From positions 1 through 42,833 of IMG/VR virus record IMGVR_UViG_3300049855_000410: DNA of 42,833 nucleotides; one strand, written 5' to 3'. The notes beneath the pieces are model-generated. The model was not told where the DNA came from. It was given only the letters and a program-made list of their open reading frames with translations, and ran no database searches. The position numbers and the translations under genes are program-made. The stretch's first letter is position 1; the number at the start of each line of letters is the position of its first letter. This document shows positions 1 through 42,833 of the stretch, piece by piece. Source of the stretch: a virus.

Positions 1-429
1 CCCCCTATCCCCCCCCCGTAGGGGCACCATACTACCTAGTCCTGGATGGTGCTATACCATACGGTGCTACTCCGTACAGTGTTAAGACTGTTAAGAGGTA
101 TTAATAATGTATGATGCCCTATATCTTTTTATGGATGCGAGTATTATAAGGGGACGGTAGGTGGGGAGCGTTATATGCGAGATGGGGAGGTGCAATATTC
201 GTGCCAAGTGCAATTTTAATCCACACCTCTACTCCACATTATCATGATTATTAGCATCACTAGTAAAAACAATAACGTCTCATCTCTTTAGCGCCAAAGC
301 CTTCTGCCCTTAATCGTCACCATGTAAATAAGTTTTACATTTAGTAATCCTAATAAATTCACGGTGTGAGTGACGTTTAATGTCTTCACACAAATAATGC
401 GATTTAATAGCTGTTATATTCGATTTGTG

Positions 430-457
430 TTGGCACATGTTATGCAATACTTATTAT
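430..457 (+). promoter_or_regulatory. sigma70-like promoter of the left rightward operon
   Basis: TTGGCA (430-435) and TATTAT (452-457) are separated by 16 bases; each matches the bacterial consensus at 5 of 6 positions. The spacer contains TTATGCAATA (440-449), a motif that recurs near the divergent promoters at 7257, so it may be an operator. Transcription would start near 464 and give a leader of about 65 bases before the gene at 531. Confidence 0.5.
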
Positions 458-474
458 CATAACAGGTTGGGTTA

Positions 475-510
475 GCCGCTAGCCGTTTCCTCAATAGTCC
501 AATTAGCGGC
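475..510 (+). promoter_or_regulatory. leader hairpin upstream of first gene
   Basis: GCCGCTA (475-481) is perfectly complementary to TAGCGGC (504-510) with a 22-base loop, lying in the presumed 5' leader just before the ribosome binding site of the gene at 531. It could stabilise the message or modulate its translation. No U-run follows, so it is not a classic terminator. Confidence 0.4.
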
Positions 511-530
511 GAAGGAAAGAAAGGGATTAT

Positions 531-812
531 ATGAAGATCGATAGAACAGATTCACACGAAGCTTGGATTGAAAAGATGTTGGCCGCTCCTTCTGCGCCGA
601 AACGAGAAATGAGCTTAGATAAGTTAATGGCTTATACAAAGCGAATGGAAAAAGAGGAGATGCGCCGAGAGGCTTTTAAATTAAGTCCTGGCAAAGTTGA
701 TCTTATTCAATTTGTTTTAGTGTTTGGGTTTATTGGGTTGTGTTTAGCTTTAGCTTTGATTTATCCAGTATTCTTTATCGGTTTAGCTTGTTTAGTCTTC
801 ATCATGGGATGA
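531..812 (+). CDS. small two-segment membrane protein
   Basis: A 93-aa protein of unknown function. Residues 1-55 are charged and probably helical. Residues 56-93 are almost wholly hydrophobic and could form one long or two short membrane helices, so the N-terminus probably lies in the cytoplasm with a C-terminal membrane anchor. The start follows a purine-rich GAAAGGG-type binding site. It is the first gene of the rightward block behind the 430-457 promoter, a position where phages often put host-takeover genes; that role is inference. Confidence 0.7.
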   Translation: MKIDRTDSHEAWIEKMLAAPSAPKREMSLDKLMAYTKRMEKEEMRREAFKLSPGKVDLIQFVLVFGFIGLCLALALIYPVFFIGLACLVFIMG

Positions 813-873
813 TGCCCATTTACCCCCAATGGGCTTGAGAGCAAGGACGCTCTCTCCTTTTAAAGGAGATTGT

Positions 874-1020
874 ATGAATTTTAGATTATTAACTTATCTT
901 AATAAACACGGACAAGTAACGATCTATTACGGAGTGCCAATTAGTTTTGAAGGAATGCGATATTGGAAAAGCATGGGATATATGATAAATTTAACTAGTA
1001 TTACAAAGCTTGCTCACTAG
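874..1020 (+). CDS. small hypothetical protein (48 aa)
   Basis: I start this gene at the ATG at 874 because it follows a clear AAAGGAG site (862-868). A longer open frame extends to 829 without support. The 48-aa product is slightly basic and has no recognised motif. It is followed nine bases later by the gene at 1029 and looks like part of the early operon of small genes. Confidence 0.55.
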   Translation: MNFRLLTYLNKHGQVTIYYGVPISFEGMRYWKSMGYMINLTSITKLAH

Positions 1021-1028
1021 GAGGAAAT

Positions 1029-1247
1029 ATGAAGAATTTCGAACTAGATACATTAGAAGGCAGAATGGCCTTAGTGTTAGAAAGCATGCGTGAAGTGAGC
1101 GCTGAGTTGCGCGAAATCACCGAAGATAAAGATATGGAAGCACAAGAATGGTGGAGACGCTGCAAAGACACGAGCGAGCGGTTAGGCAATCTTCAGACGT
1201 GTTTAAATATGCTTATTTTGGAACTATTAGAAAGAAAAGTGGCTTAA
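1029..1247 (+). CDS. small coiled-coil hypothetical protein
   Basis: A 72-aa acidic protein with heptad-like spacing of hydrophobic residues throughout (for example LVLESMREVSAELREI), which predicts a helical coiled coil. It has an excellent ribosome binding site, AGGAGG, at the end of the preceding gene. Function unknown; most likely a small early phage protein. Confidence 0.65.
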   Translation: MKNFELDTLEGRMALVLESMREVSAELREITEDKDMEAQEWWRRCKDTSERLGNLQTCLNMLILELLERKVA

Positions 1248-1248
1248 T

Positions 1249-1440
1249 ATGAATAAATATTTAACGAAAGCAGAATTAGGCTCTATTATTCCATATAAAG
1301 TGCAAGAAAATCAGAAGGTGTATGAGGCTATATTTGAATATGCGTCTGGTAATCTAACCGCCGTTGGTTTAATATCATTGATTGACTCTATTATTGCTAA
1401 AGAAGAACAAGCATATACAGATGAGGTGAATTATGAATAA
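1249..1440 (+). CDS. small hypothetical protein (63 aa)
   Basis: It begins one base after the stop of the previous gene and ends by overlapping the next start by 8 bases, so translation is probably coupled in both directions. The 63-aa product is acidic with no recognised domain. The binding site is weak, consistent with coupling. Function unknown. Confidence 0.6.
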   Translation: MNKYLTKAELGSIIPYKVQENQKVYEAIFEYASGNLTAVGLISLIDSIIAKEEQAYTDEVNYE

Positions 1441-1858
1441 AGCATTGTTAAGTTTGTTATTGTTTTGTGTTGCATGCGGCCAATCTGTTGAAAAAGGAGA
1501 TCCAGGTTCAGTCACAGTTGTTAAAAAAACTGGCGCTATTACCGTTACACTTATTGCAGATAATATAACACCATCTGTATTTACTGTGGATCAGCAGCTT
1601 AAGATAACCATTCCGCATGAGATTGCTTCTCCTATTCATAGTGTTACTGGAGATACAGTAAGACTTACATTTGGATCTGTAGATTGTTATTATAGTAACA
1701 GCGTATTGAGTGGCTTGTTTGAATTTCAGTCTTGCGCTTCAGGCTACACACAATTTGATGACATTGCTTTGAGAGCAGGAGAAGTGGTTAGTTTATTGGT
1801 TGACATTTCACATGGCCATTCAATCACTGTCAAGGCAACATTGCAGGGAGTATACTAA
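1433..1858 (+). CDS. predicted lipoprotein
   Basis: A 141-aa protein that starts with a signal sequence: MNK, a hydrophobic stretch to about residue 14, then FCVAC, which fits a lipobox with the modified Cys at residue 15. The mature part is rich in Thr, Val and Ser and predicts beta structure, with two further Cys that could form a disulfide. It would be exported and lipid-anchored in a Gram-negative envelope. Phage lipoproteins of this kind can act in superinfection exclusion; that role is inference. The start follows GAGGTG and overlaps the previous gene. Confidence 0.65.
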   Translation: MNKALLSLLLFCVACGQSVEKGDPGSVTVVKKTGAITVTLIADNITPSVFTVDQQLKITIPHEIASPIHSVTGDTVRLTFGSVDCYYSNSVLSGLFEFQSCASGYTQFDDIALRAGEVVSLLVDISHGHSITVKATLQGVY

Positions 1859-1859
1859 T

Positions 1860-2117
1860 ATGTCTATAAGAAGCAAACTAGATTTTGAAGATATGCGAGC
1901 AGATTTTGACGACATCGAATTTCCTGGTATCGATCGCGCATCCTTTAAAGCAGGGTATTTTGCGGGCCTCGATAAGGGAAAGTTAAGGGGATTTGAGCAA
2001 GCCATCGGATTTTTAGAAAACGAACATCCTACTGATTTGCCTAAAGCCAATAGAACAAATCGATTTGATTGGGCCCTTTATTTAAAAAAGAAAATGAAAG
2101 GGATTTTTAATGTATAG
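1860..2117 (+). CDS. hypothetical protein (85 aa)
   Basis: I place the start at the ATG at 1860, immediately after the lipoprotein stop (1856-1858), rather than the longer open frame from 1800, which would overlap the lipoprotein. The product is charged, acidic in its first half and basic at its C-terminus, with no recognised motif. It overlaps the start of the next gene by 8 bases. Function unknown. Confidence 0.6.
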   Translation: MSIRSKLDFEDMRADFDDIEFPGIDRASFKAGYFAGLDKGKLRGFEQAIGFLENEHPTDLPKANRTNRFDWALYLKKKMKGIFNV

Positions 2118-2514
2118 ACCATTTTTACCACCTTATATCAGAATGTCTCTTAACTTTATGCAATATTTATACCTACATCCAGAACGAACAGTTACTAGTG
2201 AAGAACTCATTGAGATGACAATGTCAGAACGCTACCCATCGGTTGCAGTGTTAAATATGCTGACAGAAAGTGGTTACATAAGAGGTAAAACAGGTAGCTA
2301 TGGCGGATATCGATTAGTAGAAGATGTTCCTACAAAAACCTTGGCACAAGCATTTGAAGAGCTAGGGTGGAGCAGCAACAGCGCGCTTCCCACTAACTTT
2401 GCTTCTCAAATTGCAGAACGAGAGCTAGATGTGTGTTTGCAGAGGCTGTCTTTAGAGCAGCTGTTTACTGCGCATGGTACTTTATTTCCAACACCTATTA
2501 GTGGTGCTGTATGA
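2110..2514 (+). CDS. Rrf2-like winged-helix transcription regulator
   Basis: A 134-aa protein with the layout of Rrf2-family regulators: an N-terminal helix, a winged helix over residues 20-75, and the typical beta-wing ending GSYGGYRLVEDVP, after which the family normally reads L...A....G. Rrf2 proteins (such as IscR or NsrR) bind DNA as dimers and many carry an Fe-S cluster. Here the conserved Cys triad is absent: only one Cys is seen, near residue 114. It would therefore sense something else or be constitutive. It overlaps the glycosyltransferase start by 4 bases (ATGA), so the pair is coupled. Assignment to the family is from the wing motif and is moderately sure. Confidence 0.6.
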   Translation: MYRPFLPPYIRMSLNFMQYLYLHPERTVTSEELIEMTMSERYPSVAVLNMLTESGYIRGKTGSYGGYRLVEDVPTKTLAQAFEELGWSSNSALPTNFASQIAERELDVCLQRLSLEQLFTAHGTLFPTPISGAV

Positions 2515-3470
2515 GAATTTTATTTTACGATCCTACTACATATAAACCATATACATATGATTCTTTAGATATGGAGCCATTAGGGGGAAGTGAAGCTACA
2601 CTTTTACGCATCGCGCAGGCTATTAGCAAGCAAGATCATAAGGTACATCTACACCAACCCACGTTTTCATCAACACACGATCTACCCCCACAAGTGGATG
2701 TTGTTGTATGCATGCGTAGTACGGATCATTTACCCTTGCTTCGAACAATTTATCCAAGAGCCAAGCTATTTCTTTGGACACATGACATTCTTATTCCAAG
2801 AGAAGCGGCAAAATGGGAATTGGTGCAAAAAAGTGATGCGACTGTAATATGTGTGTCTCAATGGCATAAAGTACAGACAGTAGAAATGTATAAAGCGGCT
2901 GGATGGAACGGCCAATTTAAAATAGAGAAGATTTATAATCCGATTGATGATAATCTAAAACCGAATGGAGAAGAATATGATAAAAACCGTATTGTCTTTT
3001 TTTCGTCGCCACATAAAGGACTTGGATGGACGTTTGAAGTCTTTGAGCGCTTGGTATCTTTCGCACCCGAGCTTACGCTATTCACATCGAATCCGGGCTA
3101 TCTCCCGACGATGGAGCCGCCCCCTTCGCTACATGGCCATGTCACTGTTCTTGGTGCTCTTCCTCATTCCAGGGTCCTTGATTATGTTAGGGGTTCTTTG
3201 TGCTGTCTCCACCTTAATCATGTCTTTCCCGAAACTTTTGGCCTTGTTTCTGCAGAAGCTAACGCAGTTGGCACGCCGGTTCTTACGTCAAGACTAGGTG
3301 CTAACCCAGAAGTGCTATACCATCCCAACGAGATGATCGATACAAGAAATGTAAAACTAGTTGTCGATCGGGTTATGTCGTGGTATAAAGGATTTAGACC
3401 CAAAGTAAGGGCCAAAGAAGAGTTTCGTACATCGAATGTAATTAAGCGTTGGTATGAGGTACTTAAATGA
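2511..3470 (+). CDS. glycosyltransferase, GT4-like (GT-B fold)
   Basis: A 319-aa protein resembling family 4 glycosyltransferases, which move a sugar from a nucleotide donor to an acceptor. Evidence is the N-terminal GGSEA motif near residue 27, the substrate-binding E-x7-E pattern in the C-terminal half (PETFGLVSAEANAVGTPV) and the following GANPEVL. It is slightly shorter than the 350-400 aa typical of the family. Possible targets are modified phage DNA bases, host surface polysaccharide or a virion protein; the sequence does not decide. It overlaps the Rrf2-like gene upstream and the small gene downstream by 4 bases each. Confidence 0.8.
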   Translation: MRILFYDPTTYKPYTYDSLDMEPLGGSEATLLRIAQAISKQDHKVHLHQPTFSSTHDLPPQVDVVVCMRSTDHLPLLRTIYPRAKLFLWTHDILIPREAAKWELVQKSDATVICVSQWHKVQTVEMYKAAGWNGQFKIEKIYNPIDDNLKPNGEEYDKNRIVFFSSPHKGLGWTFEVFERLVSFAPELTLFTSNPGYLPTMEPPPSLHGHVTVLGALPHSRVLDYVRGSLCCLHLNHVFPETFGLVSAEANAVGTPVLTSRLGANPEVLYHPNEMIDTRNVKLVVDRVMSWYKGFRPKVRAKEEFRTSNVIKRWYEVLK

Positions 3471-3688
3471 GTGACAGCCCAATGACGGCTTTTTACAAAG
3501 CCAGATTAAGATCAGATTTAACTAATTTTAGTCAAAGCGCCGTCTTTATAAGAGACGTACCACAATCTGGAGCTGCGCAACTTGAGATAGTAGCGATGCT
3601 TGAAAAGCGTTTAGCAGACATTAGGCGAGCTATAATATTTATCGATAATGTTAATAAGACCAGAGGAGGGGTAAATGGGCCACAATAA
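3467..3688 (+). CDS. small hypothetical protein (73 aa)
   Basis: A 73-aa basic protein, overlapping both neighbours (4 bases upstream, 14 bases downstream), so clearly part of the same operon. The second half looks like an amphipathic helix (LEIVAMLEKRLADIRRAIIFI). No recognised family. Confidence 0.55.
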   Translation: MSDSPMTAFYKARLRSDLTNFSQSAVFIRDVPQSGAAQLEIVAMLEKRLADIRRAIIFIDNVNKTRGGVNGPQ

Positions 3689-4145
3689 ATGCCAAGACGC
3701 CAGAGCATTAGAGGAATTGTGTAAAAAATGCCTTGATGAGTATGACGATCTTAATAGGATAGCTGATGCTATCCCTGGTGACGGGCCTATTGATTACGTA
3801 CCAACCTGCAATTCAGTACCTATTAAACAAGAAGGAAAGAAATTTGATAATGGCAAGCCACCTATGGAACTATTATCTAACCAAGCTTTAGTAGAAATAG
3901 CTAAAGTGTTTGGAAAAGGAGCAGAGAAGTATGGTCGCTATAACTACAAAAACGGAATTGCTTGGACTCGTATTATCGGCGCAGCTTATCGCCATCTTGG
4001 TGCTTTCAATTCGGGAGAAGATCTCGATCCTGAAACTGGGCTTAGTCATATTGCCCATTTGGGTTGTTGCGTTGTTATGCTTCTCGACTACATTAATGAT
4101 CATCCTGAATTAGATGATCGATATAAAGCTAAAAAACCAACTTAA
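3675..4145 (+). CDS. MazG/MazZ-like dATP/dGTP diphosphohydrolase family protein
   Basis: A 156-aa protein whose second half carries the signature of the phage dATP/dGTP diphosphohydrolase domain (also listed as DUF5664): KFDNGKPPMELL, then GAEKYGRYNYKNGI, then AAYRHLGAFNSGEDLDPETG and SHIAHLGCCVVMLLDY. The acidic and His residues on the two helices are the metal-binding set expected of all-alpha NTP pyrophosphatases. The likely reaction is removal of pyrophosphate from dATP or dGTP. Relatives called MazZ serve phages that replace adenine by diaminopurine, but I see no PurZ-type synthetase here, so a general pool-cleaning role is more likely. The first 50 residues contain several Cys and are not part of the domain. 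Confidence 0.7.
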   Translation: MGHNKCQDARALEELCKKCLDEYDDLNRIADAIPGDGPIDYVPTCNSVPIKQEGKKFDNGKPPMELLSNQALVEIAKVFGKGAEKYGRYNYKNGIAWTRIIGAAYRHLGAFNSGEDLDPETGLSHIAHLGCCVVMLLDYINDHPELDDRYKAKKPT

Positions 4146-4161
4146 TAAAAGGCGGACATTT

Positions 4162-4278
4162 ATGGACCGTACTCCACGAAATCGTATCTCGCTGAAACAA
4201 TTGATCTTTTTGCTATGGCCGCTTATTTGTATATTAGCAATCCGCTTCGGCGTTATTCTTAGACAGATGATGGGGTGA
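4162..4278 (+). CDS. tiny membrane protein (38 aa)
   Basis: A short open frame with a good binding site (AAGGCGG, 8 bases upstream). The product starts MDRTPRNRISLKQ and then has one hydrophobic helix (LIFLLWPLICILAIRFGVIL). It fills the gap between its neighbours, and its TGA overlaps the GTG start of the next gene, which supports translation. Function unknown; a single-span phage membrane peptide. Confidence 0.5.
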   Translation: MDRTPRNRISLKQLIFLLWPLICILAIRFGVILRQMMG

Positions 4279-4646
4279 TTGTGTTTAACATTTACCCTAA
4301 TAATTATTTCCTTGATCAAATGCCCTTGTATAGCGTTAAAGAGCGGCGTTTTATTGTTCCAACCCAGACCATCACACTGAGAGTTAGTATAAAATTAAGA
4401 TTTCTTTACATTGTTAATAGGATTAAAGAATCCATTAGGTTATTTATACGTATCCATATTGGAGATTATTGGCCACCTATATATGTCCTAAAATCTTACA
4501 GAGAACGGACCGCATTTGGACCATCACCCTTGGTGCCCCCCTCTTATTTAGATTCGTTGATTGGAAAAAGAATTAGCAGAGACAGATTAATGTATTTAAT
4601 GGAGTTGGCCGATAAGTATTATGATTATGAATTGGAGGAAGTATGA
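4275..4646 (+). CDS. hypothetical protein (123 aa)
   Basis: Begins with a GTG that overlaps the stop of the tiny upstream membrane gene (GTGA) and ends overlapping the next ATG by 4 bases. The 123-aa product is very basic in its first two thirds and acidic at the end. No known domain recognised. Alternative later starts exist, so the N-terminus is uncertain. Confidence 0.5.
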   Translation: MIVFNIYPNNYFLDQMPLYSVKERRFIVPTQTITLRVSIKLRFLYIVNRIKESIRLFIRIHIGDYWPPIYVLKSYRERTAFGPSPLVPPSYLDSLIGKRISRDRLMYLMELADKYYDYELEEV

Positions 4647-4849
4647 AAGAAGATAAGAGAATTCATGTGCTGGCGTTTGATATTGTAGAATATCTCAAAA
4701 CAGACATTGCGATGGATCCTAAATTTGCGGCTAGACTACAAACAAGTCTATATGAAGTGTTGAGTGCTCCAGACATTCTTAACTATCTAATGAAGTCGGC
4801 TCCGGATTATCTGAAGAATCAGTCTCAATCGAAAAAAGAAGGTCAGTAA
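4643..4849 (+). CDS. hypothetical protein (68 aa), last gene of the left block
   Basis: A 68-aa protein predicted to be helical. The start is supported by GGAGG upstream. The last 71 bases overlap the end of the leftward gene at 4779-4988 on the other strand, so the two operons meet tail to tail. I see no terminator hairpin between them. Function unknown. Confidence 0.55.
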   Translation: MKEDKRIHVLAFDIVEYLKTDIAMDPKFAARLQTSLYEVLSAPDILNYLMKSAPDYLKNQSQSKKEGQ

Positions 4850-4988
4850 CAGCGTCCAACACATCTTGTGGTGTCAACTCTTCGCCATCCTGGGCAGTGA
4901 GTTGAATTGACCATTCAGATCCGTCATTGCTCATATTTACGTAAAAGGTAATTTCGCGCTCTTCTGCTGGTTTTTGTTTCTTAGGCAT
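4779..4988 (-). CDS. hypothetical acidic protein (69 aa)
   Basis: I choose the ATG at 4988 because it overlaps the stop of the endolysin-like gene upstream (ATGCCTAA), giving translational coupling; the longer frame to 5054 would lie inside that gene. The product begins MPKKQKPAEE and is strongly acidic after that, with alternating hydrophobic residues suggesting a small alpha/beta domain. Its 3' end overlaps a rightward gene by 71 bases. Function unknown. Confidence 0.5.
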   Translation of the reverse strand: MPKKQKPAEEREITFYVNMSNDGSEWSIQLTAQDGEELTPQDVLDAVTDLLFSIETDSSDNPEPTSLDS

Positions 4989-5364
4989 ATTGAATATGAA
5001 AATGGGCAACATTACCCGCGATAGTATGGTATAGGGCCACTTTTCGTTGACCACCTTGATAAGAAAAACAATTTAAAAAGGCGAGCATTCTTTCGATCTC
5101 CCTGTCAGTAAATACAGAAGACCTTAAATCTAAGGCCTCCCAACGCATATGCGGAGATGTGGGCGGCCTCTTTTCTGGCGGTGTTTGAGAATATAGCGCT
5201 TCAAACTCTTCTTGTGTTCTAAACACATCGGTTACTGTAATATCTTTCTTTAACTCTAACTCACAAAACTCACTTAATGCCGTTGCTAGGCGCACAATTC
5301 GTGGATTTTTGGACTTAAGCTGCTCAAAATCACTTTTCTGTCTATCTGTTTTAAAAAGAATCAC
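4981..5364 (-). CDS. M15-type peptidase, candidate endolysin
   Basis: A 127-aa protein resembling M15 (VanY / D-Ala-D-Ala carboxypeptidase-like) enzymes, which cut peptide cross-links of peptidoglycan. The zinc-site pattern is present: SPHMRWEALDLR gives H and D seven apart, and the C-terminal HFH gives the last His. I start at the GTG at 5364 since it follows a perfect AGGAGG with 6-base spacing and overlaps the HAD gene by 14 bases; a frame open to 5448 has no such support. There is no signal peptide, so it would need a holin or other export. With the lytic transglycosylase at 13610 it is one of two cell-wall hydrolases here. Confidence 0.65.
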   Translation of the reverse strand: MILFKTDRQKSDFEQLKSKNPRIVRLATALSEFCELELKKDITVTDVFRTQEEFEALYSQTPPEKRPPTSPHMRWEALDLRSSVFTDREIERMLAFLNCFSYQGGQRKVALYHTIAGNVAHFHIQYA

Positions 5365-5665
5365 CTTTTCCTCCTCTCCAGCACCAATTCTCGTGTGCGA
5401 CGATTCGCGATGGTGGAAGATCATCCCACATCCAAGTTGGTTTTGCAATAATCAGGTGAACGTATTTCTCTAAATTATACTGCCTGACTACTTGAGTGGC
5501 CCAAACAGCCCCACCCGCACTCCAAACTACAACTGTATGGCCTCTATTATGGTGACGTCTAAGTTGTTCTGCCACGGCCTCATTAAGAGAATAAGTATCT
5601 CCTCGCCAAATCACCAACGTCTCATCGACATCAAACGCGGCCACTAAACCGTGATAAACGTCCAT
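5351..5665 (-). CDS. HAD-like hydrolase domain protein
   Basis: A 104-aa protein with motif I of the haloacid dehalogenase superfamily, FDVDETL (D-x-D, nucleophile near residue 11), followed by motif II-like VVVWSAG near residues 47-53. HAD enzymes usually dephosphorylate small substrates. It is shorter than typical phosphatases and lacks an obvious cap, similar to the small C-terminal phosphatase parts of phage polynucleotide kinases. The start follows AGGAAG and overlaps the preceding TAATG. Substrate unknown. Confidence 0.7.
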   Translation of the reverse strand: MDVYHGLVAAFDVDETLVIWRGDTYSLNEAVAEQLRRHHNRGHTVVVWSAGGAVWATQVVRQYNLEKYVHLIIAKPTWMWDDLPPSRIVAHENWCWRGGKGDSF

Positions 5666-6090
5666 TAGACTTCCTCTTTCTTAAACTCTGCTTCAATATC
5701 CTTCGGCTCTGTCTGACCAGGTATAATAACCGTTAATTGTGTGTCACTGACCGTTTTCTCTTGTTGCTCTAATCCCATTGTTTTAAGGACAATTTTAGCT
5801 GCTTCTAGATTATTCTCTTGAAGCTGAAACTTAATAACTCTAACAGCTTCTTGTGCGAGCTCCGCCATTTCCTGTCTCGTTTTTGAGACAGCGCGTGACA
5901 TAGCGTCTTCACCAGTTACTTTAAGTAACTCACGGAATCGATCGCTCGCTTGAATACGTTTAACTAGATCTTTACTAATCTCAAGACGCTTAGCTAAATC
6001 CTGTATGGTAATTGTAGGATTAGCTAGCATAAGTGTGGCTACCTTACGGGTGATTATTTCTTCGATGATTACAGGATTCTTTTGACTCAT
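5665..6090 (-). CDS. HTH protein, candidate terminase small subunit
   Basis: A 141-aa protein with an N-terminal helix-turn-helix (about residues 26-52: TIQDLAKRLEISKDLVKRIQ) followed by a helical part with the pattern A.RVIKF.L.......AAKIVLKTMGL and an acidic tail. This order matches small terminase subunits of the phBC6A51 type, which bind the packaging site and feed DNA to the large subunit. In this genome it lies far from terL and in a different operon, so the call rests on architecture alone. A transcription regulator is the main alternative. It overlaps both neighbours by 1-4 bases. Confidence 0.45.
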   Translation of the reverse strand: MSQKNPVIIEEIITRKVATLMLANPTITIQDLAKRLEISKDLVKRIQASDRFRELLKVTGEDAMSRAVSKTRQEMAELAQEAVRVIKFQLQENNLEAAKIVLKTMGLEQQEKTVSDTQLTVIIPGQTEPKDIEAEFKKEEV

Positions 6091-6356
6091 GGTCTTTTCA
6101 TGTAATTCTTAATTTTATCGATGTCGCCTTGGCCTCTCGCTTTACACTCAGACACAAAGAGGTCCATACCTTCGCCTTCCAAGCCAATAAGGTCTCTAAG
6201 TATTGTACCACCAGATACACAGCCATAGTTAAATGAAATCTCAACTAACTCACTAGCTGCTTGAGTAATGCCATCAATGCGTCTCTCAACTAAATGTAAG
6301 GCTAAACTCATACCTAATACTAGCCCAATTATAAAACAAAAGGTTGCTCTAATCAT
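6087..6356 (-). CDS. single-span membrane protein (89 aa)
   Basis: The N-terminus is a hydrophobic segment (residues 2-21), either a membrane anchor or a signal peptide, followed by a soluble part with three Cys. Its ATG overlaps the stop of the 29-aa gene upstream (ATGATTAG) and its stop overlaps the next start (ATGA). Placed beside a possible endolysin it could be a lysis accessory protein, but there is no recognised family. Confidence 0.5.
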   Translation of the reverse strand: MIRATFCFIIGLVLGMSLALHLVERRIDGITQAASELVEISFNYGCVSGGTILRDLIGLEGEGMDLFVSECKARGQGDIDKIKNYMKRP

Positions 6357-6438
6357 CTTCGCTCCTATCAGTTGGGGACACTACGACCACCATCATTATA
6401 ATAGCAGCAGCAAACCAACAAAGCAACCCTTCTAACAT
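6349..6438 (-). CDS. tiny membrane peptide (29 aa)
   Basis: A 29-codon frame wedged between the protease and the 89-aa membrane protein. Its ATG shares bases with the protease stop (TAATG) and its TAG lies across the next ATG. The product has one hydrophobic helix (MLEGLLCWFAAAIIMMVVVV) and a short charged tail. Tight coupling on both sides supports translation. A holin-like or regulatory peptide is possible; this is inference. Confidence 0.45.
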   Translation of the reverse strand: MLEGLLCWFAAAIIMMVVVVSPTDRSEDD

Positions 6439-7187
6439 TACTTACCTATTAAAAATGTGGCTAAAAACCTAAGCGGAATATAATTTCCGTGATTCATAGG
6501 CCCACCGCTGTTTATTACGCCTATTAGCTTCCCTGAACTATTTACAACCGGACTGCCGCTTGATCCGGGATATGTTGGAATAGTCGTACGTCGTAAATGC
6601 ATTACTCTTAAACAATATACTGCAAATAAGTCCTCTACCTTGCGCTCATCTTCCGCACAATCACCCCTGGAATTAGGATGACCTGCAATTTCCATGTCTT
6701 CTTCAGTTAAGACCAAACCTTGGGTTGGAGTATTAGGGAATAAAAGTGGGTGACCTAACGTATACGCCGTTGTATATTGACCGGCTTCCTCTTCAGCTAT
6801 TTCAAGGTCTTCGCCTGGAACCGCTTCCATAATACACAAATCATGTAAACGGTCTATTTCAAGAGCTTTTGATACATAGCTAATTTTATCGCCATCCCTG
6901 GAAATCCTCATTTGCATCCCAGGTTCTTTACAAACATGCGCATTAGTTACGAGAAATGTATGACCATTTTCATTTTTAACTAAAAACCCAGTTCCCCCGC
7001 TTCTTTCATCAAAATCCGTAATTTTAAGAACACTAGGCTCTAATTTCGAAAATACTTCATGTGGAATTGATTGAGATGGGGGAATTTCTGGTGCAGAACC
7101 GAAAATATGAATTAAAAATACTGCTATGGTAGTTAATGCAAATATAAATGTTGCTTTTGCCGCTAAACCTATTATTGAATCCTTCAA
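6438..7187 (-). CDS. membrane-anchored trypsin-like serine protease
   Basis: A 249-aa protein with an N-terminal membrane helix (about residues 9-30) and a chymotrypsin-fold domain. The catalytic triad is visible: His84 in TNAHVC, Asp116 in HDLC and Ser212 in GSSGSP. The GTGFLV start of the barrel and the GVINSGG strand after Ser212 also fit S1/DegP-like proteases. There is no PDZ domain. The domain probably faces the periplasm. The start is a TTG behind AGAGGT, and the promoter at 7222-7249 lies just upstream, making it the first gene of the leftward operon. Anchored proteases are uncommon in phages; processing of envelope or virion proteins is a guess. Confidence 0.8.
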   Translation of the reverse strand: MKDSIIGLAAKATFIFALTTIAVFLIHIFGSAPEIPPSQSIPHEVFSKLEPSVLKITDFDERSGGTGFLVKNENGHTFLVTNAHVCKEPGMQMRISRDGDKISYVSKALEIDRLHDLCIMEAVPGEDLEIAEEEAGQYTTAYTLGHPLLFPNTPTQGLVLTEEDMEIAGHPNSRGDCAEDERKVEDLFAVYCLRVMHLRRTTIPTYPGSSGSPVVNSSGKLIGVINSGGPMNHGNYIPLRFLATFLIGK

Positions 7188-7221
7188 TGTTACCTCTCTT
7201 TTAAATATAACGTCCCACTAT

Positions 7222-7249
7222 ATTATAGCACACTTTAATCACTTTTCTA
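7222..7249 (-). promoter_or_regulatory. leftward promoter for the protease operon
   Basis: On the minus strand TATAAT lies at 7227-7222 and TAGAAA at 7249-7244 with 16 bases between. The -10 is perfect and the -35 matches 4 of 6. Transcription would start about 28 bases before the TTG of the protease. The inverted repeat TATCGAA/TTCGATA overlaps the -35, so it may be an operator. Confidence 0.5.
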
Positions 7250-7256
7250 TCGAAAA

Positions 7257-7292
7257 TTATGCAATATTCGATAATTTATGCATTATTTGATA
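7257..7292. repeat. 17-bp direct repeats (TTATGCA boxes)
   Basis: TTATGCAATATTCGATA (7257-7273) and TTATGCATTATTTGATA (7276-7292) match at 15 of 17 positions and start 19 bp apart. The core recurs in the early promoter spacer (TTATGCAATA, 440-449), and TGCAATATTCG recurs exactly at 191-201. The arrangement fits operator sites for a phage or host regulator acting on both divergent operons. Confidence 0.5.
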
Positions 7293-7363
7293 TTATAGGT
7301 ATAATTATTTGTTATTGTAGAGGATTTTGCGCAAGGATAATAGCTACGTGAATACATGAGACT

Positions 7364-7393
7364 AAAAAAACCCCACTCATAATCCTTGAGTGG
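7364..7393 (-). terminator. rho-independent terminator, leftward
   Basis: CCACTCA (7373-7379) pairs with TGAGTGG (7387-7393) around a 7-base loop. Read leftward, the stem is followed by GG and seven T (7370-7364). No leftward gene lies directly upstream of it, so it would stop a short leftward transcript or read-through from the replication side. Confidence 0.65.
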
Positions 7394-7410
7394 ATAAAAA
7401 AATACTCAAA

Positions 7411-7495
7411 CTGGATGGAATCAGTATATACGGTTTGGAGCCGCTTTATATAGAGTGGTCCCGTTCTGTACAGTACCGCGCCATCCTATACAGTA
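7411..7495 (+). promoter_or_regulatory. bipartite element shared with left end, plus two TACAGTA boxes
   Basis: CTGGATGG (7411-7418), ATACGGT (7428-7434) and CCG (7441-7443) recur with the same 9- and 6-base gaps at 42-74 in the left end. Downstream, CTGTACAGTA (7466-7475) and CTATACAGTA (7486-7495) are spaced by 20 bp, two helical turns; the left-end element is followed by the related CCGTACAGTG. These are probable protein-binding sites controlling the rightward operons. Confidence 0.4.
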
Positions 7496-7583
7496 ATAGT
7501 TATCATATTTTTAACTATATTGCAATAGCCTAAAATAATATATTTCATTAGTTTTAGAATAAAAACTGTAGTACATTGTGTGA

Positions 7584-8315
7584 ATGGACGATTTTACTAA
7601 ATACTATAAAGAGTTTTATAAAACACACGGTGAAACCGCTTATAAAATGTCTACTACAGGAATGACAGGCCGTCTTGTCACTTTAAAAGAGTGGGTTCAT
7701 AACCATACGAATTTGAAAGGGGTCCTTTTAGATATAGGGTGCGGGGATGGCTACTTGTCTACTTTAGTACGAGAGGATATTGATTATACCGGTATCGATA
7801 TTAATACATCACAAGTTAAAGCTAAGGCCGTTGAGCATGATTTAATGAAACCCCCTTTTCCCTTTTCTGCTAATACCTTTGATACTATCGTTTGCTCAGA
7901 AGTATTGGAGCATCTCTTTGATTTAAGAGTAGTTCATAAAGAAGCCAGGAGATTGATTAAAAAAGGAGGTACTTACATTGTTAGTACACCTAATTTTGAT
8001 TGGATAGATCATCACGTTTTGAGTTTTAGACAACTATTGTTTGATCACACAAAACCGCATTTATTTGAACATATAAGGCAATATAATTTAGAAGTGCATG
8101 CAAAATACTTGAAAGAAGCGGGTTTTGTGGTACAGGAGATTCGAGGAGCCGACGCGCAGTATTCACAGCTATTATACACAGGATTACAAGTGTTACACGG
8201 TATTTTAACACAAGAGAAGGGCTTACAGCTTGAATTAGGTGAAACGGATGCTATCATAGGAAGAATGCTAGCGAGATGGAGCCATACTATTATGCTTAGG
8301 TGTTCAACTGTATGA
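7584..8315 (+). CDS. class I SAM-dependent methyltransferase
   Basis: A 243-aa protein with a Rossmann methyltransferase core: motif I LLDIGCGDGY (residues 48-57), the acidic GIDIN at the end of strand 2, and the FDTIVCSEVLEHL segment typical of small-molecule methyltransferases of the UbiE/Methyltransf_11 kind. It lacks the DPPY or PC motifs of DNA base methyltransferases, so DNA modification is not evident. The ATG has no clear Shine-Dalgarno sequence and may be leaderless or weakly translated. It is the first gene of the replication operon and overlaps the exonuclease start (ATGA). Substrate unknown. Confidence 0.8.
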   Translation: MDDFTKYYKEFYKTHGETAYKMSTTGMTGRLVTLKEWVHNHTNLKGVLLDIGCGDGYLSTLVREDIDYTGIDINTSQVKAKAVEHDLMKPPFPFSANTFDTIVCSEVLEHLFDLRVVHKEARRLIKKGGTYIVSTPNFDWIDHHVLSFRQLLFDHTKPHLFEHIRQYNLEVHAKYLKEAGFVVQEIRGADAQYSQLLYTGLQVLHGILTQEKGLQLELGETDAIIGRMLARWSHTIMLRCSTV

Positions 8316-8857
8316 AAGCCATGTTTTTAGATTTAGAGATGAATCAGCCTAGTCAAAGTATTATACAAGTCGGAGCTGTGATAGGAGATTTACATTCAGG
8401 TAAAGTTGTTTGGAAGTACCAAAAATGTATAAGCGATTGTAAAAAAATTAAGAACGAAACAATAGACCCCTTCATTACTACTTTAACTGGAATATCCGAT
8501 ATGGACATAGAATCTGGTATTCCTTTAATAGACGCATATCGAGAATTGGTTAAAAATGCGTTGTCTGAGCAATGTCATCGTAATCTATGGACATGGGGCG
8601 GCGGAGACTCTCACCTCCTTCGAACTCAGCTAGAGCGCCCAGAAGATTGGCCTTTTGGTGATAGATGGATAGACATTAAGACGGTTTACTTGCTATGGGC
8701 ATTGGCACACAATCGCCCGTTTCGAAGCGGCCTTTCAAAATCTTTATCTAGATTAGGCGGGCAGTTTAAAGGCACTAAACATACGGCGGGTGACGATGCG
8801 GAGAATACGTTTTATGCAGCTGTACTTCTACTTCAAAAAATAAAGGATGGCGTATGA
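8312..8857 (+). CDS. DnaQ-like 3'-5' exonuclease
   Basis: A 181-aa protein starting MKAMFLDLEMN, in which D and E form Exo I of DEDD exonucleases. The later WTWGGGDSHLL segment gives the Exo II Asp, and KHTAGDDAENT gives the Exo III His/Asp (DEDDh type). Such enzymes degrade single-stranded DNA or RNA from the 3' end. I choose the ATG at 8312, which overlaps the methyltransferase stop; a GTG at 8300 is also possible. It overlaps the next gene by 4 bases. Repair or host DNA degradation is the likely role. Confidence 0.7.
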   Translation: MKAMFLDLEMNQPSQSIIQVGAVIGDLHSGKVVWKYQKCISDCKKIKNETIDPFITTLTGISDMDIESGIPLIDAYRELVKNALSEQCHRNLWTWGGGDSHLLRTQLERPEDWPFGDRWIDIKTVYLLWALAHNRPFRSGLSKSLSRLGGQFKGTKHTAGDDAENTFYAAVLLLQKIKDGV

Positions 8858-9582
8858 CTAGTTGGTCTTATTCATCCTACTCAACAGCCCTTCAATGTTT
8901 GCGTAAGTACAAATATCTTTACATCGATAAACTATCGCCACCACAGGCTTCAGGGGACCTAGCTTTCGGATCAGCTATCCATTTAGCTCTTAATGCTGTT
9001 CTTTTAGGTGAGAACGGGGATGAGGTGTTTGAGCTTTATTGGGAAGTAGAAAAAACGAAGCCGCTAGAATACAGTCGATATCTATGGGCAGACCTAAAAG
9101 ATCTAGGCCTCAATTTTATCTCTAAGTTTAAAAGGGCTCATGCAAAAGATTTTGAGCCAGTCTTTATGGAAAAGAGACTATACGCAAATTACGGTAATAT
9201 TGCATTAGAGGGCACCGTAGATTTTGCTGGGCTATATCGAGGTATACCGTCTATAGTTGATTTTAAAACGACTGCTTGGGCCTATGACAAAGAAAAAACG
9301 GATGTGGCACTACAGCTGTATTTGTATTCATATTTAGCCGAAGCAAACGGCTTTCAATCTACTCAATTAGTTTATTTCCCTTTAGTCAAAGGAAGCGGGA
9401 CTATTCAAAAGCCCCTTATTTTAACCCTTTCTCACGATCGACGTAAAAAAGCACTTGATCAACTTACGGAATATGTTAGTATGGTTAACAAGCAAGACAG
9501 TTATCCAGAAAATTGGAATAGCTGTATTATTGGAAAAAGTAAGTGCCCGTTTTGGAATAAATGCCATGGAGATAAAAAATGA
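8854..9582 (+). CDS. RecB/Cas4-like PD-(D/E)XK nuclease
   Basis: A 242-aa nuclease. The core motifs are GSAIH (motif I His), GTVDF (first catalytic Asp) and IVDFKTT (D-x-K), followed by QLYLYSY, the QxxxY motif of RecB-family nucleases. Four Cys, one at residue 15 and three near the C-terminus (224, 231, 237), have the spacing of the Fe-S cluster in AddB and Cas4 nucleases. It probably resects DNA ends to give single strands for the annealing protein encoded next, with which it overlaps by 4 bases. No CRISPR genes are nearby, so a role in recombination and replication is favoured over CRISPR adaptation. Confidence 0.8.
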   Translation: MTSWSYSSYSTALQCLRKYKYLYIDKLSPPQASGDLAFGSAIHLALNAVLLGENGDEVFELYWEVEKTKPLEYSRYLWADLKDLGLNFISKFKRAHAKDFEPVFMEKRLYANYGNIALEGTVDFAGLYRGIPSIVDFKTTAWAYDKEKTDVALQLYLYSYLAEANGFQSTQLVYFPLVKGSGTIQKPLILTLSHDRRKKALDQLTEYVSMVNKQDSYPENWNSCIIGKSKCPFWNKCHGDKK

Positions 9583-10283
9583 CTAGAACTTATGAAAATA
9601 TCGTTCAAGAGTTAGATTCTAAAATCCCTAGAGACGTAATCTCTACAAGAGAGGGTGGAGGAGGTAGGAAGTTAAGCTACCTCGAAGGTCATTATGTCAT
9701 TGACCGACTTAATAAAGTAATTGGGATTGGGAATTGGGCTTATACTTCAGATGTTATTAAAGTATTTGAAGGTGAGCAGAATGGGAAATTCTCCACATCA
9801 TATATCGGTAAAGTTAGGCTTGTATGTACACTTCCTGGTGGAGTACAGACAGAGTTTACGGATGTTGGATACGGAGATGGAACGGACCCGCGATCTCCTG
9901 GTAAAGCTCACGAATTGGCTGTTAAAGAGGCCGTAACAGACGCACTTAAACGCTGCGCTAAAAATCTCGGGATGAGTATGGGACTCGCCCTTTATAGTAA
10001 GGAGCAAGAAAATGTCGATGATGAAAGCACACAAGCCGTCGCCCAGCCACCCGTGGCATATGAGAAAAAAGAGAATGGTAATGCAGGGGCTAAAGAAAAA
10101 ACAGCACGCTCAACAATCAACACCTCCATTAGCTCCCATTCCAAGGTCATCTTGGAACGAAAACTTGCAACCGACGAGCAGCTTAAGGCATTACTATCCA
10201 ATTATGGAGTTTCCCGCAAGGAAGAACTGACTGATGAACAGGCCCTGACCGTATTAAACACATTGAAAGGAATGTTAAAATGA
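9579..10283 (+). CDS. Rad52-like single-strand annealing protein
   Basis: A 234-aa protein. Residues 1-145 match the Rad52/Rad22 annealing domain: GGGGRKLSYLEGHYVIDRLN near the start, GIGNWAY, then GYGDG and HELAVKEAVTDALKRCAKNLG, the most conserved helix of the family. The C-terminal 90 residues are low complexity and then a short helical domain (TDEQLKALLSNYG), similar to a domain often fused to phage RecT/ERF/Rad52 proteins. It would anneal complementary single strands during recombination-dependent replication. The exonuclease/annealase pair is the normal phage arrangement. Confidence 0.85.
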   Translation: MTRTYENIVQELDSKIPRDVISTREGGGGRKLSYLEGHYVIDRLNKVIGIGNWAYTSDVIKVFEGEQNGKFSTSYIGKVRLVCTLPGGVQTEFTDVGYGDGTDPRSPGKAHELAVKEAVTDALKRCAKNLGMSMGLALYSKEQENVDDESTQAVAQPPVAYEKKENGNAGAKEKTARSTINTSISSHSKVILERKLATDEQLKALLSNYGVSRKEELTDEQALTVLNTLKGMLK

Positions 10284-10540
10284 GCCCTAAAAAAGCAAGC
10301 AATGAAGAAATCAAATCTGCAAAAAACTTTTTCCCCTCTACGGGATTTTGGCCCACAAAATCAGGAACAGGACACTCTGCCTACATCACTGAAGATGTTC
10401 TTAAGATCATGTCTAATGTAAAATTTGGCGGAAGGCTATTCCTTCAACCTCTTGAAGATAGCGGCAATGAACGAGCCCCATCGTACAGACTCGTTATTAT
10501 GCCGCCATCAGAAGATCAAGAGCAATCAAAGGGGCTATAA
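10280..10540 (+). CDS. hypothetical protein (86 aa)
   Basis: An 86-aa protein overlapping the annealing protein gene by 4 bases and ending just before the tRNA. It has a SGTGHSAYI segment and predicts mixed alpha/beta structure. Position between the annealase and the polymerase suggests a replication accessory, perhaps a DNA-binding protein, but no family is recognised. Confidence 0.6.
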   Translation: MSPKKASNEEIKSAKNFFPSTGFWPTKSGTGHSAYITEDVLKIMSNVKFGGRLFLQPLEDSGNERAPSYRLVIMPPSEDQEQSKGL

Positions 10541-10543
10541 AAG

Positions 10544-10619
10544 TGGGGAGTAGCCAAGCTGGTAAGGCAGCGCACTGTTAATGCGCCCAGCGCAGGTTCG
10601 ACTCCTGCCTCCCCAGCCA
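10544..10619 (+). tRNA. tRNA-Asn (GTT)
   Basis: A full cloverleaf can be drawn. The acceptor stem TGGGGAG pairs with CTCCCCA (7 bp), the D stem is GCC/GGC, the anticodon stem GCGCA pairs with TGCGC around the loop CTGTTAA, so the anticodon is GTT, and the T stem is GCAGG/CCTGC around TTCGACT. The discriminator is G (10616) and CCA is encoded (10617-10619). It reads Asn codons AAC and AAU, which are common in the fibre and capsid genes. It lies inside the replication operon, three bases after the stop of the preceding gene. Confidence 0.93.
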
Positions 10620-10758
10620 GATTAAGTACGGACTACCCCAGGCTGCGGATCCGTACTGGGTGCCACCTACCGCAAGTGGTGGGGCTGGCTGGCCTTGAAG
10701 GACACAAGTTTTACCGAGCCAATCTTGTCGCGGTGGCCCCGATGCGTTATTCGGGGCA
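10620..10758 (+). ncRNA. structured RNA segment directly 3' of the tRNA
   Basis: This 139-base segment has no convincing gene but several perfect stems: AGTACGGA (10625-10632) with TCCGTACT (10650-10657), CCACC (10663-10667) with GGTGG (10678-10682), ACAAG (10704-10708) with CTTGT (10724-10728), and GCCCCGA (10736-10742) with TCGGGGC (10751-10757). CCCAG (10637-10641) can also pair with CTGGG (10656-10660), which would make a pseudoknot with the first stem. A tRNA-processing ribozyme, a leader controlling the polymerase, or an attenuator are possible. The last hairpin lacks a strong U-run. Confidence 0.5.
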
Positions 10759-10824
10759 TTGTTGTATCATAATAGCATACGATCGTACGCTAATTGGATA
10801 CAATCGGATACAAAAGGATATAGT

Positions 10825-12549
10825 TTGGTATTTGAGCCATATGTAGCAATTGACCTTGAAACCACAGGATTAGATCCACGGAAGGATTCTATTCTTGATT
10901 GTTTTTTATCGTACGATGGGGATACATACGAAACGCTACCCCTTGCAAATTTAGCAGAAATAGCAAATATTGCTAAGGGTCGGAGACTGCTGTTTCATAA
11001 CGGGAAATTCGATCTACATTTCTTGTATCATAGAGGCATTAATTTGGTTAATTCAAATTGGCGCGATACTCTGCTATTACACCACCTATTAGATGAAAAT
11101 TTACAACACGATTTAGACTTCCTGATTAAGAGGTATTTTAAAGATGATTATAAAGAAAAATTTTGGGCCAAATATAAAACGTACGATGAAGCGCCTATTG
11201 ACGAAAAGCGGGACTATGGTGGCAAGGACGTTATGTACACTTATCGTCTCTACCATGCGTTACAGGAGGCTCTCCAAATTGACGGTATTCCTCCTTCGCT
11301 TATACAACACGTACATAGGCTTGCTACTTCTCTTCTTCAAACCGAAATTGAAGGGATCGCGGTCGATCTTCAGTATCTACAAGAAAAAGGGATAGCGCTT
11401 AAAACAAGAATAAACCGATTACAGACCGATATGCGAAATTTAGTGGAGACTGAAGTTGAAACTATTGAAATGGATCTTTGGATGGCTGAGCTTTCTAAAC
11501 GTAAAACGGAAAAAGGAAAATCCAACGTACGACGACCCGTTTTTTCATTCGACAGCTCAAAACAACTATCTACGCTCTTATATGATATTCTTAAACTCCC
11601 CTTACAGCGAAATGATAAAACCAAATCCGTCACAACCGACGATGCGGCGCTCCAAAAACTTGAGGATCGTCACGAGGTTTTACCTCTAATCAGAGAATAC
11701 CGGGAAATCCAAAAAATTTATGGAACCTATGTCGAGGGCATCCTAGAACGCCAAGTGGACAGTAGAGTATACCCGGGTTTTAATGTGGCCGGCACTACAA
11801 CCGGACGTATAAGCCACTCAAACCCTAATCTTGGGAATATGCCAGCCGAGGGAGGGCTACGCGGCATGTTTCTTGCTTCCCCTGGTTATAAACTAATTAG
11901 CGCCGATTATTCTCAATTAGAGATCTGTTTAGCTGCCCATTTTTCACAGGATAAGAACCTATTAGATATAGTACTTAACGGTAAGAGTCAGCACGATATT
12001 ACGGCCCAATCTTTGGAGATACCGCGTCAAAAAGCTAAAACTTTGAATTTTGCCGCTCAATATGGCTGCTCAGCCTTTAAAATCTCTAAAATACTTAGTA
12101 CATCTATTAAAAATGCTGAAGAGCTTTATACGAAATATTGGGATACATATAACGGTCAGAAGAAGCTAATTGGCGAATGTAATGCAAAAGTAGACGCCGG
12201 ACAAGCAATTGTGTCGCCGTTTGGCCGCAAACGCCGCTTTGAAAAGAAAACAAAAAGGCCTCCTTGGGATAGTGCCTATAGACAATCTTATAACGCGCTT
12301 ATACAAGGCACTGGGGCCGATTTAACAAGTAAGTCGTATTACATCATATCTGAAGAACTACGAGAGAAAAAAGACGGTCGCGGACTATGGACCGTTCACG
12401 ATGAGGTTCTAATCGAAGTGCGGTCGGATAAAGTGGATTATTATCGTAGACGCCTACAAGAGATAATGGTAAGCTTAGGCAGAGAGATAAAGTTAACGGT
12501 TCCACTAAGCGTGGAAGTAAGCGAAGGGAGCGATAAATGGGAAGACTAA
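10825..12549 (+). CDS. family A DNA polymerase with 3'-5' exonuclease
   Basis: A 574-aa replicative polymerase. The exonuclease domain begins at once with IDLETTGLD (Exo I) and continues with LLFHNGKFDLHFL (Exo II). The polymerase domain has motif A SADYSQLEICL, motif B RQKAKTLNFAAQYG (Phe rather than Tyr at the ddNTP-selecting position) and motif C TVHDEVLIEV. There is no 5'-3' exonuclease domain, as in T7-like polymerases. No ATG precedes the exonuclease motif. I choose the TTG at 10825, behind AAAGGA with a 6-base gap; the frame is open to a TTG at 10759, inside the upstream hairpin. It would copy the genome with the helicase and primase encoded downstream. Confidence 0.9.
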   Translation: MVFEPYVAIDLETTGLDPRKDSILDCFLSYDGDTYETLPLANLAEIANIAKGRRLLFHNGKFDLHFLYHRGINLVNSNWRDTLLLHHLLDENLQHDLDFLIKRYFKDDYKEKFWAKYKTYDEAPIDEKRDYGGKDVMYTYRLYHALQEALQIDGIPPSLIQHVHRLATSLLQTEIEGIAVDLQYLQEKGIALKTRINRLQTDMRNLVETEVETIEMDLWMAELSKRKTEKGKSNVRRPVFSFDSSKQLSTLLYDILKLPLQRNDKTKSVTTDDAALQKLEDRHEVLPLIREYREIQKIYGTYVEGILERQVDSRVYPGFNVAGTTTGRISHSNPNLGNMPAEGGLRGMFLASPGYKLISADYSQLEICLAAHFSQDKNLLDIVLNGKSQHDITAQSLEIPRQKAKTLNFAAQYGCSAFKISKILSTSIKNAEELYTKYWDTYNGQKKLIGECNAKVDAGQAIVSPFGRKRRFEKKTKRPPWDSAYRQSYNALIQGTGADLTSKSYYIISEELREKKDGRGLWTVHDEVLIEVRSDKVDYYRRRLQEIMVSLGREIKLTVPLSVEVSEGSDKWED

Positions 12550-12971
12550 TGGCTATTATCTTATTTTTTAGCAATGTGGCGTGGGCCGATTCCTGGCATC
12601 TAATGCAACTAGATTCATTAACACTAGATTATAAAAATTACGGGTGGCTTAACGATAAAAATAGGAACGCTCTTTTATATCCAGAATCAGTTAAAGAGTC
12701 TGTAAAGCTCTCGATGAATTTGAATATTCTTTTAGCGGGGTATTTAAACCAATCAGTTAATGGATTAACTACAGATGCTCAATATCGAGGGGTTATTTAT
12801 GATCTAGAGCTTGGGGCGCATGCAACTGAATTATTTGATGTTTATTACTCCCACGAAAGTTCGCATTTATTTGACCGGCATCACTCATTTATGAATAAAT
12901 TTCCAGTCGAAGATGCAATTGGGATTAGATTAAACATTTTTAGATCTGATAAAGTTATTACAATTTTTTAA
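12537..12971 (+). CDS. secreted hypothetical protein
   Basis: A 144-aa protein with an N-terminal signal peptide (MGRLMAIILFFSNVAWA, likely cleavage after AWA at residue 17). The mature part has aromatic and His-rich stretches such as YYSHESSHLFDRHH. It starts at an ATG behind AAGGGAG and overlaps the polymerase gene by 13 bases. It would act in the periplasm or outer membrane. The sequence pattern suggests a beta-rich envelope protein, but I do not recognise the family. Confidence 0.6.
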   Translation: MGRLMAIILFFSNVAWADSWHLMQLDSLTLDYKNYGWLNDKNRNALLYPESVKESVKLSMNLNILLAGYLNQSVNGLTTDAQYRGVIYDLELGAHATELFDVYYSHESSHLFDRHHSFMNKFPVEDAIGIRLNIFRSDKVITIF

Positions 12972-12980
12972 GGATTAATT

Positions 12981-13193
12981 ATGCCTATTTACACCTATAG
13001 ATGTTTAAAATGTAAGCACGAATACCCAGAAATCCGAAAAATAGGAGATGCAAATAAGCCCACTAAATGTCCAGAATGCGGCTCTAAACGGACTGAAAGA
13101 ACGCTTACTATTCCAGGGGGCTACCACATTAATGGAAGCAACAGTGCCTCTGTAAGACCACGTAGTGCAGGATATAGAAAGGATAAGAAATGA
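12981..13193 (+). CDS. FmdB-family zinc-ribbon protein
   Basis: A 70-aa protein starting MPIYTYRCLKCKHEYPEI, then CPECG: two CxxC-type pairs that form the zinc ribbon of the FmdB/putative regulatory family. These small proteins are widespread in bacteria and phages with poorly known roles, possibly nucleic acid binding. The basic C-terminus fits that. It overlaps the following gene by 4 bases. Confidence 0.75.
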   Translation: MPIYTYRCLKCKHEYPEIRKIGDANKPTKCPECGSKRTERTLTIPGGYHINGSNSASVRPRSAGYRKDKK

Positions 13194-13399
13194 CTAAAAA
13201 ATCTAAACAAATAGAATCTGATATTAAAGAATACGGGCATTATATGCTTAATACAGGTATAACCTGTGGTGATGACGGCCTAGGGCTACTAATAATGCTT
13301 GGAACTAACGATGAAAAACTAGCAAAACAACGGGCCAACTTTTTAATAACCCATTTAAATGAAACTATTGAGTTTCCAAAAGATTTGGAAAAAATATGA
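13190..13399 (+). CDS. small hypothetical protein (69 aa)
   Basis: A 69-aa acidic protein overlapping both neighbours by 4 bases (ATGA). Predicted helical, no recognised motif. Its operon position between a zinc ribbon and a lytic transglycosylase gives no clear clue. Confidence 0.6.
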   Translation: MTKKSKQIESDIKEYGHYMLNTGITCGDDGLGLLIMLGTNDEKLAKQRANFLITHLNETIEFPKDLEKI

Positions 13400-13620
13400 A
13401 AAAGAAATACCCGATTGCTCTTAATATTTGGATGTGGTCTTCGGTGTTTTGGCGCAAGGCTTACGTGCAATTAGCGCGCCAACAGGGATTATCTGAAAAA
13501 TCAATTAAAAAGCTTGAAGATGACGTTATACGCAAGGCCATAGAAAAAGGTAACCCAGAGAGTGACAATTTCACCGACTTGGTGTATTCTAAACAAGATG
13601 CAATTAGCTATGACGCTTGA
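13396..13620 (+). CDS. small hypothetical protein (74 aa)
   Basis: A 74-aa basic protein, probably helical, with no recognised family. Start overlaps the previous stop by 4 bases, and its end overlaps the start of the lytic transglycosylase gene by 11 bases, so all three are likely translated together. Confidence 0.6.
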   Translation: MKKKYPIALNIWMWSSVFWRKAYVQLARQQGLSEKSIKKLEDDVIRKAIEKGNPESDNFTDLVYSKQDAISYDA

Positions 13621-14089
13621 GATAGCATTTCAGTTCTGGTCTGTGACGATGGGAATCCCTGAGGGACTTCTGCATAGTCTTTGTTATGTCGAAAGTAAGC
13701 ATGATGTCGAAGTAGTGGCTAAACACGATGGCGGTTCCCCTAGTTATGGAGTGTGTCAGGTTAAACAGGTTGTTTTCCGCCAATTTGGAATGGCGGATAA
13801 CGTAACGGATATGCTAGATCCGAACAATAATATTCAGGCTGCAGCGAGGTATTTATCATGGCAACAGAAGAGGTACGGGTCATGGAACAAAGCAATCGTC
13901 GCATACAACATGGGACACTACCGAGGTCGTCTTACTCCTTACCATCACAAAGTTATGTCAAAATGGATACAACAGCTATTACCGATGCCATCCGTTCAGG
14001 TGAGGTTGCACCTGAAGAAGCCGTTAGACAGAGTGAAATTCGCATGGGCAGTAGAGTATATCGAGCAAAAACAAAAGACCAACGATTAG
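13610..14089 (+). CDS. lytic transglycosylase (SLT-type)
   Basis: A 159-aa enzyme resembling soluble lytic transglycosylases, which cut the glycan chain of peptidoglycan. The catalytic Glu is in CYVESKHD, followed by YGVCQVKQ (the G-x-x-Q motif), NIQAAARYL and AIVAYNMG (the AYN motif), all in the family order. There is no signal peptide. I start at the ATG at 13610; the frame extends upstream to 13562 and ATG 13598 is also possible. It may serve lysis, or act on the wall during DNA entry. The last 127 bases overlap the helicase gene in another frame. Confidence 0.8.
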   Translation: MTLEIAFQFWSVTMGIPEGLLHSLCYVESKHDVEVVAKHDGGSPSYGVCQVKQVVFRQFGMADNVTDMLDPNNNIQAAARYLSWQQKRYGSWNKAIVAYNMGHYRGRLTPYHHKVMSKWIQQLLPMPSVQVRLHLKKPLDRVKFAWAVEYIEQKQKTND

Positions 14090-14892
14090 AAAGCTACCGC
14101 GAAAGCCGCGCCCTTCGTAATAAGATTCTTGCAAACCGTATCCCATTTATTTGCAAGGACTTTTTACCCCATTTTTTCTTGTGCCAAGGTCTAATTGTAG
14201 TGGGGGGAGAAAGCGGTAGGGCTAAATCCACTACATGCGCTAATATGTTAGCTGGCTTTATCCGGGAATGCCCAGGTAAAAAAGCTCTGGTTATATCAAC
14301 TGAAGAAGCCACTGATGCGGTTTATGAACGCGTAGCTTGCATTCTTTTAAAAGAGAGTTATCAAGCCTTTTATACAGGGCAGCTACCTAATGATGCAATG
14401 CGAGCAATAGAACGCACCGTCGAAAGTATTATTCCTAGTATAGAAGTAATTGTGGAAGAGGATATGTGGGACCCCTCCTATATTGAGGATGTTGAAGCAA
14501 TTCTTGAAACAGCCGCCTATGACGGCGTTAACCTAGTTTTAGTGGATTATTTACAAACCATTACCGGAAGCCGTAAAGACGATTCAATGGAATCTTTTCA
14601 AGTATCTAAAAAATTAGGGATGTATTTAAAAGACTACGGACGAAAGCACGGCGTACCTGTGGTAGTATTCGCGCAACTTAACCCCAGTACTCACGCTCCG
14701 ACAATGGCGTCTAGAATTCAAAATGACAAGACCTTTTTTAATCACGGCTTTATTTGTATAGAGATTAAACCCGATTTTGAGACTCTTACTACAGAATTTA
14801 CTATACACAAAGACAGGTTCTTTGGTATGACTGGTAAGAAGGTAGTTATGGATTTCATCACCGGTCGTTATGAGTTATCGAGGGGCCTATGA
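13963..14892 (+). CDS. DnaB/RecA-fold replicative helicase
   Basis: A 309-aa ATPase with Walker A GGESGRAKST (residues 81-90), a Glu-containing STEEAT after the next strand, Walker B VNLVLVDYLQTI, VVVFAQLNP (H3/sensor-like Gln) and the C-terminal HKDRFFGMTGK, typical of DnaB-family helicases. The N-terminal primase-interaction domain of DnaB is missing, so this is a core-only helicase as in several podoviruses. I choose ATG 13963, since the residues after it look like a real protein; an ATG at 14044 is the alternative. It would unwind DNA at the fork with the primase at 16217. Confidence 0.85.
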   Translation: MDTTAITDAIRSGEVAPEEAVRQSEIRMGSRVYRAKTKDQRLESYRESRALRNKILANRIPFICKDFLPHFFLCQGLIVVGGESGRAKSTTCANMLAGFIRECPGKKALVISTEEATDAVYERVACILLKESYQAFYTGQLPNDAMRAIERTVESIIPSIEVIVEEDMWDPSYIEDVEAILETAAYDGVNLVLVDYLQTITGSRKDDSMESFQVSKKLGMYLKDYGRKHGVPVVVFAQLNPSTHAPTMASRIQNDKTFFNHGFICIEIKPDFETLTTEFTIHKDRFFGMTGKKVVMDFITGRYELSRGL

Positions 14893-15182
14893 GTGAGTGG
14901 TATAGATACCATATAGGCCAAGAGGTATCGTTTAGGGACCCTGAAACAGGCCATCTATTTTCCGGTATAATTGTAACACGGATGCACGTAAAAGGCGCAG
15001 TACCAAGATATACTATAAATGTTGAATTGTCTGATTGGGGAATGTTTGACACATATAACATATCTGAGCCGGATATTATTTCCCACTATAATTCGGGTCG
15101 CTGTGAATGCGGAGCTGCTACGGCTGGAACAACACACGGGCATTGGTGCCCCCTAGCGCATCAGAATTGGAAGAATCGATGA
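14889..15182 (+). CDS. hypothetical Cys/His-containing protein
   Basis: A 97-aa protein. The first 70 residues look like a small beta domain; the end has a CECGAATAGTTHGHWCP segment whose Cys and His could bind zinc. Start and stop overlap both neighbours by 4 bases. Function unknown. Confidence 0.6.
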   Translation: MSEWYRYHIGQEVSFRDPETGHLFSGIIVTRMHVKGAVPRYTINVELSDWGMFDTYNISEPDIISHYNSGRCECGAATAGTTHGHWCPLAHQNWKNR

Positions 15183-15658
15183 GTAGAGAGCTGTTACCTC
15201 GAACACAAGAGTCTGTAAACGAAGCTGCCAAACTTCATCTTCTTTTTTTAGCAAAAAAACCAGAAGGAATTAAGGCCTCTTTTGAAGAGGCTAATTTAAA
15301 GTGTTTAGACCTATCCAATTTGGATTTAGAGGGCGTTAGTTTTGTTAGTGCTAATTTAAATGGGGTAAATTTAAAGAACACCAACCTACGTTACTGCGAT
15401 TTTTCTGACTGCGACCTTACATGCGCAAATTTAGATAGTGCAAATTTAGATTATGCTAAGTTCATATTAGCCAACCTTTCAAACGCTAATTTACAGAATG
15501 CCGGGGCCACGCAAGCCAATTTCACAGATGCAAACCTCAATTACGCGTTTTTGTATAACCTAGATACACGAAGAAACATTAATTTTCTAAGAGCAAACCT
15601 ATCTTGCATATCACTGCAAAAAACTGAAATTGGAGTAAAACATGAGCTCAATTCTTGA
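15179..15658 (+). CDS. pentapeptide-repeat protein
   Basis: A 159-aa protein. After 35 residues it has about 20 consecutive five-residue repeats of the A(N/D)LxX type (ANLKCLDLSNLDLEGVSF and ANLDSANLDYAKFILANL are typical), forming a right-handed square beta-helix. Related proteins such as Qnr and McbG mimic DNA and bind gyrase; placement among replication genes makes that plausible but it is not shown. I choose the ATG at 15179 because it overlaps the stop of the previous gene. Confidence 0.8.
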   Translation: MSRELLPRTQESVNEAAKLHLLFLAKKPEGIKASFEEANLKCLDLSNLDLEGVSFVSANLNGVNLKNTNLRYCDFSDCDLTCANLDSANLDYAKFILANLSNANLQNAGATQANFTDANLNYAFLYNLDTRRNINFLRANLSCISLQKTEIGVKHELNS

Positions 15659-15908
15659 ACGAATTCAAGATGCATTGTCGGCATGCCCTTCTTTGGTCGC
15701 TGCTATAGATCAAGTACAAAATCACCCAGGACACACACTAAAAGAATTCGAGATTTTAGGTATTTCCAAAAAGGATCTTATTTGGATGGAGAGACGCGGT
15801 TTAGCCGTTAGAGGGCGACGGGTAACTAAAGACGGTCCGCATGTGAATGCTTGGGTTCTTTTAGCTCCCCCGAAGGAAGAAGATGATGGCAAATCAGAGG
15901 GCGTTTGA
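15642..15908 (+). CDS. hypothetical protein with possible winged helix
   Basis: An 88-aa protein overlapping both neighbours (17 bases upstream, 26 downstream). Residues 30-75 (HTLKEFEILGISKKDLIWME then a beta-rich RGLAVRGRRV) look like a small helix-turn-helix with a wing. DNA binding is therefore possible; no family is recognised. Confidence 0.55.
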   Translation: MSSILERIQDALSACPSLVAAIDQVQNHPGHTLKEFEILGISKKDLIWMERRGLAVRGRRVTKDGPHVNAWVLLAPPKEEDDGKSEGV

Positions 15909-16233
15909 TTTCAAACAGTGGCTTAAGGGGCGGTTGAGGCGCTTGAGTTATATGCACCCCGAACGCACGGAAGCACTCAAAATTGCCCGAGTCGGTCGAA
16001 ATCAGTACAAATGTAAAAAATGCCTGAGGTTATTTACTCGCAAAGAAATTAGAATAGATCATATAATTCCAATTGTTCCTGTAAGTGGCTGGGACACTTG
16101 GGACGGGCTAATTAATCGTTTGTTCTGTTCGCGAGAGGGATTACAGATTCTATGTAATCCATGCCATAAAATTAAAACCAAAAAGGAAAATACCAAACGA
16201 AGGGAACTAAAGAAGAATGCCAAAAATGATTAA
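15883..16233 (+). CDS. HNH endonuclease
   Basis: A 116-aa protein with the HNH core: CKKC zinc pair, IDHIIPI (catalytic DH), N at INRLFC, then LCNPCHKIKT. Both CxxC pairs of the HNH zinc-finger type are intact. Its place next to the primase and inside the replication operon could mean a functional phage nuclease (nicking or packaging) rather than a mobile element; freestanding homing is the alternative. An ATG three bases later (15886) is equally possible as start. Confidence 0.8.
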   Translation: MMANQRAFDFKQWLKGRLRRLSYMHPERTEALKIARVGRNQYKCKKCLRLFTRKEIRIDHIIPIVPVSGWDTWDGLINRLFCSREGLQILCNPCHKIKTKKENTKRRELKKNAKND

Positions 16234-16939
16234 ATGCCGATGGCATAATGATGATACCCCTAGCATGGCTATTTATGAAACCCACGGTCATTGTTTTGGA
16301 TGCCAAAAACGAGTACCTCTATCGGAATTAGGAGAAGAGGGCCATTTTGAAGAAAGGGATCGTTATGTCGAACCTATACAAGAAACCGTCGCGTATATAC
16401 AAGGGCTACCAACAAAATCTATCCGGGGTCTTTCGCTCCCTTATGATGATGTTGGTTATTATATACTTTGGCCTGGCGGGAAGTATTATATTCGCCGTAA
16501 TTGGTCAGATTCTAAAGCTAGATACCATTCCCCAGCCGGCCATTCCAAGCCCCTGTTCGTCGCCAAACACTTGCCCGCTCCTGCCTCCTTAATTGTGGTC
16601 GAAGGTCAGTTAAATGCCATTAGCATAGCAGAATCTGGAGTAAAAGCATGTGTAGTTAGTCCAGGAGCTACTGGAGATTTCACTAAAATAAATAACTACC
16701 CATTTTATTGCGTTTATTCAGATGTTATGTTATTGCTTGATAATGATGGTCCTGGTAGTATAGCAGGAATAGAGCTGAAGGCCGCGTTGTTGCCGATGAT
16801 TAAAAATGTGTCCATTAAACTTATGCCTAGTAACGAAGATGCAAATGAAATATTACAAAAATACGGTAAAGAAATACTCAGACAAAGAGTGGAGAGCTTC
16901 CTTCTTGAAGCAAGAATGCCCAGCGGGTTGTACCCTTAA
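16217..16939 (+). CDS. DNA primase (CHC2 zinc finger plus Toprim)
   Basis: A 240-aa primase. The N-terminal zinc motif has C7-x2-H10 followed by C26-x2-C29. The Toprim domain shows IVVEGQLNA (catalytic Glu) and MLLLDNDGPG (the D-x-D). It lacks the long RNA polymerase domain of full DnaG and resembles the compact primases of podoviruses, where the partner helicase is separate; here that is the gene at 13963. It overlaps the HNH gene by 17 bases and the next gene by 35. Confidence 0.85.
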   Translation: MPKMIKCRWHNDDTPSMAIYETHGHCFGCQKRVPLSELGEEGHFEERDRYVEPIQETVAYIQGLPTKSIRGLSLPYDDVGYYILWPGGKYYIRRNWSDSKARYHSPAGHSKPLFVAKHLPAPASLIVVEGQLNAISIAESGVKACVVSPGATGDFTKINNYPFYCVYSDVMLLLDNDGPGSIAGIELKAALLPMIKNVSIKLMPSNEDANEILQKYGKEILRQRVESFLLEARMPSGLYP

Positions 16940-17264
16940 AAAGGGAACTTGTGATCATTTAGAGAAGATGCTTTCTACTCCCGAAAGAAATACTAAATAC
17001 CCTCCTAGGAAGTATGTTAAAAACATAGAGGCGCTTCCAGGTCCGATTCCAGTCAATGTGGAAGAGGAGTATAATGATTTTGTCGAGTTGGTAGATTCTT
17101 TTCAATTATCGAGTTTAGATCGTGATCTGTTGATCAGGCGATTTTATTACGGAGAACATCAAAAAAACTTAGTAGATCACTTAAACTATAAGTATAGAAA
17201 AGCAGTTGAACGGGCTGAAACCGCGATTAAAAAAAGACTTAAGGAGAAATATGGCAAATCCTAA
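16905..17264 (+). CDS. sigma-region-4-like protein with N-terminal Cys motif
   Basis: A 119-aa protein. The N-terminus has C-x3-C-x6-C followed by DHLE, perhaps a small metal site. The C-terminal half (LSSLDRDLLIRRFYYGEHQK, then NLVDHLNYKYRKAVERAETA) reads like sigma factor region 4: an acidic turn, helix-turn-helix and a final basic helix. No region 2 is present, so it could be a partial sigma, anti-sigma or transcription co-factor. I choose the TTG at 16905 because GGAGAG lies 8 bases upstream and the Cys motif begins right after it; ATG 16969 would remove that motif. Confidence 0.5.
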   Translation: MKQECPAGCTLKKGTCDHLEKMLSTPERNTKYPPRKYVKNIEALPGPIPVNVEEEYNDFVELVDSFQLSSLDRDLLIRRFYYGEHQKNLVDHLNYKYRKAVERAETAIKKRLKEKYGKS

Positions 17265-17955
17265 AGAAACCGTACTAGTAATCCCAGACACACAATACCC
17301 ATTTGCCCACGAGGACAGCTTTGATTTTCTTTCTGCTGTAAAACGTAAATACAAACCCACTAAGGTTGTCCATATTGGAGACGAAGCCGATTTTCACGCT
17401 CTAGGGGATTGGGACCACGATCCTGATGGAATGTCTCCGGGTGACGAGCTACGGGCCGCCTTAGCGGATATGAAGAAGCTTTATTCGATTTTTCCCGAAG
17501 TTATGGCTTGTACGTCAAACCATACGGCTAGACCCTTTAGGAGAGCCTTTAAACACGGAATTCCCGCAGCATTCTTGCGGGATTACCATGAATTTCTGCA
17601 GGCTCCTTCTGGATGGCGCTGGGCCGATTATTGGGAAATTGACGGAGTTAAATACGAGCACGGCGAAGGCCAATCCGGGGCTCTTGGGGCGCTAAAAGCC
17701 GCTTTAGGCAATATGCAATCTACAGTCATAGGGCATCTACACTCGTTTGCTGGGATAACTTATAACGCTAATCCAAAGTTTTTAATATTTGGTTTTAACG
17801 TCGGTTGTCTTATCGACCGTAAAAAATATGCCTTTGCTTATGGCAAGAACATGAAGAATAAACCAATTTTAGGAGCCGGGATTGTAAATAAAGGCATTCC
17901 TGTATTTGTTCCAATGCTCTTAAATAAGAAAGGAAAATGGGTAGGAAGACTATGA
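17251..17955 (+). CDS. calcineurin-like metallophosphoesterase
   Basis: A 234-aa phosphoesterase with IPDTQYPF (D13-x-Q15, in place of the usual D-x-H), HIGDEAD (D44), SNHT (the N-H pair), YEHGEG and IGHLHS (G-H-x-H). These are the five metal-binding motifs in order; the Gln in motif I is unusual but seen in phage relatives. The substrate could be DNA ends, a nucleotide or a phosphoprotein. The start follows AAGGAG and overlaps the sigma-like gene by 14 bases. Confidence 0.8.
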   Translation: MANPKETVLVIPDTQYPFAHEDSFDFLSAVKRKYKPTKVVHIGDEADFHALGDWDHDPDGMSPGDELRAALADMKKLYSIFPEVMACTSNHTARPFRRAFKHGIPAAFLRDYHEFLQAPSGWRWADYWEIDGVKYEHGEGQSGALGALKAALGNMQSTVIGHLHSFAGITYNANPKFLIFGFNVGCLIDRKKYAFAYGKNMKNKPILGAGIVNKGIPVFVPMLLNKKGKWVGRL

Positions 17956-18212
17956 TCGATAAAATAAAAAAAATACTTGCGTTTATTGTAGCTCCGATTA
18001 CACTGGGTTTAGGAGTTATTTTTTATTTGATTAGAGCCAATCAGCGTTTAAAAGCAGAGCGGGATAGGTCTGAAGCAGAAAAGCAATTGGCCAATGAATT
18101 AACAAAAGTGGAGGAAAGTAAAAATGAAGCGAATCAAGCAGAAAATGATTACAAGTCTGTGCGCGACGCTTATTTGCGCAAATCTTCAGACGGCAATAGC
18201 AGCGGATCCTAG
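17952..18212 (+). CDS. inner-membrane coiled-coil protein, spanin-like (i-spanin candidate)
   Basis: An 86-aa protein with a membrane helix at residues 8-26 (LAFIVAPITLGLGVIFYLI) and then a long charged helix (residues 29-75) predicted as a periplasmic coiled coil. This is the layout of the inner-membrane spanin subunit (Rz). The next gene begins inside it (89-base overlap), as Rz1 often does. The start follows AGGAAG and overlaps the phosphoesterase stop. Spanins join the two membranes in the last step of lysis of Gram-negative hosts. Confidence 0.45.
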   Translation: MIDKIKKILAFIVAPITLGLGVIFYLIRANQRLKAERDRSEAEKQLANELTKVEESKNEANQAENDYKSVRDAYLRKSSDGNSSGS

Positions 18213-18435
18213 TTGCGACGACGTAATTAAAGCGGCCGACCGGGCCTTAGAATCTAAGAATAAGGTGATTGATCAACAAGACGCCACCCTACGTAAAAGT
18301 GTCGAGTATAACGAGATGCTTCGTAATCAACTAACTGAGGTTGAGGGAAGTAAGAACGCCTGGTATAATAATCCCTTTTTATACATGGCTGTTGGATTAG
18401 TTGGCGGTATCGTTTTGGTGAATAAAGTAAAATGA
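18124..18435 (+). CDS. secreted coiled-coil protein with C-terminal anchor, possible spanin partner
   Basis: A 103-aa protein: signal peptide (residues 1-26, cleavage probably after AIA), a charged helical middle, and a C-terminal hydrophobic segment (FLYMAVGLVGGIVLV). The gene starts 89 bases inside the preceding one in another frame, recalling Rz/Rz1. But there is no clear lipobox, so it is not a classic outer-membrane spanin lipoprotein. It may be a periplasmic protein held in the inner membrane by its tail. Confidence 0.45.
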   Translation: MKRIKQKMITSLCATLICANLQTAIAADPSCDDVIKAADRALESKNKVIDQQDATLRKSVEYNEMLRNQLTEVEGSKNAWYNNPFLYMAVGLVGGIVLVNKVK

Positions 18436-18635
18436 CACCACTAGAACTGATGATTGAGGATATCCGATTAATGCGCGAGTATTTACTTGTGAAGTTCCGT
18501 GAAGAGGATTACCACGGTGTAGCTGACGCGGCGATGGATTTGAGGGAAATGGTCGTAGCTAGGAGTTATTTAGAGAAGTCTGCGAATAATAATTTGAATA
18601 ACGGCGCCAATGGAAATGGCCCCCAGACCCTTTAA
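18432..18635 (+). CDS. hypothetical protein, last gene of the replication block
   Basis: A 67-aa acidic helical protein with an Asn/Gly-rich tail. It overlaps the previous gene by 4 bases. Its last 66 bases overlap, tail to tail, the end of the leftward gene 18570-18815, so the replication and structural operons converge here without a visible terminator. Function unknown. Confidence 0.55.
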   Translation: MTPLELMIEDIRLMREYLLVKFREEDYHGVADAAMDLREMVVARSYLEKSANNNLNNGANGNGPQTL

Positions 18636-18815
18636 CAAAATGCTCACCAAATTAACGTGTTTTTGTATTGGCTCAATTTTTGCTTCTAGCTCTTTTTGGG
18701 CCGTCTCTAGAGCAATAGAGCGTCTTTCGTGCTCTAAGAGCAGCTGATTATGCACAGCCCCTTGCTTTACTAATTCTTTAACATCCTGTTTAATTTCTTT
18801 TATGTCATCCTGCAT
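18570..18815 (-). CDS. XhlA-like/holin-type coiled-coil membrane protein
   Basis: An 81-aa protein with a charged coiled coil (residues 1-55: IKEIKQDVKELVKQG and following) and a C-terminal membrane helix (LVSILLKGLGAISIGAVIQIII) ending RRLL. This matches the small XhlA/hemolysin-type proteins found beside phage lysis genes, which help the holin or anchor the endolysin. Last gene of the structural operon. A holin accessory role is likely but not shown. Confidence 0.6.
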   Translation of the reverse strand: MQDDIKEIKQDVKELVKQGAVHNQLLLEHERRSIALETAQKELEAKIEPIQKHVNLVSILLKGLGAISIGAVIQIIIRRLL

Positions 18816-18832
18816 AATATTCCAAAATATAA

Positions 18833-20119
18833 TTATTGTAATGATTTAAGCTGGGACTTAAGTTGCTCTAATTCACTTTCTTCGTCCGGAGAGAGGCCGG
18901 ATTGCTGCTGTGGGGCTTGATCACGTATTGCTTGACCTACTCCCCTGTTTAACTGCTGACCGGCTACCGCTCCCCCAATCTGACCCGCTTTCTCGGCCGG
19001 AACTCTCCCTAAAAGGCCCTCTAAAGTGTTTCCTACCTTAATTGCTGTTCTACCCGCTAATGCCCCACTAGATTTAATCGGATTGACTGCTGATATAGGA
19101 GCCATTAATTTGCCTTGGGAGGTTCGTAAATTTAATGCTTTTTCGATTAATGGTGTTTCCCCTTCACGTCCGACATACTCCACAATAGCTCTGGTTTTAA
19201 GATTGGGATTTAAAATCTTTTCTGGGGTTTGTTGCATTTTAGTTGCAGCTTTACCAAATCTAGCTCTCTCCGCCATTTCCCTGTTTTGTTGTTTAACAAA
19301 ATCCCCAACTTCGGGCATAGATTCTAAAACGGATTTAAGTCTTCCGGATGCGGCTGCGTCCGCTTGATTTTTTGCTACGTGTTCTAAAGGCACCACAACA
19401 CCTTGCGGGGGTCTAAATTCTGCAGATTTGCCTAGTTGTTTTTTCCACTCATATAGTTTAGCGGGAGGCACTTCGATTTCAGTCGGTGCCGAGGCCAACG
19501 CAGAATTACGGTTTATTAGGTCTATATCACCGGTTACTTCCTGACCGTTTTCTCGAATCCAAGAGGAAAGGTCGCCCTCAACGGATGTTCCTTTAAAATC
19601 CTTTGGATTGATTTTAATAGGATCTCTACCGACTAACTCTGCTTTTAAGGCATTGCTTTGATACTTCCCTTTTTCACCTAATGTTCGGACACCCTTAGCT
19701 ATATCGCCGGCCAGTTCTTCACTCAATTTACCGGGATGGGACGTATACATTTCTTTTAAACGGTTTATTTCTTGAGGTGCGTTTTTAAATGCCGCGACTT
19801 CTTCGGCCGGAGCCCCACTTAATCCACGACCGAGCAGTTGAGAAAGTGACGAGATACCTTTTTTCCCGAGCTCTTTAACCCCACCGGCCGCCGCCTTACC
19901 TACCGATGCCCCTAATTTTGCTGCTGGGATTCCTCCGATCAAATCGATAGGGTCATAGGCCACTTCTTCTAAGGGAGCCTCAGCTCTTGGGTTGGCATAT
20001 GGGTTATTAACCGATAACTGTTGTGGTTCAGACCTAACTTCCCCACGATAAGGGGAAAGCTGTTGCAACTGTCCTTTAAGGGCCTGTAATTCTGATTCCT
20101 CTTGCTGAGAGAGAGGCAT
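18833..20119 (-). CDS. internal virion / ejection-type protein (428 aa)
   Basis: A 428-aa protein rich in Gly, Ala, Glu and Gln, mostly helical. Its first and last 20 residues are related: EESELQALKGQLQQL near the N-terminus and EESELEQLKSQLKSL at the C-terminus. No enzyme motif is seen. It is the last of three consecutive Ala/Gly/Gln-rich genes at the end of the tail module, the usual place of podovirus internal proteins that are ejected with the DNA. It starts one base after the upstream gene ends. Confidence 0.6.
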   Translation of the reverse strand: MPLSQQEESELQALKGQLQQLSPYRGEVRSEPQQLSVNNPYANPRAEAPLEEVAYDPIDLIGGIPAAKLGASVGKAAAGGVKELGKKGISSLSQLLGRGLSGAPAEEVAAFKNAPQEINRLKEMYTSHPGKLSEELAGDIAKGVRTLGEKGKYQSNALKAELVGRDPIKINPKDFKGTSVEGDLSSWIRENGQEVTGDIDLINRNSALASAPTEIEVPPAKLYEWKKQLGKSAEFRPPQGVVVPLEHVAKNQADAAASGRLKSVLESMPEVGDFVKQQNREMAERARFGKAATKMQQTPEKILNPNLKTRAIVEYVGREGETPLIEKALNLRTSQGKLMAPISAVNPIKSSGALAGRTAIKVGNTLEGLLGRVPAEKAGQIGGAVAGQQLNRGVGQAIRDQAPQQQSGLSPDEESELEQLKSQLKSLQ

Positions 20120-20120
20120 A

Positions 20121-20924
20121 TTATCGACCTCGTTTTGCTTCTAGCTCTTGAATACGTCGTTGAATAGCGTCTAATTGTGGGTTAGATTGGGATTTAGGCG
20201 CTTCAGCTCCGCTTAGTCCTTTTAAGGATCCTGTCTTCTCAAACAGTTGCGCGGAACGCTCTTTTTGAGCGGCTCGTCCTTTTAATTCTCCGATAATTAA
20301 ATCTAAACGCCGCATATTTTCTTCGGGAGCAAGGCGGGGATTATAAGCACGATCCATAAGAGCCTGACCCTCTTTCTCTGTGAATTGAGAGCCTAGTGTT
20401 TGTCTAAGAGTTGATTGAATCGCGTTTTTAACCGATTCTTCCCTTGCTACAGCATCGGGAGTAATTACTTCTCTAATTTTTTGAATTGGAATATAGGATG
20501 CTGCGCGGTCGAGCATACCTGGATGTTGTAAGCCCTGCTTAGCATGTTCTAGTTGAGCTAAATTCTTTTCTACGCCTTGTCGCCCACCGCCAGCCACATA
20601 ATCCGCATAATCCTTACCAAAAGCCTTATCTGCGGCTTCTTGACCGGGAGTTAACATAGGTTGAGATAATTCTCGGCGTCTTAAGAGATCCCTTAACGGA
20701 TCTCGACCGCCAATGCTTACACCCTCAACATTCACATTAGCTTCTGGATTGGCTTCATGAAGAGATTTTGCTTGCTCAATTTGTTTACCAAGCAGCAGTT
20801 GTTTAATTTGAGAATCTCGATCCTGTTTCATTCTATCCGCTACAACATCGCTACCCTGTCCCATCTGGGCTCCGTGTATTCCGGATAAAATTGCTTCTCT
20901 TTGAAGATCTTGTAATGAAGGCAT
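20121..20924 (-). CDS. internal virion / ejection-type protein (267 aa)
   Basis: A 267-aa, mostly helical protein. The segment TLRQTLGSQFTEKEGQALMD with the following RAYNPRLAPEENMRRL is a pattern I know from internal or DNA-transfer proteins of podoviruses. The C-terminus is a short coiled coil (IQRRIQELEAKRGR). It is abutted by the genes on both sides. It probably sits inside the capsid around the portal. Confidence 0.6.
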   Translation of the reverse strand: MPSLQDLQREAILSGIHGAQMGQGSDVVADRMKQDRDSQIKQLLLGKQIEQAKSLHEANPEANVNVEGVSIGGRDPLRDLLRRRELSQPMLTPGQEAADKAFGKDYADYVAGGGRQGVEKNLAQLEHAKQGLQHPGMLDRAASYIPIQKIREVITPDAVAREESVKNAIQSTLRQTLGSQFTEKEGQALMDRAYNPRLAPEENMRRLDLIIGELKGRAAQKERSAQLFEKTGSLKGLSGAEAPKSQSNPQLDAIQRRIQELEAKRGR

Positions 20925-22004
20925 TTATGAAACTCTCCTATTATTATAATACACTGGCTCGTTTCCGCTTCCGCCGCCACTACTACCGCCCGCGGCCCCG
21001 CCACCGCCCATCATAGACCCAGCACCCATTGAACCTAGTGAGCTACCAAAAGATTTTGAAAAAGCAGTCGCTCCGGTACCGGGTGAGGCCCCGATTTGTC
21101 CTGCAGATGACAGTAATCCGGCTCCAAAAGCCTCTCCTAGAGAAGGAGCTTTAGCAGCCCTTTTGTCGGCTACGGATGATTGCTCCGCTCCCGCTCTTGC
21201 TGCATTCATGCTGTTCTGTAATTCAGCGGTAGTTTCTAGGCCCCCTCGCTTTTCTCTAGCCCCGGCTAGCTGCCGTTCGTATTGTTGCTGTAAAGCTCCG
21301 GCACCGAGCCCACCTAATTGAGCAGCATAGGCCCTAGCAGAATCTAGTCTTTTAAGCGTATCTTGCATACGACGTTGGGCGATATCCATTTGAGCTCTAG
21401 CCAACTGCTCGTTTTTATTTCCGGCCAACCCACTATAAAGTGCTCCAGCAGCACCGCTAGGAGCAGCAGCCAATCCACGAGACGCCAAATCTTGGGCTAC
21501 GCCTTGTTCTTGCTGTCCAAATAATCTCGCTATATCTCCAGAAGTTTGTCCGTAAGCTTCCATATCTTCTGGTTGTAATTTAAATCCCTGGGACTGTAGT
21601 CGGTTTACGTCATCGATGGTTGAACTTAATTGACCACTCTTGCCAAAGAGGGCCCCTAATATTGGGTTGTTCATTAGCTCTCTAGAAGCAAATAAAGAAC
21701 CTGTAGTTGATCCAGTTGCTAGAGCATCACGTAGGGCATCCTGGGCTTCTCCGCCCATTCCTTTTTCTTTTAAGGTTCCTTCAATATCCCCGCCTTTTTC
21801 TTGCATTAATCTTATGGCATCAGATAGTGGTTGACTATTTGCATTAGAATATATTTGATTCCGGTTTTGAAGAATTTCCAGTGCTTTATTTGAAAAATCT
21901 GGTTGAAAATACTCACCCTGTTTTCCACTTAAACCTAGTTCGTCACTAATACCACCGGCATTGGCTATACCAAAAGCCGACCCAGCTAATAATCCAGCAC
22001 CCAT
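20925..22004 (-). CDS. internal virion / ejection-type protein (359 aa)
   Basis: A 359-aa protein with a hydrophobic, glycine-rich N-terminus (GAGLLAGSAFGIANAGG), long Gln/Ala-rich helices in the middle and a Gly/Ser tail. This composition is typical of P22 gp7/gp16-type DNA injection proteins. It begins one base after the GNAT gene ends. No catalytic motif is visible. Confidence 0.6.
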   Translation of the reverse strand: MGAGLLAGSAFGIANAGGISDELGLSGKQGEYFQPDFSNKALEILQNRNQIYSNANSQPLSDAIRLMQEKGGDIEGTLKEKGMGGEAQDALRDALATGSTTGSLFASRELMNNPILGALFGKSGQLSSTIDDVNRLQSQGFKLQPEDMEAYGQTSGDIARLFGQQEQGVAQDLASRGLAAAPSGAAGALYSGLAGNKNEQLARAQMDIAQRRMQDTLKRLDSARAYAAQLGGLGAGALQQQYERQLAGAREKRGGLETTAELQNSMNAARAGAEQSSVADKRAAKAPSLGEAFGAGLLSSAGQIGASPGTGATAFSKSFGSSLGSMGAGSMMGGGGAAGGSSGGGSGNEPVYYNNRRVS

Positions 22005-22005
22005 A

Positions 22006-22335
22006 TTAGTTAATCTCCTTACTTAAATAAATCATACTTTCTTTTGCGGCTCTCAGAACCATACCATACGCTAATAACACCCTCATTGAACTTGTGGCCC
22101 CATGAGCTGCTGTATTAACGCTTCCTAATAATGTTGTGCATCCGCGATCTTTTGCGATCGCGCATATAAAATCTGCCATTGTAGCCGCTACCCCAGTTTT
22201 TCTATACTCAGGTTTAACGTATATATCGACAATATAACACTCAGGAGGACGTATTTTATACGTAGCAAACCCCTGCTCGAGCTCTAATAGCTCTTTTCCT
22301 TCCCTTTCTTTAATGTAATCCGCGTATAGTTTCAT
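22006..22335 (-). CDS. GNAT-family acetyltransferase
   Basis: A 109-aa protein with the core of GNAT N-acetyltransferases: YIVDIYVKPEYRKTGVAATM, in which strand 4 is followed by the acetyl-CoA pyrophosphate loop (RKTGVA), then IAKDRGC and an ending strand with SMIYLSKE. It is shorter than usual (about 140-150), lacking the first helices. It would acetylate an amine on a protein or small molecule. Located within the tail/internal protein genes, which is unusual but known in phages. Overlaps the gene upstream by 4 bases. Confidence 0.75.
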   Translation of the reverse strand: MKLYADYIKEREGKELLELEQGFATYKIRPPECYIVDIYVKPEYRKTGVAATMADFICAIAKDRGCTTLLGSVNTAAHGATSSMRVLLAYGMVLRAAKESMIYLSKEIN

Positions 22336-22553
22336 TGTCCGAGTAGTGGTTGGTTATGCTCTTCTACTGTTCCGGGCTCCCCTAGTTTGTAAACTTCGGA
22401 GCGACTTTCTGCAACGCTGTTTAAGGGGTCAATGTATCTAATTGCTTCGGTCATTACTCTTGTGCCTGGTGGGTGTTCTTTAGAATCGAATAAATAACCC
22501 ACTAAAACGTCATTAAATACAATCCAACGTTCTAGTCGCGATTTATGCTTCAT
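22332..22553 (-). CDS. hypothetical protein (73 aa)
   Basis: A 73-aa protein beginning with a basic stretch, then a beta-rich part (IVFNDVLVGYLFDSKEH) and an acidic Pro/Gln end. It overlaps the upstream virion protein gene by 11 bases and the GNAT gene by 4. No family recognised. Confidence 0.6.
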   Translation of the reverse strand: MKHKSRLERWIVFNDVLVGYLFDSKEHPPGTRVMTEAIRYIDPLNSVAESRSEVYKLGEPGTVEEHNQPLLGQ

Positions 22554-23001
22554 AAGCTAAAGCTTGAATAAATCCGCCGTTTGAGTTCTCAGCCCCGGAA
22601 TACTTTTGGGCTGGAACGGCAAAATTACACGGGCTTCCAATCCCCCATGTAGATGCGTTGTTTGCTTGGTAAAATATAATGCGTGACGCCGAATCGCCGT
22701 TTAGGTATACGCCGTTTGTTAATGCGGTTGAAGAGCTTTGTCCAACATCATTATCGGCATAAAACAAGGTAAAATTTCCGTAAGAAGTGGTTGATGGGAA
22801 TCCTACGGCTGCGTAAATTGTCATCGTTTTACCAGTAGTAACCTGGTAACCGGCAGATCCATTGTTTTTTCGTAAAGTACAGCGCGCCCCCGTTGGAACG
22901 GCTCCGCTTAAGTATATTAAGTTATCTAGATCTGTAAAAACTCTGCCACCCATGGTGACTGTAGGAACATTACCGATAGTCCCGATTGGTTTATTTGCCA
23001 T
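22543..23001 (-). CDS. tail fibre / adhesin-like virion protein (152 aa)
   Basis: A 152-aa beta-rich protein with many Ser, Thr, Asn, Gly and Tyr and almost no charge, as in trimeric receptor-binding tips of fibres. No catalytic motif. It starts MANKPIGTIGNVPTVTMGGR, a common type of N-terminus in small phage virion proteins. It follows the 205-aa fibre-like gene. Confidence 0.55.
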   Translation of the reverse strand: MANKPIGTIGNVPTVTMGGRVFTDLDNLIYLSGAVPTGARCTLRKNNGSAGYQVTTGKTMTIYAAVGFPSTTSYGNFTLFYADNDVGQSSSTALTNGVYLNGDSASRIIFYQANNASTWGIGSPCNFAVPAQKYSGAENSNGGFIQALAYEA

Positions 23002-23011
23002 AATATCTCCT

Positions 23012-23629
23012 TTAAGAGGCTTGAATTCCCAGGACGTATTCGCCTGTTACTGTTGAATCGATTGCAAAAGATTTACCACTATCTAACCAAATAGGCGCTA
23101 CAACCACCATATCGGCACCTGCCTGTAGGGTAACTGTATCACTTACGCGGCAATTAGTCAACAAACTTTGATCAGCCGCTGAACTAAATGTGACGGTCCC
23201 ATTAATTCTCGATTGATATCCAGTACCTGACACCGTTAATTGTTTAGTTATAGACCAGTTTTCGGTTGTAGAATAGGTCGGTAAAATAAAAATACGCTTC
23301 CCATCCGCTTGGGTAATGCTGGCGAATGTGGAGTTGGTGGCAATACCGCTTGAAACGTCGCCCGAACTGCCTAAAATAAAGTCATATAAATTTCCAAGGC
23401 TAGATGCTAACCACGCTATTGCCGACCCGTTGTAACCCAATACCTGACCTGCCGATGCGCCAGTCGTCTTAAGCTTAGTTGTAGGAGAAATCCCGGCCGC
23501 TTGAATATTCGTATCGTCCAGTCCCGTAGTATTTAACAAAGTACTAATCGCGGTAAAATTAGCATTCATATCCGAAGACAAAATCTTCGTAAAAGGCACA
23601 AACGTATTTGGTATGCTCAAAAGAGGCAT
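23012..23629 (-). CDS. tail fibre-like protein (205 aa)
   Basis: A 205-aa protein. The N-terminal SIPNTFVPFTKILSSDMNAN with the following FTAISTLLN is a pattern seen in many short-tailed phage fibre proteins. The C-terminal half is a repetitive beta structure (VSGTGYQSRINGTVTFSSAA) suggesting a trimeric shaft. It would contribute to host attachment. Confidence 0.6.
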   Translation of the reverse strand: MPLLSIPNTFVPFTKILSSDMNANFTAISTLLNTTGLDDTNIQAAGISPTTKLKTTGASAGQVLGYNGSAIAWLASSLGNLYDFILGSSGDVSSGIATNSTFASITQADGKRIFILPTYSTTENWSITKQLTVSGTGYQSRINGTVTFSSAADQSLLTNCRVSDTVTLQAGADMVVVAPIWLDSGKSFAIDSTVTGEYVLGIQAS

Positions 23630-23639
23630 AGTATTCTCC

Positions 23640-23945
23640 TTAAGACTCCGTCGCTAGGTCACTAAAATTGGCGGTTGAAGCTGCTGGCACGGTAATTGCA
23701 TATGTATATATTCTAGCGCTATCAGTGGCATTAGGGGGGTATTTAATTGTCACAATAGCCGATGCGCCTTGAATTAAAACCAGGCTCCACGAACCATTAG
23801 AGGCAGTGGTTGTTGTAATTTCTTTTGGTGCTATTTGAATTGTAGTACTAAAGTAGGGTGTTACAACTCTAGCCGCAATCGTGGCGCTTTGAATTGCGGT
23901 GTCGGACACGTCTTTTAATACCCCTGATACTGTACATGTTGCCAT
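23640..23945 (-). CDS. Ig-like virion protein (101 aa)
   Basis: A 101-aa all-beta protein (GVLKDVSDTAIQSATIAARV at the start, then TTTTASNGSWSLVLIQG) with the strand pattern of carboxypeptidase-regulatory/Ig-like domains used as virion decorations. It ends 3 bases before the next start. Function: probably surface or tail decoration. Confidence 0.6.
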   Translation of the reverse strand: MATCTVSGVLKDVSDTAIQSATIAARVVTPYFSTTIQIAPKEITTTTASNGSWSLVLIQGASAIVTIKYPPNATDSARIYTYAITVPAASTANFSDLATES

Positions 23946-23947
23946 AA

Positions 23948-25963
23948 TTATTTATCCAATGACTTTTCAGAATAGATAACGCTAAAACCAGCGATTGTGA
24001 CTGGTGCATTAGCATCTTCCTGTCTAAATCGAATTCGAAGGGCATCCCCCTCACTTGCATTATTGAATCCGGGGTTCAAATTAAATACTAACGGACGGTA
24101 TTTAGTTTGATATGCATCCCAATAAGCGCTATCCCAAGCCGCAATATCCCATAAAGCAGTAGCGTTGCTTTGTGACGTGGACATTTGCTGAGCTAGTGTA
24201 TTATTTGACCCTAAATCGGACCTATACCCACTCCAATAATCGAGATATAATTTCCAATCCCCCACTTCTTCAACCCAAACAATCACTTTATGGAATCGTT
24301 TTGAAACATTGGGATCACCCATATCCATAAAACGGGATAAATACTGAAAACTAAAGGCAGACGAGGCATCCGAGTGGGTAGAATACGCATCATATACATA
24401 CCCGCTGCTATCACCCAACAGAATTTTTTCTAAAAACGTTGATGACGGGAGATAAGACAACATTGCGTAAACAGAAAATGAAGTGGAGTCTAAAGAAAAC
24501 ACGCCGTCTAAATTACGACCATAAAGACTTGTTTCTACAGAGGGGAGAGTTAAACGTAAATCTAATTTTATCTGAAATTTATTAATACCGTACGTTATAT
24601 GAGGAACTGCCCAAATTATTTGATTCTGTTTTCTGCTGAAGGTGCCAACACCGCGAGCCAGGTATTGTTTATCTATGTCTCCTTGAGGCCCAAACAGTGT
24701 TTCAATAGGACCGCTAGAGTAGATCGGTTTGTTACTTCCGTCCCAAAGATAGATTCCACGATAGTCAATAAATGCTAAGAAACCGTTGGCTGACACAATT
24801 AAAGACTGATTCGCGCATCCAACCGCATCCACGAAGTCAAGGGACCAATCGGAAATGCTATCACCACTTAGAATCCATAGCTCCCGCTCTTTAAAAATAG
24901 CTAAATATTCATTATTAGTGTTGATTGTGCTAAATCCGACTACTGCTAAGCCAGTAATATTCCCACCGGATGGTACAGTAATTGTATTAACTGTGGGCCA
25001 ACTCTCTGGTTTATTTAAATCGGATAAATAAATTGTTGACCCAATCGCCGTAACCAATCGACGCTTCCACGTAGTGAGTGTAGTAGGAGTTCCTGATGTT
25101 GGGGGAGAGTTATCTAGAATGGTGCTACCGGCACGAGGGACGTTTTGAGAACTTAGGGTAGAGGTTCCTGTATCCGTATATCCGGTGGCGGAAGATGATA
25201 GTTGTGTAACGAGGTCTCCGGTCGTAAAGGCCGCTGATCCATTAAGGGCGCTTCTATAAACCCAAATCTGATCGAATTTGGTCGTATCATTGTTAGATAA
25301 TGTCCACGCAAGAGTTACATTCTGACCCGCAGTTACAGACACGGAAGCTTCGGTCGAGGTCGAAGCGTTAGAGTTGGCTACAGTCGATGTTTTGCGGTAT
25401 ACCAAGGTATAACGGTAGGTTCCTGTTGAAAGGGAGCTGCTTCCGGCCCCTGCTGTAGCTGTAAAAGACGAGGTAGTAGGAGCTACAACGCCATTTTGAG
25501 TCACTTTACTGGAAGAATATACGCCATAAATAGCAGACATCCCGCCACCGACGTTCCAGAGGATATTAGCATTTGCCGTATTAAACTGACTAAACACAAC
25601 CGGTTGACTCGAGGACCCGGAGAGAAAATTAGTCCCCGCTGTTGTTGTATCTTCAGATAAATTGGTAAATGCTGGGGTCGCAATATCTAAATTCTGTAAT
25701 TTAGTCCCAGCTGCCCTTACTAAGAACTTCGAGCTAGTGGCGCTATTATACAGCGCTAAACCCAAAGAGGTGGTTTGAGTATCGGCCGAGCTGTTTATCT
25801 TGCTATGGCCAAATCGCTTACGAATACCTCCAGTTTGGAGATAGTCATAGTTAAGCCCGCCAGTTGCTTGGCTGTCTTTAACACGAAAAGGGGTATCTCG
25901 TAAGTTGAGTCCCCCTACGTTTTCAAAGAAGTCGGCTTGCTTGAATTGACCTTGTTCTTTCAT
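23948..25963 (-). CDS. large tail protein (tail tubular B / stabilisation type)
   Basis: A 671-aa protein. It starts with FFENVGGLNLRDTPFRVKDS, where GGLN...PF is a hallmark of podovirus tail proteins that begin by listing contact residues of the connector. The middle is beta-propeller-like with repeated WxxN and YLSDLNKPESW elements, plus a fibronectin-like insert (YRYTLVYRKTS, then TAGQNVTLAWTLSNNDTTKF). By place and size it corresponds to the tail tubular protein B / nozzle. It is encoded after the connector genes. Confidence 0.7.
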   Translation of the reverse strand: MKEQGQFKQADFFENVGGLNLRDTPFRVKDSQATGGLNYDYLQTGGIRKRFGHSKINSSADTQTTSLGLALYNSATSSKFLVRAAGTKLQNLDIATPAFTNLSEDTTTAGTNFLSGSSSQPVVFSQFNTANANILWNVGGGMSAIYGVYSSSKVTQNGVVAPTTSSFTATAGAGSSSLSTGTYRYTLVYRKTSTVANSNASTSTEASVSVTAGQNVTLAWTLSNNDTTKFDQIWVYRSALNGSAAFTTGDLVTQLSSSATGYTDTGTSTLSSQNVPRAGSTILDNSPPTSGTPTTLTTWKRRLVTAIGSTIYLSDLNKPESWPTVNTITVPSGGNITGLAVVGFSTINTNNEYLAIFKERELWILSGDSISDWSLDFVDAVGCANQSLIVSANGFLAFIDYRGIYLWDGSNKPIYSSGPIETLFGPQGDIDKQYLARGVGTFSRKQNQIIWAVPHITYGINKFQIKLDLRLTLPSVETSLYGRNLDGVFSLDSTSFSVYAMLSYLPSSTFLEKILLGDSSGYVYDAYSTHSDASSAFSFQYLSRFMDMGDPNVSKRFHKVIVWVEEVGDWKLYLDYWSGYRSDLGSNNTLAQQMSTSQSNATALWDIAAWDSAYWDAYQTKYRPLVFNLNPGFNNASEGDALRIRFRQEDANAPVTIAGFSVIYSEKSLDK

Positions 25964-25966
25964 GAA

Positions 25967-26269
25967 TTATAAAGGCTGATAATGGATAATTGCGCCAGCG
26001 CCTGTGCCTGAAATCTCTACGTAAATGCCGCGATTGGCTTTAATAAGCCTGTTTGCAGACATCTGCTCATAAACCAATCCTGCATCTACGATAACGGTCG
26101 CTAACTTCGTTTTCCCAGAAGTTGTAGAATTTTCGCTATCCCATACGTGAACGGTTGCTGCATTAGTGCCGTCTGCTGTTGCAATAACGCTCATAATGCC
26201 GCCTTGTTGTGCGAGAACCACAGCACTTGCTGCCAAAGCCCCGCTACTAGTTAATACTTCTCCCATCAT
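25967..26269 (-). CDS. small virion protein (100 aa)
   Basis: A 100-aa beta-rich protein with Ala/Gly stretches, similar in style to head-fibre or decoration proteins. There are two adjacent ATG starts (26269 and 26266) behind GGAG. It lies between the connector and the 671-aa tail protein, so a tail or connector role is likely. No family recognised. Confidence 0.55.
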   Translation of the reverse strand: MMGEVLTSSGALAASAVVLAQQGGIMSVIATADGTNAATVHVWDSENSTTSGKTKLATVIVDAGLVYEQMSANRLIKANRGIYVEISGTGAGAIIHYQPL

Positions 26270-26282
26270 AACCTATCTCTCC

Positions 26283-26972
26283 TTAAATTCCTTCGGGATT
26301 ATACGGAACAGTATACCGAGGATATTTCGATCTATTGACGATCGCTTCTTTAAATAGCGTATAAATCTTGCCAAGTTGGTCCTGAGCAAACGTGACAGTA
26401 TTTACACCATTAACAAGGCTTTCTTTTACTTTAGCCTTATAAACCATGTACATTTCAATTAACTGTTTAAATACTGGACTAATCTGAGTAGACAGAGAAT
26501 CTCCTCCGTTTACCAGCGTGTCTGGGAAACGAATATACTCTATCCTAAGTCCGGCTGTTTCGCTAAATTGAGGGGTGGGTCGGAGCACAAGGTTGTTATC
26601 TCGGAAGAAATACAAAGGTCGATAGAGCTCAGTTGAGGCTCCGCCCTGGGTCGAATATCCCAACGTTAAATCATTCGAATAAGGGAGTATTTCAAACCCG
26701 TTATTAACCTTTTTATACAAGGCCCTCACTTCGAAACAGTCTGTAGGAAGTGCTACAGTTTCTGTTCCGGAGACAATGTTTAAATCACTGGCGGTCGTAA
26801 AGTGCCCCTCGACATTAGAAATTACTTCAGCGAAATAGGTTCTAATGCCTTCATTGGCGTACTCGGTCAATTCCTGATCTGTCCAAAAAGAATTAGACGG
26901 ATCTGGTTGATTTAGATAGTTACGTACATTGGTGATGAGCTTGCCTAATGTAGGGGCACTTAACGTTGCCAT
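26283..26972 (-). CDS. head-tail connector / tail tubular A-like protein
   Basis: A 229-aa protein beginning TLGKLITNVRNYLNQPDPSN then WTDQELTEYANEGIRTYFAEV, the pattern of the phage adaptor family that docks under the portal (T7 gp11 / P22 gp4-like). The middle is beta-rich (VALPTDCFEVRALYK) and the end helical. It would form the ring between portal and nozzle. The gene abuts the 152-aa gene upstream. Confidence 0.7.
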   Translation of the reverse strand: MATLSAPTLGKLITNVRNYLNQPDPSNSFWTDQELTEYANEGIRTYFAEVISNVEGHFTTASDLNIVSGTETVALPTDCFEVRALYKKVNNGFEILPYSNDLTLGYSTQGGASTELYRPLYFFRDNNLVLRPTPQFSETAGLRIEYIRFPDTLVNGGDSLSTQISPVFKQLIEMYMVYKAKVKESLVNGVNTVTFAQDQLGKIYTLFKEAIVNRSKYPRYTVPYNPEGI

Positions 26973-27431
26973 TTATTTTCCTTCAGCTTCCTTCATGAGC
27001 TCTTTTACGCGCTCAATACGAAGTTGTTCTTCATCCTTCTCTTTAGCTTTATACTTAGCGAGAATCTCCATAGATTTCATTTCGCCAGCAGAAGCGAAGA
27101 CAGCGGGATCTGCATGAATATTTGATCTTTCAAGATCCTGTCGTAAACTTACTTGGTTGTTGTACACAATCTTGCGATGAAAGTCTAAGTAGTGTTTTAA
27201 ACCGCTTTGACGGCGAGCAGCGAGTTCTGCCATGCCTTCCGAAGATGCTTTATACTCAGAATCATCAAATTGCTCAGGCAAAGTGACAATTCCAGTCTCT
27301 TTTCTATCTGTCTCAATAAAATGAGCGACATTGTCGTTCAAATTACGGATTTGTCCTGGTTTAAAAGCATACCAATTACCGAAAATCTTAATTGATTGCT
27401 CTTCATCTGTAGTGTTATAACAAAGTGCCAT
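26973..27431 (-). CDS. virion-associated hypothetical protein (152 aa)
   Basis: A 152-aa protein with a beta-rich start (IKIFGNWYAFKPGQIRNLND) and a helical, charged end. The first 60 residues resemble small structural proteins that follow the capsid genes in podoviruses. The start has a good GGAGG site. Function unknown. Confidence 0.6.
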   Translation of the reverse strand: MALCYNTTDEEQSIKIFGNWYAFKPGQIRNLNDNVAHFIETDRKETGIVTLPEQFDDSEYKASSEGMAELAARRQSGLKHYLDFHRKIVYNNQVSLRQDLERSNIHADPAVFASAGEMKSMEILAKYKAKEKDEEQLRIERVKELMKEAEGK

Positions 27432-27456
27432 GTTGCGCCTCCTTAGGCTAGTTACG

Positions 27457-27482
27457 CCTATTCCCCATTAGCAAGGAATAGG
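27457..27482 (-). other. intergenic stem-loop
   Basis: CCTATTCC (27457-27464) pairs with GGAATAGG (27475-27482), an 8-bp perfect stem with a 10-base loop, just after the stop of the gene ending at 27485. There is no U-run downstream, so it may be an RNA-processing or stability element rather than a terminator. Confidence 0.5.
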
Positions 27483-27484
27483 AC

Positions 27485-28024
27485 TTATTCGGCTTCATCT
27501 ACTTGGTTCCACATACTGCCGATATTATGTGGATTCCATCCAGAGCGAACTTCCTCTTTTAAATTGGATAGCTCTCTCTTAAAATGTTTTGTGGCGTATC
27601 GAGCGGCTGACCTAGCTTTTTCCATTCCAATTTTAGCTGCCTTATCTTCTTTATAGTCAATATTGTTTAAAAAGGATTGGGCCGCGCGTTCTTTAGTTGG
27701 CCCTAATTTCCAAACATCCATATCCTTAATACGTCGTAACTGATCATAGTTTAAAAACGCGCAATCAAGTACGTGATTGACAATATTTACTTCACAGGGC
27801 TCTAATCTCACAACTGTACAGTCTTTAAGCTCATAGATTTCAGCAACGCTGTTCACTTCAGGTGCCCGCCTAATTTCGTAACAACCCCAGCCCTTAAGCT
27901 TTTGAGAATTCCAAGTAACATACAAATATGGGTCATAAGCCTTCAATGTCTGTACAAAAGGCTTATAGGAAACATCGAGAACATGTCCTTTAACGGTTTT
28001 ACCCGTTGGGCCCACTTTTATCAT
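27485..28024 (-). CDS. virion-associated hypothetical protein (179 aa)
   Basis: I start at the ATG at 28024, which follows AGGGA with 6-base spacing; the frame stays open to 28099 but that part would overlap the membrane protein upstream by 100 bases. The product has a beta-rich first half (GHVLDVSYKPFVQTLKAYDP) and a basic helical end. Similar proteins occur among phage structural genes without a known function. Confidence 0.6.
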   Translation of the reverse strand: MIKVGPTGKTVKGHVLDVSYKPFVQTLKAYDPYLYVTWNSQKLKGWGCYEIRRAPEVNSVAEIYELKDCTVVRLEPCEVNIVNHVLDCAFLNYDQLRRIKDMDVWKLGPTKERAAQSFLNNIDYKEDKAAKIGMEKARSAARYATKHFKRELSNLKEEVRSGWNPHNIGSMWNQVDEAE

Positions 28025-28232
28025 CCGTATTCCCTGCATTACGTCGTGCCCAATAGATGGCGCCGACTGCTCCAACTGCGGCGGCAAAATCGCCGCCACC
28101 GAACTGACTAAGAGTTACTGGGCCAACTTGAATTCCGCTTCCCAACATCTTAAGTAACGACACCGCAAATCCCAAAGAAAATGCCGTAAGTGTTACACTA
28201 GGCTCTCCTGATTTTGGATCCTTAATCCACAT
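27999..28232 (-). CDS. small membrane protein, holin-like
   Basis: A 77-aa protein starting MWIKDPKSGEPSVTLTAFSL, then two hydrophobic segments (about residues 15-32 and 48-61) and a charged tail. Two spans with a polar, charged C-terminus fits class II holins; proteins with this DPK-SGEPSV start are common next to phage structural genes and are sometimes annotated as holins. It overlaps the next gene by 26 bases. Confidence 0.5.
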   Translation of the reverse strand: MWIKDPKSGEPSVTLTAFSLGFAVSLLKMLGSGIQVGPVTLSQFGGGDFAAAVGAVGAIYWARRNAGNTDDKSGPNG

Positions 28233-28233
28233 A

Positions 28234-28668
28234 TTATCTCAGTATATGTCCAATAATTATTCCAGCGGCCAAAAGAATAAGACTTTTAATAATTTCTACC
28301 GGGCTTCTCTTTAATTCACCTAGTACTGGAATTTGTATATCCAAGGGAATTTCTCGAATCTGTGGCACCCTTACTTCAATCTCAACTGGAATCTCTTTAA
28401 TAACTGGTCGATGGACGTGTAAGGCCTGTCGGTGCGGTTTGGTTTCTACTAAAGCCAACTTAAGATCTCGCTCATTTTTTTCTTCCTCAGTCATTGGCAC
28501 CACATGACCCATGTCGCTAATTTTCCAGTGATGAGGAGGGATTCCTTTAACGGTATTCATATTAGGATTAACTAATACAGTCCCTAATTTTTTAAGCTCG
28601 TCTAGGCTTTCAGAGCTCTTTATTATTCGAGCGTTGGTGTCTGTAAATAACACGTATACATCTGCCAT
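28234..28668 (-). CDS. C-terminally anchored hypothetical protein (144 aa)
   Basis: A 144-aa protein. The first half is a mixed soluble domain; the second half has proline-spaced repeats (EIPVEIEVRVP and EIPLDIQIP) likely to form an extended rod, followed by a C-terminal membrane helix (SLILLAAGIIIGHIL). It starts just upstream of the holin-like gene. A role at the envelope is inferred from the anchor. Confidence 0.5.
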   Translation of the reverse strand: MADVYVLFTDTNARIIKSSESLDELKKLGTVLVNPNMNTVKGIPPHHWKISDMGHVVPMTEEEKNERDLKLALVETKPHRQALHVHRPVIKEIPVEIEVRVPQIREIPLDIQIPVLGELKRSPVEIIKSLILLAAGIIIGHILR

Positions 28669-28670
28669 AA

Positions 28671-28808
28671 TTATCCTATTAAGAAAGAATACACTCTTTC
28701 TTGTGTGGTTACTGCGGCTGTAAAAGGCCTACGCCAAACAAATACGCCACCTAAACCAAAATATACCCGTTTTTGCAAAAGGCCTGGAGTTGGCCAACGA
28801 AATATCAT
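28671..28808 (-). CDS. tiny hypothetical protein (45 aa)
   Basis: A 45-codon frame filling the gap between its neighbours. It starts one base after the stop of the repeat-containing gene (TAA-T-ATG). The product begins MIFRWPTPGLLQKRV, has a hydrophobic, aromatic middle (YFGLGGVFVWRR) and ends SFLIG. Tight spacing and lack of other content support a real gene. Function unknown. Confidence 0.45.
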   Translation of the reverse strand: MIFRWPTPGLLQKRVYFGLGGVFVWRRPFTAAVTTQERVYSFLIG

Positions 28809-28809
28809 A

Positions 28810-29814
28810 TTATGCCTGCGTGATGATTGAAATCAAGGCATCATCAGAACCTGTTGCAGTAAATCGAAGAGTAAACATCGTTGCGTTAGTTTCACCTGAA
28901 GTTAGATCAATTTTATAAATACCGTTTCCAACTTCTGCTACTGAATTTGTTAAAGCAGCGAATGCTCCGCCGTCTTTTGAGATCGTTCCAGATACGGTTT
29001 TACCCGTTACTGGAGCGTGATTTGTTGAGTCCGTCATTAAGAATTCAAAATTTGTTAGAGCAGAATTCTTTTTAACAAAGAGCTGACCTGCGGCGATAGA
29101 TGCGCTGGTTACAACACCTACGGTAGTGCCGCTCAGGTTCACGGTTGTGGTAGGCGACCCGATATTAGCCCAATCCAATCCTGCTTCTCCGCCTGTAGAT
29201 ACATCTAATGTACGTCCTGCTACTGTAGGTTCTACCGCTTTTGTAGAAGTACCACTTAGATTGACCGTTGTTGTAGGAGATCCGATATTAGCCCAGTCGA
29301 GTCCAGCCTCACCTCCTGTAGAGATGTCGAGAGTTCGACCAGCCACTGTTGGCTCAACAGCTTTAGTAGAGGTCCCGCTCAAATTGTTTGTTGTGGTAGG
29401 AGATCCTATATTGGCCCAATCTAATCCCGCTTCTCCACCTGCGGATACGTCTAGTTTTCGACCGGCTGTTGTGGGGTATAGGGATGCTTGAGACCGTAAA
29501 GTTAGTCGACCCACGGCCTCACCTACTACGGACACGCCATTAACCGTTCCAGCGGTTACTACAACCATAAATTGAGAGCCATCTGCGTAAAATGATCCAT
29601 CCGCCGTTGTATCGATACGGACGTGGTTTAATCCGGTCCTAGAATCAAAATCTACGGTTAGCGTAACGCCTGCTGTTGATTCAGTTGTACTATTACTTTT
29701 ATAAACCGCAACAGCGGGGCTCCCTGCTAAAGTATAGGGTATTCCTGTTGAGTCTCTGCTGGTAAATTTTAGATCAATTATGTCCCCAGCTGCGAAATCA
29801 CCGTAATAACTCAT
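28810..29814 (-). CDS. virion protein with three 41-aa tandem repeats
   Basis: A 334-aa beta-rich virion protein. Residues about 105-240 hold three copies of a 41-residue unit centred on GGEAGLDWANIGSPTTT. The C-terminal 90 residues form an Ig-like domain (TGKTVSGTISKDGGAF). The N-terminus resembles phage baseplate or fibre Ig modules. It overlaps the spike gene upstream by 4 bases. It is probably a surface or fibre protein binding carbohydrate. Confidence 0.6.
   Translation of the reverse strand: MSYYGDFAAGDIIDLKFTSRDSTGIPYTLAGSPAVAVYKSNSTTESTAGVTLTVDFDSRTGLNHVRIDTTADGSFYADGSQFMVVVTAGTVNGVSVVGEAVGRLTLRSQASLYPTTAGRKLDVSAGGEAGLDWANIGSPTTTNNLSGTSTKAVEPTVAGRTLDISTGGEAGLDWANIGSPTTTVNLSGTSTKAVEPTVAGRTLDVSTGGEAGLDWANIGSPTTTVNLSGTTVGVVTSASIAAGQLFVKKNSALTNFEFLMTDSTNHAPVTGKTVSGTISKDGGAFAALTNSVAEVGNGIYKIDLTSGETNATMFTLRFTATGSDDALISIITQA
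29141..29479 (-). repeat. 123-bp tandem repeats coding for the 41-aa unit
   Basis: Units begin at 29141, 29264 and 29387, the last one partial at the DNA level. The encoded units differ at only a few residues, but by eye roughly a quarter of the bases differ between the first two DNA units, mostly at third positions. Confidence 0.75.
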
Positions 29815-31685
29815 GCAATAAGTCCTCCACTATGTCCGACTCGTTTAATGGCCGACGGCTCTTTCCTTTGAACAGCGCCTGGATCTAAGTACCCTATTGT
29901 AGCTGTTCCATCGAATGTGCCTGGATAGGCCGTAGCTCTAACTGCGGTTCCTATTCCGAAATTTTTTCCGATTTGTATAGTCCAAACCTTATCTGCGGTG
30001 GCGTTAGTGCCCGGAGCAACATTTAATGTTACTGTTGTAGAAGTGTGTGCAGTAATTAAATAGCTTCCTACTGTAACCCCAGTGCCGCTGTGAATTTGTA
30101 GATAATCCACATTATCAGTCACTGTAGAAAAGTCCCCGCCAGACTGGGTTAATACGGATCCAGAAGTAGTTGCGGTAGATCCCGTTAACTCTGAAATACT
30201 TACAAAATTTGGGTTTGTTCCGACTATATCAGCGGTCCCTAAAACATAGCTGGATGCGGCGGTAGTATTATTGTAATAAACGTTGTAATTAGAGAGCCCA
30301 CTCGGACTAAGGACTGAGTTCGATACCCCTGTTGTACAGTTAGCTACAATATTGTTTAGCATATGCACTTGCAATGCCGTTATACTTACACCCGTACCTC
30401 GCTGCGTATTATAACCATATATGGTATTATTAGCTAGTATTGGGGTACCGGATGTTAAACTAAATCCCGCTGTTCTGCATGTGGTGATTAAATTATGATT
30501 AAATCTGTGCCTTGTTGATATAGATGATAATCCAGTGGAACAATCGTGAATATAACATCCATGTATTTGGACATCATTCGCTGCAACACTTATACCAACC
30601 CCAAATTGTGAAACAAACTCACATCCATAGATTAACGTAGATGCCCCAACAGTTAATGCCGATCTACCTGCAGTTGTTGAGGTATTTATAAGTTTACAAA
30701 AGCGCAGTACAGACTGTGTACCTATCGTCAGTGAAGTACTGGCTGTGGCGGTAACGATAATAAACTCTAATTGCCAAAACTGACCTACAGTAAAAGTGTT
30801 CGTTCCAGCAGAGATCGTAGGGGCTGACGACGACGTACCAAACGGTGTCGGATTATCCCCTCTTACTGTGTTATACCCAATCACTATAATAGGAGCTGTT
30901 ATAGTGGAGCTAGTAGATGCGACCGAAATTGCCTCTCCTACTGTATAGGATCCATTTTTGTAAAAAATGAAGTTTCCACCTATAACGGCTTCAAGAAAGT
31001 CATCGTCTAATGTGGAGTTGAATGACATCGCTCCACCCACATATCCGGTTGTATTTACAGACGCAGTCCCTGTATTGGGTGTTCGATCTAAAACAACAGT
31101 TGTTGCATTGGTATATGATACAATCTCATACCAACCTACAATTCCAAATCCACCGGTTCCTGTAGTCGTTTGATGAAAAATATTTCCCACCATAACTGGT
31201 GTAAACCCGGCTGTAGCTGATGTAAGGGTGGTAGATGCTCCAACAGCGTTGAAGTCAGCAACAGCACTAATCTTCGCTGTTGTAAGTGGAGAATAATCTA
31301 CACCAAATGTCCCGCTCGTAGGTGTTCCAACTGTCGCACATCCCGCGACTGTATTCGGAATGTATCTGTTATATGTAGATGAATACTGGCTAGCCTCTCC
31401 GATCGCTGCAGAGAGTGTGGCCTTATTTGATGCTACTGATGCTATTAGATAAAACCCGGGCGTCCAGTTAGTCCCAGATTTAATATAAACATAAGCACCG
31501 ACATCTCCCGCCACAAAATTATATGTTGCAGAAGATACAACAGGAGAATTTGTGTTGGCTGTATTTGAGTCGGTGGTGAGATCTGTAAGCATATTGGCGT
31601 TAGCAGTATTAAATCCACCGCCATTAACATTGCCAGCAGTAGCGGATGCATTACAAGACCATACAGTAGAGGCGCCTAGAGCCAT
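29811..31685 (-). CDS. beta-helix tail spike protein
   Basis: A 624-aa protein. Residues about 200-480 have the repetitive pattern of a right-handed parallel beta-helix (NDVQIHGCYIHDCSTGLSSI, HNLITTCRTAGFSL, VHMLNNIVANCTTGV). The N-terminal 130 residues carry repeated VxSATYNFVAGDVGAYVYI-type strands, and a related FSTVTDNVDYLQIHSGTGV module lies near the C-terminus. Tail spikes of this fold bind and often cut surface polysaccharide; I see no specific catalytic pattern. Confidence 0.65.
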   Translation of the reverse strand: MALGASTVWSCNASATAGNVNGGGFNTANANMLTDLTTDSNTANTNSPVVSSATYNFVAGDVGAYVYIKSGTNWTPGFYLIASVASNKATLSAAIGEASQYSSTYNRYIPNTVAGCATVGTPTSGTFGVDYSPLTTAKISAVADFNAVGASTTLTSATAGFTPVMVGNIFHQTTTGTGGFGIVGWYEIVSYTNATTVVLDRTPNTGTASVNTTGYVGGAMSFNSTLDDDFLEAVIGGNFIFYKNGSYTVGEAISVASTSSTITAPIIVIGYNTVRGDNPTPFGTSSSAPTISAGTNTFTVGQFWQLEFIIVTATASTSLTIGTQSVLRFCKLINTSTTAGRSALTVGASTLIYGCEFVSQFGVGISVAANDVQIHGCYIHDCSTGLSSISTRHRFNHNLITTCRTAGFSLTSGTPILANNTIYGYNTQRGTGVSITALQVHMLNNIVANCTTGVSNSVLSPSGLSNYNVYYNNTTAASSYVLGTADIVGTNPNFVSISELTGSTATTSGSVLTQSGGDFSTVTDNVDYLQIHSGTGVTVGSYLITAHTSTTVTLNVAPGTNATADKVWTIQIGKNFGIGTAVRATAYPGTFDGTATIGYLDPGAVQRKEPSAIKRVGHSGGLIA

Positions 31686-32002
31686 TAGCCAATCCTCTCC
31701 ATTGGGTTGCCGTCGTTATCTAACCACCAATCAAAACCATCGTTCTGAACCTGAAATTTTCGGGTGTCACAATCTATTAATGTAACTCCATTAGGAACTA
31801 TAACATTATTTAATTGACACTTAATAAAAGTCGTGCCTGATAAATCCGACGGCAGTACTGTTGAATTAGGCTTTTCATTATAAAACGAAGATGCGTAAAT
31901 TACGCACCCTTTCATATCTACGCAGGATGTTAGATCTCTGTTTGGCCAGACCTTATTGGAGTATTTTTCTGAAATACTATATTCAATACCGTTGTATATC
32001 AT
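31685..32002 (-). CDS. hypothetical virion-associated protein (105 aa)
   Basis: A 105-aa protein with pentapeptide-like turns (GCVIYASSFYNE, GTTFIKCQLNNVIVPNGV) and a Trp/Asp-rich end. Similar small proteins lie beside spike or fibre genes. It overlaps the spike gene by one base (TAATG type). No family is certain. Confidence 0.55.
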   Translation of the reverse strand: MIYNGIEYSISEKYSNKVWPNRDLTSCVDMKGCVIYASSFYNEKPNSTVLPSDLSGTTFIKCQLNNVIVPNGVTLIDCDTRKFQVQNDGFDWWLDNDGNPMERIG

Positions 32003-32003
32003 A

Positions 32004-32756
32004 CTAAGTTCTACTTATTTTTAACACCAATGTACACTTTTGTATAGTGGAAACTGAATCAATATTAAATCTAAGCGTATCGCCTGCGGATATAGAGGTG
32101 GTCCAACCTGTTAAGGTTGAGTCTTTTGCTTTAGTGGTTGCGCTGATTGTGGGTTTTGCAGAGGCGGTGATTGAATCTGCTCCAGTTGGAGGGTAGTTAG
32201 CATACGTGTCTTTCCAAATATCCCACACAATCGATCCACTTTGATCAGCTAATAGAGTGACTTGTTGGATAGTGCCTGCAAAATCAAGGGCTACGTCCCC
32301 TTTAATGCCTGTAGTAATGGCACTTCCACCACCATCTACAATAAAAACAAGATCAACTACTCTAGTCGTTGTACCTAGTTTGAGGTTAATGGAATCAGTT
32401 GAGCTATCTCCAATTACTTGAATAGAACTATCGGATGAAGTTAGAGTAAGGGTGTCATTTGGTTGATCGGCGGTGGGGGCTGTTCCGCTGTCCGGTTGTA
32501 TAATTCCAAATGAGTTGCCTGCTGCCGCAATTGTGGATAGATTTATAGTTTGATCTGTATCAATGTCGACTTCAAGAGTTACTGTGGCAGGCGTGGTTGA
32601 TACTGGGGATACGTTAAACTTAACTTGTTTAAGTGGCTGAACGTCATCGGCCACCGCAAAGTCACTTTCAGCAAACACCCCTGTAACATCGCTATCCCAA
32701 CGATCTGTTTTTTCAGAATAAACTATTTGGCCGTTGCCGTTTTTAGTTATTGGCAT
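32004..32756 (-). CDS. fibre-like beta-rich protein (250 aa)
   Basis: A 250-aa protein, almost wholly beta with many Thr, Ser and Asp (for example TLTSSDSSIQVIGDSSTDSI). The last 100 residues (FAGTIQQVTLLADQSGSIVW, ending CTLVLKISR) resemble a C-terminal jelly-roll domain seen in phage head fibres and decoration proteins. Likely an exposed virion protein. Confidence 0.55.
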   Translation of the reverse strand: MPITKNGNGQIVYSEKTDRWDSDVTGVFAESDFAVADDVQPLKQVKFNVSPVSTTPATVTLEVDIDTDQTINLSTIAAAGNSFGIIQPDSGTAPTADQPNDTLTLTSSDSSIQVIGDSSTDSINLKLGTTTRVVDLVFIVDGGGSAITTGIKGDVALDFAGTIQQVTLLADQSGSIVWDIWKDTYANYPPTGADSITASAKPTISATTKAKDSTLTGWTTSISAGDTLRFNIDSVSTIQKCTLVLKISRT

Positions 32757-32765
32757 GAAATTTGC

Positions 32766-32969
32766 CTATTTTTTCTTCGGAGCTTTATGAGGCTGTTCAG
32801 ATCCTTCTTTAGCTTCTTTCATTCCTTCTTGTTCACCTGCTTCAAATTCAGCAGATTCGGCTTCTTCGTGAGCCTTGGATTCTTTTTTAGCTTTAATTTT
32901 AGCGACGCGCTTTTTTTCACCCTCGTCTGCTAATTTTGCTGCACCGTTTAAAATTTCTTTAATTTTCAT
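32766..32969 (-). CDS. highly charged small protein (67 aa)
   Basis: A 67-aa protein made mainly of Lys, Glu, Ala and Gln, predicted as one long helix. It lies immediately after the capsid gene and its terminator. It could be an internal core or DNA-binding protein. No family recognised. Confidence 0.55.
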   Translation of the reverse strand: MKIKEILNGAAKLADEGEKKRVAKIKAKKESKAHEEAESAEFEAGEQEGMKEAKEGSEQPHKAPKKK

Positions 32970-32970
32970 A

Positions 32971-33007
32971 ATATAAAAGTGGGGCAGATATTTAAAGGCG
33001 CTGCCCC
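32971..33007 (-). terminator. terminator after the major capsid gene
   Basis: GGGGCAG (32981-32987) pairs with CTGCCCC (33001-33007). Read leftward the stem is followed by ACTTTTATAT, a short U-run, 40-odd bases beyond the capsid stop. This would reduce transcription of the genes after the abundant capsid message. Confidence 0.65.
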
Positions 33008-33013
33008 GCCGCC

Positions 33014-33049
33014 TTAGCTAGTCAGTTAGCTAGTCAGTTAGCTACTCAG
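33014..33049 (-). repeat. three 12-bp repeats forming an all-frame stop-codon array
   Basis: TTAGCTAGTCAG occurs at 33014-33025 and 33026-33037, and TTAGCTACTCAG at 33038-33049. On the coding (minus) strand the repeats read TGA-G-TAG-C-TAA-C-TGA-C-TAG-C-TAA and so on, nine stop codons, one every 4 bases from the second on, directly after the natural TGA of the capsid gene (33053-33051). The period of 4 moves through all three frames. Confidence 0.85.
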
Positions 33050-33050
33050 A

Positions 33051-34262
33051 TCAGCTTACGCCTGTTGGCACTGCTAGAGAAACGATCTTGCCGTGAGCAT
33101 TTCGTTTTCCAGTACCGATGTTGCAATAGTGTCTCCAGTAAGCTTGGAACTTGTCGAAGTTCGAAGCACGGAGGAACTCATCGCTACCGTCGTGACGGCC
33201 CATTTCCATAGCCTTAAGCTCATATTTTTGGATGTGCTTAAGAGTAAGAGCATAGACAACGTCAGCTTGACAGTCGATGTCTTTCCACAGCTCTTTTCCA
33301 TTGAAAGAGAGCTTGGTAAAGCCACTGTCAGCAGCCTGCGTATCATTGTATCGTTTCTGAGGAACAACGATATCAAGATATTTGCGGGCTTGGCGAGGAT
33401 GAATGATCAACTTATCTGGCTCTTCACCGCCCAATACCATAACATCGTCAATTAAACGTTGTAATAGATCGGAAGTGAGGTTAGCACTAGATGCGCTGAT
33501 TCTTCGTGCTCTCCAAATTCTTTTTGAAGAAGCATCCAAGCTTTCGAAAGTGGTGAGATCAGTAGAATCGTCAACGATTCCTCGTAATCCCATCATTTCT
33601 TTACCGTCGGAAGCAGCACTGTCTCTGACATTCTCTTTTACGAGAGCATCAGTAGTAATCAAAGCTGCGCCGATTGAAGTTGAGAAAAACACAACATTGT
33701 TCACTTTATCGACATCGGAGATGCGGATAGAATCAACAGTCTTCGTTGCGCCATTAAAAATATCAATGACCATATTTGCACGAAGATATTGTGCGCTGTC
33801 TACTGTAAAAGACGTGAGGTTGGAAGCACTGTTCTGAGCTGGTGAGCAAAGAAGACCGTTTCCAAGACCATAGAACTGTCTGTTCTCATCTTTCAATAGA
33901 CGTTGTTTTGCCATGTCGAGCTCTTCAACAACTACGTTGATAAAAGCTTCTTCATCAGAATTAGCTGCTTCTGCAATAAGTCCTGAGAACTCGATTGGAG
34001 CAACCAATACTTTAGGCGATACAACGAATTGCTGATAGGATTCGTTATCAATGGTACGGAATTGTTCCGTTTCATTAATAGCACCTACAGATTCGTTACC
34101 ATATTCATTAATAGCACCATAATACCCAGCTCCGCCTGGATTATACTTAGCAAGTGACTTGCGAAGTTCATCCATAGCACGGGCTTTGAGATTCTGCTGC
34201 TTTTCATATTCTCCGTAAACTCTCTTTAGAGCGCCAACGGAGGCTGATAGACTTGCACCCAT
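33051..34262 (-). CDS. major capsid protein
   Basis: A 403-aa protein. Its order after scaffold and portal, length, and pattern fit HK97-fold/N4-gp56-like major capsid proteins: a charged N-terminal helix, then an acidic spine helix (EAFINVVVEELDMAKQRLLK), a long beta-rich centre and a P-domain end (KLIIHPRQARKYLDIVVPQ). It starts behind AAGGAA. It forms the head shell. The gene ends in an unusual stop-codon array and terminator. Confidence 0.75.
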   Translation of the reverse strand: MGASLSASVGALKRVYGEYEKQQNLKARAMDELRKSLAKYNPGGAGYYGAINEYGNESVGAINETEQFRTIDNESYQQFVVSPKVLVAPIEFSGLIAEAANSDEEAFINVVVEELDMAKQRLLKDENRQFYGLGNGLLCSPAQNSASNLTSFTVDSAQYLRANMVIDIFNGATKTVDSIRISDVDKVNNVVFFSTSIGAALITTDALVKENVRDSAASDGKEMMGLRGIVDDSTDLTTFESLDASSKRIWRARRISASSANLTSDLLQRLIDDVMVLGGEEPDKLIIHPRQARKYLDIVVPQKRYNDTQAADSGFTKLSFNGKELWKDIDCQADVVYALTLKHIQKYELKAMEMGRHDGSDEFLRASNFDKFQAYWRHYCNIGTGKRNAHGKIVSLAVPTGVS

Positions 34263-34279
34263 GTTATTTCCTTATTAAA

Positions 34280-35074
34280 CTAAAGATCGCTTTCTGCTTT
34301 CGATAGTTGTAATGCTCGTTTGACTAATTGCTGTCTGGCTTCGAACGGATCTTTTGAGAACTCAAAGTCCTTTCCTGGACTTACAGTCTTGCCCTTAGAC
34401 GAAGGGGGCGTTTTAGCGTCTGATTTTTTAGACTGTGTGTAAGATGCGCGTTCAGATCGTTTAATATCTTCAAGAAGCTTTGAATAACTATCGTGGATTT
34501 CATTATAGTACTTTGTAATATCAGATTCACTCTTGATTTTACCAGTACGATATGCTAAATCCATTTCTGCGTTATACTTCGCCTGAAGAGACGGGCTTAC
34601 GTTTTTTTCTGTATGTAAAGAATTAATCTTTGCTACAGCGTTATTAACAAAAGCCTGTTGCTCCATCTGCTGCAGTTGTTGCTGCAACTTCTCTACGGTG
34701 GGCATAACAGAGTTTAAACGCTCCATTCTCTCACCGAATTCAGGGTCAATGCCTTTCAAACGCTCAATCAGGGCATCCTTTTCCTGAGATTGGGTCTTGG
34801 GCTGAGATAACTCTTGTAATCTCTTCTCAAGCTGAGCATATTGACGACCTAGCTCTTCCCGAGCTGATCTTTCTGCCTTAAGCTCTTGATCCCTTTCCAC
34901 CCATCTTGGGTGTTTATGAAAAGGAACGTTGTCTTCCGAGCTTTGTTGTTTTGATTCCGTGGCAGTAGCTTCTTTCGAAGGTGCTGCCTCCTCCTGTACA
35001 GGTGTTTCGGGAGCCGCAGACGAGGACTCCTCGGACGTTACGTCTACTGTTTGTTCGATTTCCTGTTCTTCCAT
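34280..35074 (-). CDS. scaffolding protein
   Basis: A 264-aa, very acidic and Gln/Glu/Ser-rich protein with long coiled coils (residues 60-150) and a basic C-terminus (KRALQLSKAES). This is the standard character of a podovirus scaffold, which directs procapsid assembly and is then removed. It lies directly upstream of the capsid gene. Confidence 0.7.
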   Translation of the reverse strand: MEEQEIEQTVDVTSEESSSAAPETPVQEEAAPSKEATATESKQQSSEDNVPFHKHPRWVERDQELKAERSAREELGRQYAQLEKRLQELSQPKTQSQEKDALIERLKGIDPEFGERMERLNSVMPTVEKLQQQLQQMEQQAFVNNAVAKINSLHTEKNVSPSLQAKYNAEMDLAYRTGKIKSESDITKYYNEIHDSYSKLLEDIKRSERASYTQSKKSDAKTPPSSKGKTVSPGKDFEFSKDPFEARQQLVKRALQLSKAESDL

Positions 35075-35215
35075 ATTTGGCCTCTTTACGTCTATTGACC
35101 CGGACGAGGGGCCGCTGGCTTAGCGGGTCGATTTCCTTATTCCCTAACATTACCTAGATCGACAGTTCATCGGTAATCCGGGTGGGAGGATGAGCCCCGT
35201 TGCATCCTAAAAACT
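35075..35215 (-). other. structured leader between glycosyltransferase and scaffold genes
   Basis: No gene is seen. On the minus strand it holds AGGATG/CATCCT (35187-35208) and two competing stems near the scaffold start: CCGCT/AGCGG (35112-35126) and GACCCG/CGGGTC (35097-35129). These could be an RNA processing site or translational control ahead of scaffold and capsid. No clear -10/-35 was found. Confidence 0.45.
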
Positions 35216-36034
35216 TTATGGTAGTATTAGGCCACCTTTGCTTACGCGCGCGCCAGTTTCCGGTGTTCTTTGACTTTCTTTACGACCTGCGTCTTTACCT
35301 GCCTGAAACGCTGCCCGAACCGCAGCCTCAACTTTATTCTTAATATCCCGGTCATATGAAAGGACTGCCTTGTTGGCGTACTCGATAGCATAATTATTCA
35401 TCTCCAATAAACAAAGAGACTTAACATGCTTACACACCATGCTATAATCTGTAAAAAATTTAATTCCGAGCTTCTGTAATTTTAAACAGAAACCAAGATC
35501 CTCGCCTTCAATCAATCGTCGATCATCTGGGCTATACTTATGTTCAAAATAAGGTCTGTCTAGCTTAGCGAATACCGATCGCTTTAAAAAGACACATCCA
35601 GTAGCAAGACCGTCTACAAAATCCGTTCCTTCGTATGGTATACGCCCAACAGGAGCTAAACCAACGCCATTTGAGCCAGCATAAGCCGTAAAAAGGATTT
35701 GGCGATTATCCTCTCCGGGTTGAGCGATAAAAATAGGGTAGGGAGCGCCAGCCACTTCCCATTTATCCTGGTGAAGAGTGACTAGATCTAAAACGTGTCT
35801 TTGTGGCACTACATCACTATCAAGCATCCAAAGAATATCACAGTCGGACGCTAAAAATTCTTCAACTACGCCATTTCGAGCGAAGTCGTGAAAAATACGT
35901 TGAACTAGTTTTTCTGGAAAAACAAATTCAATATCATCGGCATATCGTTTTTGCAGTTCCCTAAGCATGTAGTTTTGTGAATCAACTACGGTTCCTACAG
36001 TAGGAAATCCACAATAGACCTTCGTCTTAGCCAT
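35216..36034 (-). CDS. GT-A type glycosyltransferase-like protein
   Basis: A 272-aa protein. CDILWMLDSDVVP holds the D-x-D metal motif of GT-A glycosyltransferases, with a VAGAPYPI acceptor-site strand and GEDLGFCLKLQKLGIKFFTD (E-D-x-x-F in the catalytic region). It starts 8 bases inside the portal gene's end. Being inside the capsid operon, it may glycosylate a virion protein, DNA, or the host surface. The enzyme class is fairly sure, the substrate unknown. Confidence 0.75.
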   Translation of the reverse strand: MAKTKVYCGFPTVGTVVDSQNYMLRELQKRYADDIEFVFPEKLVQRIFHDFARNGVVEEFLASDCDILWMLDSDVVPQRHVLDLVTLHQDKWEVAGAPYPIFIAQPGEDNRQILFTAYAGSNGVGLAPVGRIPYEGTDFVDGLATGCVFLKRSVFAKLDRPYFEHKYSPDDRRLIEGEDLGFCLKLQKLGIKFFTDYSMVCKHVKSLCLLEMNNYAIEYANKAVLSYDRDIKNKVEAAVRAAFQAGKDAGRKESQRTPETGARVSKGGLILP

Positions 36035-38231
36035 TGCCGCCCTCTCCGGGAATCTTTAGATCTTGGCGCAAACTATCTGCCATCTTTTGTGAAACACCTT
36101 TTCCTTGACCTTCAATCGGTTTAGGATTAGAGCCAGAAGGCGTCTGTTGTGGCGGCTGACCAGTAACCATAGTTTCTAGCATCTGCTGTTGCTGCGCCAT
36201 TTGTTCCATTTGCTCATGTTGTTGATGGTGCATTAAAAATGCTTGCTGCACTTGATGCGGCAATTCTAAAAAGGATGGTTCCTTCATTCGGCGTTCTAAT
36301 ACTTGCTTGTGAACAGCGTGGTCATCAAACACTAAAACTATGGGTTGATTATCGGGGGATAACAGTGAGTCTTCTAGAAGATCGTTTTCCCATTCAGCGC
36401 GCTCTTTATCTGGATTAATGTCATAATCAAATCCAGTAATACCCATTTGGCGATTAAATTCGGCACGATTCTCAGGTTGGTCTAATGCTAACACGCCTAC
36501 TTGAGCGGCTTCCATCAACTGCGCTTGTTTAGCGGCCTGTAATTTAGGAATGTTACTGCCGGCTTCAACAATAACATTGCAATTATCGTATAAATCAGAT
36601 CCGATAAACTTGTCAAGGTCCCAGCCACAAAAAATATCGTCGCTCTTAGCTTTAAGACGGGCAATAAAGGCGGGGCGGGGCTCTTTATACTTATTTGCGA
36701 TAATCTTCAACTGTTTTTTCTGAGAATTCTCGATAAACTTCTTCCAACGATCCATAATTGGAAATAATTTACCAGTTCCTACTTCATACAGTAGGTTGAG
36801 GGCTGAAGCAGCTGTAACGCCGGGTGGTCGATCGCCCTTAAGAATATCTATGGCTCCGCTAATAGCCTTCATATCCTCACGACGTTGTTTTCTTTCTTCA
36901 AAGACGGTGATATCTACACCAGCTGCAGGGATAGTCTCCGGTTTAGCGCCGTCTGACGTACGATATACAATTTCCTGTCCAGGACGGCCTGTCCATTGTC
37001 CTGGAGCAACGCCGCTTCCTGCTGGAATAAGTCGTTGTGGAACGGCCATTGTTTTTCGAGCCAAAATTACTGTGGCATCAATACTATTAATTTGTTTTTG
37101 AATCTCAGTTAAGGCATCAAGAGGCGATTTACCCCAGAATCTACCTGGAACTAATTCCCAGCGGCACTCGCTATATGGGTGCCAATCTCCTAACTCTGTT
37201 CCTGAATAAGGGGACTCACCGGCATAAAGAACCTTACTAGCTGCTACAACCACCATACGCCCTCTTGGGTGCTTAAGAGATGGTCGCTCGTAGTATTCTT
37301 TGACGACGGCTGAATTGGTGAGAGAATTTTCTTCTCCGCCTGACGAAGAACCAAGTTCGGCTGTTGGCCAACCTTTCATGCCGCTTGAATTCTTCAGACG
37401 ATAGAAGCGGTGGAGAGATCCCGTAAGATTCCTCTCTTCTTTAACCTCTTCTACTTTGCCTGTATAGCCGTCGCCTTCTTTTCCGTAGGTCTCTTTGATC
37501 CAATCGAGAGTTTGGATAGAATATTCCATGATCCATTTTGCTTTATGTAGGTCAGTAGCTTGCGGATCAAGACAAATGCGATAAGGCTCGACAACATCGG
37601 TATTAACATCGCCTAACGGGATGTCCTCGTATTGTGGTTCTCCGGTTAGGGGGTCAACAGCTTGTTGCTGACCGCCGTCCGGAAGTTGTTCCATTTTAGG
37701 AATGTGGGCCATCGTAATCGTAGATGGATCCCAGTAATCTTTCTTAAATACCGTACCATAAACAAGAAGACATGATGCGGCATACTCATAATTATTTTGC
37801 TCTTGAAGAGCCTCATAATTACATTCTAGTATCAACTCAGCAATAGCGGCGCCTTTTTTATCTTTGTAGCGTCTAGAATTGGGACGAACAGAAGAACGTG
37901 GTTTATTTTTAATTAGATATGATTTTAGTGTCTGATAGTCATCGAACAGGTAATTCGTGACTGGTCGTGGGATGTACTCGTTTCCTTTTGAAACAGAGAG
38001 TCTCCGCCAAATTCCACCGGTCTCCGCTTGGCCATCCCATACGATCCACTGATCGCCGTCAAGCATCATGTGATTGCGGGACCAACCGTATGACAGTCGC
38101 GTTTTTACTGTAGAGTCTTGTTTATAAAACCCCTCAATACACGCAGCGAGTTGGTCGTGATCATTATCGTCAATGGCGGATATATCTAAATTATTGCCAC
38201 TGGCATTTTTGGAGATCGTTGGATCTGACAT
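36027..38231 (-). CDS. portal protein (P22/T7-type)
   Basis: A 734-aa portal. The segment ERKQRREDMKAISGAIDILK then VTAASALNLLYEVGTGKLFP is typical of P22-like portals (wing and stem helices). The C-terminus is Gln-rich (MEQMAQQQQMLE), as in long-barrel portals. It would form the 12-subunit ring through which DNA enters and leaves. Start codon overlaps the upstream stop (TAATG). Confidence 0.85.
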   Translation of the reverse strand: MSDPTISKNASGNNLDISAIDDNDHDQLAACIEGFYKQDSTVKTRLSYGWSRNHMMLDGDQWIVWDGQAETGGIWRRLSVSKGNEYIPRPVTNYLFDDYQTLKSYLIKNKPRSSVRPNSRRYKDKKGAAIAELILECNYEALQEQNNYEYAASCLLVYGTVFKKDYWDPSTITMAHIPKMEQLPDGGQQQAVDPLTGEPQYEDIPLGDVNTDVVEPYRICLDPQATDLHKAKWIMEYSIQTLDWIKETYGKEGDGYTGKVEEVKEERNLTGSLHRFYRLKNSSGMKGWPTAELGSSSGGEENSLTNSAVVKEYYERPSLKHPRGRMVVVAASKVLYAGESPYSGTELGDWHPYSECRWELVPGRFWGKSPLDALTEIQKQINSIDATVILARKTMAVPQRLIPAGSGVAPGQWTGRPGQEIVYRTSDGAKPETIPAAGVDITVFEERKQRREDMKAISGAIDILKGDRPPGVTAASALNLLYEVGTGKLFPIMDRWKKFIENSQKKQLKIIANKYKEPRPAFIARLKAKSDDIFCGWDLDKFIGSDLYDNCNVIVEAGSNIPKLQAAKQAQLMEAAQVGVLALDQPENRAEFNRQMGITGFDYDINPDKERAEWENDLLEDSLLSPDNQPIVLVFDDHAVHKQVLERRMKEPSFLELPHQVQQAFLMHHQQHEQMEQMAQQQQMLETMVTGQPPQQTPSGSNPKPIEGQGKGVSQKMADSLRQDLKIPGEGGNG

Positions 38232-38482
38232 TAATAGTTCCCAGCTAAGATGGCGTCAGCTTCGCGCTGCAATTCATCGAATTCTTTTTCTTGTTCTGGA
38301 GACAACGTAATAGGCTCTTGTTGTCCAGATAAAATCGCATCGGCTTCAACAGAAATGGGGTGAATGAAGCCAGCAGAGTGATTAGGAGGTAGGACCAATC
38401 GGCGCAGATCGTCTAATTGAGACTTAAGATCGACAATCCGACGGTCCTTTTCCTCACATACTCTGCATTTAAACAGCTTCAT
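38231..38482 (-). CDS. small CxxC coiled-coil protein (83 aa)
   Basis: An 83-aa protein with FKCRVCEEK (CxxC), a coiled coil (residues 12-30), and a duplicated motif VEADAILSG and READAILAG at about 47 and 73. It sits between the 87-aa gene and the portal. Function unknown; small proteins here often assist packaging. Confidence 0.55.
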   Translation of the reverse strand: MKLFKCRVCEEKDRRIVDLKSQLDDLRRLVLPPNHSAGFIHPISVEADAILSGQQEPITLSPEQEKEFDELQREADAILAGNY

Positions 38483-38490
38483 TTTTAAAT

Positions 38491-38754
38491 TTATCGGCCG
38501 AGAGCAATTACCTGTCCCATGCGGGTAGCGGCTGGATTAACAAAAGCTAGAGTAATAATGTTATCAGCGAAAGTAGGGGCGGCGGTAAGTGTTAAGCCTG
38601 AAACAATGCACCAGTCAACGCGAGCAAGACGGTCGCAGGTTACAGAACCTGAAGTATCGCCAGAAGCGACAGTGATGTCGATCAATTGTGCTTTAATAGG
38701 TCCTACTGAAAATGATCGGCCTTCATTTGAAGCATTGGATTGGGAAAGTGCCAT
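38491..38754 (-). CDS. small beta-rich protein (87 aa), decoration-type
   Basis: An 87-aa beta-rich protein (SGSVTCDRLARVDWCIVSGL). It has a strong AGGAG site. It is the first gene after the 38755-39207 control region, so it leads the portal-capsid operon. It may be a head decoration or assembly protein; no family certain. Confidence 0.5.
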   Translation of the reverse strand: MALSQSNASNEGRSFSVGPIKAQLIDITVASGDTSGSVTCDRLARVDWCIVSGLTLTAAPTFADNIITLAFVNPAATRMGQVIALGR

Positions 38755-39033
38755 TTTATTCTCCTTGCTTGGTGTTTAAGTCCACCTTGCGACTGAAAGG
38801 GGGCGTGGGGAGCTGAGTTTTGCTCGGCTTTATCCCACGACCGCTTTCTTTGTTATTAGGGATAATTTCATATGTCCCCCTATATACTATCCGGTCTATT
38901 GGGGACAATTATACAGGCCTTTAGATTTTTATGTGTATTTACTTGCACATAAATGCCCGTAGCTAATTTATTTAATAGTAAATTGGAGCGGTGTCTATTT
39001 TACTTACATTGCGGCTTAGTAAAGCAATCGTTA

Positions 39034-39106
39034 ATTATAGCATTTCTTAATAAACTATACTAAACTAGGGTAAACTACCCTAAACTCAGTATAACTCTAA
39101 ATTATA
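39034..39106 (-). promoter_or_regulatory. leftward promoter region of the structural operon
   Basis: TATAAT occurs on the minus strand at 39106-39101 and 39039-39034, flanking the phased repeats. Only poor -35 matches are seen, e.g. TTGCAG at 39132-39127 with 20-base spacing, so an activator may be needed. A third TATAAT lies at 38913-38908. Confidence 0.4.
39051..39090. repeat. four phased 10-bp repeats (TAAACTNNNN)
   Basis: TAAACT occurs at 39051, 39061, 39071 and 39081, exactly one helical turn apart, followed by ATAACT at 39091. The second and third repeats also form AGGGTA/TACCCT (39067-39081). Probably binding sites for a cooperative regulator or iterons of an origin. Confidence 0.65.
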
Positions 39107-39136
39107 CCTGACCAAATTGTAGCATACTGCAAGATG

Positions 39137-39184
39137 GTCGTGACTATTTCGGGATGTAGTCCGAATTAGTCGCGACTATTCCGG
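39137..39184. repeat. 16-bp direct repeats with inverted repeat, next to terL
   Basis: GTCGTGACTATTTCGG (39137-39152) and GTCGCGACTATTCCGG (39169-39184) match at 14 of 16 positions, 32 bp apart. GACTATTTCGG (39142-39152) is nearly the reverse complement of CCGAATTAGTC (39161-39171). Confidence 0.6.
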
Positions 39185-39207
39185 AGTCAGATTCCAAATT
39201 AGTCAGA

Positions 39208-41490
39208 TTAATAATCCCCAAAAGGGTCTTTAGATTTGGGCTTACGGAGCTCTTGCATTTCGCGCATTATTGCTCCAGTTAAATTGTCCTGTTCTAGCTG
39301 TTTCTTCAATTTATCCTCAGGCTTAGGAGCTTCTGGTCGAGACATAATCATGTATCTAAAACTGTCGCAATTAGAGACTAATATTCCCTCTGCATAATAT
39401 TCAGAAACACCTGCAATCGCTAAGTTGTAAACCTTTTCTTCTCCTATGAAGCGCTTTTGCTTTACAGTTAGGGTGGAAGAATTTAGACCGTCGTGAAAAC
39501 TCTGGTTTAACGCGGTATTCTTTATTGCAAACCAAGCAGAGCTTAGTAACTTTAGGTATTTTTGCCCTTTTCTCAGCCACTTGCTTAGAGTGTTTCCTAT
39601 GCCATTCACGCCCTTCTTGGGATCGATGCCATTCAAGTGTAAGGGGACGGATGCTTGCCAAATGCTGCTTTCCTTTTTCGGATTTTGACCAAGAATCTGC
39701 TCTTTGAGCATGTTCTGATAGGTGTTTGAATCCCAGAATGCATTCCAAGTTTGATAAGTCATTGTTGTCGGTATTACCGTTTTTGTGGTGAATATGGTGT
39801 CCTGATGGAATAGCCCCGTTAGCGGCTTTCCAAACCTCTCTATGCAGAGATTCAACGCCTTTTTGGCAATGTGTTCCATTTGCGCGGTAGTATCTACCAA
39901 CTTTCCTAAATAAAATCCCGTTAAACTCGATAATTTGAACCATGAGGAAACATTAACAGCAGTATCGTTAAGAGTCAAGTCGTGAATATTAACTCTTTTT
40001 CCCTCTAAGGTTAAAACCGGATGATCTGGGGTACTAATTAATCTTGCTCCATTGGTAAAAACATATTCCCATACGGGTTTAACTCCAACACAACGAGATG
40101 CCAGCACTTTTTTTGGCCCCAACGAAGTTAATATCGTATCTCCAACACGGATATCTTTGATATATTTAAAACCAACTACGGTGCTTATCTTTGTATCTCC
40201 TACAAAACAGGCGTGATCATTTTTCTTTACGGGAGTTTCCTTCAAGTTCTTGTTCATTTCTTGTCCGGGTTGCAATTCTTCGTATCGATACTGAGTCATT
40301 TCTTCAATTAAATTTGAACATGTATCAAAAATATAAACGGACGGCTTTCCAGTGCGGTCGTTAATTTTTAAATATTGTTTAACTCTGTCAATCCCGGCTT
40401 CAACCTCGTTATTGGCTGGAATAAGCGCCCATTCTTTTGGAAGATGATCCAAATAAGTTTGAAAATCCGAGTCTTTACCTCGATTGGCGCGTGTAGATGG
40501 GTCGATCCAAATACCTTGAATCTTATCCTTACCGTTTAGAGCTATTATTCCCTTTTTCCCTTGTTTTTTATTGCCTTTACAAATCTCTTCAATAATCCAC
40601 TCACGCTCATAAAACTCTCGGTAAATATAAACAGTTCCGTCATAGTCCATTGCGCCCCATAATACCGCTGTAGGGTTCCGAAATCCGTGATCCAATCCGC
40701 AAAACCTAGGCCACTCATCTGGAATTTTAAACGGCTTAATTACATGCACGTCCCGTCTAAACTCGTGATATATCTGACCTGAGAAAGAATCGAAGGAAGC
40801 GTAGATTTCCCGCTCTATACGGTCTTTAGAATAGGAATCTAGCATAGACTGGACGTACCCCTCAGGGAGGAAAACATTCTCAGTAGAGGGCGCTTTAATG
40901 AGTCTAAAGGCCTTTCTAGCTTCAAGGCTCAATCCATCCTGTTTTACAAATAGCTGATACTGCCAATCGTGCCCAGCTGGGTTCGTGGTCATGTAGATTT
41001 TACGTACATGTGCGCCTCTCAACCGGCTTTGCAATAGTAAAAATGCTTCCTGGCTTACTTGGGAGCTTTCATCGATGTAGGCCGCATTCAGATTCAATGA
41101 TCTTAGTTTATCTGGTTCGTCGATACCGCGAAAAATTACATTACTTACCTTACCGTTAGAAGACCTGATGCGTATAATCTGATCCGCAACCCTATCTTCC
41201 ACTATAAGCTCTTTAGGGCAAATATCCCTAAAGGTCTTCATGGTAGTAATCTTAAGCTCTGGGTTAAATAGCCTACACACTAAGTAGTCGCCCGGATATA
41301 ATACGGCCAGGGAAAGAGTGGTAAGACACCCGATAGTGGTCTTAGCGCTACCTACTCCACCGGCATAAAGAACATACTTAGGGCCAGAAGGATTAACCAC
41401 GCAGTCAAAAAACTGTTGTTGTTTGGGAAGGAGCCTTTTAGGCGACCCATCTGGAGGAGAAGGCAGGCAATCTACGAGATTAATTTTCAT
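39208..41490 (-). CDS. terL: terminase large subunit interrupted by an intein
   Basis: A 760-aa precursor that packages DNA into the head. The extein has Walker A GGVGSAKTT (residues 44-52), Walker B YIDES (Asp140, Glu141) and three RNase H-like nuclease Asp motifs: GLDHG (Asp267), WIDPS, and the DHA/CDSFRY motif that is split by the intein. The intein covers residues 428-707. Joining DHA to CDSFRYM restores the canonical C-terminal motif, and the spliced protein would be about 480 aa, normal for TerL. Without splicing the nuclease active site is broken. The start overlaps the previous stop region and has a weak binding site. Confidence 0.9.
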   Translation of the reverse strand: MKINLVDCLPSPPDGSPKRLLPKQQQFFDCVVNPSGPKYVLYAGGVGSAKTTIGCLTTLSLAVLYPGDYLVCRLFNPELKITTMKTFRDICPKELIVEDRVADQIIRIRSSNGKVSNVIFRGIDEPDKLRSLNLNAAYIDESSQVSQEAFLLLQSRLRGAHVRKIYMTTNPAGHDWQYQLFVKQDGLSLEARKAFRLIKAPSTENVFLPEGYVQSMLDSYSKDRIEREIYASFDSFSGQIYHEFRRDVHVIKPFKIPDEWPRFCGLDHGFRNPTAVLWGAMDYDGTVYIYREFYEREWIIEEICKGNKKQGKKGIIALNGKDKIQGIWIDPSTRANRGKDSDFQTYLDHLPKEWALIPANNEVEAGIDRVKQYLKINDRTGKPSVYIFDTCSNLIEEMTQYRYEELQPGQEMNKNLKETPVKKNDHACFVGDTKISTVVGFKYIKDIRVGDTILTSLGPKKVLASRCVGVKPVWEYVFTNGARLISTPDHPVLTLEGKRVNIHDLTLNDTAVNVSSWFKLSSLTGFYLGKLVDTTAQMEHIAKKALNLCIERFGKPLTGLFHQDTIFTTKTVIPTTMTYQTWNAFWDSNTYQNMLKEQILGQNPKKESSIWQASVPLHLNGIDPKKGVNGIGNTLSKWLRKGQKYLKLLSSAWFAIKNTALNQSFHDGLNSSTLTVKQKRFIGEEKVYNLAIAGVSEYYAEGILVSNCDSFRYMIMSRPEAPKPEDKLKKQLEQDNLTGAIMREMQELRKPKSKDPFGDY
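39370..40209 (-). mobile_element. intein (280 aa) inserted in the terL nuclease motif
   Basis: Starts at Cys428 (CFVGDTKISTVVGFKYIKDI, Hint block A), has block B STPDHPVLT, block F KVYNLAIAGVSEYYAEG, and ends ILVSN followed by Cys708. The usual penultimate His is a Ser. The Hint parts amount to about 89 residues at the front and 30-50 at the end, i.e. a mini-intein; the middle encodes an HNH gene in another frame. Boundaries are clear because the flanks join to a conserved TerL motif. Confidence 0.9.
39401..39943 (-). CDS. HNH homing endonuclease nested in the intein, different frame
   Basis: A 180-aa protein fully inside the intein, in the -1 frame relative to terL. The core LHREVWKAANGAIPSG and HHIHHKNGNTDNNDLSNLE is a textbook HNH_3 domain with the H-H, N and second H-region residues, followed by WHRSQEGREWHRKHSKQ and a C-terminal zinc-finger-like CLVCNKEYRV with a later NCKAKALHRRR. 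A stop codon lies four codons upstream, so the ATG at 39943 is the only plausible start. It has no Shine-Dalgarno sequence. It would cut intein-less terL and drive homing. The overlap of about 540 bases with the intein frame is the striking point. Confidence 0.8.
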   Translation of the reverse strand: MVQIIEFNGILFRKVGRYYRANGTHCQKGVESLHREVWKAANGAIPSGHHIHHKNGNTDNNDLSNLECILGFKHLSEHAQRADSWSKSEKGKQHLASIRPLTLEWHRSQEGREWHRKHSKQVAEKRAKIPKVTKLCLVCNKEYRVKPEFSRRSKFFHPNCKAKALHRRRKGLQLSDCRCF

Positions 41491-41684
41491 TAGTATTTCT
41501 CAAACTTGAATATATTCACAATCTTAGGCTTATTGCGCTCTTCTTCGGCCTTCTTACGCCTAGCCTCTTTCATTTTCTTTACATGAGGCATCATGGTGGA
41601 AAGCTTACGTTTTTTCCTCCACCTGACAATTTGATCGTCTACTTCGATATATTTATCTTGATTATAGATTTTGCGCAATTTCAT
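41490..41684 (-). CDS. small very basic protein (64 aa)
   Basis: A 64-aa protein with many Lys and Arg, mainly helical (MKEARRKKAEEERNKPK). It lies directly before terL, overlapping it by one base, and overlaps the upstream gene (ATGA). Start follows GGGAAG. It could bind DNA or assist packaging. Unknown family. Confidence 0.55.
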   Translation of the reverse strand: MKLRKIYNQDKYIEVDDQIVRWRKKRKLSTMMPHVKKMKEARRKKAEEERNKPKIVNIFKFEKY

Positions 41685-42001
41685 AACAAATGCTTCCCAA
41701 ATGCATTAGCGTACTTTATCTGCTCATTTCGATCTCGGCTAATTTTAAGCCTCTTTACCCACTCCGCTAGATCTTCAGCTCCAAACTCGTGCAATGACTC
41801 GCTGCCGTCTCGTTCAAAGCAAACAGCCTTATATCTAACTGCCTCCCCTTTAGATCTAGCAACCGGATTACCAACCCAGATCTCACCCCCAGAACCGGAT
41901 AGCGACAGCTCCTCTACGGATCTATCAAAAGCATCTAAACTTGGCAAGGTGATGCATGGATAGAATTCGATGAATTGGCCGTTATTTATCCACTGGTCCA
42001 T
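41681..42001 (-). CDS. hypothetical protein (106 aa) upstream of terL
   Basis: A 106-aa protein with a mixed alpha/beta first half and a helical end (EDLAEWVKRLKISRDRNEQI). Its place two genes before terL is where a small terminase subunit would be expected, but no HTH is seen. The start follows GAGGGG. Function unknown. Confidence 0.55.
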   Translation of the reverse strand: MDQWINNGQFIEFYPCITLPSLDAFDRSVEELSLSGSGGEIWVGNPVARSKGEAVRYKAVCFERDGSESLHEFGAEDLAEWVKRLKISRDRNEQIKYANAFGKHLL

Positions 42002-42003
42002 AC

Positions 42004-42117
42004 CTACCCCTCAACCTTTCCAAAATAATCGATTTTAGACCGACTTCGTTTTTGCGATATACAATAATTACACATACTTAATTTTTCCACTTTCGGGGGT
42101 AAAAAGGGGTGTGCCAT
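42004..42117 (-). CDS. tiny CxxC protein (37 aa)
   Basis: A 37-codon frame filling the gap between 42001 and 42123. Product begins MAHPFLPPKVEKLSMCNYCI and continues with basic residues; CNYC is a CxxC pair that could bind metal. A weak binding site (AAAGG) lies close to the ATG. The gap position supports a gene, but it is unproven. Confidence 0.35.
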   Translation of the reverse strand: MAHPFLPPKVEKLSMCNYCISQKRSRSKIDYFGKVEG

Positions 42118-42122
42118 TGCCT

Positions 42123-42605
42123 TTATAACCCCTCTGCACCCTTTGCCGCTTTTCGCGCTCTGTAGGCTGCAATCTTTTCTTCGTTTGACATAGCAAATCG
42201 TTCCTTAGCCGCCTGCATTACCTTCTCATCCAGCTCCCCTACTAATACGGGGGTAGGCGGGGTCGCTGTCCGAGAAGCCCGTCTTGGCTTGGTTCTTAGC
42301 ATTCTGGAAAGATCCCATTCATCTGGGTGGCAAAAGCCGTAGATCCTTTGTTTTCTGAGTCCAAAACCACGTGATTCCGTGTGTTTAATGACCCGTCGTT
42401 TAATTAAAAGTGCTATAGAGGAATATACACTTAATTTAGTTAACCCTGTCTTTTCAACTATTTCGGATGTACAAGGCGAATAATCTTCCTGGTGAGATAG
42501 CATATACGACACCACTTTTAACTCAGACCCAGATAAAGCGCGTAATAGCTCTAGAGGCACTTGCGCAAAAACTCTGTTATAAACCACCGTTTGTTTTCCT
42601 TTCAT
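42123..42605 (-). CDS. winged-helix DNA-binding protein
   Basis: A 160-aa protein with a winged helix at about residues 20-80 (LSGSELKVVSYMLSHQEDYS, then SEIVEKTGLTKLSVYSSIAL), like MarR-type or phage replication-initiator (Rep/O-type) N-terminal domains. The C-terminal half is basic and proline-rich. I start at the ATG at 42605, since AGGAGG lies 4 bases upstream and the promoter is only 17 bases before it; the longer frame to 42644 would include the promoter itself. It may initiate replication or regulate the structural operon. Confidence 0.65.
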   Translation of the reverse strand: MKGKQTVVYNRVFAQVPLELLRALSGSELKVVSYMLSHQEDYSPCTSEIVEKTGLTKLSVYSSIALLIKRRVIKHTESRGFGLRKQRIYGFCHPDEWDLSRMLRTKPRRASRTATPPTPVLVGELDEKVMQAAKERFAMSNEEKIAAYRARKAAKGAEGL

Positions 42606-42621
42606 ACTTCCTCCTAAAACG

Positions 42622-42649
42622 ATCTTAGCACCTCTTTTAACCAAGTCAA
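42622..42649 (-). promoter_or_regulatory. sigma70-like promoter for the rightmost leftward gene
   Basis: On the minus strand TTGACT (42649-42644) and TAAGAT (42627-42622) with a 16-base spacer; -35 matches 5 of 6 and -10 matches 5 of 6. The start of transcription would lie about 10 bases before the Shine-Dalgarno and ATG at 42605. Confidence 0.65.
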
Positions 42650-42833
42650 TAAAAATAGGTATACTTATTTAGGTAGCAAAGCATAATAACTATGCTCTAT
42701 ATATAATAAATATATTTATAATTAGTACTACTATTATTAATACTATTATAATTAATATAGGGTATAATAATTATACTACTGGTAATTACTGAGAAATTTG
42801 TTTTATTACGAACTTATTTTTACTTCGCAATAC
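42650..42833. other. AT-rich right end, no gene
   Basis: An AT-rich stretch with GCATA/TATGC (42684-42698) and repeated TATAAT/ATTATA-like words. No gene is supported. It does not match the left end, so a direct terminal repeat is not evident. Confidence 0.5.

Follow-up and report, generated by a model that had tools for sequence, protein, structure and literature searches.

In the usual teaching, an intein is a single polypeptide that has two activities. The closest precedent for an endonuclease gene in another frame of its carrier is the ShiLan domain: phage DNA methylases carry this 'hidden' HNH insertion out of frame, without a splicing domain (PMC11855218, Genes 2025), and it was also reported in phage Applejack (PMC12613952). 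Bifunctional TerL inteins are found in mycobacteriophages, and several of them splice and cut in vitro (PMC5050341). Free-standing HNH homing endonucleases of PHROG 15471 are located next to terL. A further arrangement, reportedly described by Dassa et al. in 2009, is the fractured gene in which a free-standing endonuclease separates the two halves of a split intein. A preprint from the same group as the ShiLan paper is said to deal with actinobacteriophage inteins of 'non-canonical architecture'. Dassa et al. 2009 is cited in PMC8228797 and PMC10448857, and the preprint, which is cited for overlapping frames in PMC11855218, may hold related cases.

The window analysed here is the whole 42,833-nucleotide stretch of a viral record (IMG/VR IMGVR_UViG_3300049855_000410). 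Like ShiLan, its terL gene carries an HNH gene out of frame (third frame) within an open phage gene and without a detectable ribosome-binding site. However, ShiLan lacks a splicing domain and is believed to remain in the methylase, whereas the HNH gene of the window is surrounded by a complete intein, so that the carrier is predicted to be excisable. The host protein also appears different, and so does the HNH family, as judged by tblastn against phage records. The locus shares with the mycobacteriophage inteins a TerL host and the combination of splicing with a homing endonuclease, whose activity is inferred in the window; the mycobacteriophage activity corresponded to an endonuclease domain within the intein (PMC5050341), whereas that of the window is assigned to a separate overlapping gene. 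The mycobacteriophage inteins are all inserted in the ATPase domain (PMC5050341) and the window intein in a motif of the C-terminal nuclease domain. A bifunctional (large) intein has its endonuclease in frame in the same polypeptide, which the window does not fulfil because its HNH gene is in the -1 frame. The order of N half, separate endonuclease gene and C half is that of fractured split-intein genes, but their host lies in two ORFs, whereas the window has one continuous ORF with predicted cis splicing. The free-standing endonucleases of PHROG 15471 belong to the same protein family as the window HNH but, unlike it, lie outside inteins.

Table 1. Features of the terL locus in the window.
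Feature	Position	Strand	Remarks
terL precursor ORF (TerL + intein)	39208..41490	-	760 aa; stop 39208-39210; Pfam Terminase_3 E = 5.9e-20
N-extein	40210..41490	-	TerL ATPase and most of nuclease domain; ends ...PVKKNDHA
Intein, 280 aa	39370..40209	-	C1...N280, then Cys+1; from splicing motifs, Pfam, AF2 model
N-terminal splicing half	39946..40209	-	Block A CFVGDTKI, block B TPDH; pLDDT about 95-98
Region upstream of HNH ATG	39944..39961	-	No Shine-Dalgarno; in-frame TAA four codons before ATG
Intein-frame linker, apparent -1 shadow of HNH gene	39475..39945	-	Stop-free; pLDDT mostly 44-58
Nested HNH endonuclease gene	39401..39943	-	180 aa, ATG start; -1 frame relative to terL
HNH_3 catalytic motif	39740..39847	-	Nested-protein residues 33-68; H34, H52, H53, N61, N65 present
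Zinc-ribbon-like motif of HNH protein	39464..39538	-	C136, C139, C160
C-terminal splicing half	39370..39474	-	...KVYNLAIAGVSEYYAEGILVSN; HNH 3' end overlaps down to 39401
C-extein	39211..39369	-	CDSFRYMIMSRP...

The window terL was one unbroken ORF on the minus strand, and residues 1-427 of its product form a terminase large subunit. The initial annotation had placed an intein at 39370-40209, with an HNH gene in the -1 frame of a stop-free intein frame and no visible Shine-Dalgarno sequence before it. The intein boundaries were exact, running from the codon of Cys428 at 40209 (CFVGDT...) to the end of the Asn codon at 39370 (...LVSN/C), and 39401-39943 lay inside the single 760-codon ORF. Cys1 and block A were present, block B (TxxH) was present as TPDH, and the terminal Asn was followed by Cys+1, as inteins require. 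The penultimate His was absent from the window intein, with Ser in its place (SN, not HN), and the block F His was also missing. A penultimate His is common but not universal in inteins, and the SN end occurred in 29 of 109 family members among the matches listed. Pfam Intein_splicing matched the window intein at E = 4e-5, under its curated cut-off. The AF2 model of the intein reached a pLDDT of about 97 in both splicing halves and fell to about 50 across the linker. It matched solved inteins, with E values down to 9e-7 for the gp41-1 intein 6riz (TM 0.86 by target length). On this model the Hint fold is present and the linker is predicted to be mostly disordered. The predicted ligation product of the exteins, DHACDSFRY, resembles the uninterrupted terL sites DHLCDALRY and DHLCDQLRY. 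No close relatives of the whole TerL-intein were found in viral contigs. Downstream of terL there is a 430-bp gap (38780-39207), which contains a palindrome (39160-39185) and, on the minus strand, a hairpin resembling a terminator (39083-39065). A plus-strand tRNA gene (10544-10616) shortly precedes the DNA polymerase gene at 10759-12549.

A protein search with the 180-aa product, which the initial annotation had suggested, gave a clear HNH endonuclease, with matches to Pfam HNH_3 (PF13392; E = 4.4e-14, 52.3 bits against a cut-off of 24.8) and to PHROG 15471 (HNH endonuclease; E = 4e-21). All family-invariant catalytic His and Asn residues were kept. In the zinc ribbon, Phe at 156 replaced the near-invariant fourth Cys, with His at 157. 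The AF2 model of the HNH protein had a mean pLDDT of 94.7; the alignment for structure prediction was built from the window and fetched loci only. When this model was used in a fold search, I-HmuI ranked first without being significant (E = 0.25), and a PDB sequence search with the HNH profile returned one weak unrelated match only. Synonymous-codon shuffling of the HNH gene gave P = 0.010 for an open intein frame across it in the window alone. The best relative of the window copy had 47-48% protein identity, and since no close relative exists, selection was measured on relatives only. The protein's own activity is likely but unproven, in view of the SN end, the changed zinc ligand and the missing close relative.

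The same arrangement was found by tblastn of the window HNH against phage records in three unrelated phages, Rhodobacteraceae phage MD07, Acinetobacter phage Highwayman and Tetrasphaera phage TJE1. In each of them an open TerL intein holds the HNH gene in its third frame, and the records annotate TerL only at that place, the nested gene having been missed by automatic annotation. Scans of viral and genome contigs gave at least 168 HNH-family loci in at least 139 clusters at 90% nucleotide identity. These scans were motif-based, so the counts refer to the matches listed and the frequencies are no census. Among the matches listed, 99 of 139 clusters had the same offset as the window with the covering frame open, and both intein ends were detected in the covering frame in 90 of those 99. 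The other out-of-frame offset (+1) was used by 10 of the 139 clusters, none had the HNH in frame with the host, and the 30 that were not open include HNH genes standing free next to terL as well as terL genes that are fractured, with the intein split. The exteins around nested HNH genes mostly matched terminase families. Among the matches listed, catalytic Cys1 was present in 104 of 106 inteins with a detected N-terminal half, and nearly all family inteins ended in xN/C or xN/S.

As an intein-side sample that avoids choosing loci by HNH, viral contigs were scanned for DNA of the intein end EYFANG[IVM]LV. An HNH gene of this family was nested at the same offset in 77 of 80 such loci (70 of 73 clusters) among the matches listed, and the other three loci were two mini-inteins (133 and 136 aa) and one cut by the contig end. 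The intein frame was open across the HNH gene in all 65 testable clusters, against 8.4 expected from synonymous-codon shuffles. The motif was derived from known nested cases and only the matches listed were counted, so this is a strong association and not a census. It is confirmed that the nested arrangement is not due to chance, and the strong evidence for this is comparative (99 independent loci among the matches listed). The data support nesting as the usual form in EYFANG-type TerL inteins and not as an oddity of the window phage. The overlap proves to be common in many phages, where it is actively maintained, and has barely been described.

The initial annotation had proposed comparing codon conservation in both frames. 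In 17 pairs of relatives, two of which are near-duplicates of each other, pairwise dN/dS was mostly 0.1-0.4 in the HNH frame and mostly 0.1-0.6 in the N-terminal splicing half, and the same overlap bases read in the intein frame gave a pooled dN/dS of 1.05. Of the substitutions between close relatives, 61% affected third positions of HNH codons. Neither outcome that the initial annotation had named as refuting was observed: the 180-aa product does have HNH homology, and it is the HNH frame that relatives conserve, the intein-frame reading of these bases being the one that drifts. The low ratios of the HNH frame and the splicing half, together with a ratio near 1 for the overlap in the intein frame, indicate that the nuclease and the splicing domain are selected. 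As far as these substitutions tell, the linker appears to be a shadow of the HNH gene without constraint beyond freedom from stops, and the AlphaFold confidence pattern (HNH 94.7, splicing halves about 97, linker about 50) agrees with this reading. Nested HNH genes had no stops in the intein frame against 2.2 expected. In free-standing HNH relatives the intein-equivalent frame had a mean of 6.2 stops and the third frame 18.3. The preference for the -1 offset is thus explained by the HNH family yielding about three times fewer stops there than in +1.

No Shine-Dalgarno sequence precedes the window HNH ATG at 39943 (TGCTGTTAATGTTTCCTC-ATG), and no sigma-70-like site that could serve as a separate HNH promoter was found upstream on the minus strand when 38700-40300 was scanned. 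In the nested clusters (matches listed), a stop closed the HNH frame upstream of the domain (median distance 33 nt), and the short space between held an HNH-phase ATG in 96 of 109 clusters against 27 expected. A Shine-Dalgarno core preceded 32% of those ATGs; the rate was 10.6% for HNH-phase ATGs of the extein upstream (Fisher p = 2.6e-7) and 36% for ordinary downstream ORFs. This enrichment of ATG and Shine-Dalgarno sequences makes internal initiation the best general route. Because the window copy has no Shine-Dalgarno sequence, its own expression route is not settled, and frameshifting is a rival.

Related states of the element were also found. In the fractured terL genes, TerL-N with the intein N half is followed by the HNH gene and then by a short ORF that encodes the C half plus the end of TerL. 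Nine loci were assigned to this layout (L011, L059, L074, L075, L080, L146, L148, L162 and L169), among them Lactobacillus phage CL2 and, as a probable case, Vibrio phage 1.245.O. On a Methanimicrococcus MAG contig (L143:2809-4188), a lone stop divides the N half and nested HNH from a C half that continues in the same frame; this may be a terL fractured only recently. At two loci (L071 and L152) a free-standing HNH gene lies just downstream of an uninterrupted terL with the motif DHLCDALRY or DHLCDQLRY. In a quick tree of the HNH family the nested, fractured and free copies were interspersed (22 changes; 24 starred branches), which means that the states interconvert, with the direction unresolved. 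An unannotated HNH gene of the family lies between terL and portal in Brevundimonas phage Poludnitsa (L013:2471-2992), and free-standing members lie just downstream of terL in the Yuavirus phages SN1 (L171) and PAE1 (L012). A terL ORF of 1578 codons (L002:1900-6636) appears to hold three inteins, with a nested HNH in the third.

Other inteins were sampled by a control scan for the canonical intein end HNFxANG, which gave at least 80 inteins. Among the matches listed, these comprised minis, in-frame LAGLIDADG (9), in-frame HNH-like (7, weak) and nested (9) inteins; the in-frame HNH-like calls rest on weak profile scores. No in-frame homologues of the window HNH family were found in inteins among the matches listed, and since the pipeline does report in-frame HNH-like and LAGLIDADG inteins, in-frame cases are not simply invisible to it. 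In nine loci (L308, L311, L316, L317, L318, L342, L344, L349 and L352) a different endonuclease was nested at the +1 offset. Pfam assigned five of them to HNH PF01844 (two slightly under cut-off), three to DUF559, which we take to have a Vsr-like nuclease fold, and one to LAGLIDADG_2 (E = 3e-34). The hosts checked include TerL, SNF2-type helicase and UvrD-type helicase. The intein frame contained no stops in these nine cases against 8-17 expected (P below 1/2000 each).

We therefore regard the window locus as very probably a terL intein with a mini-intein splicing domain, in which the homing endonuclease is encoded separately, by an overlapping gene with an internal start in the -1 frame over the linker. 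The sequences by themselves show both ORFs with their domain identities, the avoidance of stops, the enrichment of start codons and, in relatives, purifying selection on both; they also show the recurrence and the free-standing and fractured alternatives. By this mechanism, straight reading of terL would give a TerL-intein precursor, whose splicing halves would fold around the stop-free disordered linker, excise and join DHA/CDSFRY, a junction that is a conserved nuclease-domain motif of TerL. Ribosomes starting at the internal ATG (39943) would produce the nuclease (HNH, 180 aa); its cleavage of uninterrupted terL genes would let homing copy the whole element. An in-frame gene with its own stop codon would truncate TerL, so the HNH gene has to lie in another frame, and the intein frame has stayed free of stops. 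Splicing, internal initiation in the window phage, target-site cleavage, homing and separate regulation are inferred, with no experiment behind them. The proposal of the initial annotation that splicing and homing are two overlapping genes is supported as a reading, with both activities inferred. Its suggestion that the nuclease can be lost separately is borne out by mini-inteins without HNH (L186 and L204) and by free-standing copies beside intein-less terL.

Several other explanations were weighed. The window HNH could be a decaying remnant, open through inheritance and inactive now, as its missing Shine-Dalgarno sequence and the Phe in place of a zinc-ribbon Cys would allow; this is unlikely, because its catalytic residues are intact, its 180 codons are open, its fold is confident, and the chance openness of the intein frame is only P = 0.01 by codon shuffling. 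It is rather improbable that the HNH protein serves mainly DNA packaging and is kept for that and not for homing. Free-standing family members do adjoin terL or terS, and HNH proteins that aid cos cutting by terminase are known (PMC10448857), but nesting in inteins at several terL sites, the patchy presence and the interspersed states of the tree point to homing, as do DUF559 and LAGLIDADG endonucleases likewise nested in helicase inteins. We give little credit to a fusion made by programmed -1 ribosomal frameshifting from the intein frame instead of internal initiation. Such a fusion would fit the -1 offset of 99 of the 109 nested clusters and the window ATG without a Shine-Dalgarno sequence. 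It does not fit the closure of the HNH frame shortly upstream (a median of 33 nt before the domain; in the window, four codons before the ATG), the excess of ATGs (96 of 109, 27 expected) with enriched Shine-Dalgarno sequences, or the use of the +1 offset by 10 clusters (all counts among the matches listed).

Two further explanations can hardly be maintained. An in-frame HNH intein disguised by two compensating indels or sequencing errors could account for a single case, but it is already refuted by the same offset in 99 independent loci among the matches listed and in three named phage genomes, and the HNH gene owns a start and a stop. HNH genes often reside in group I introns, which would favour such an intron as the carrier here, but intein motifs are present at both ends and the insertion is open in frame. 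A group I intron was also rejected in a search of the window with Rfam, where no intron matched and the tRNA was the sole match.

Beyond the window, we consider it probable that out-of-frame endonuclease genes are a recurrent phage route for joining splicing with homing, and the dominant one in EYFANG-type TerL inteins. They would have several origins (zinc-ribbon HNH_3, HNH PF01844, DUF559/Vsr-like and LAGLIDADG_2; hosts TerL and SNF2- and UvrD-type helicases) and would bridge free-standing endonucleases and fractured split-intein genes. With a single DNA segment encoding the two activities as distinct proteins, the nuclease can be produced, discarded or replaced while the splicing domain is untouched, and the nuclease gene is protected inside an essential gene. 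These loci also form an extensive natural collection of long overlapping genes on the same strand, where selection acts on the protein of one frame and, in the other frame, mainly against stops. They offer a testable route for the interconversion of free-standing endonucleases, nested inteins and split inteins.
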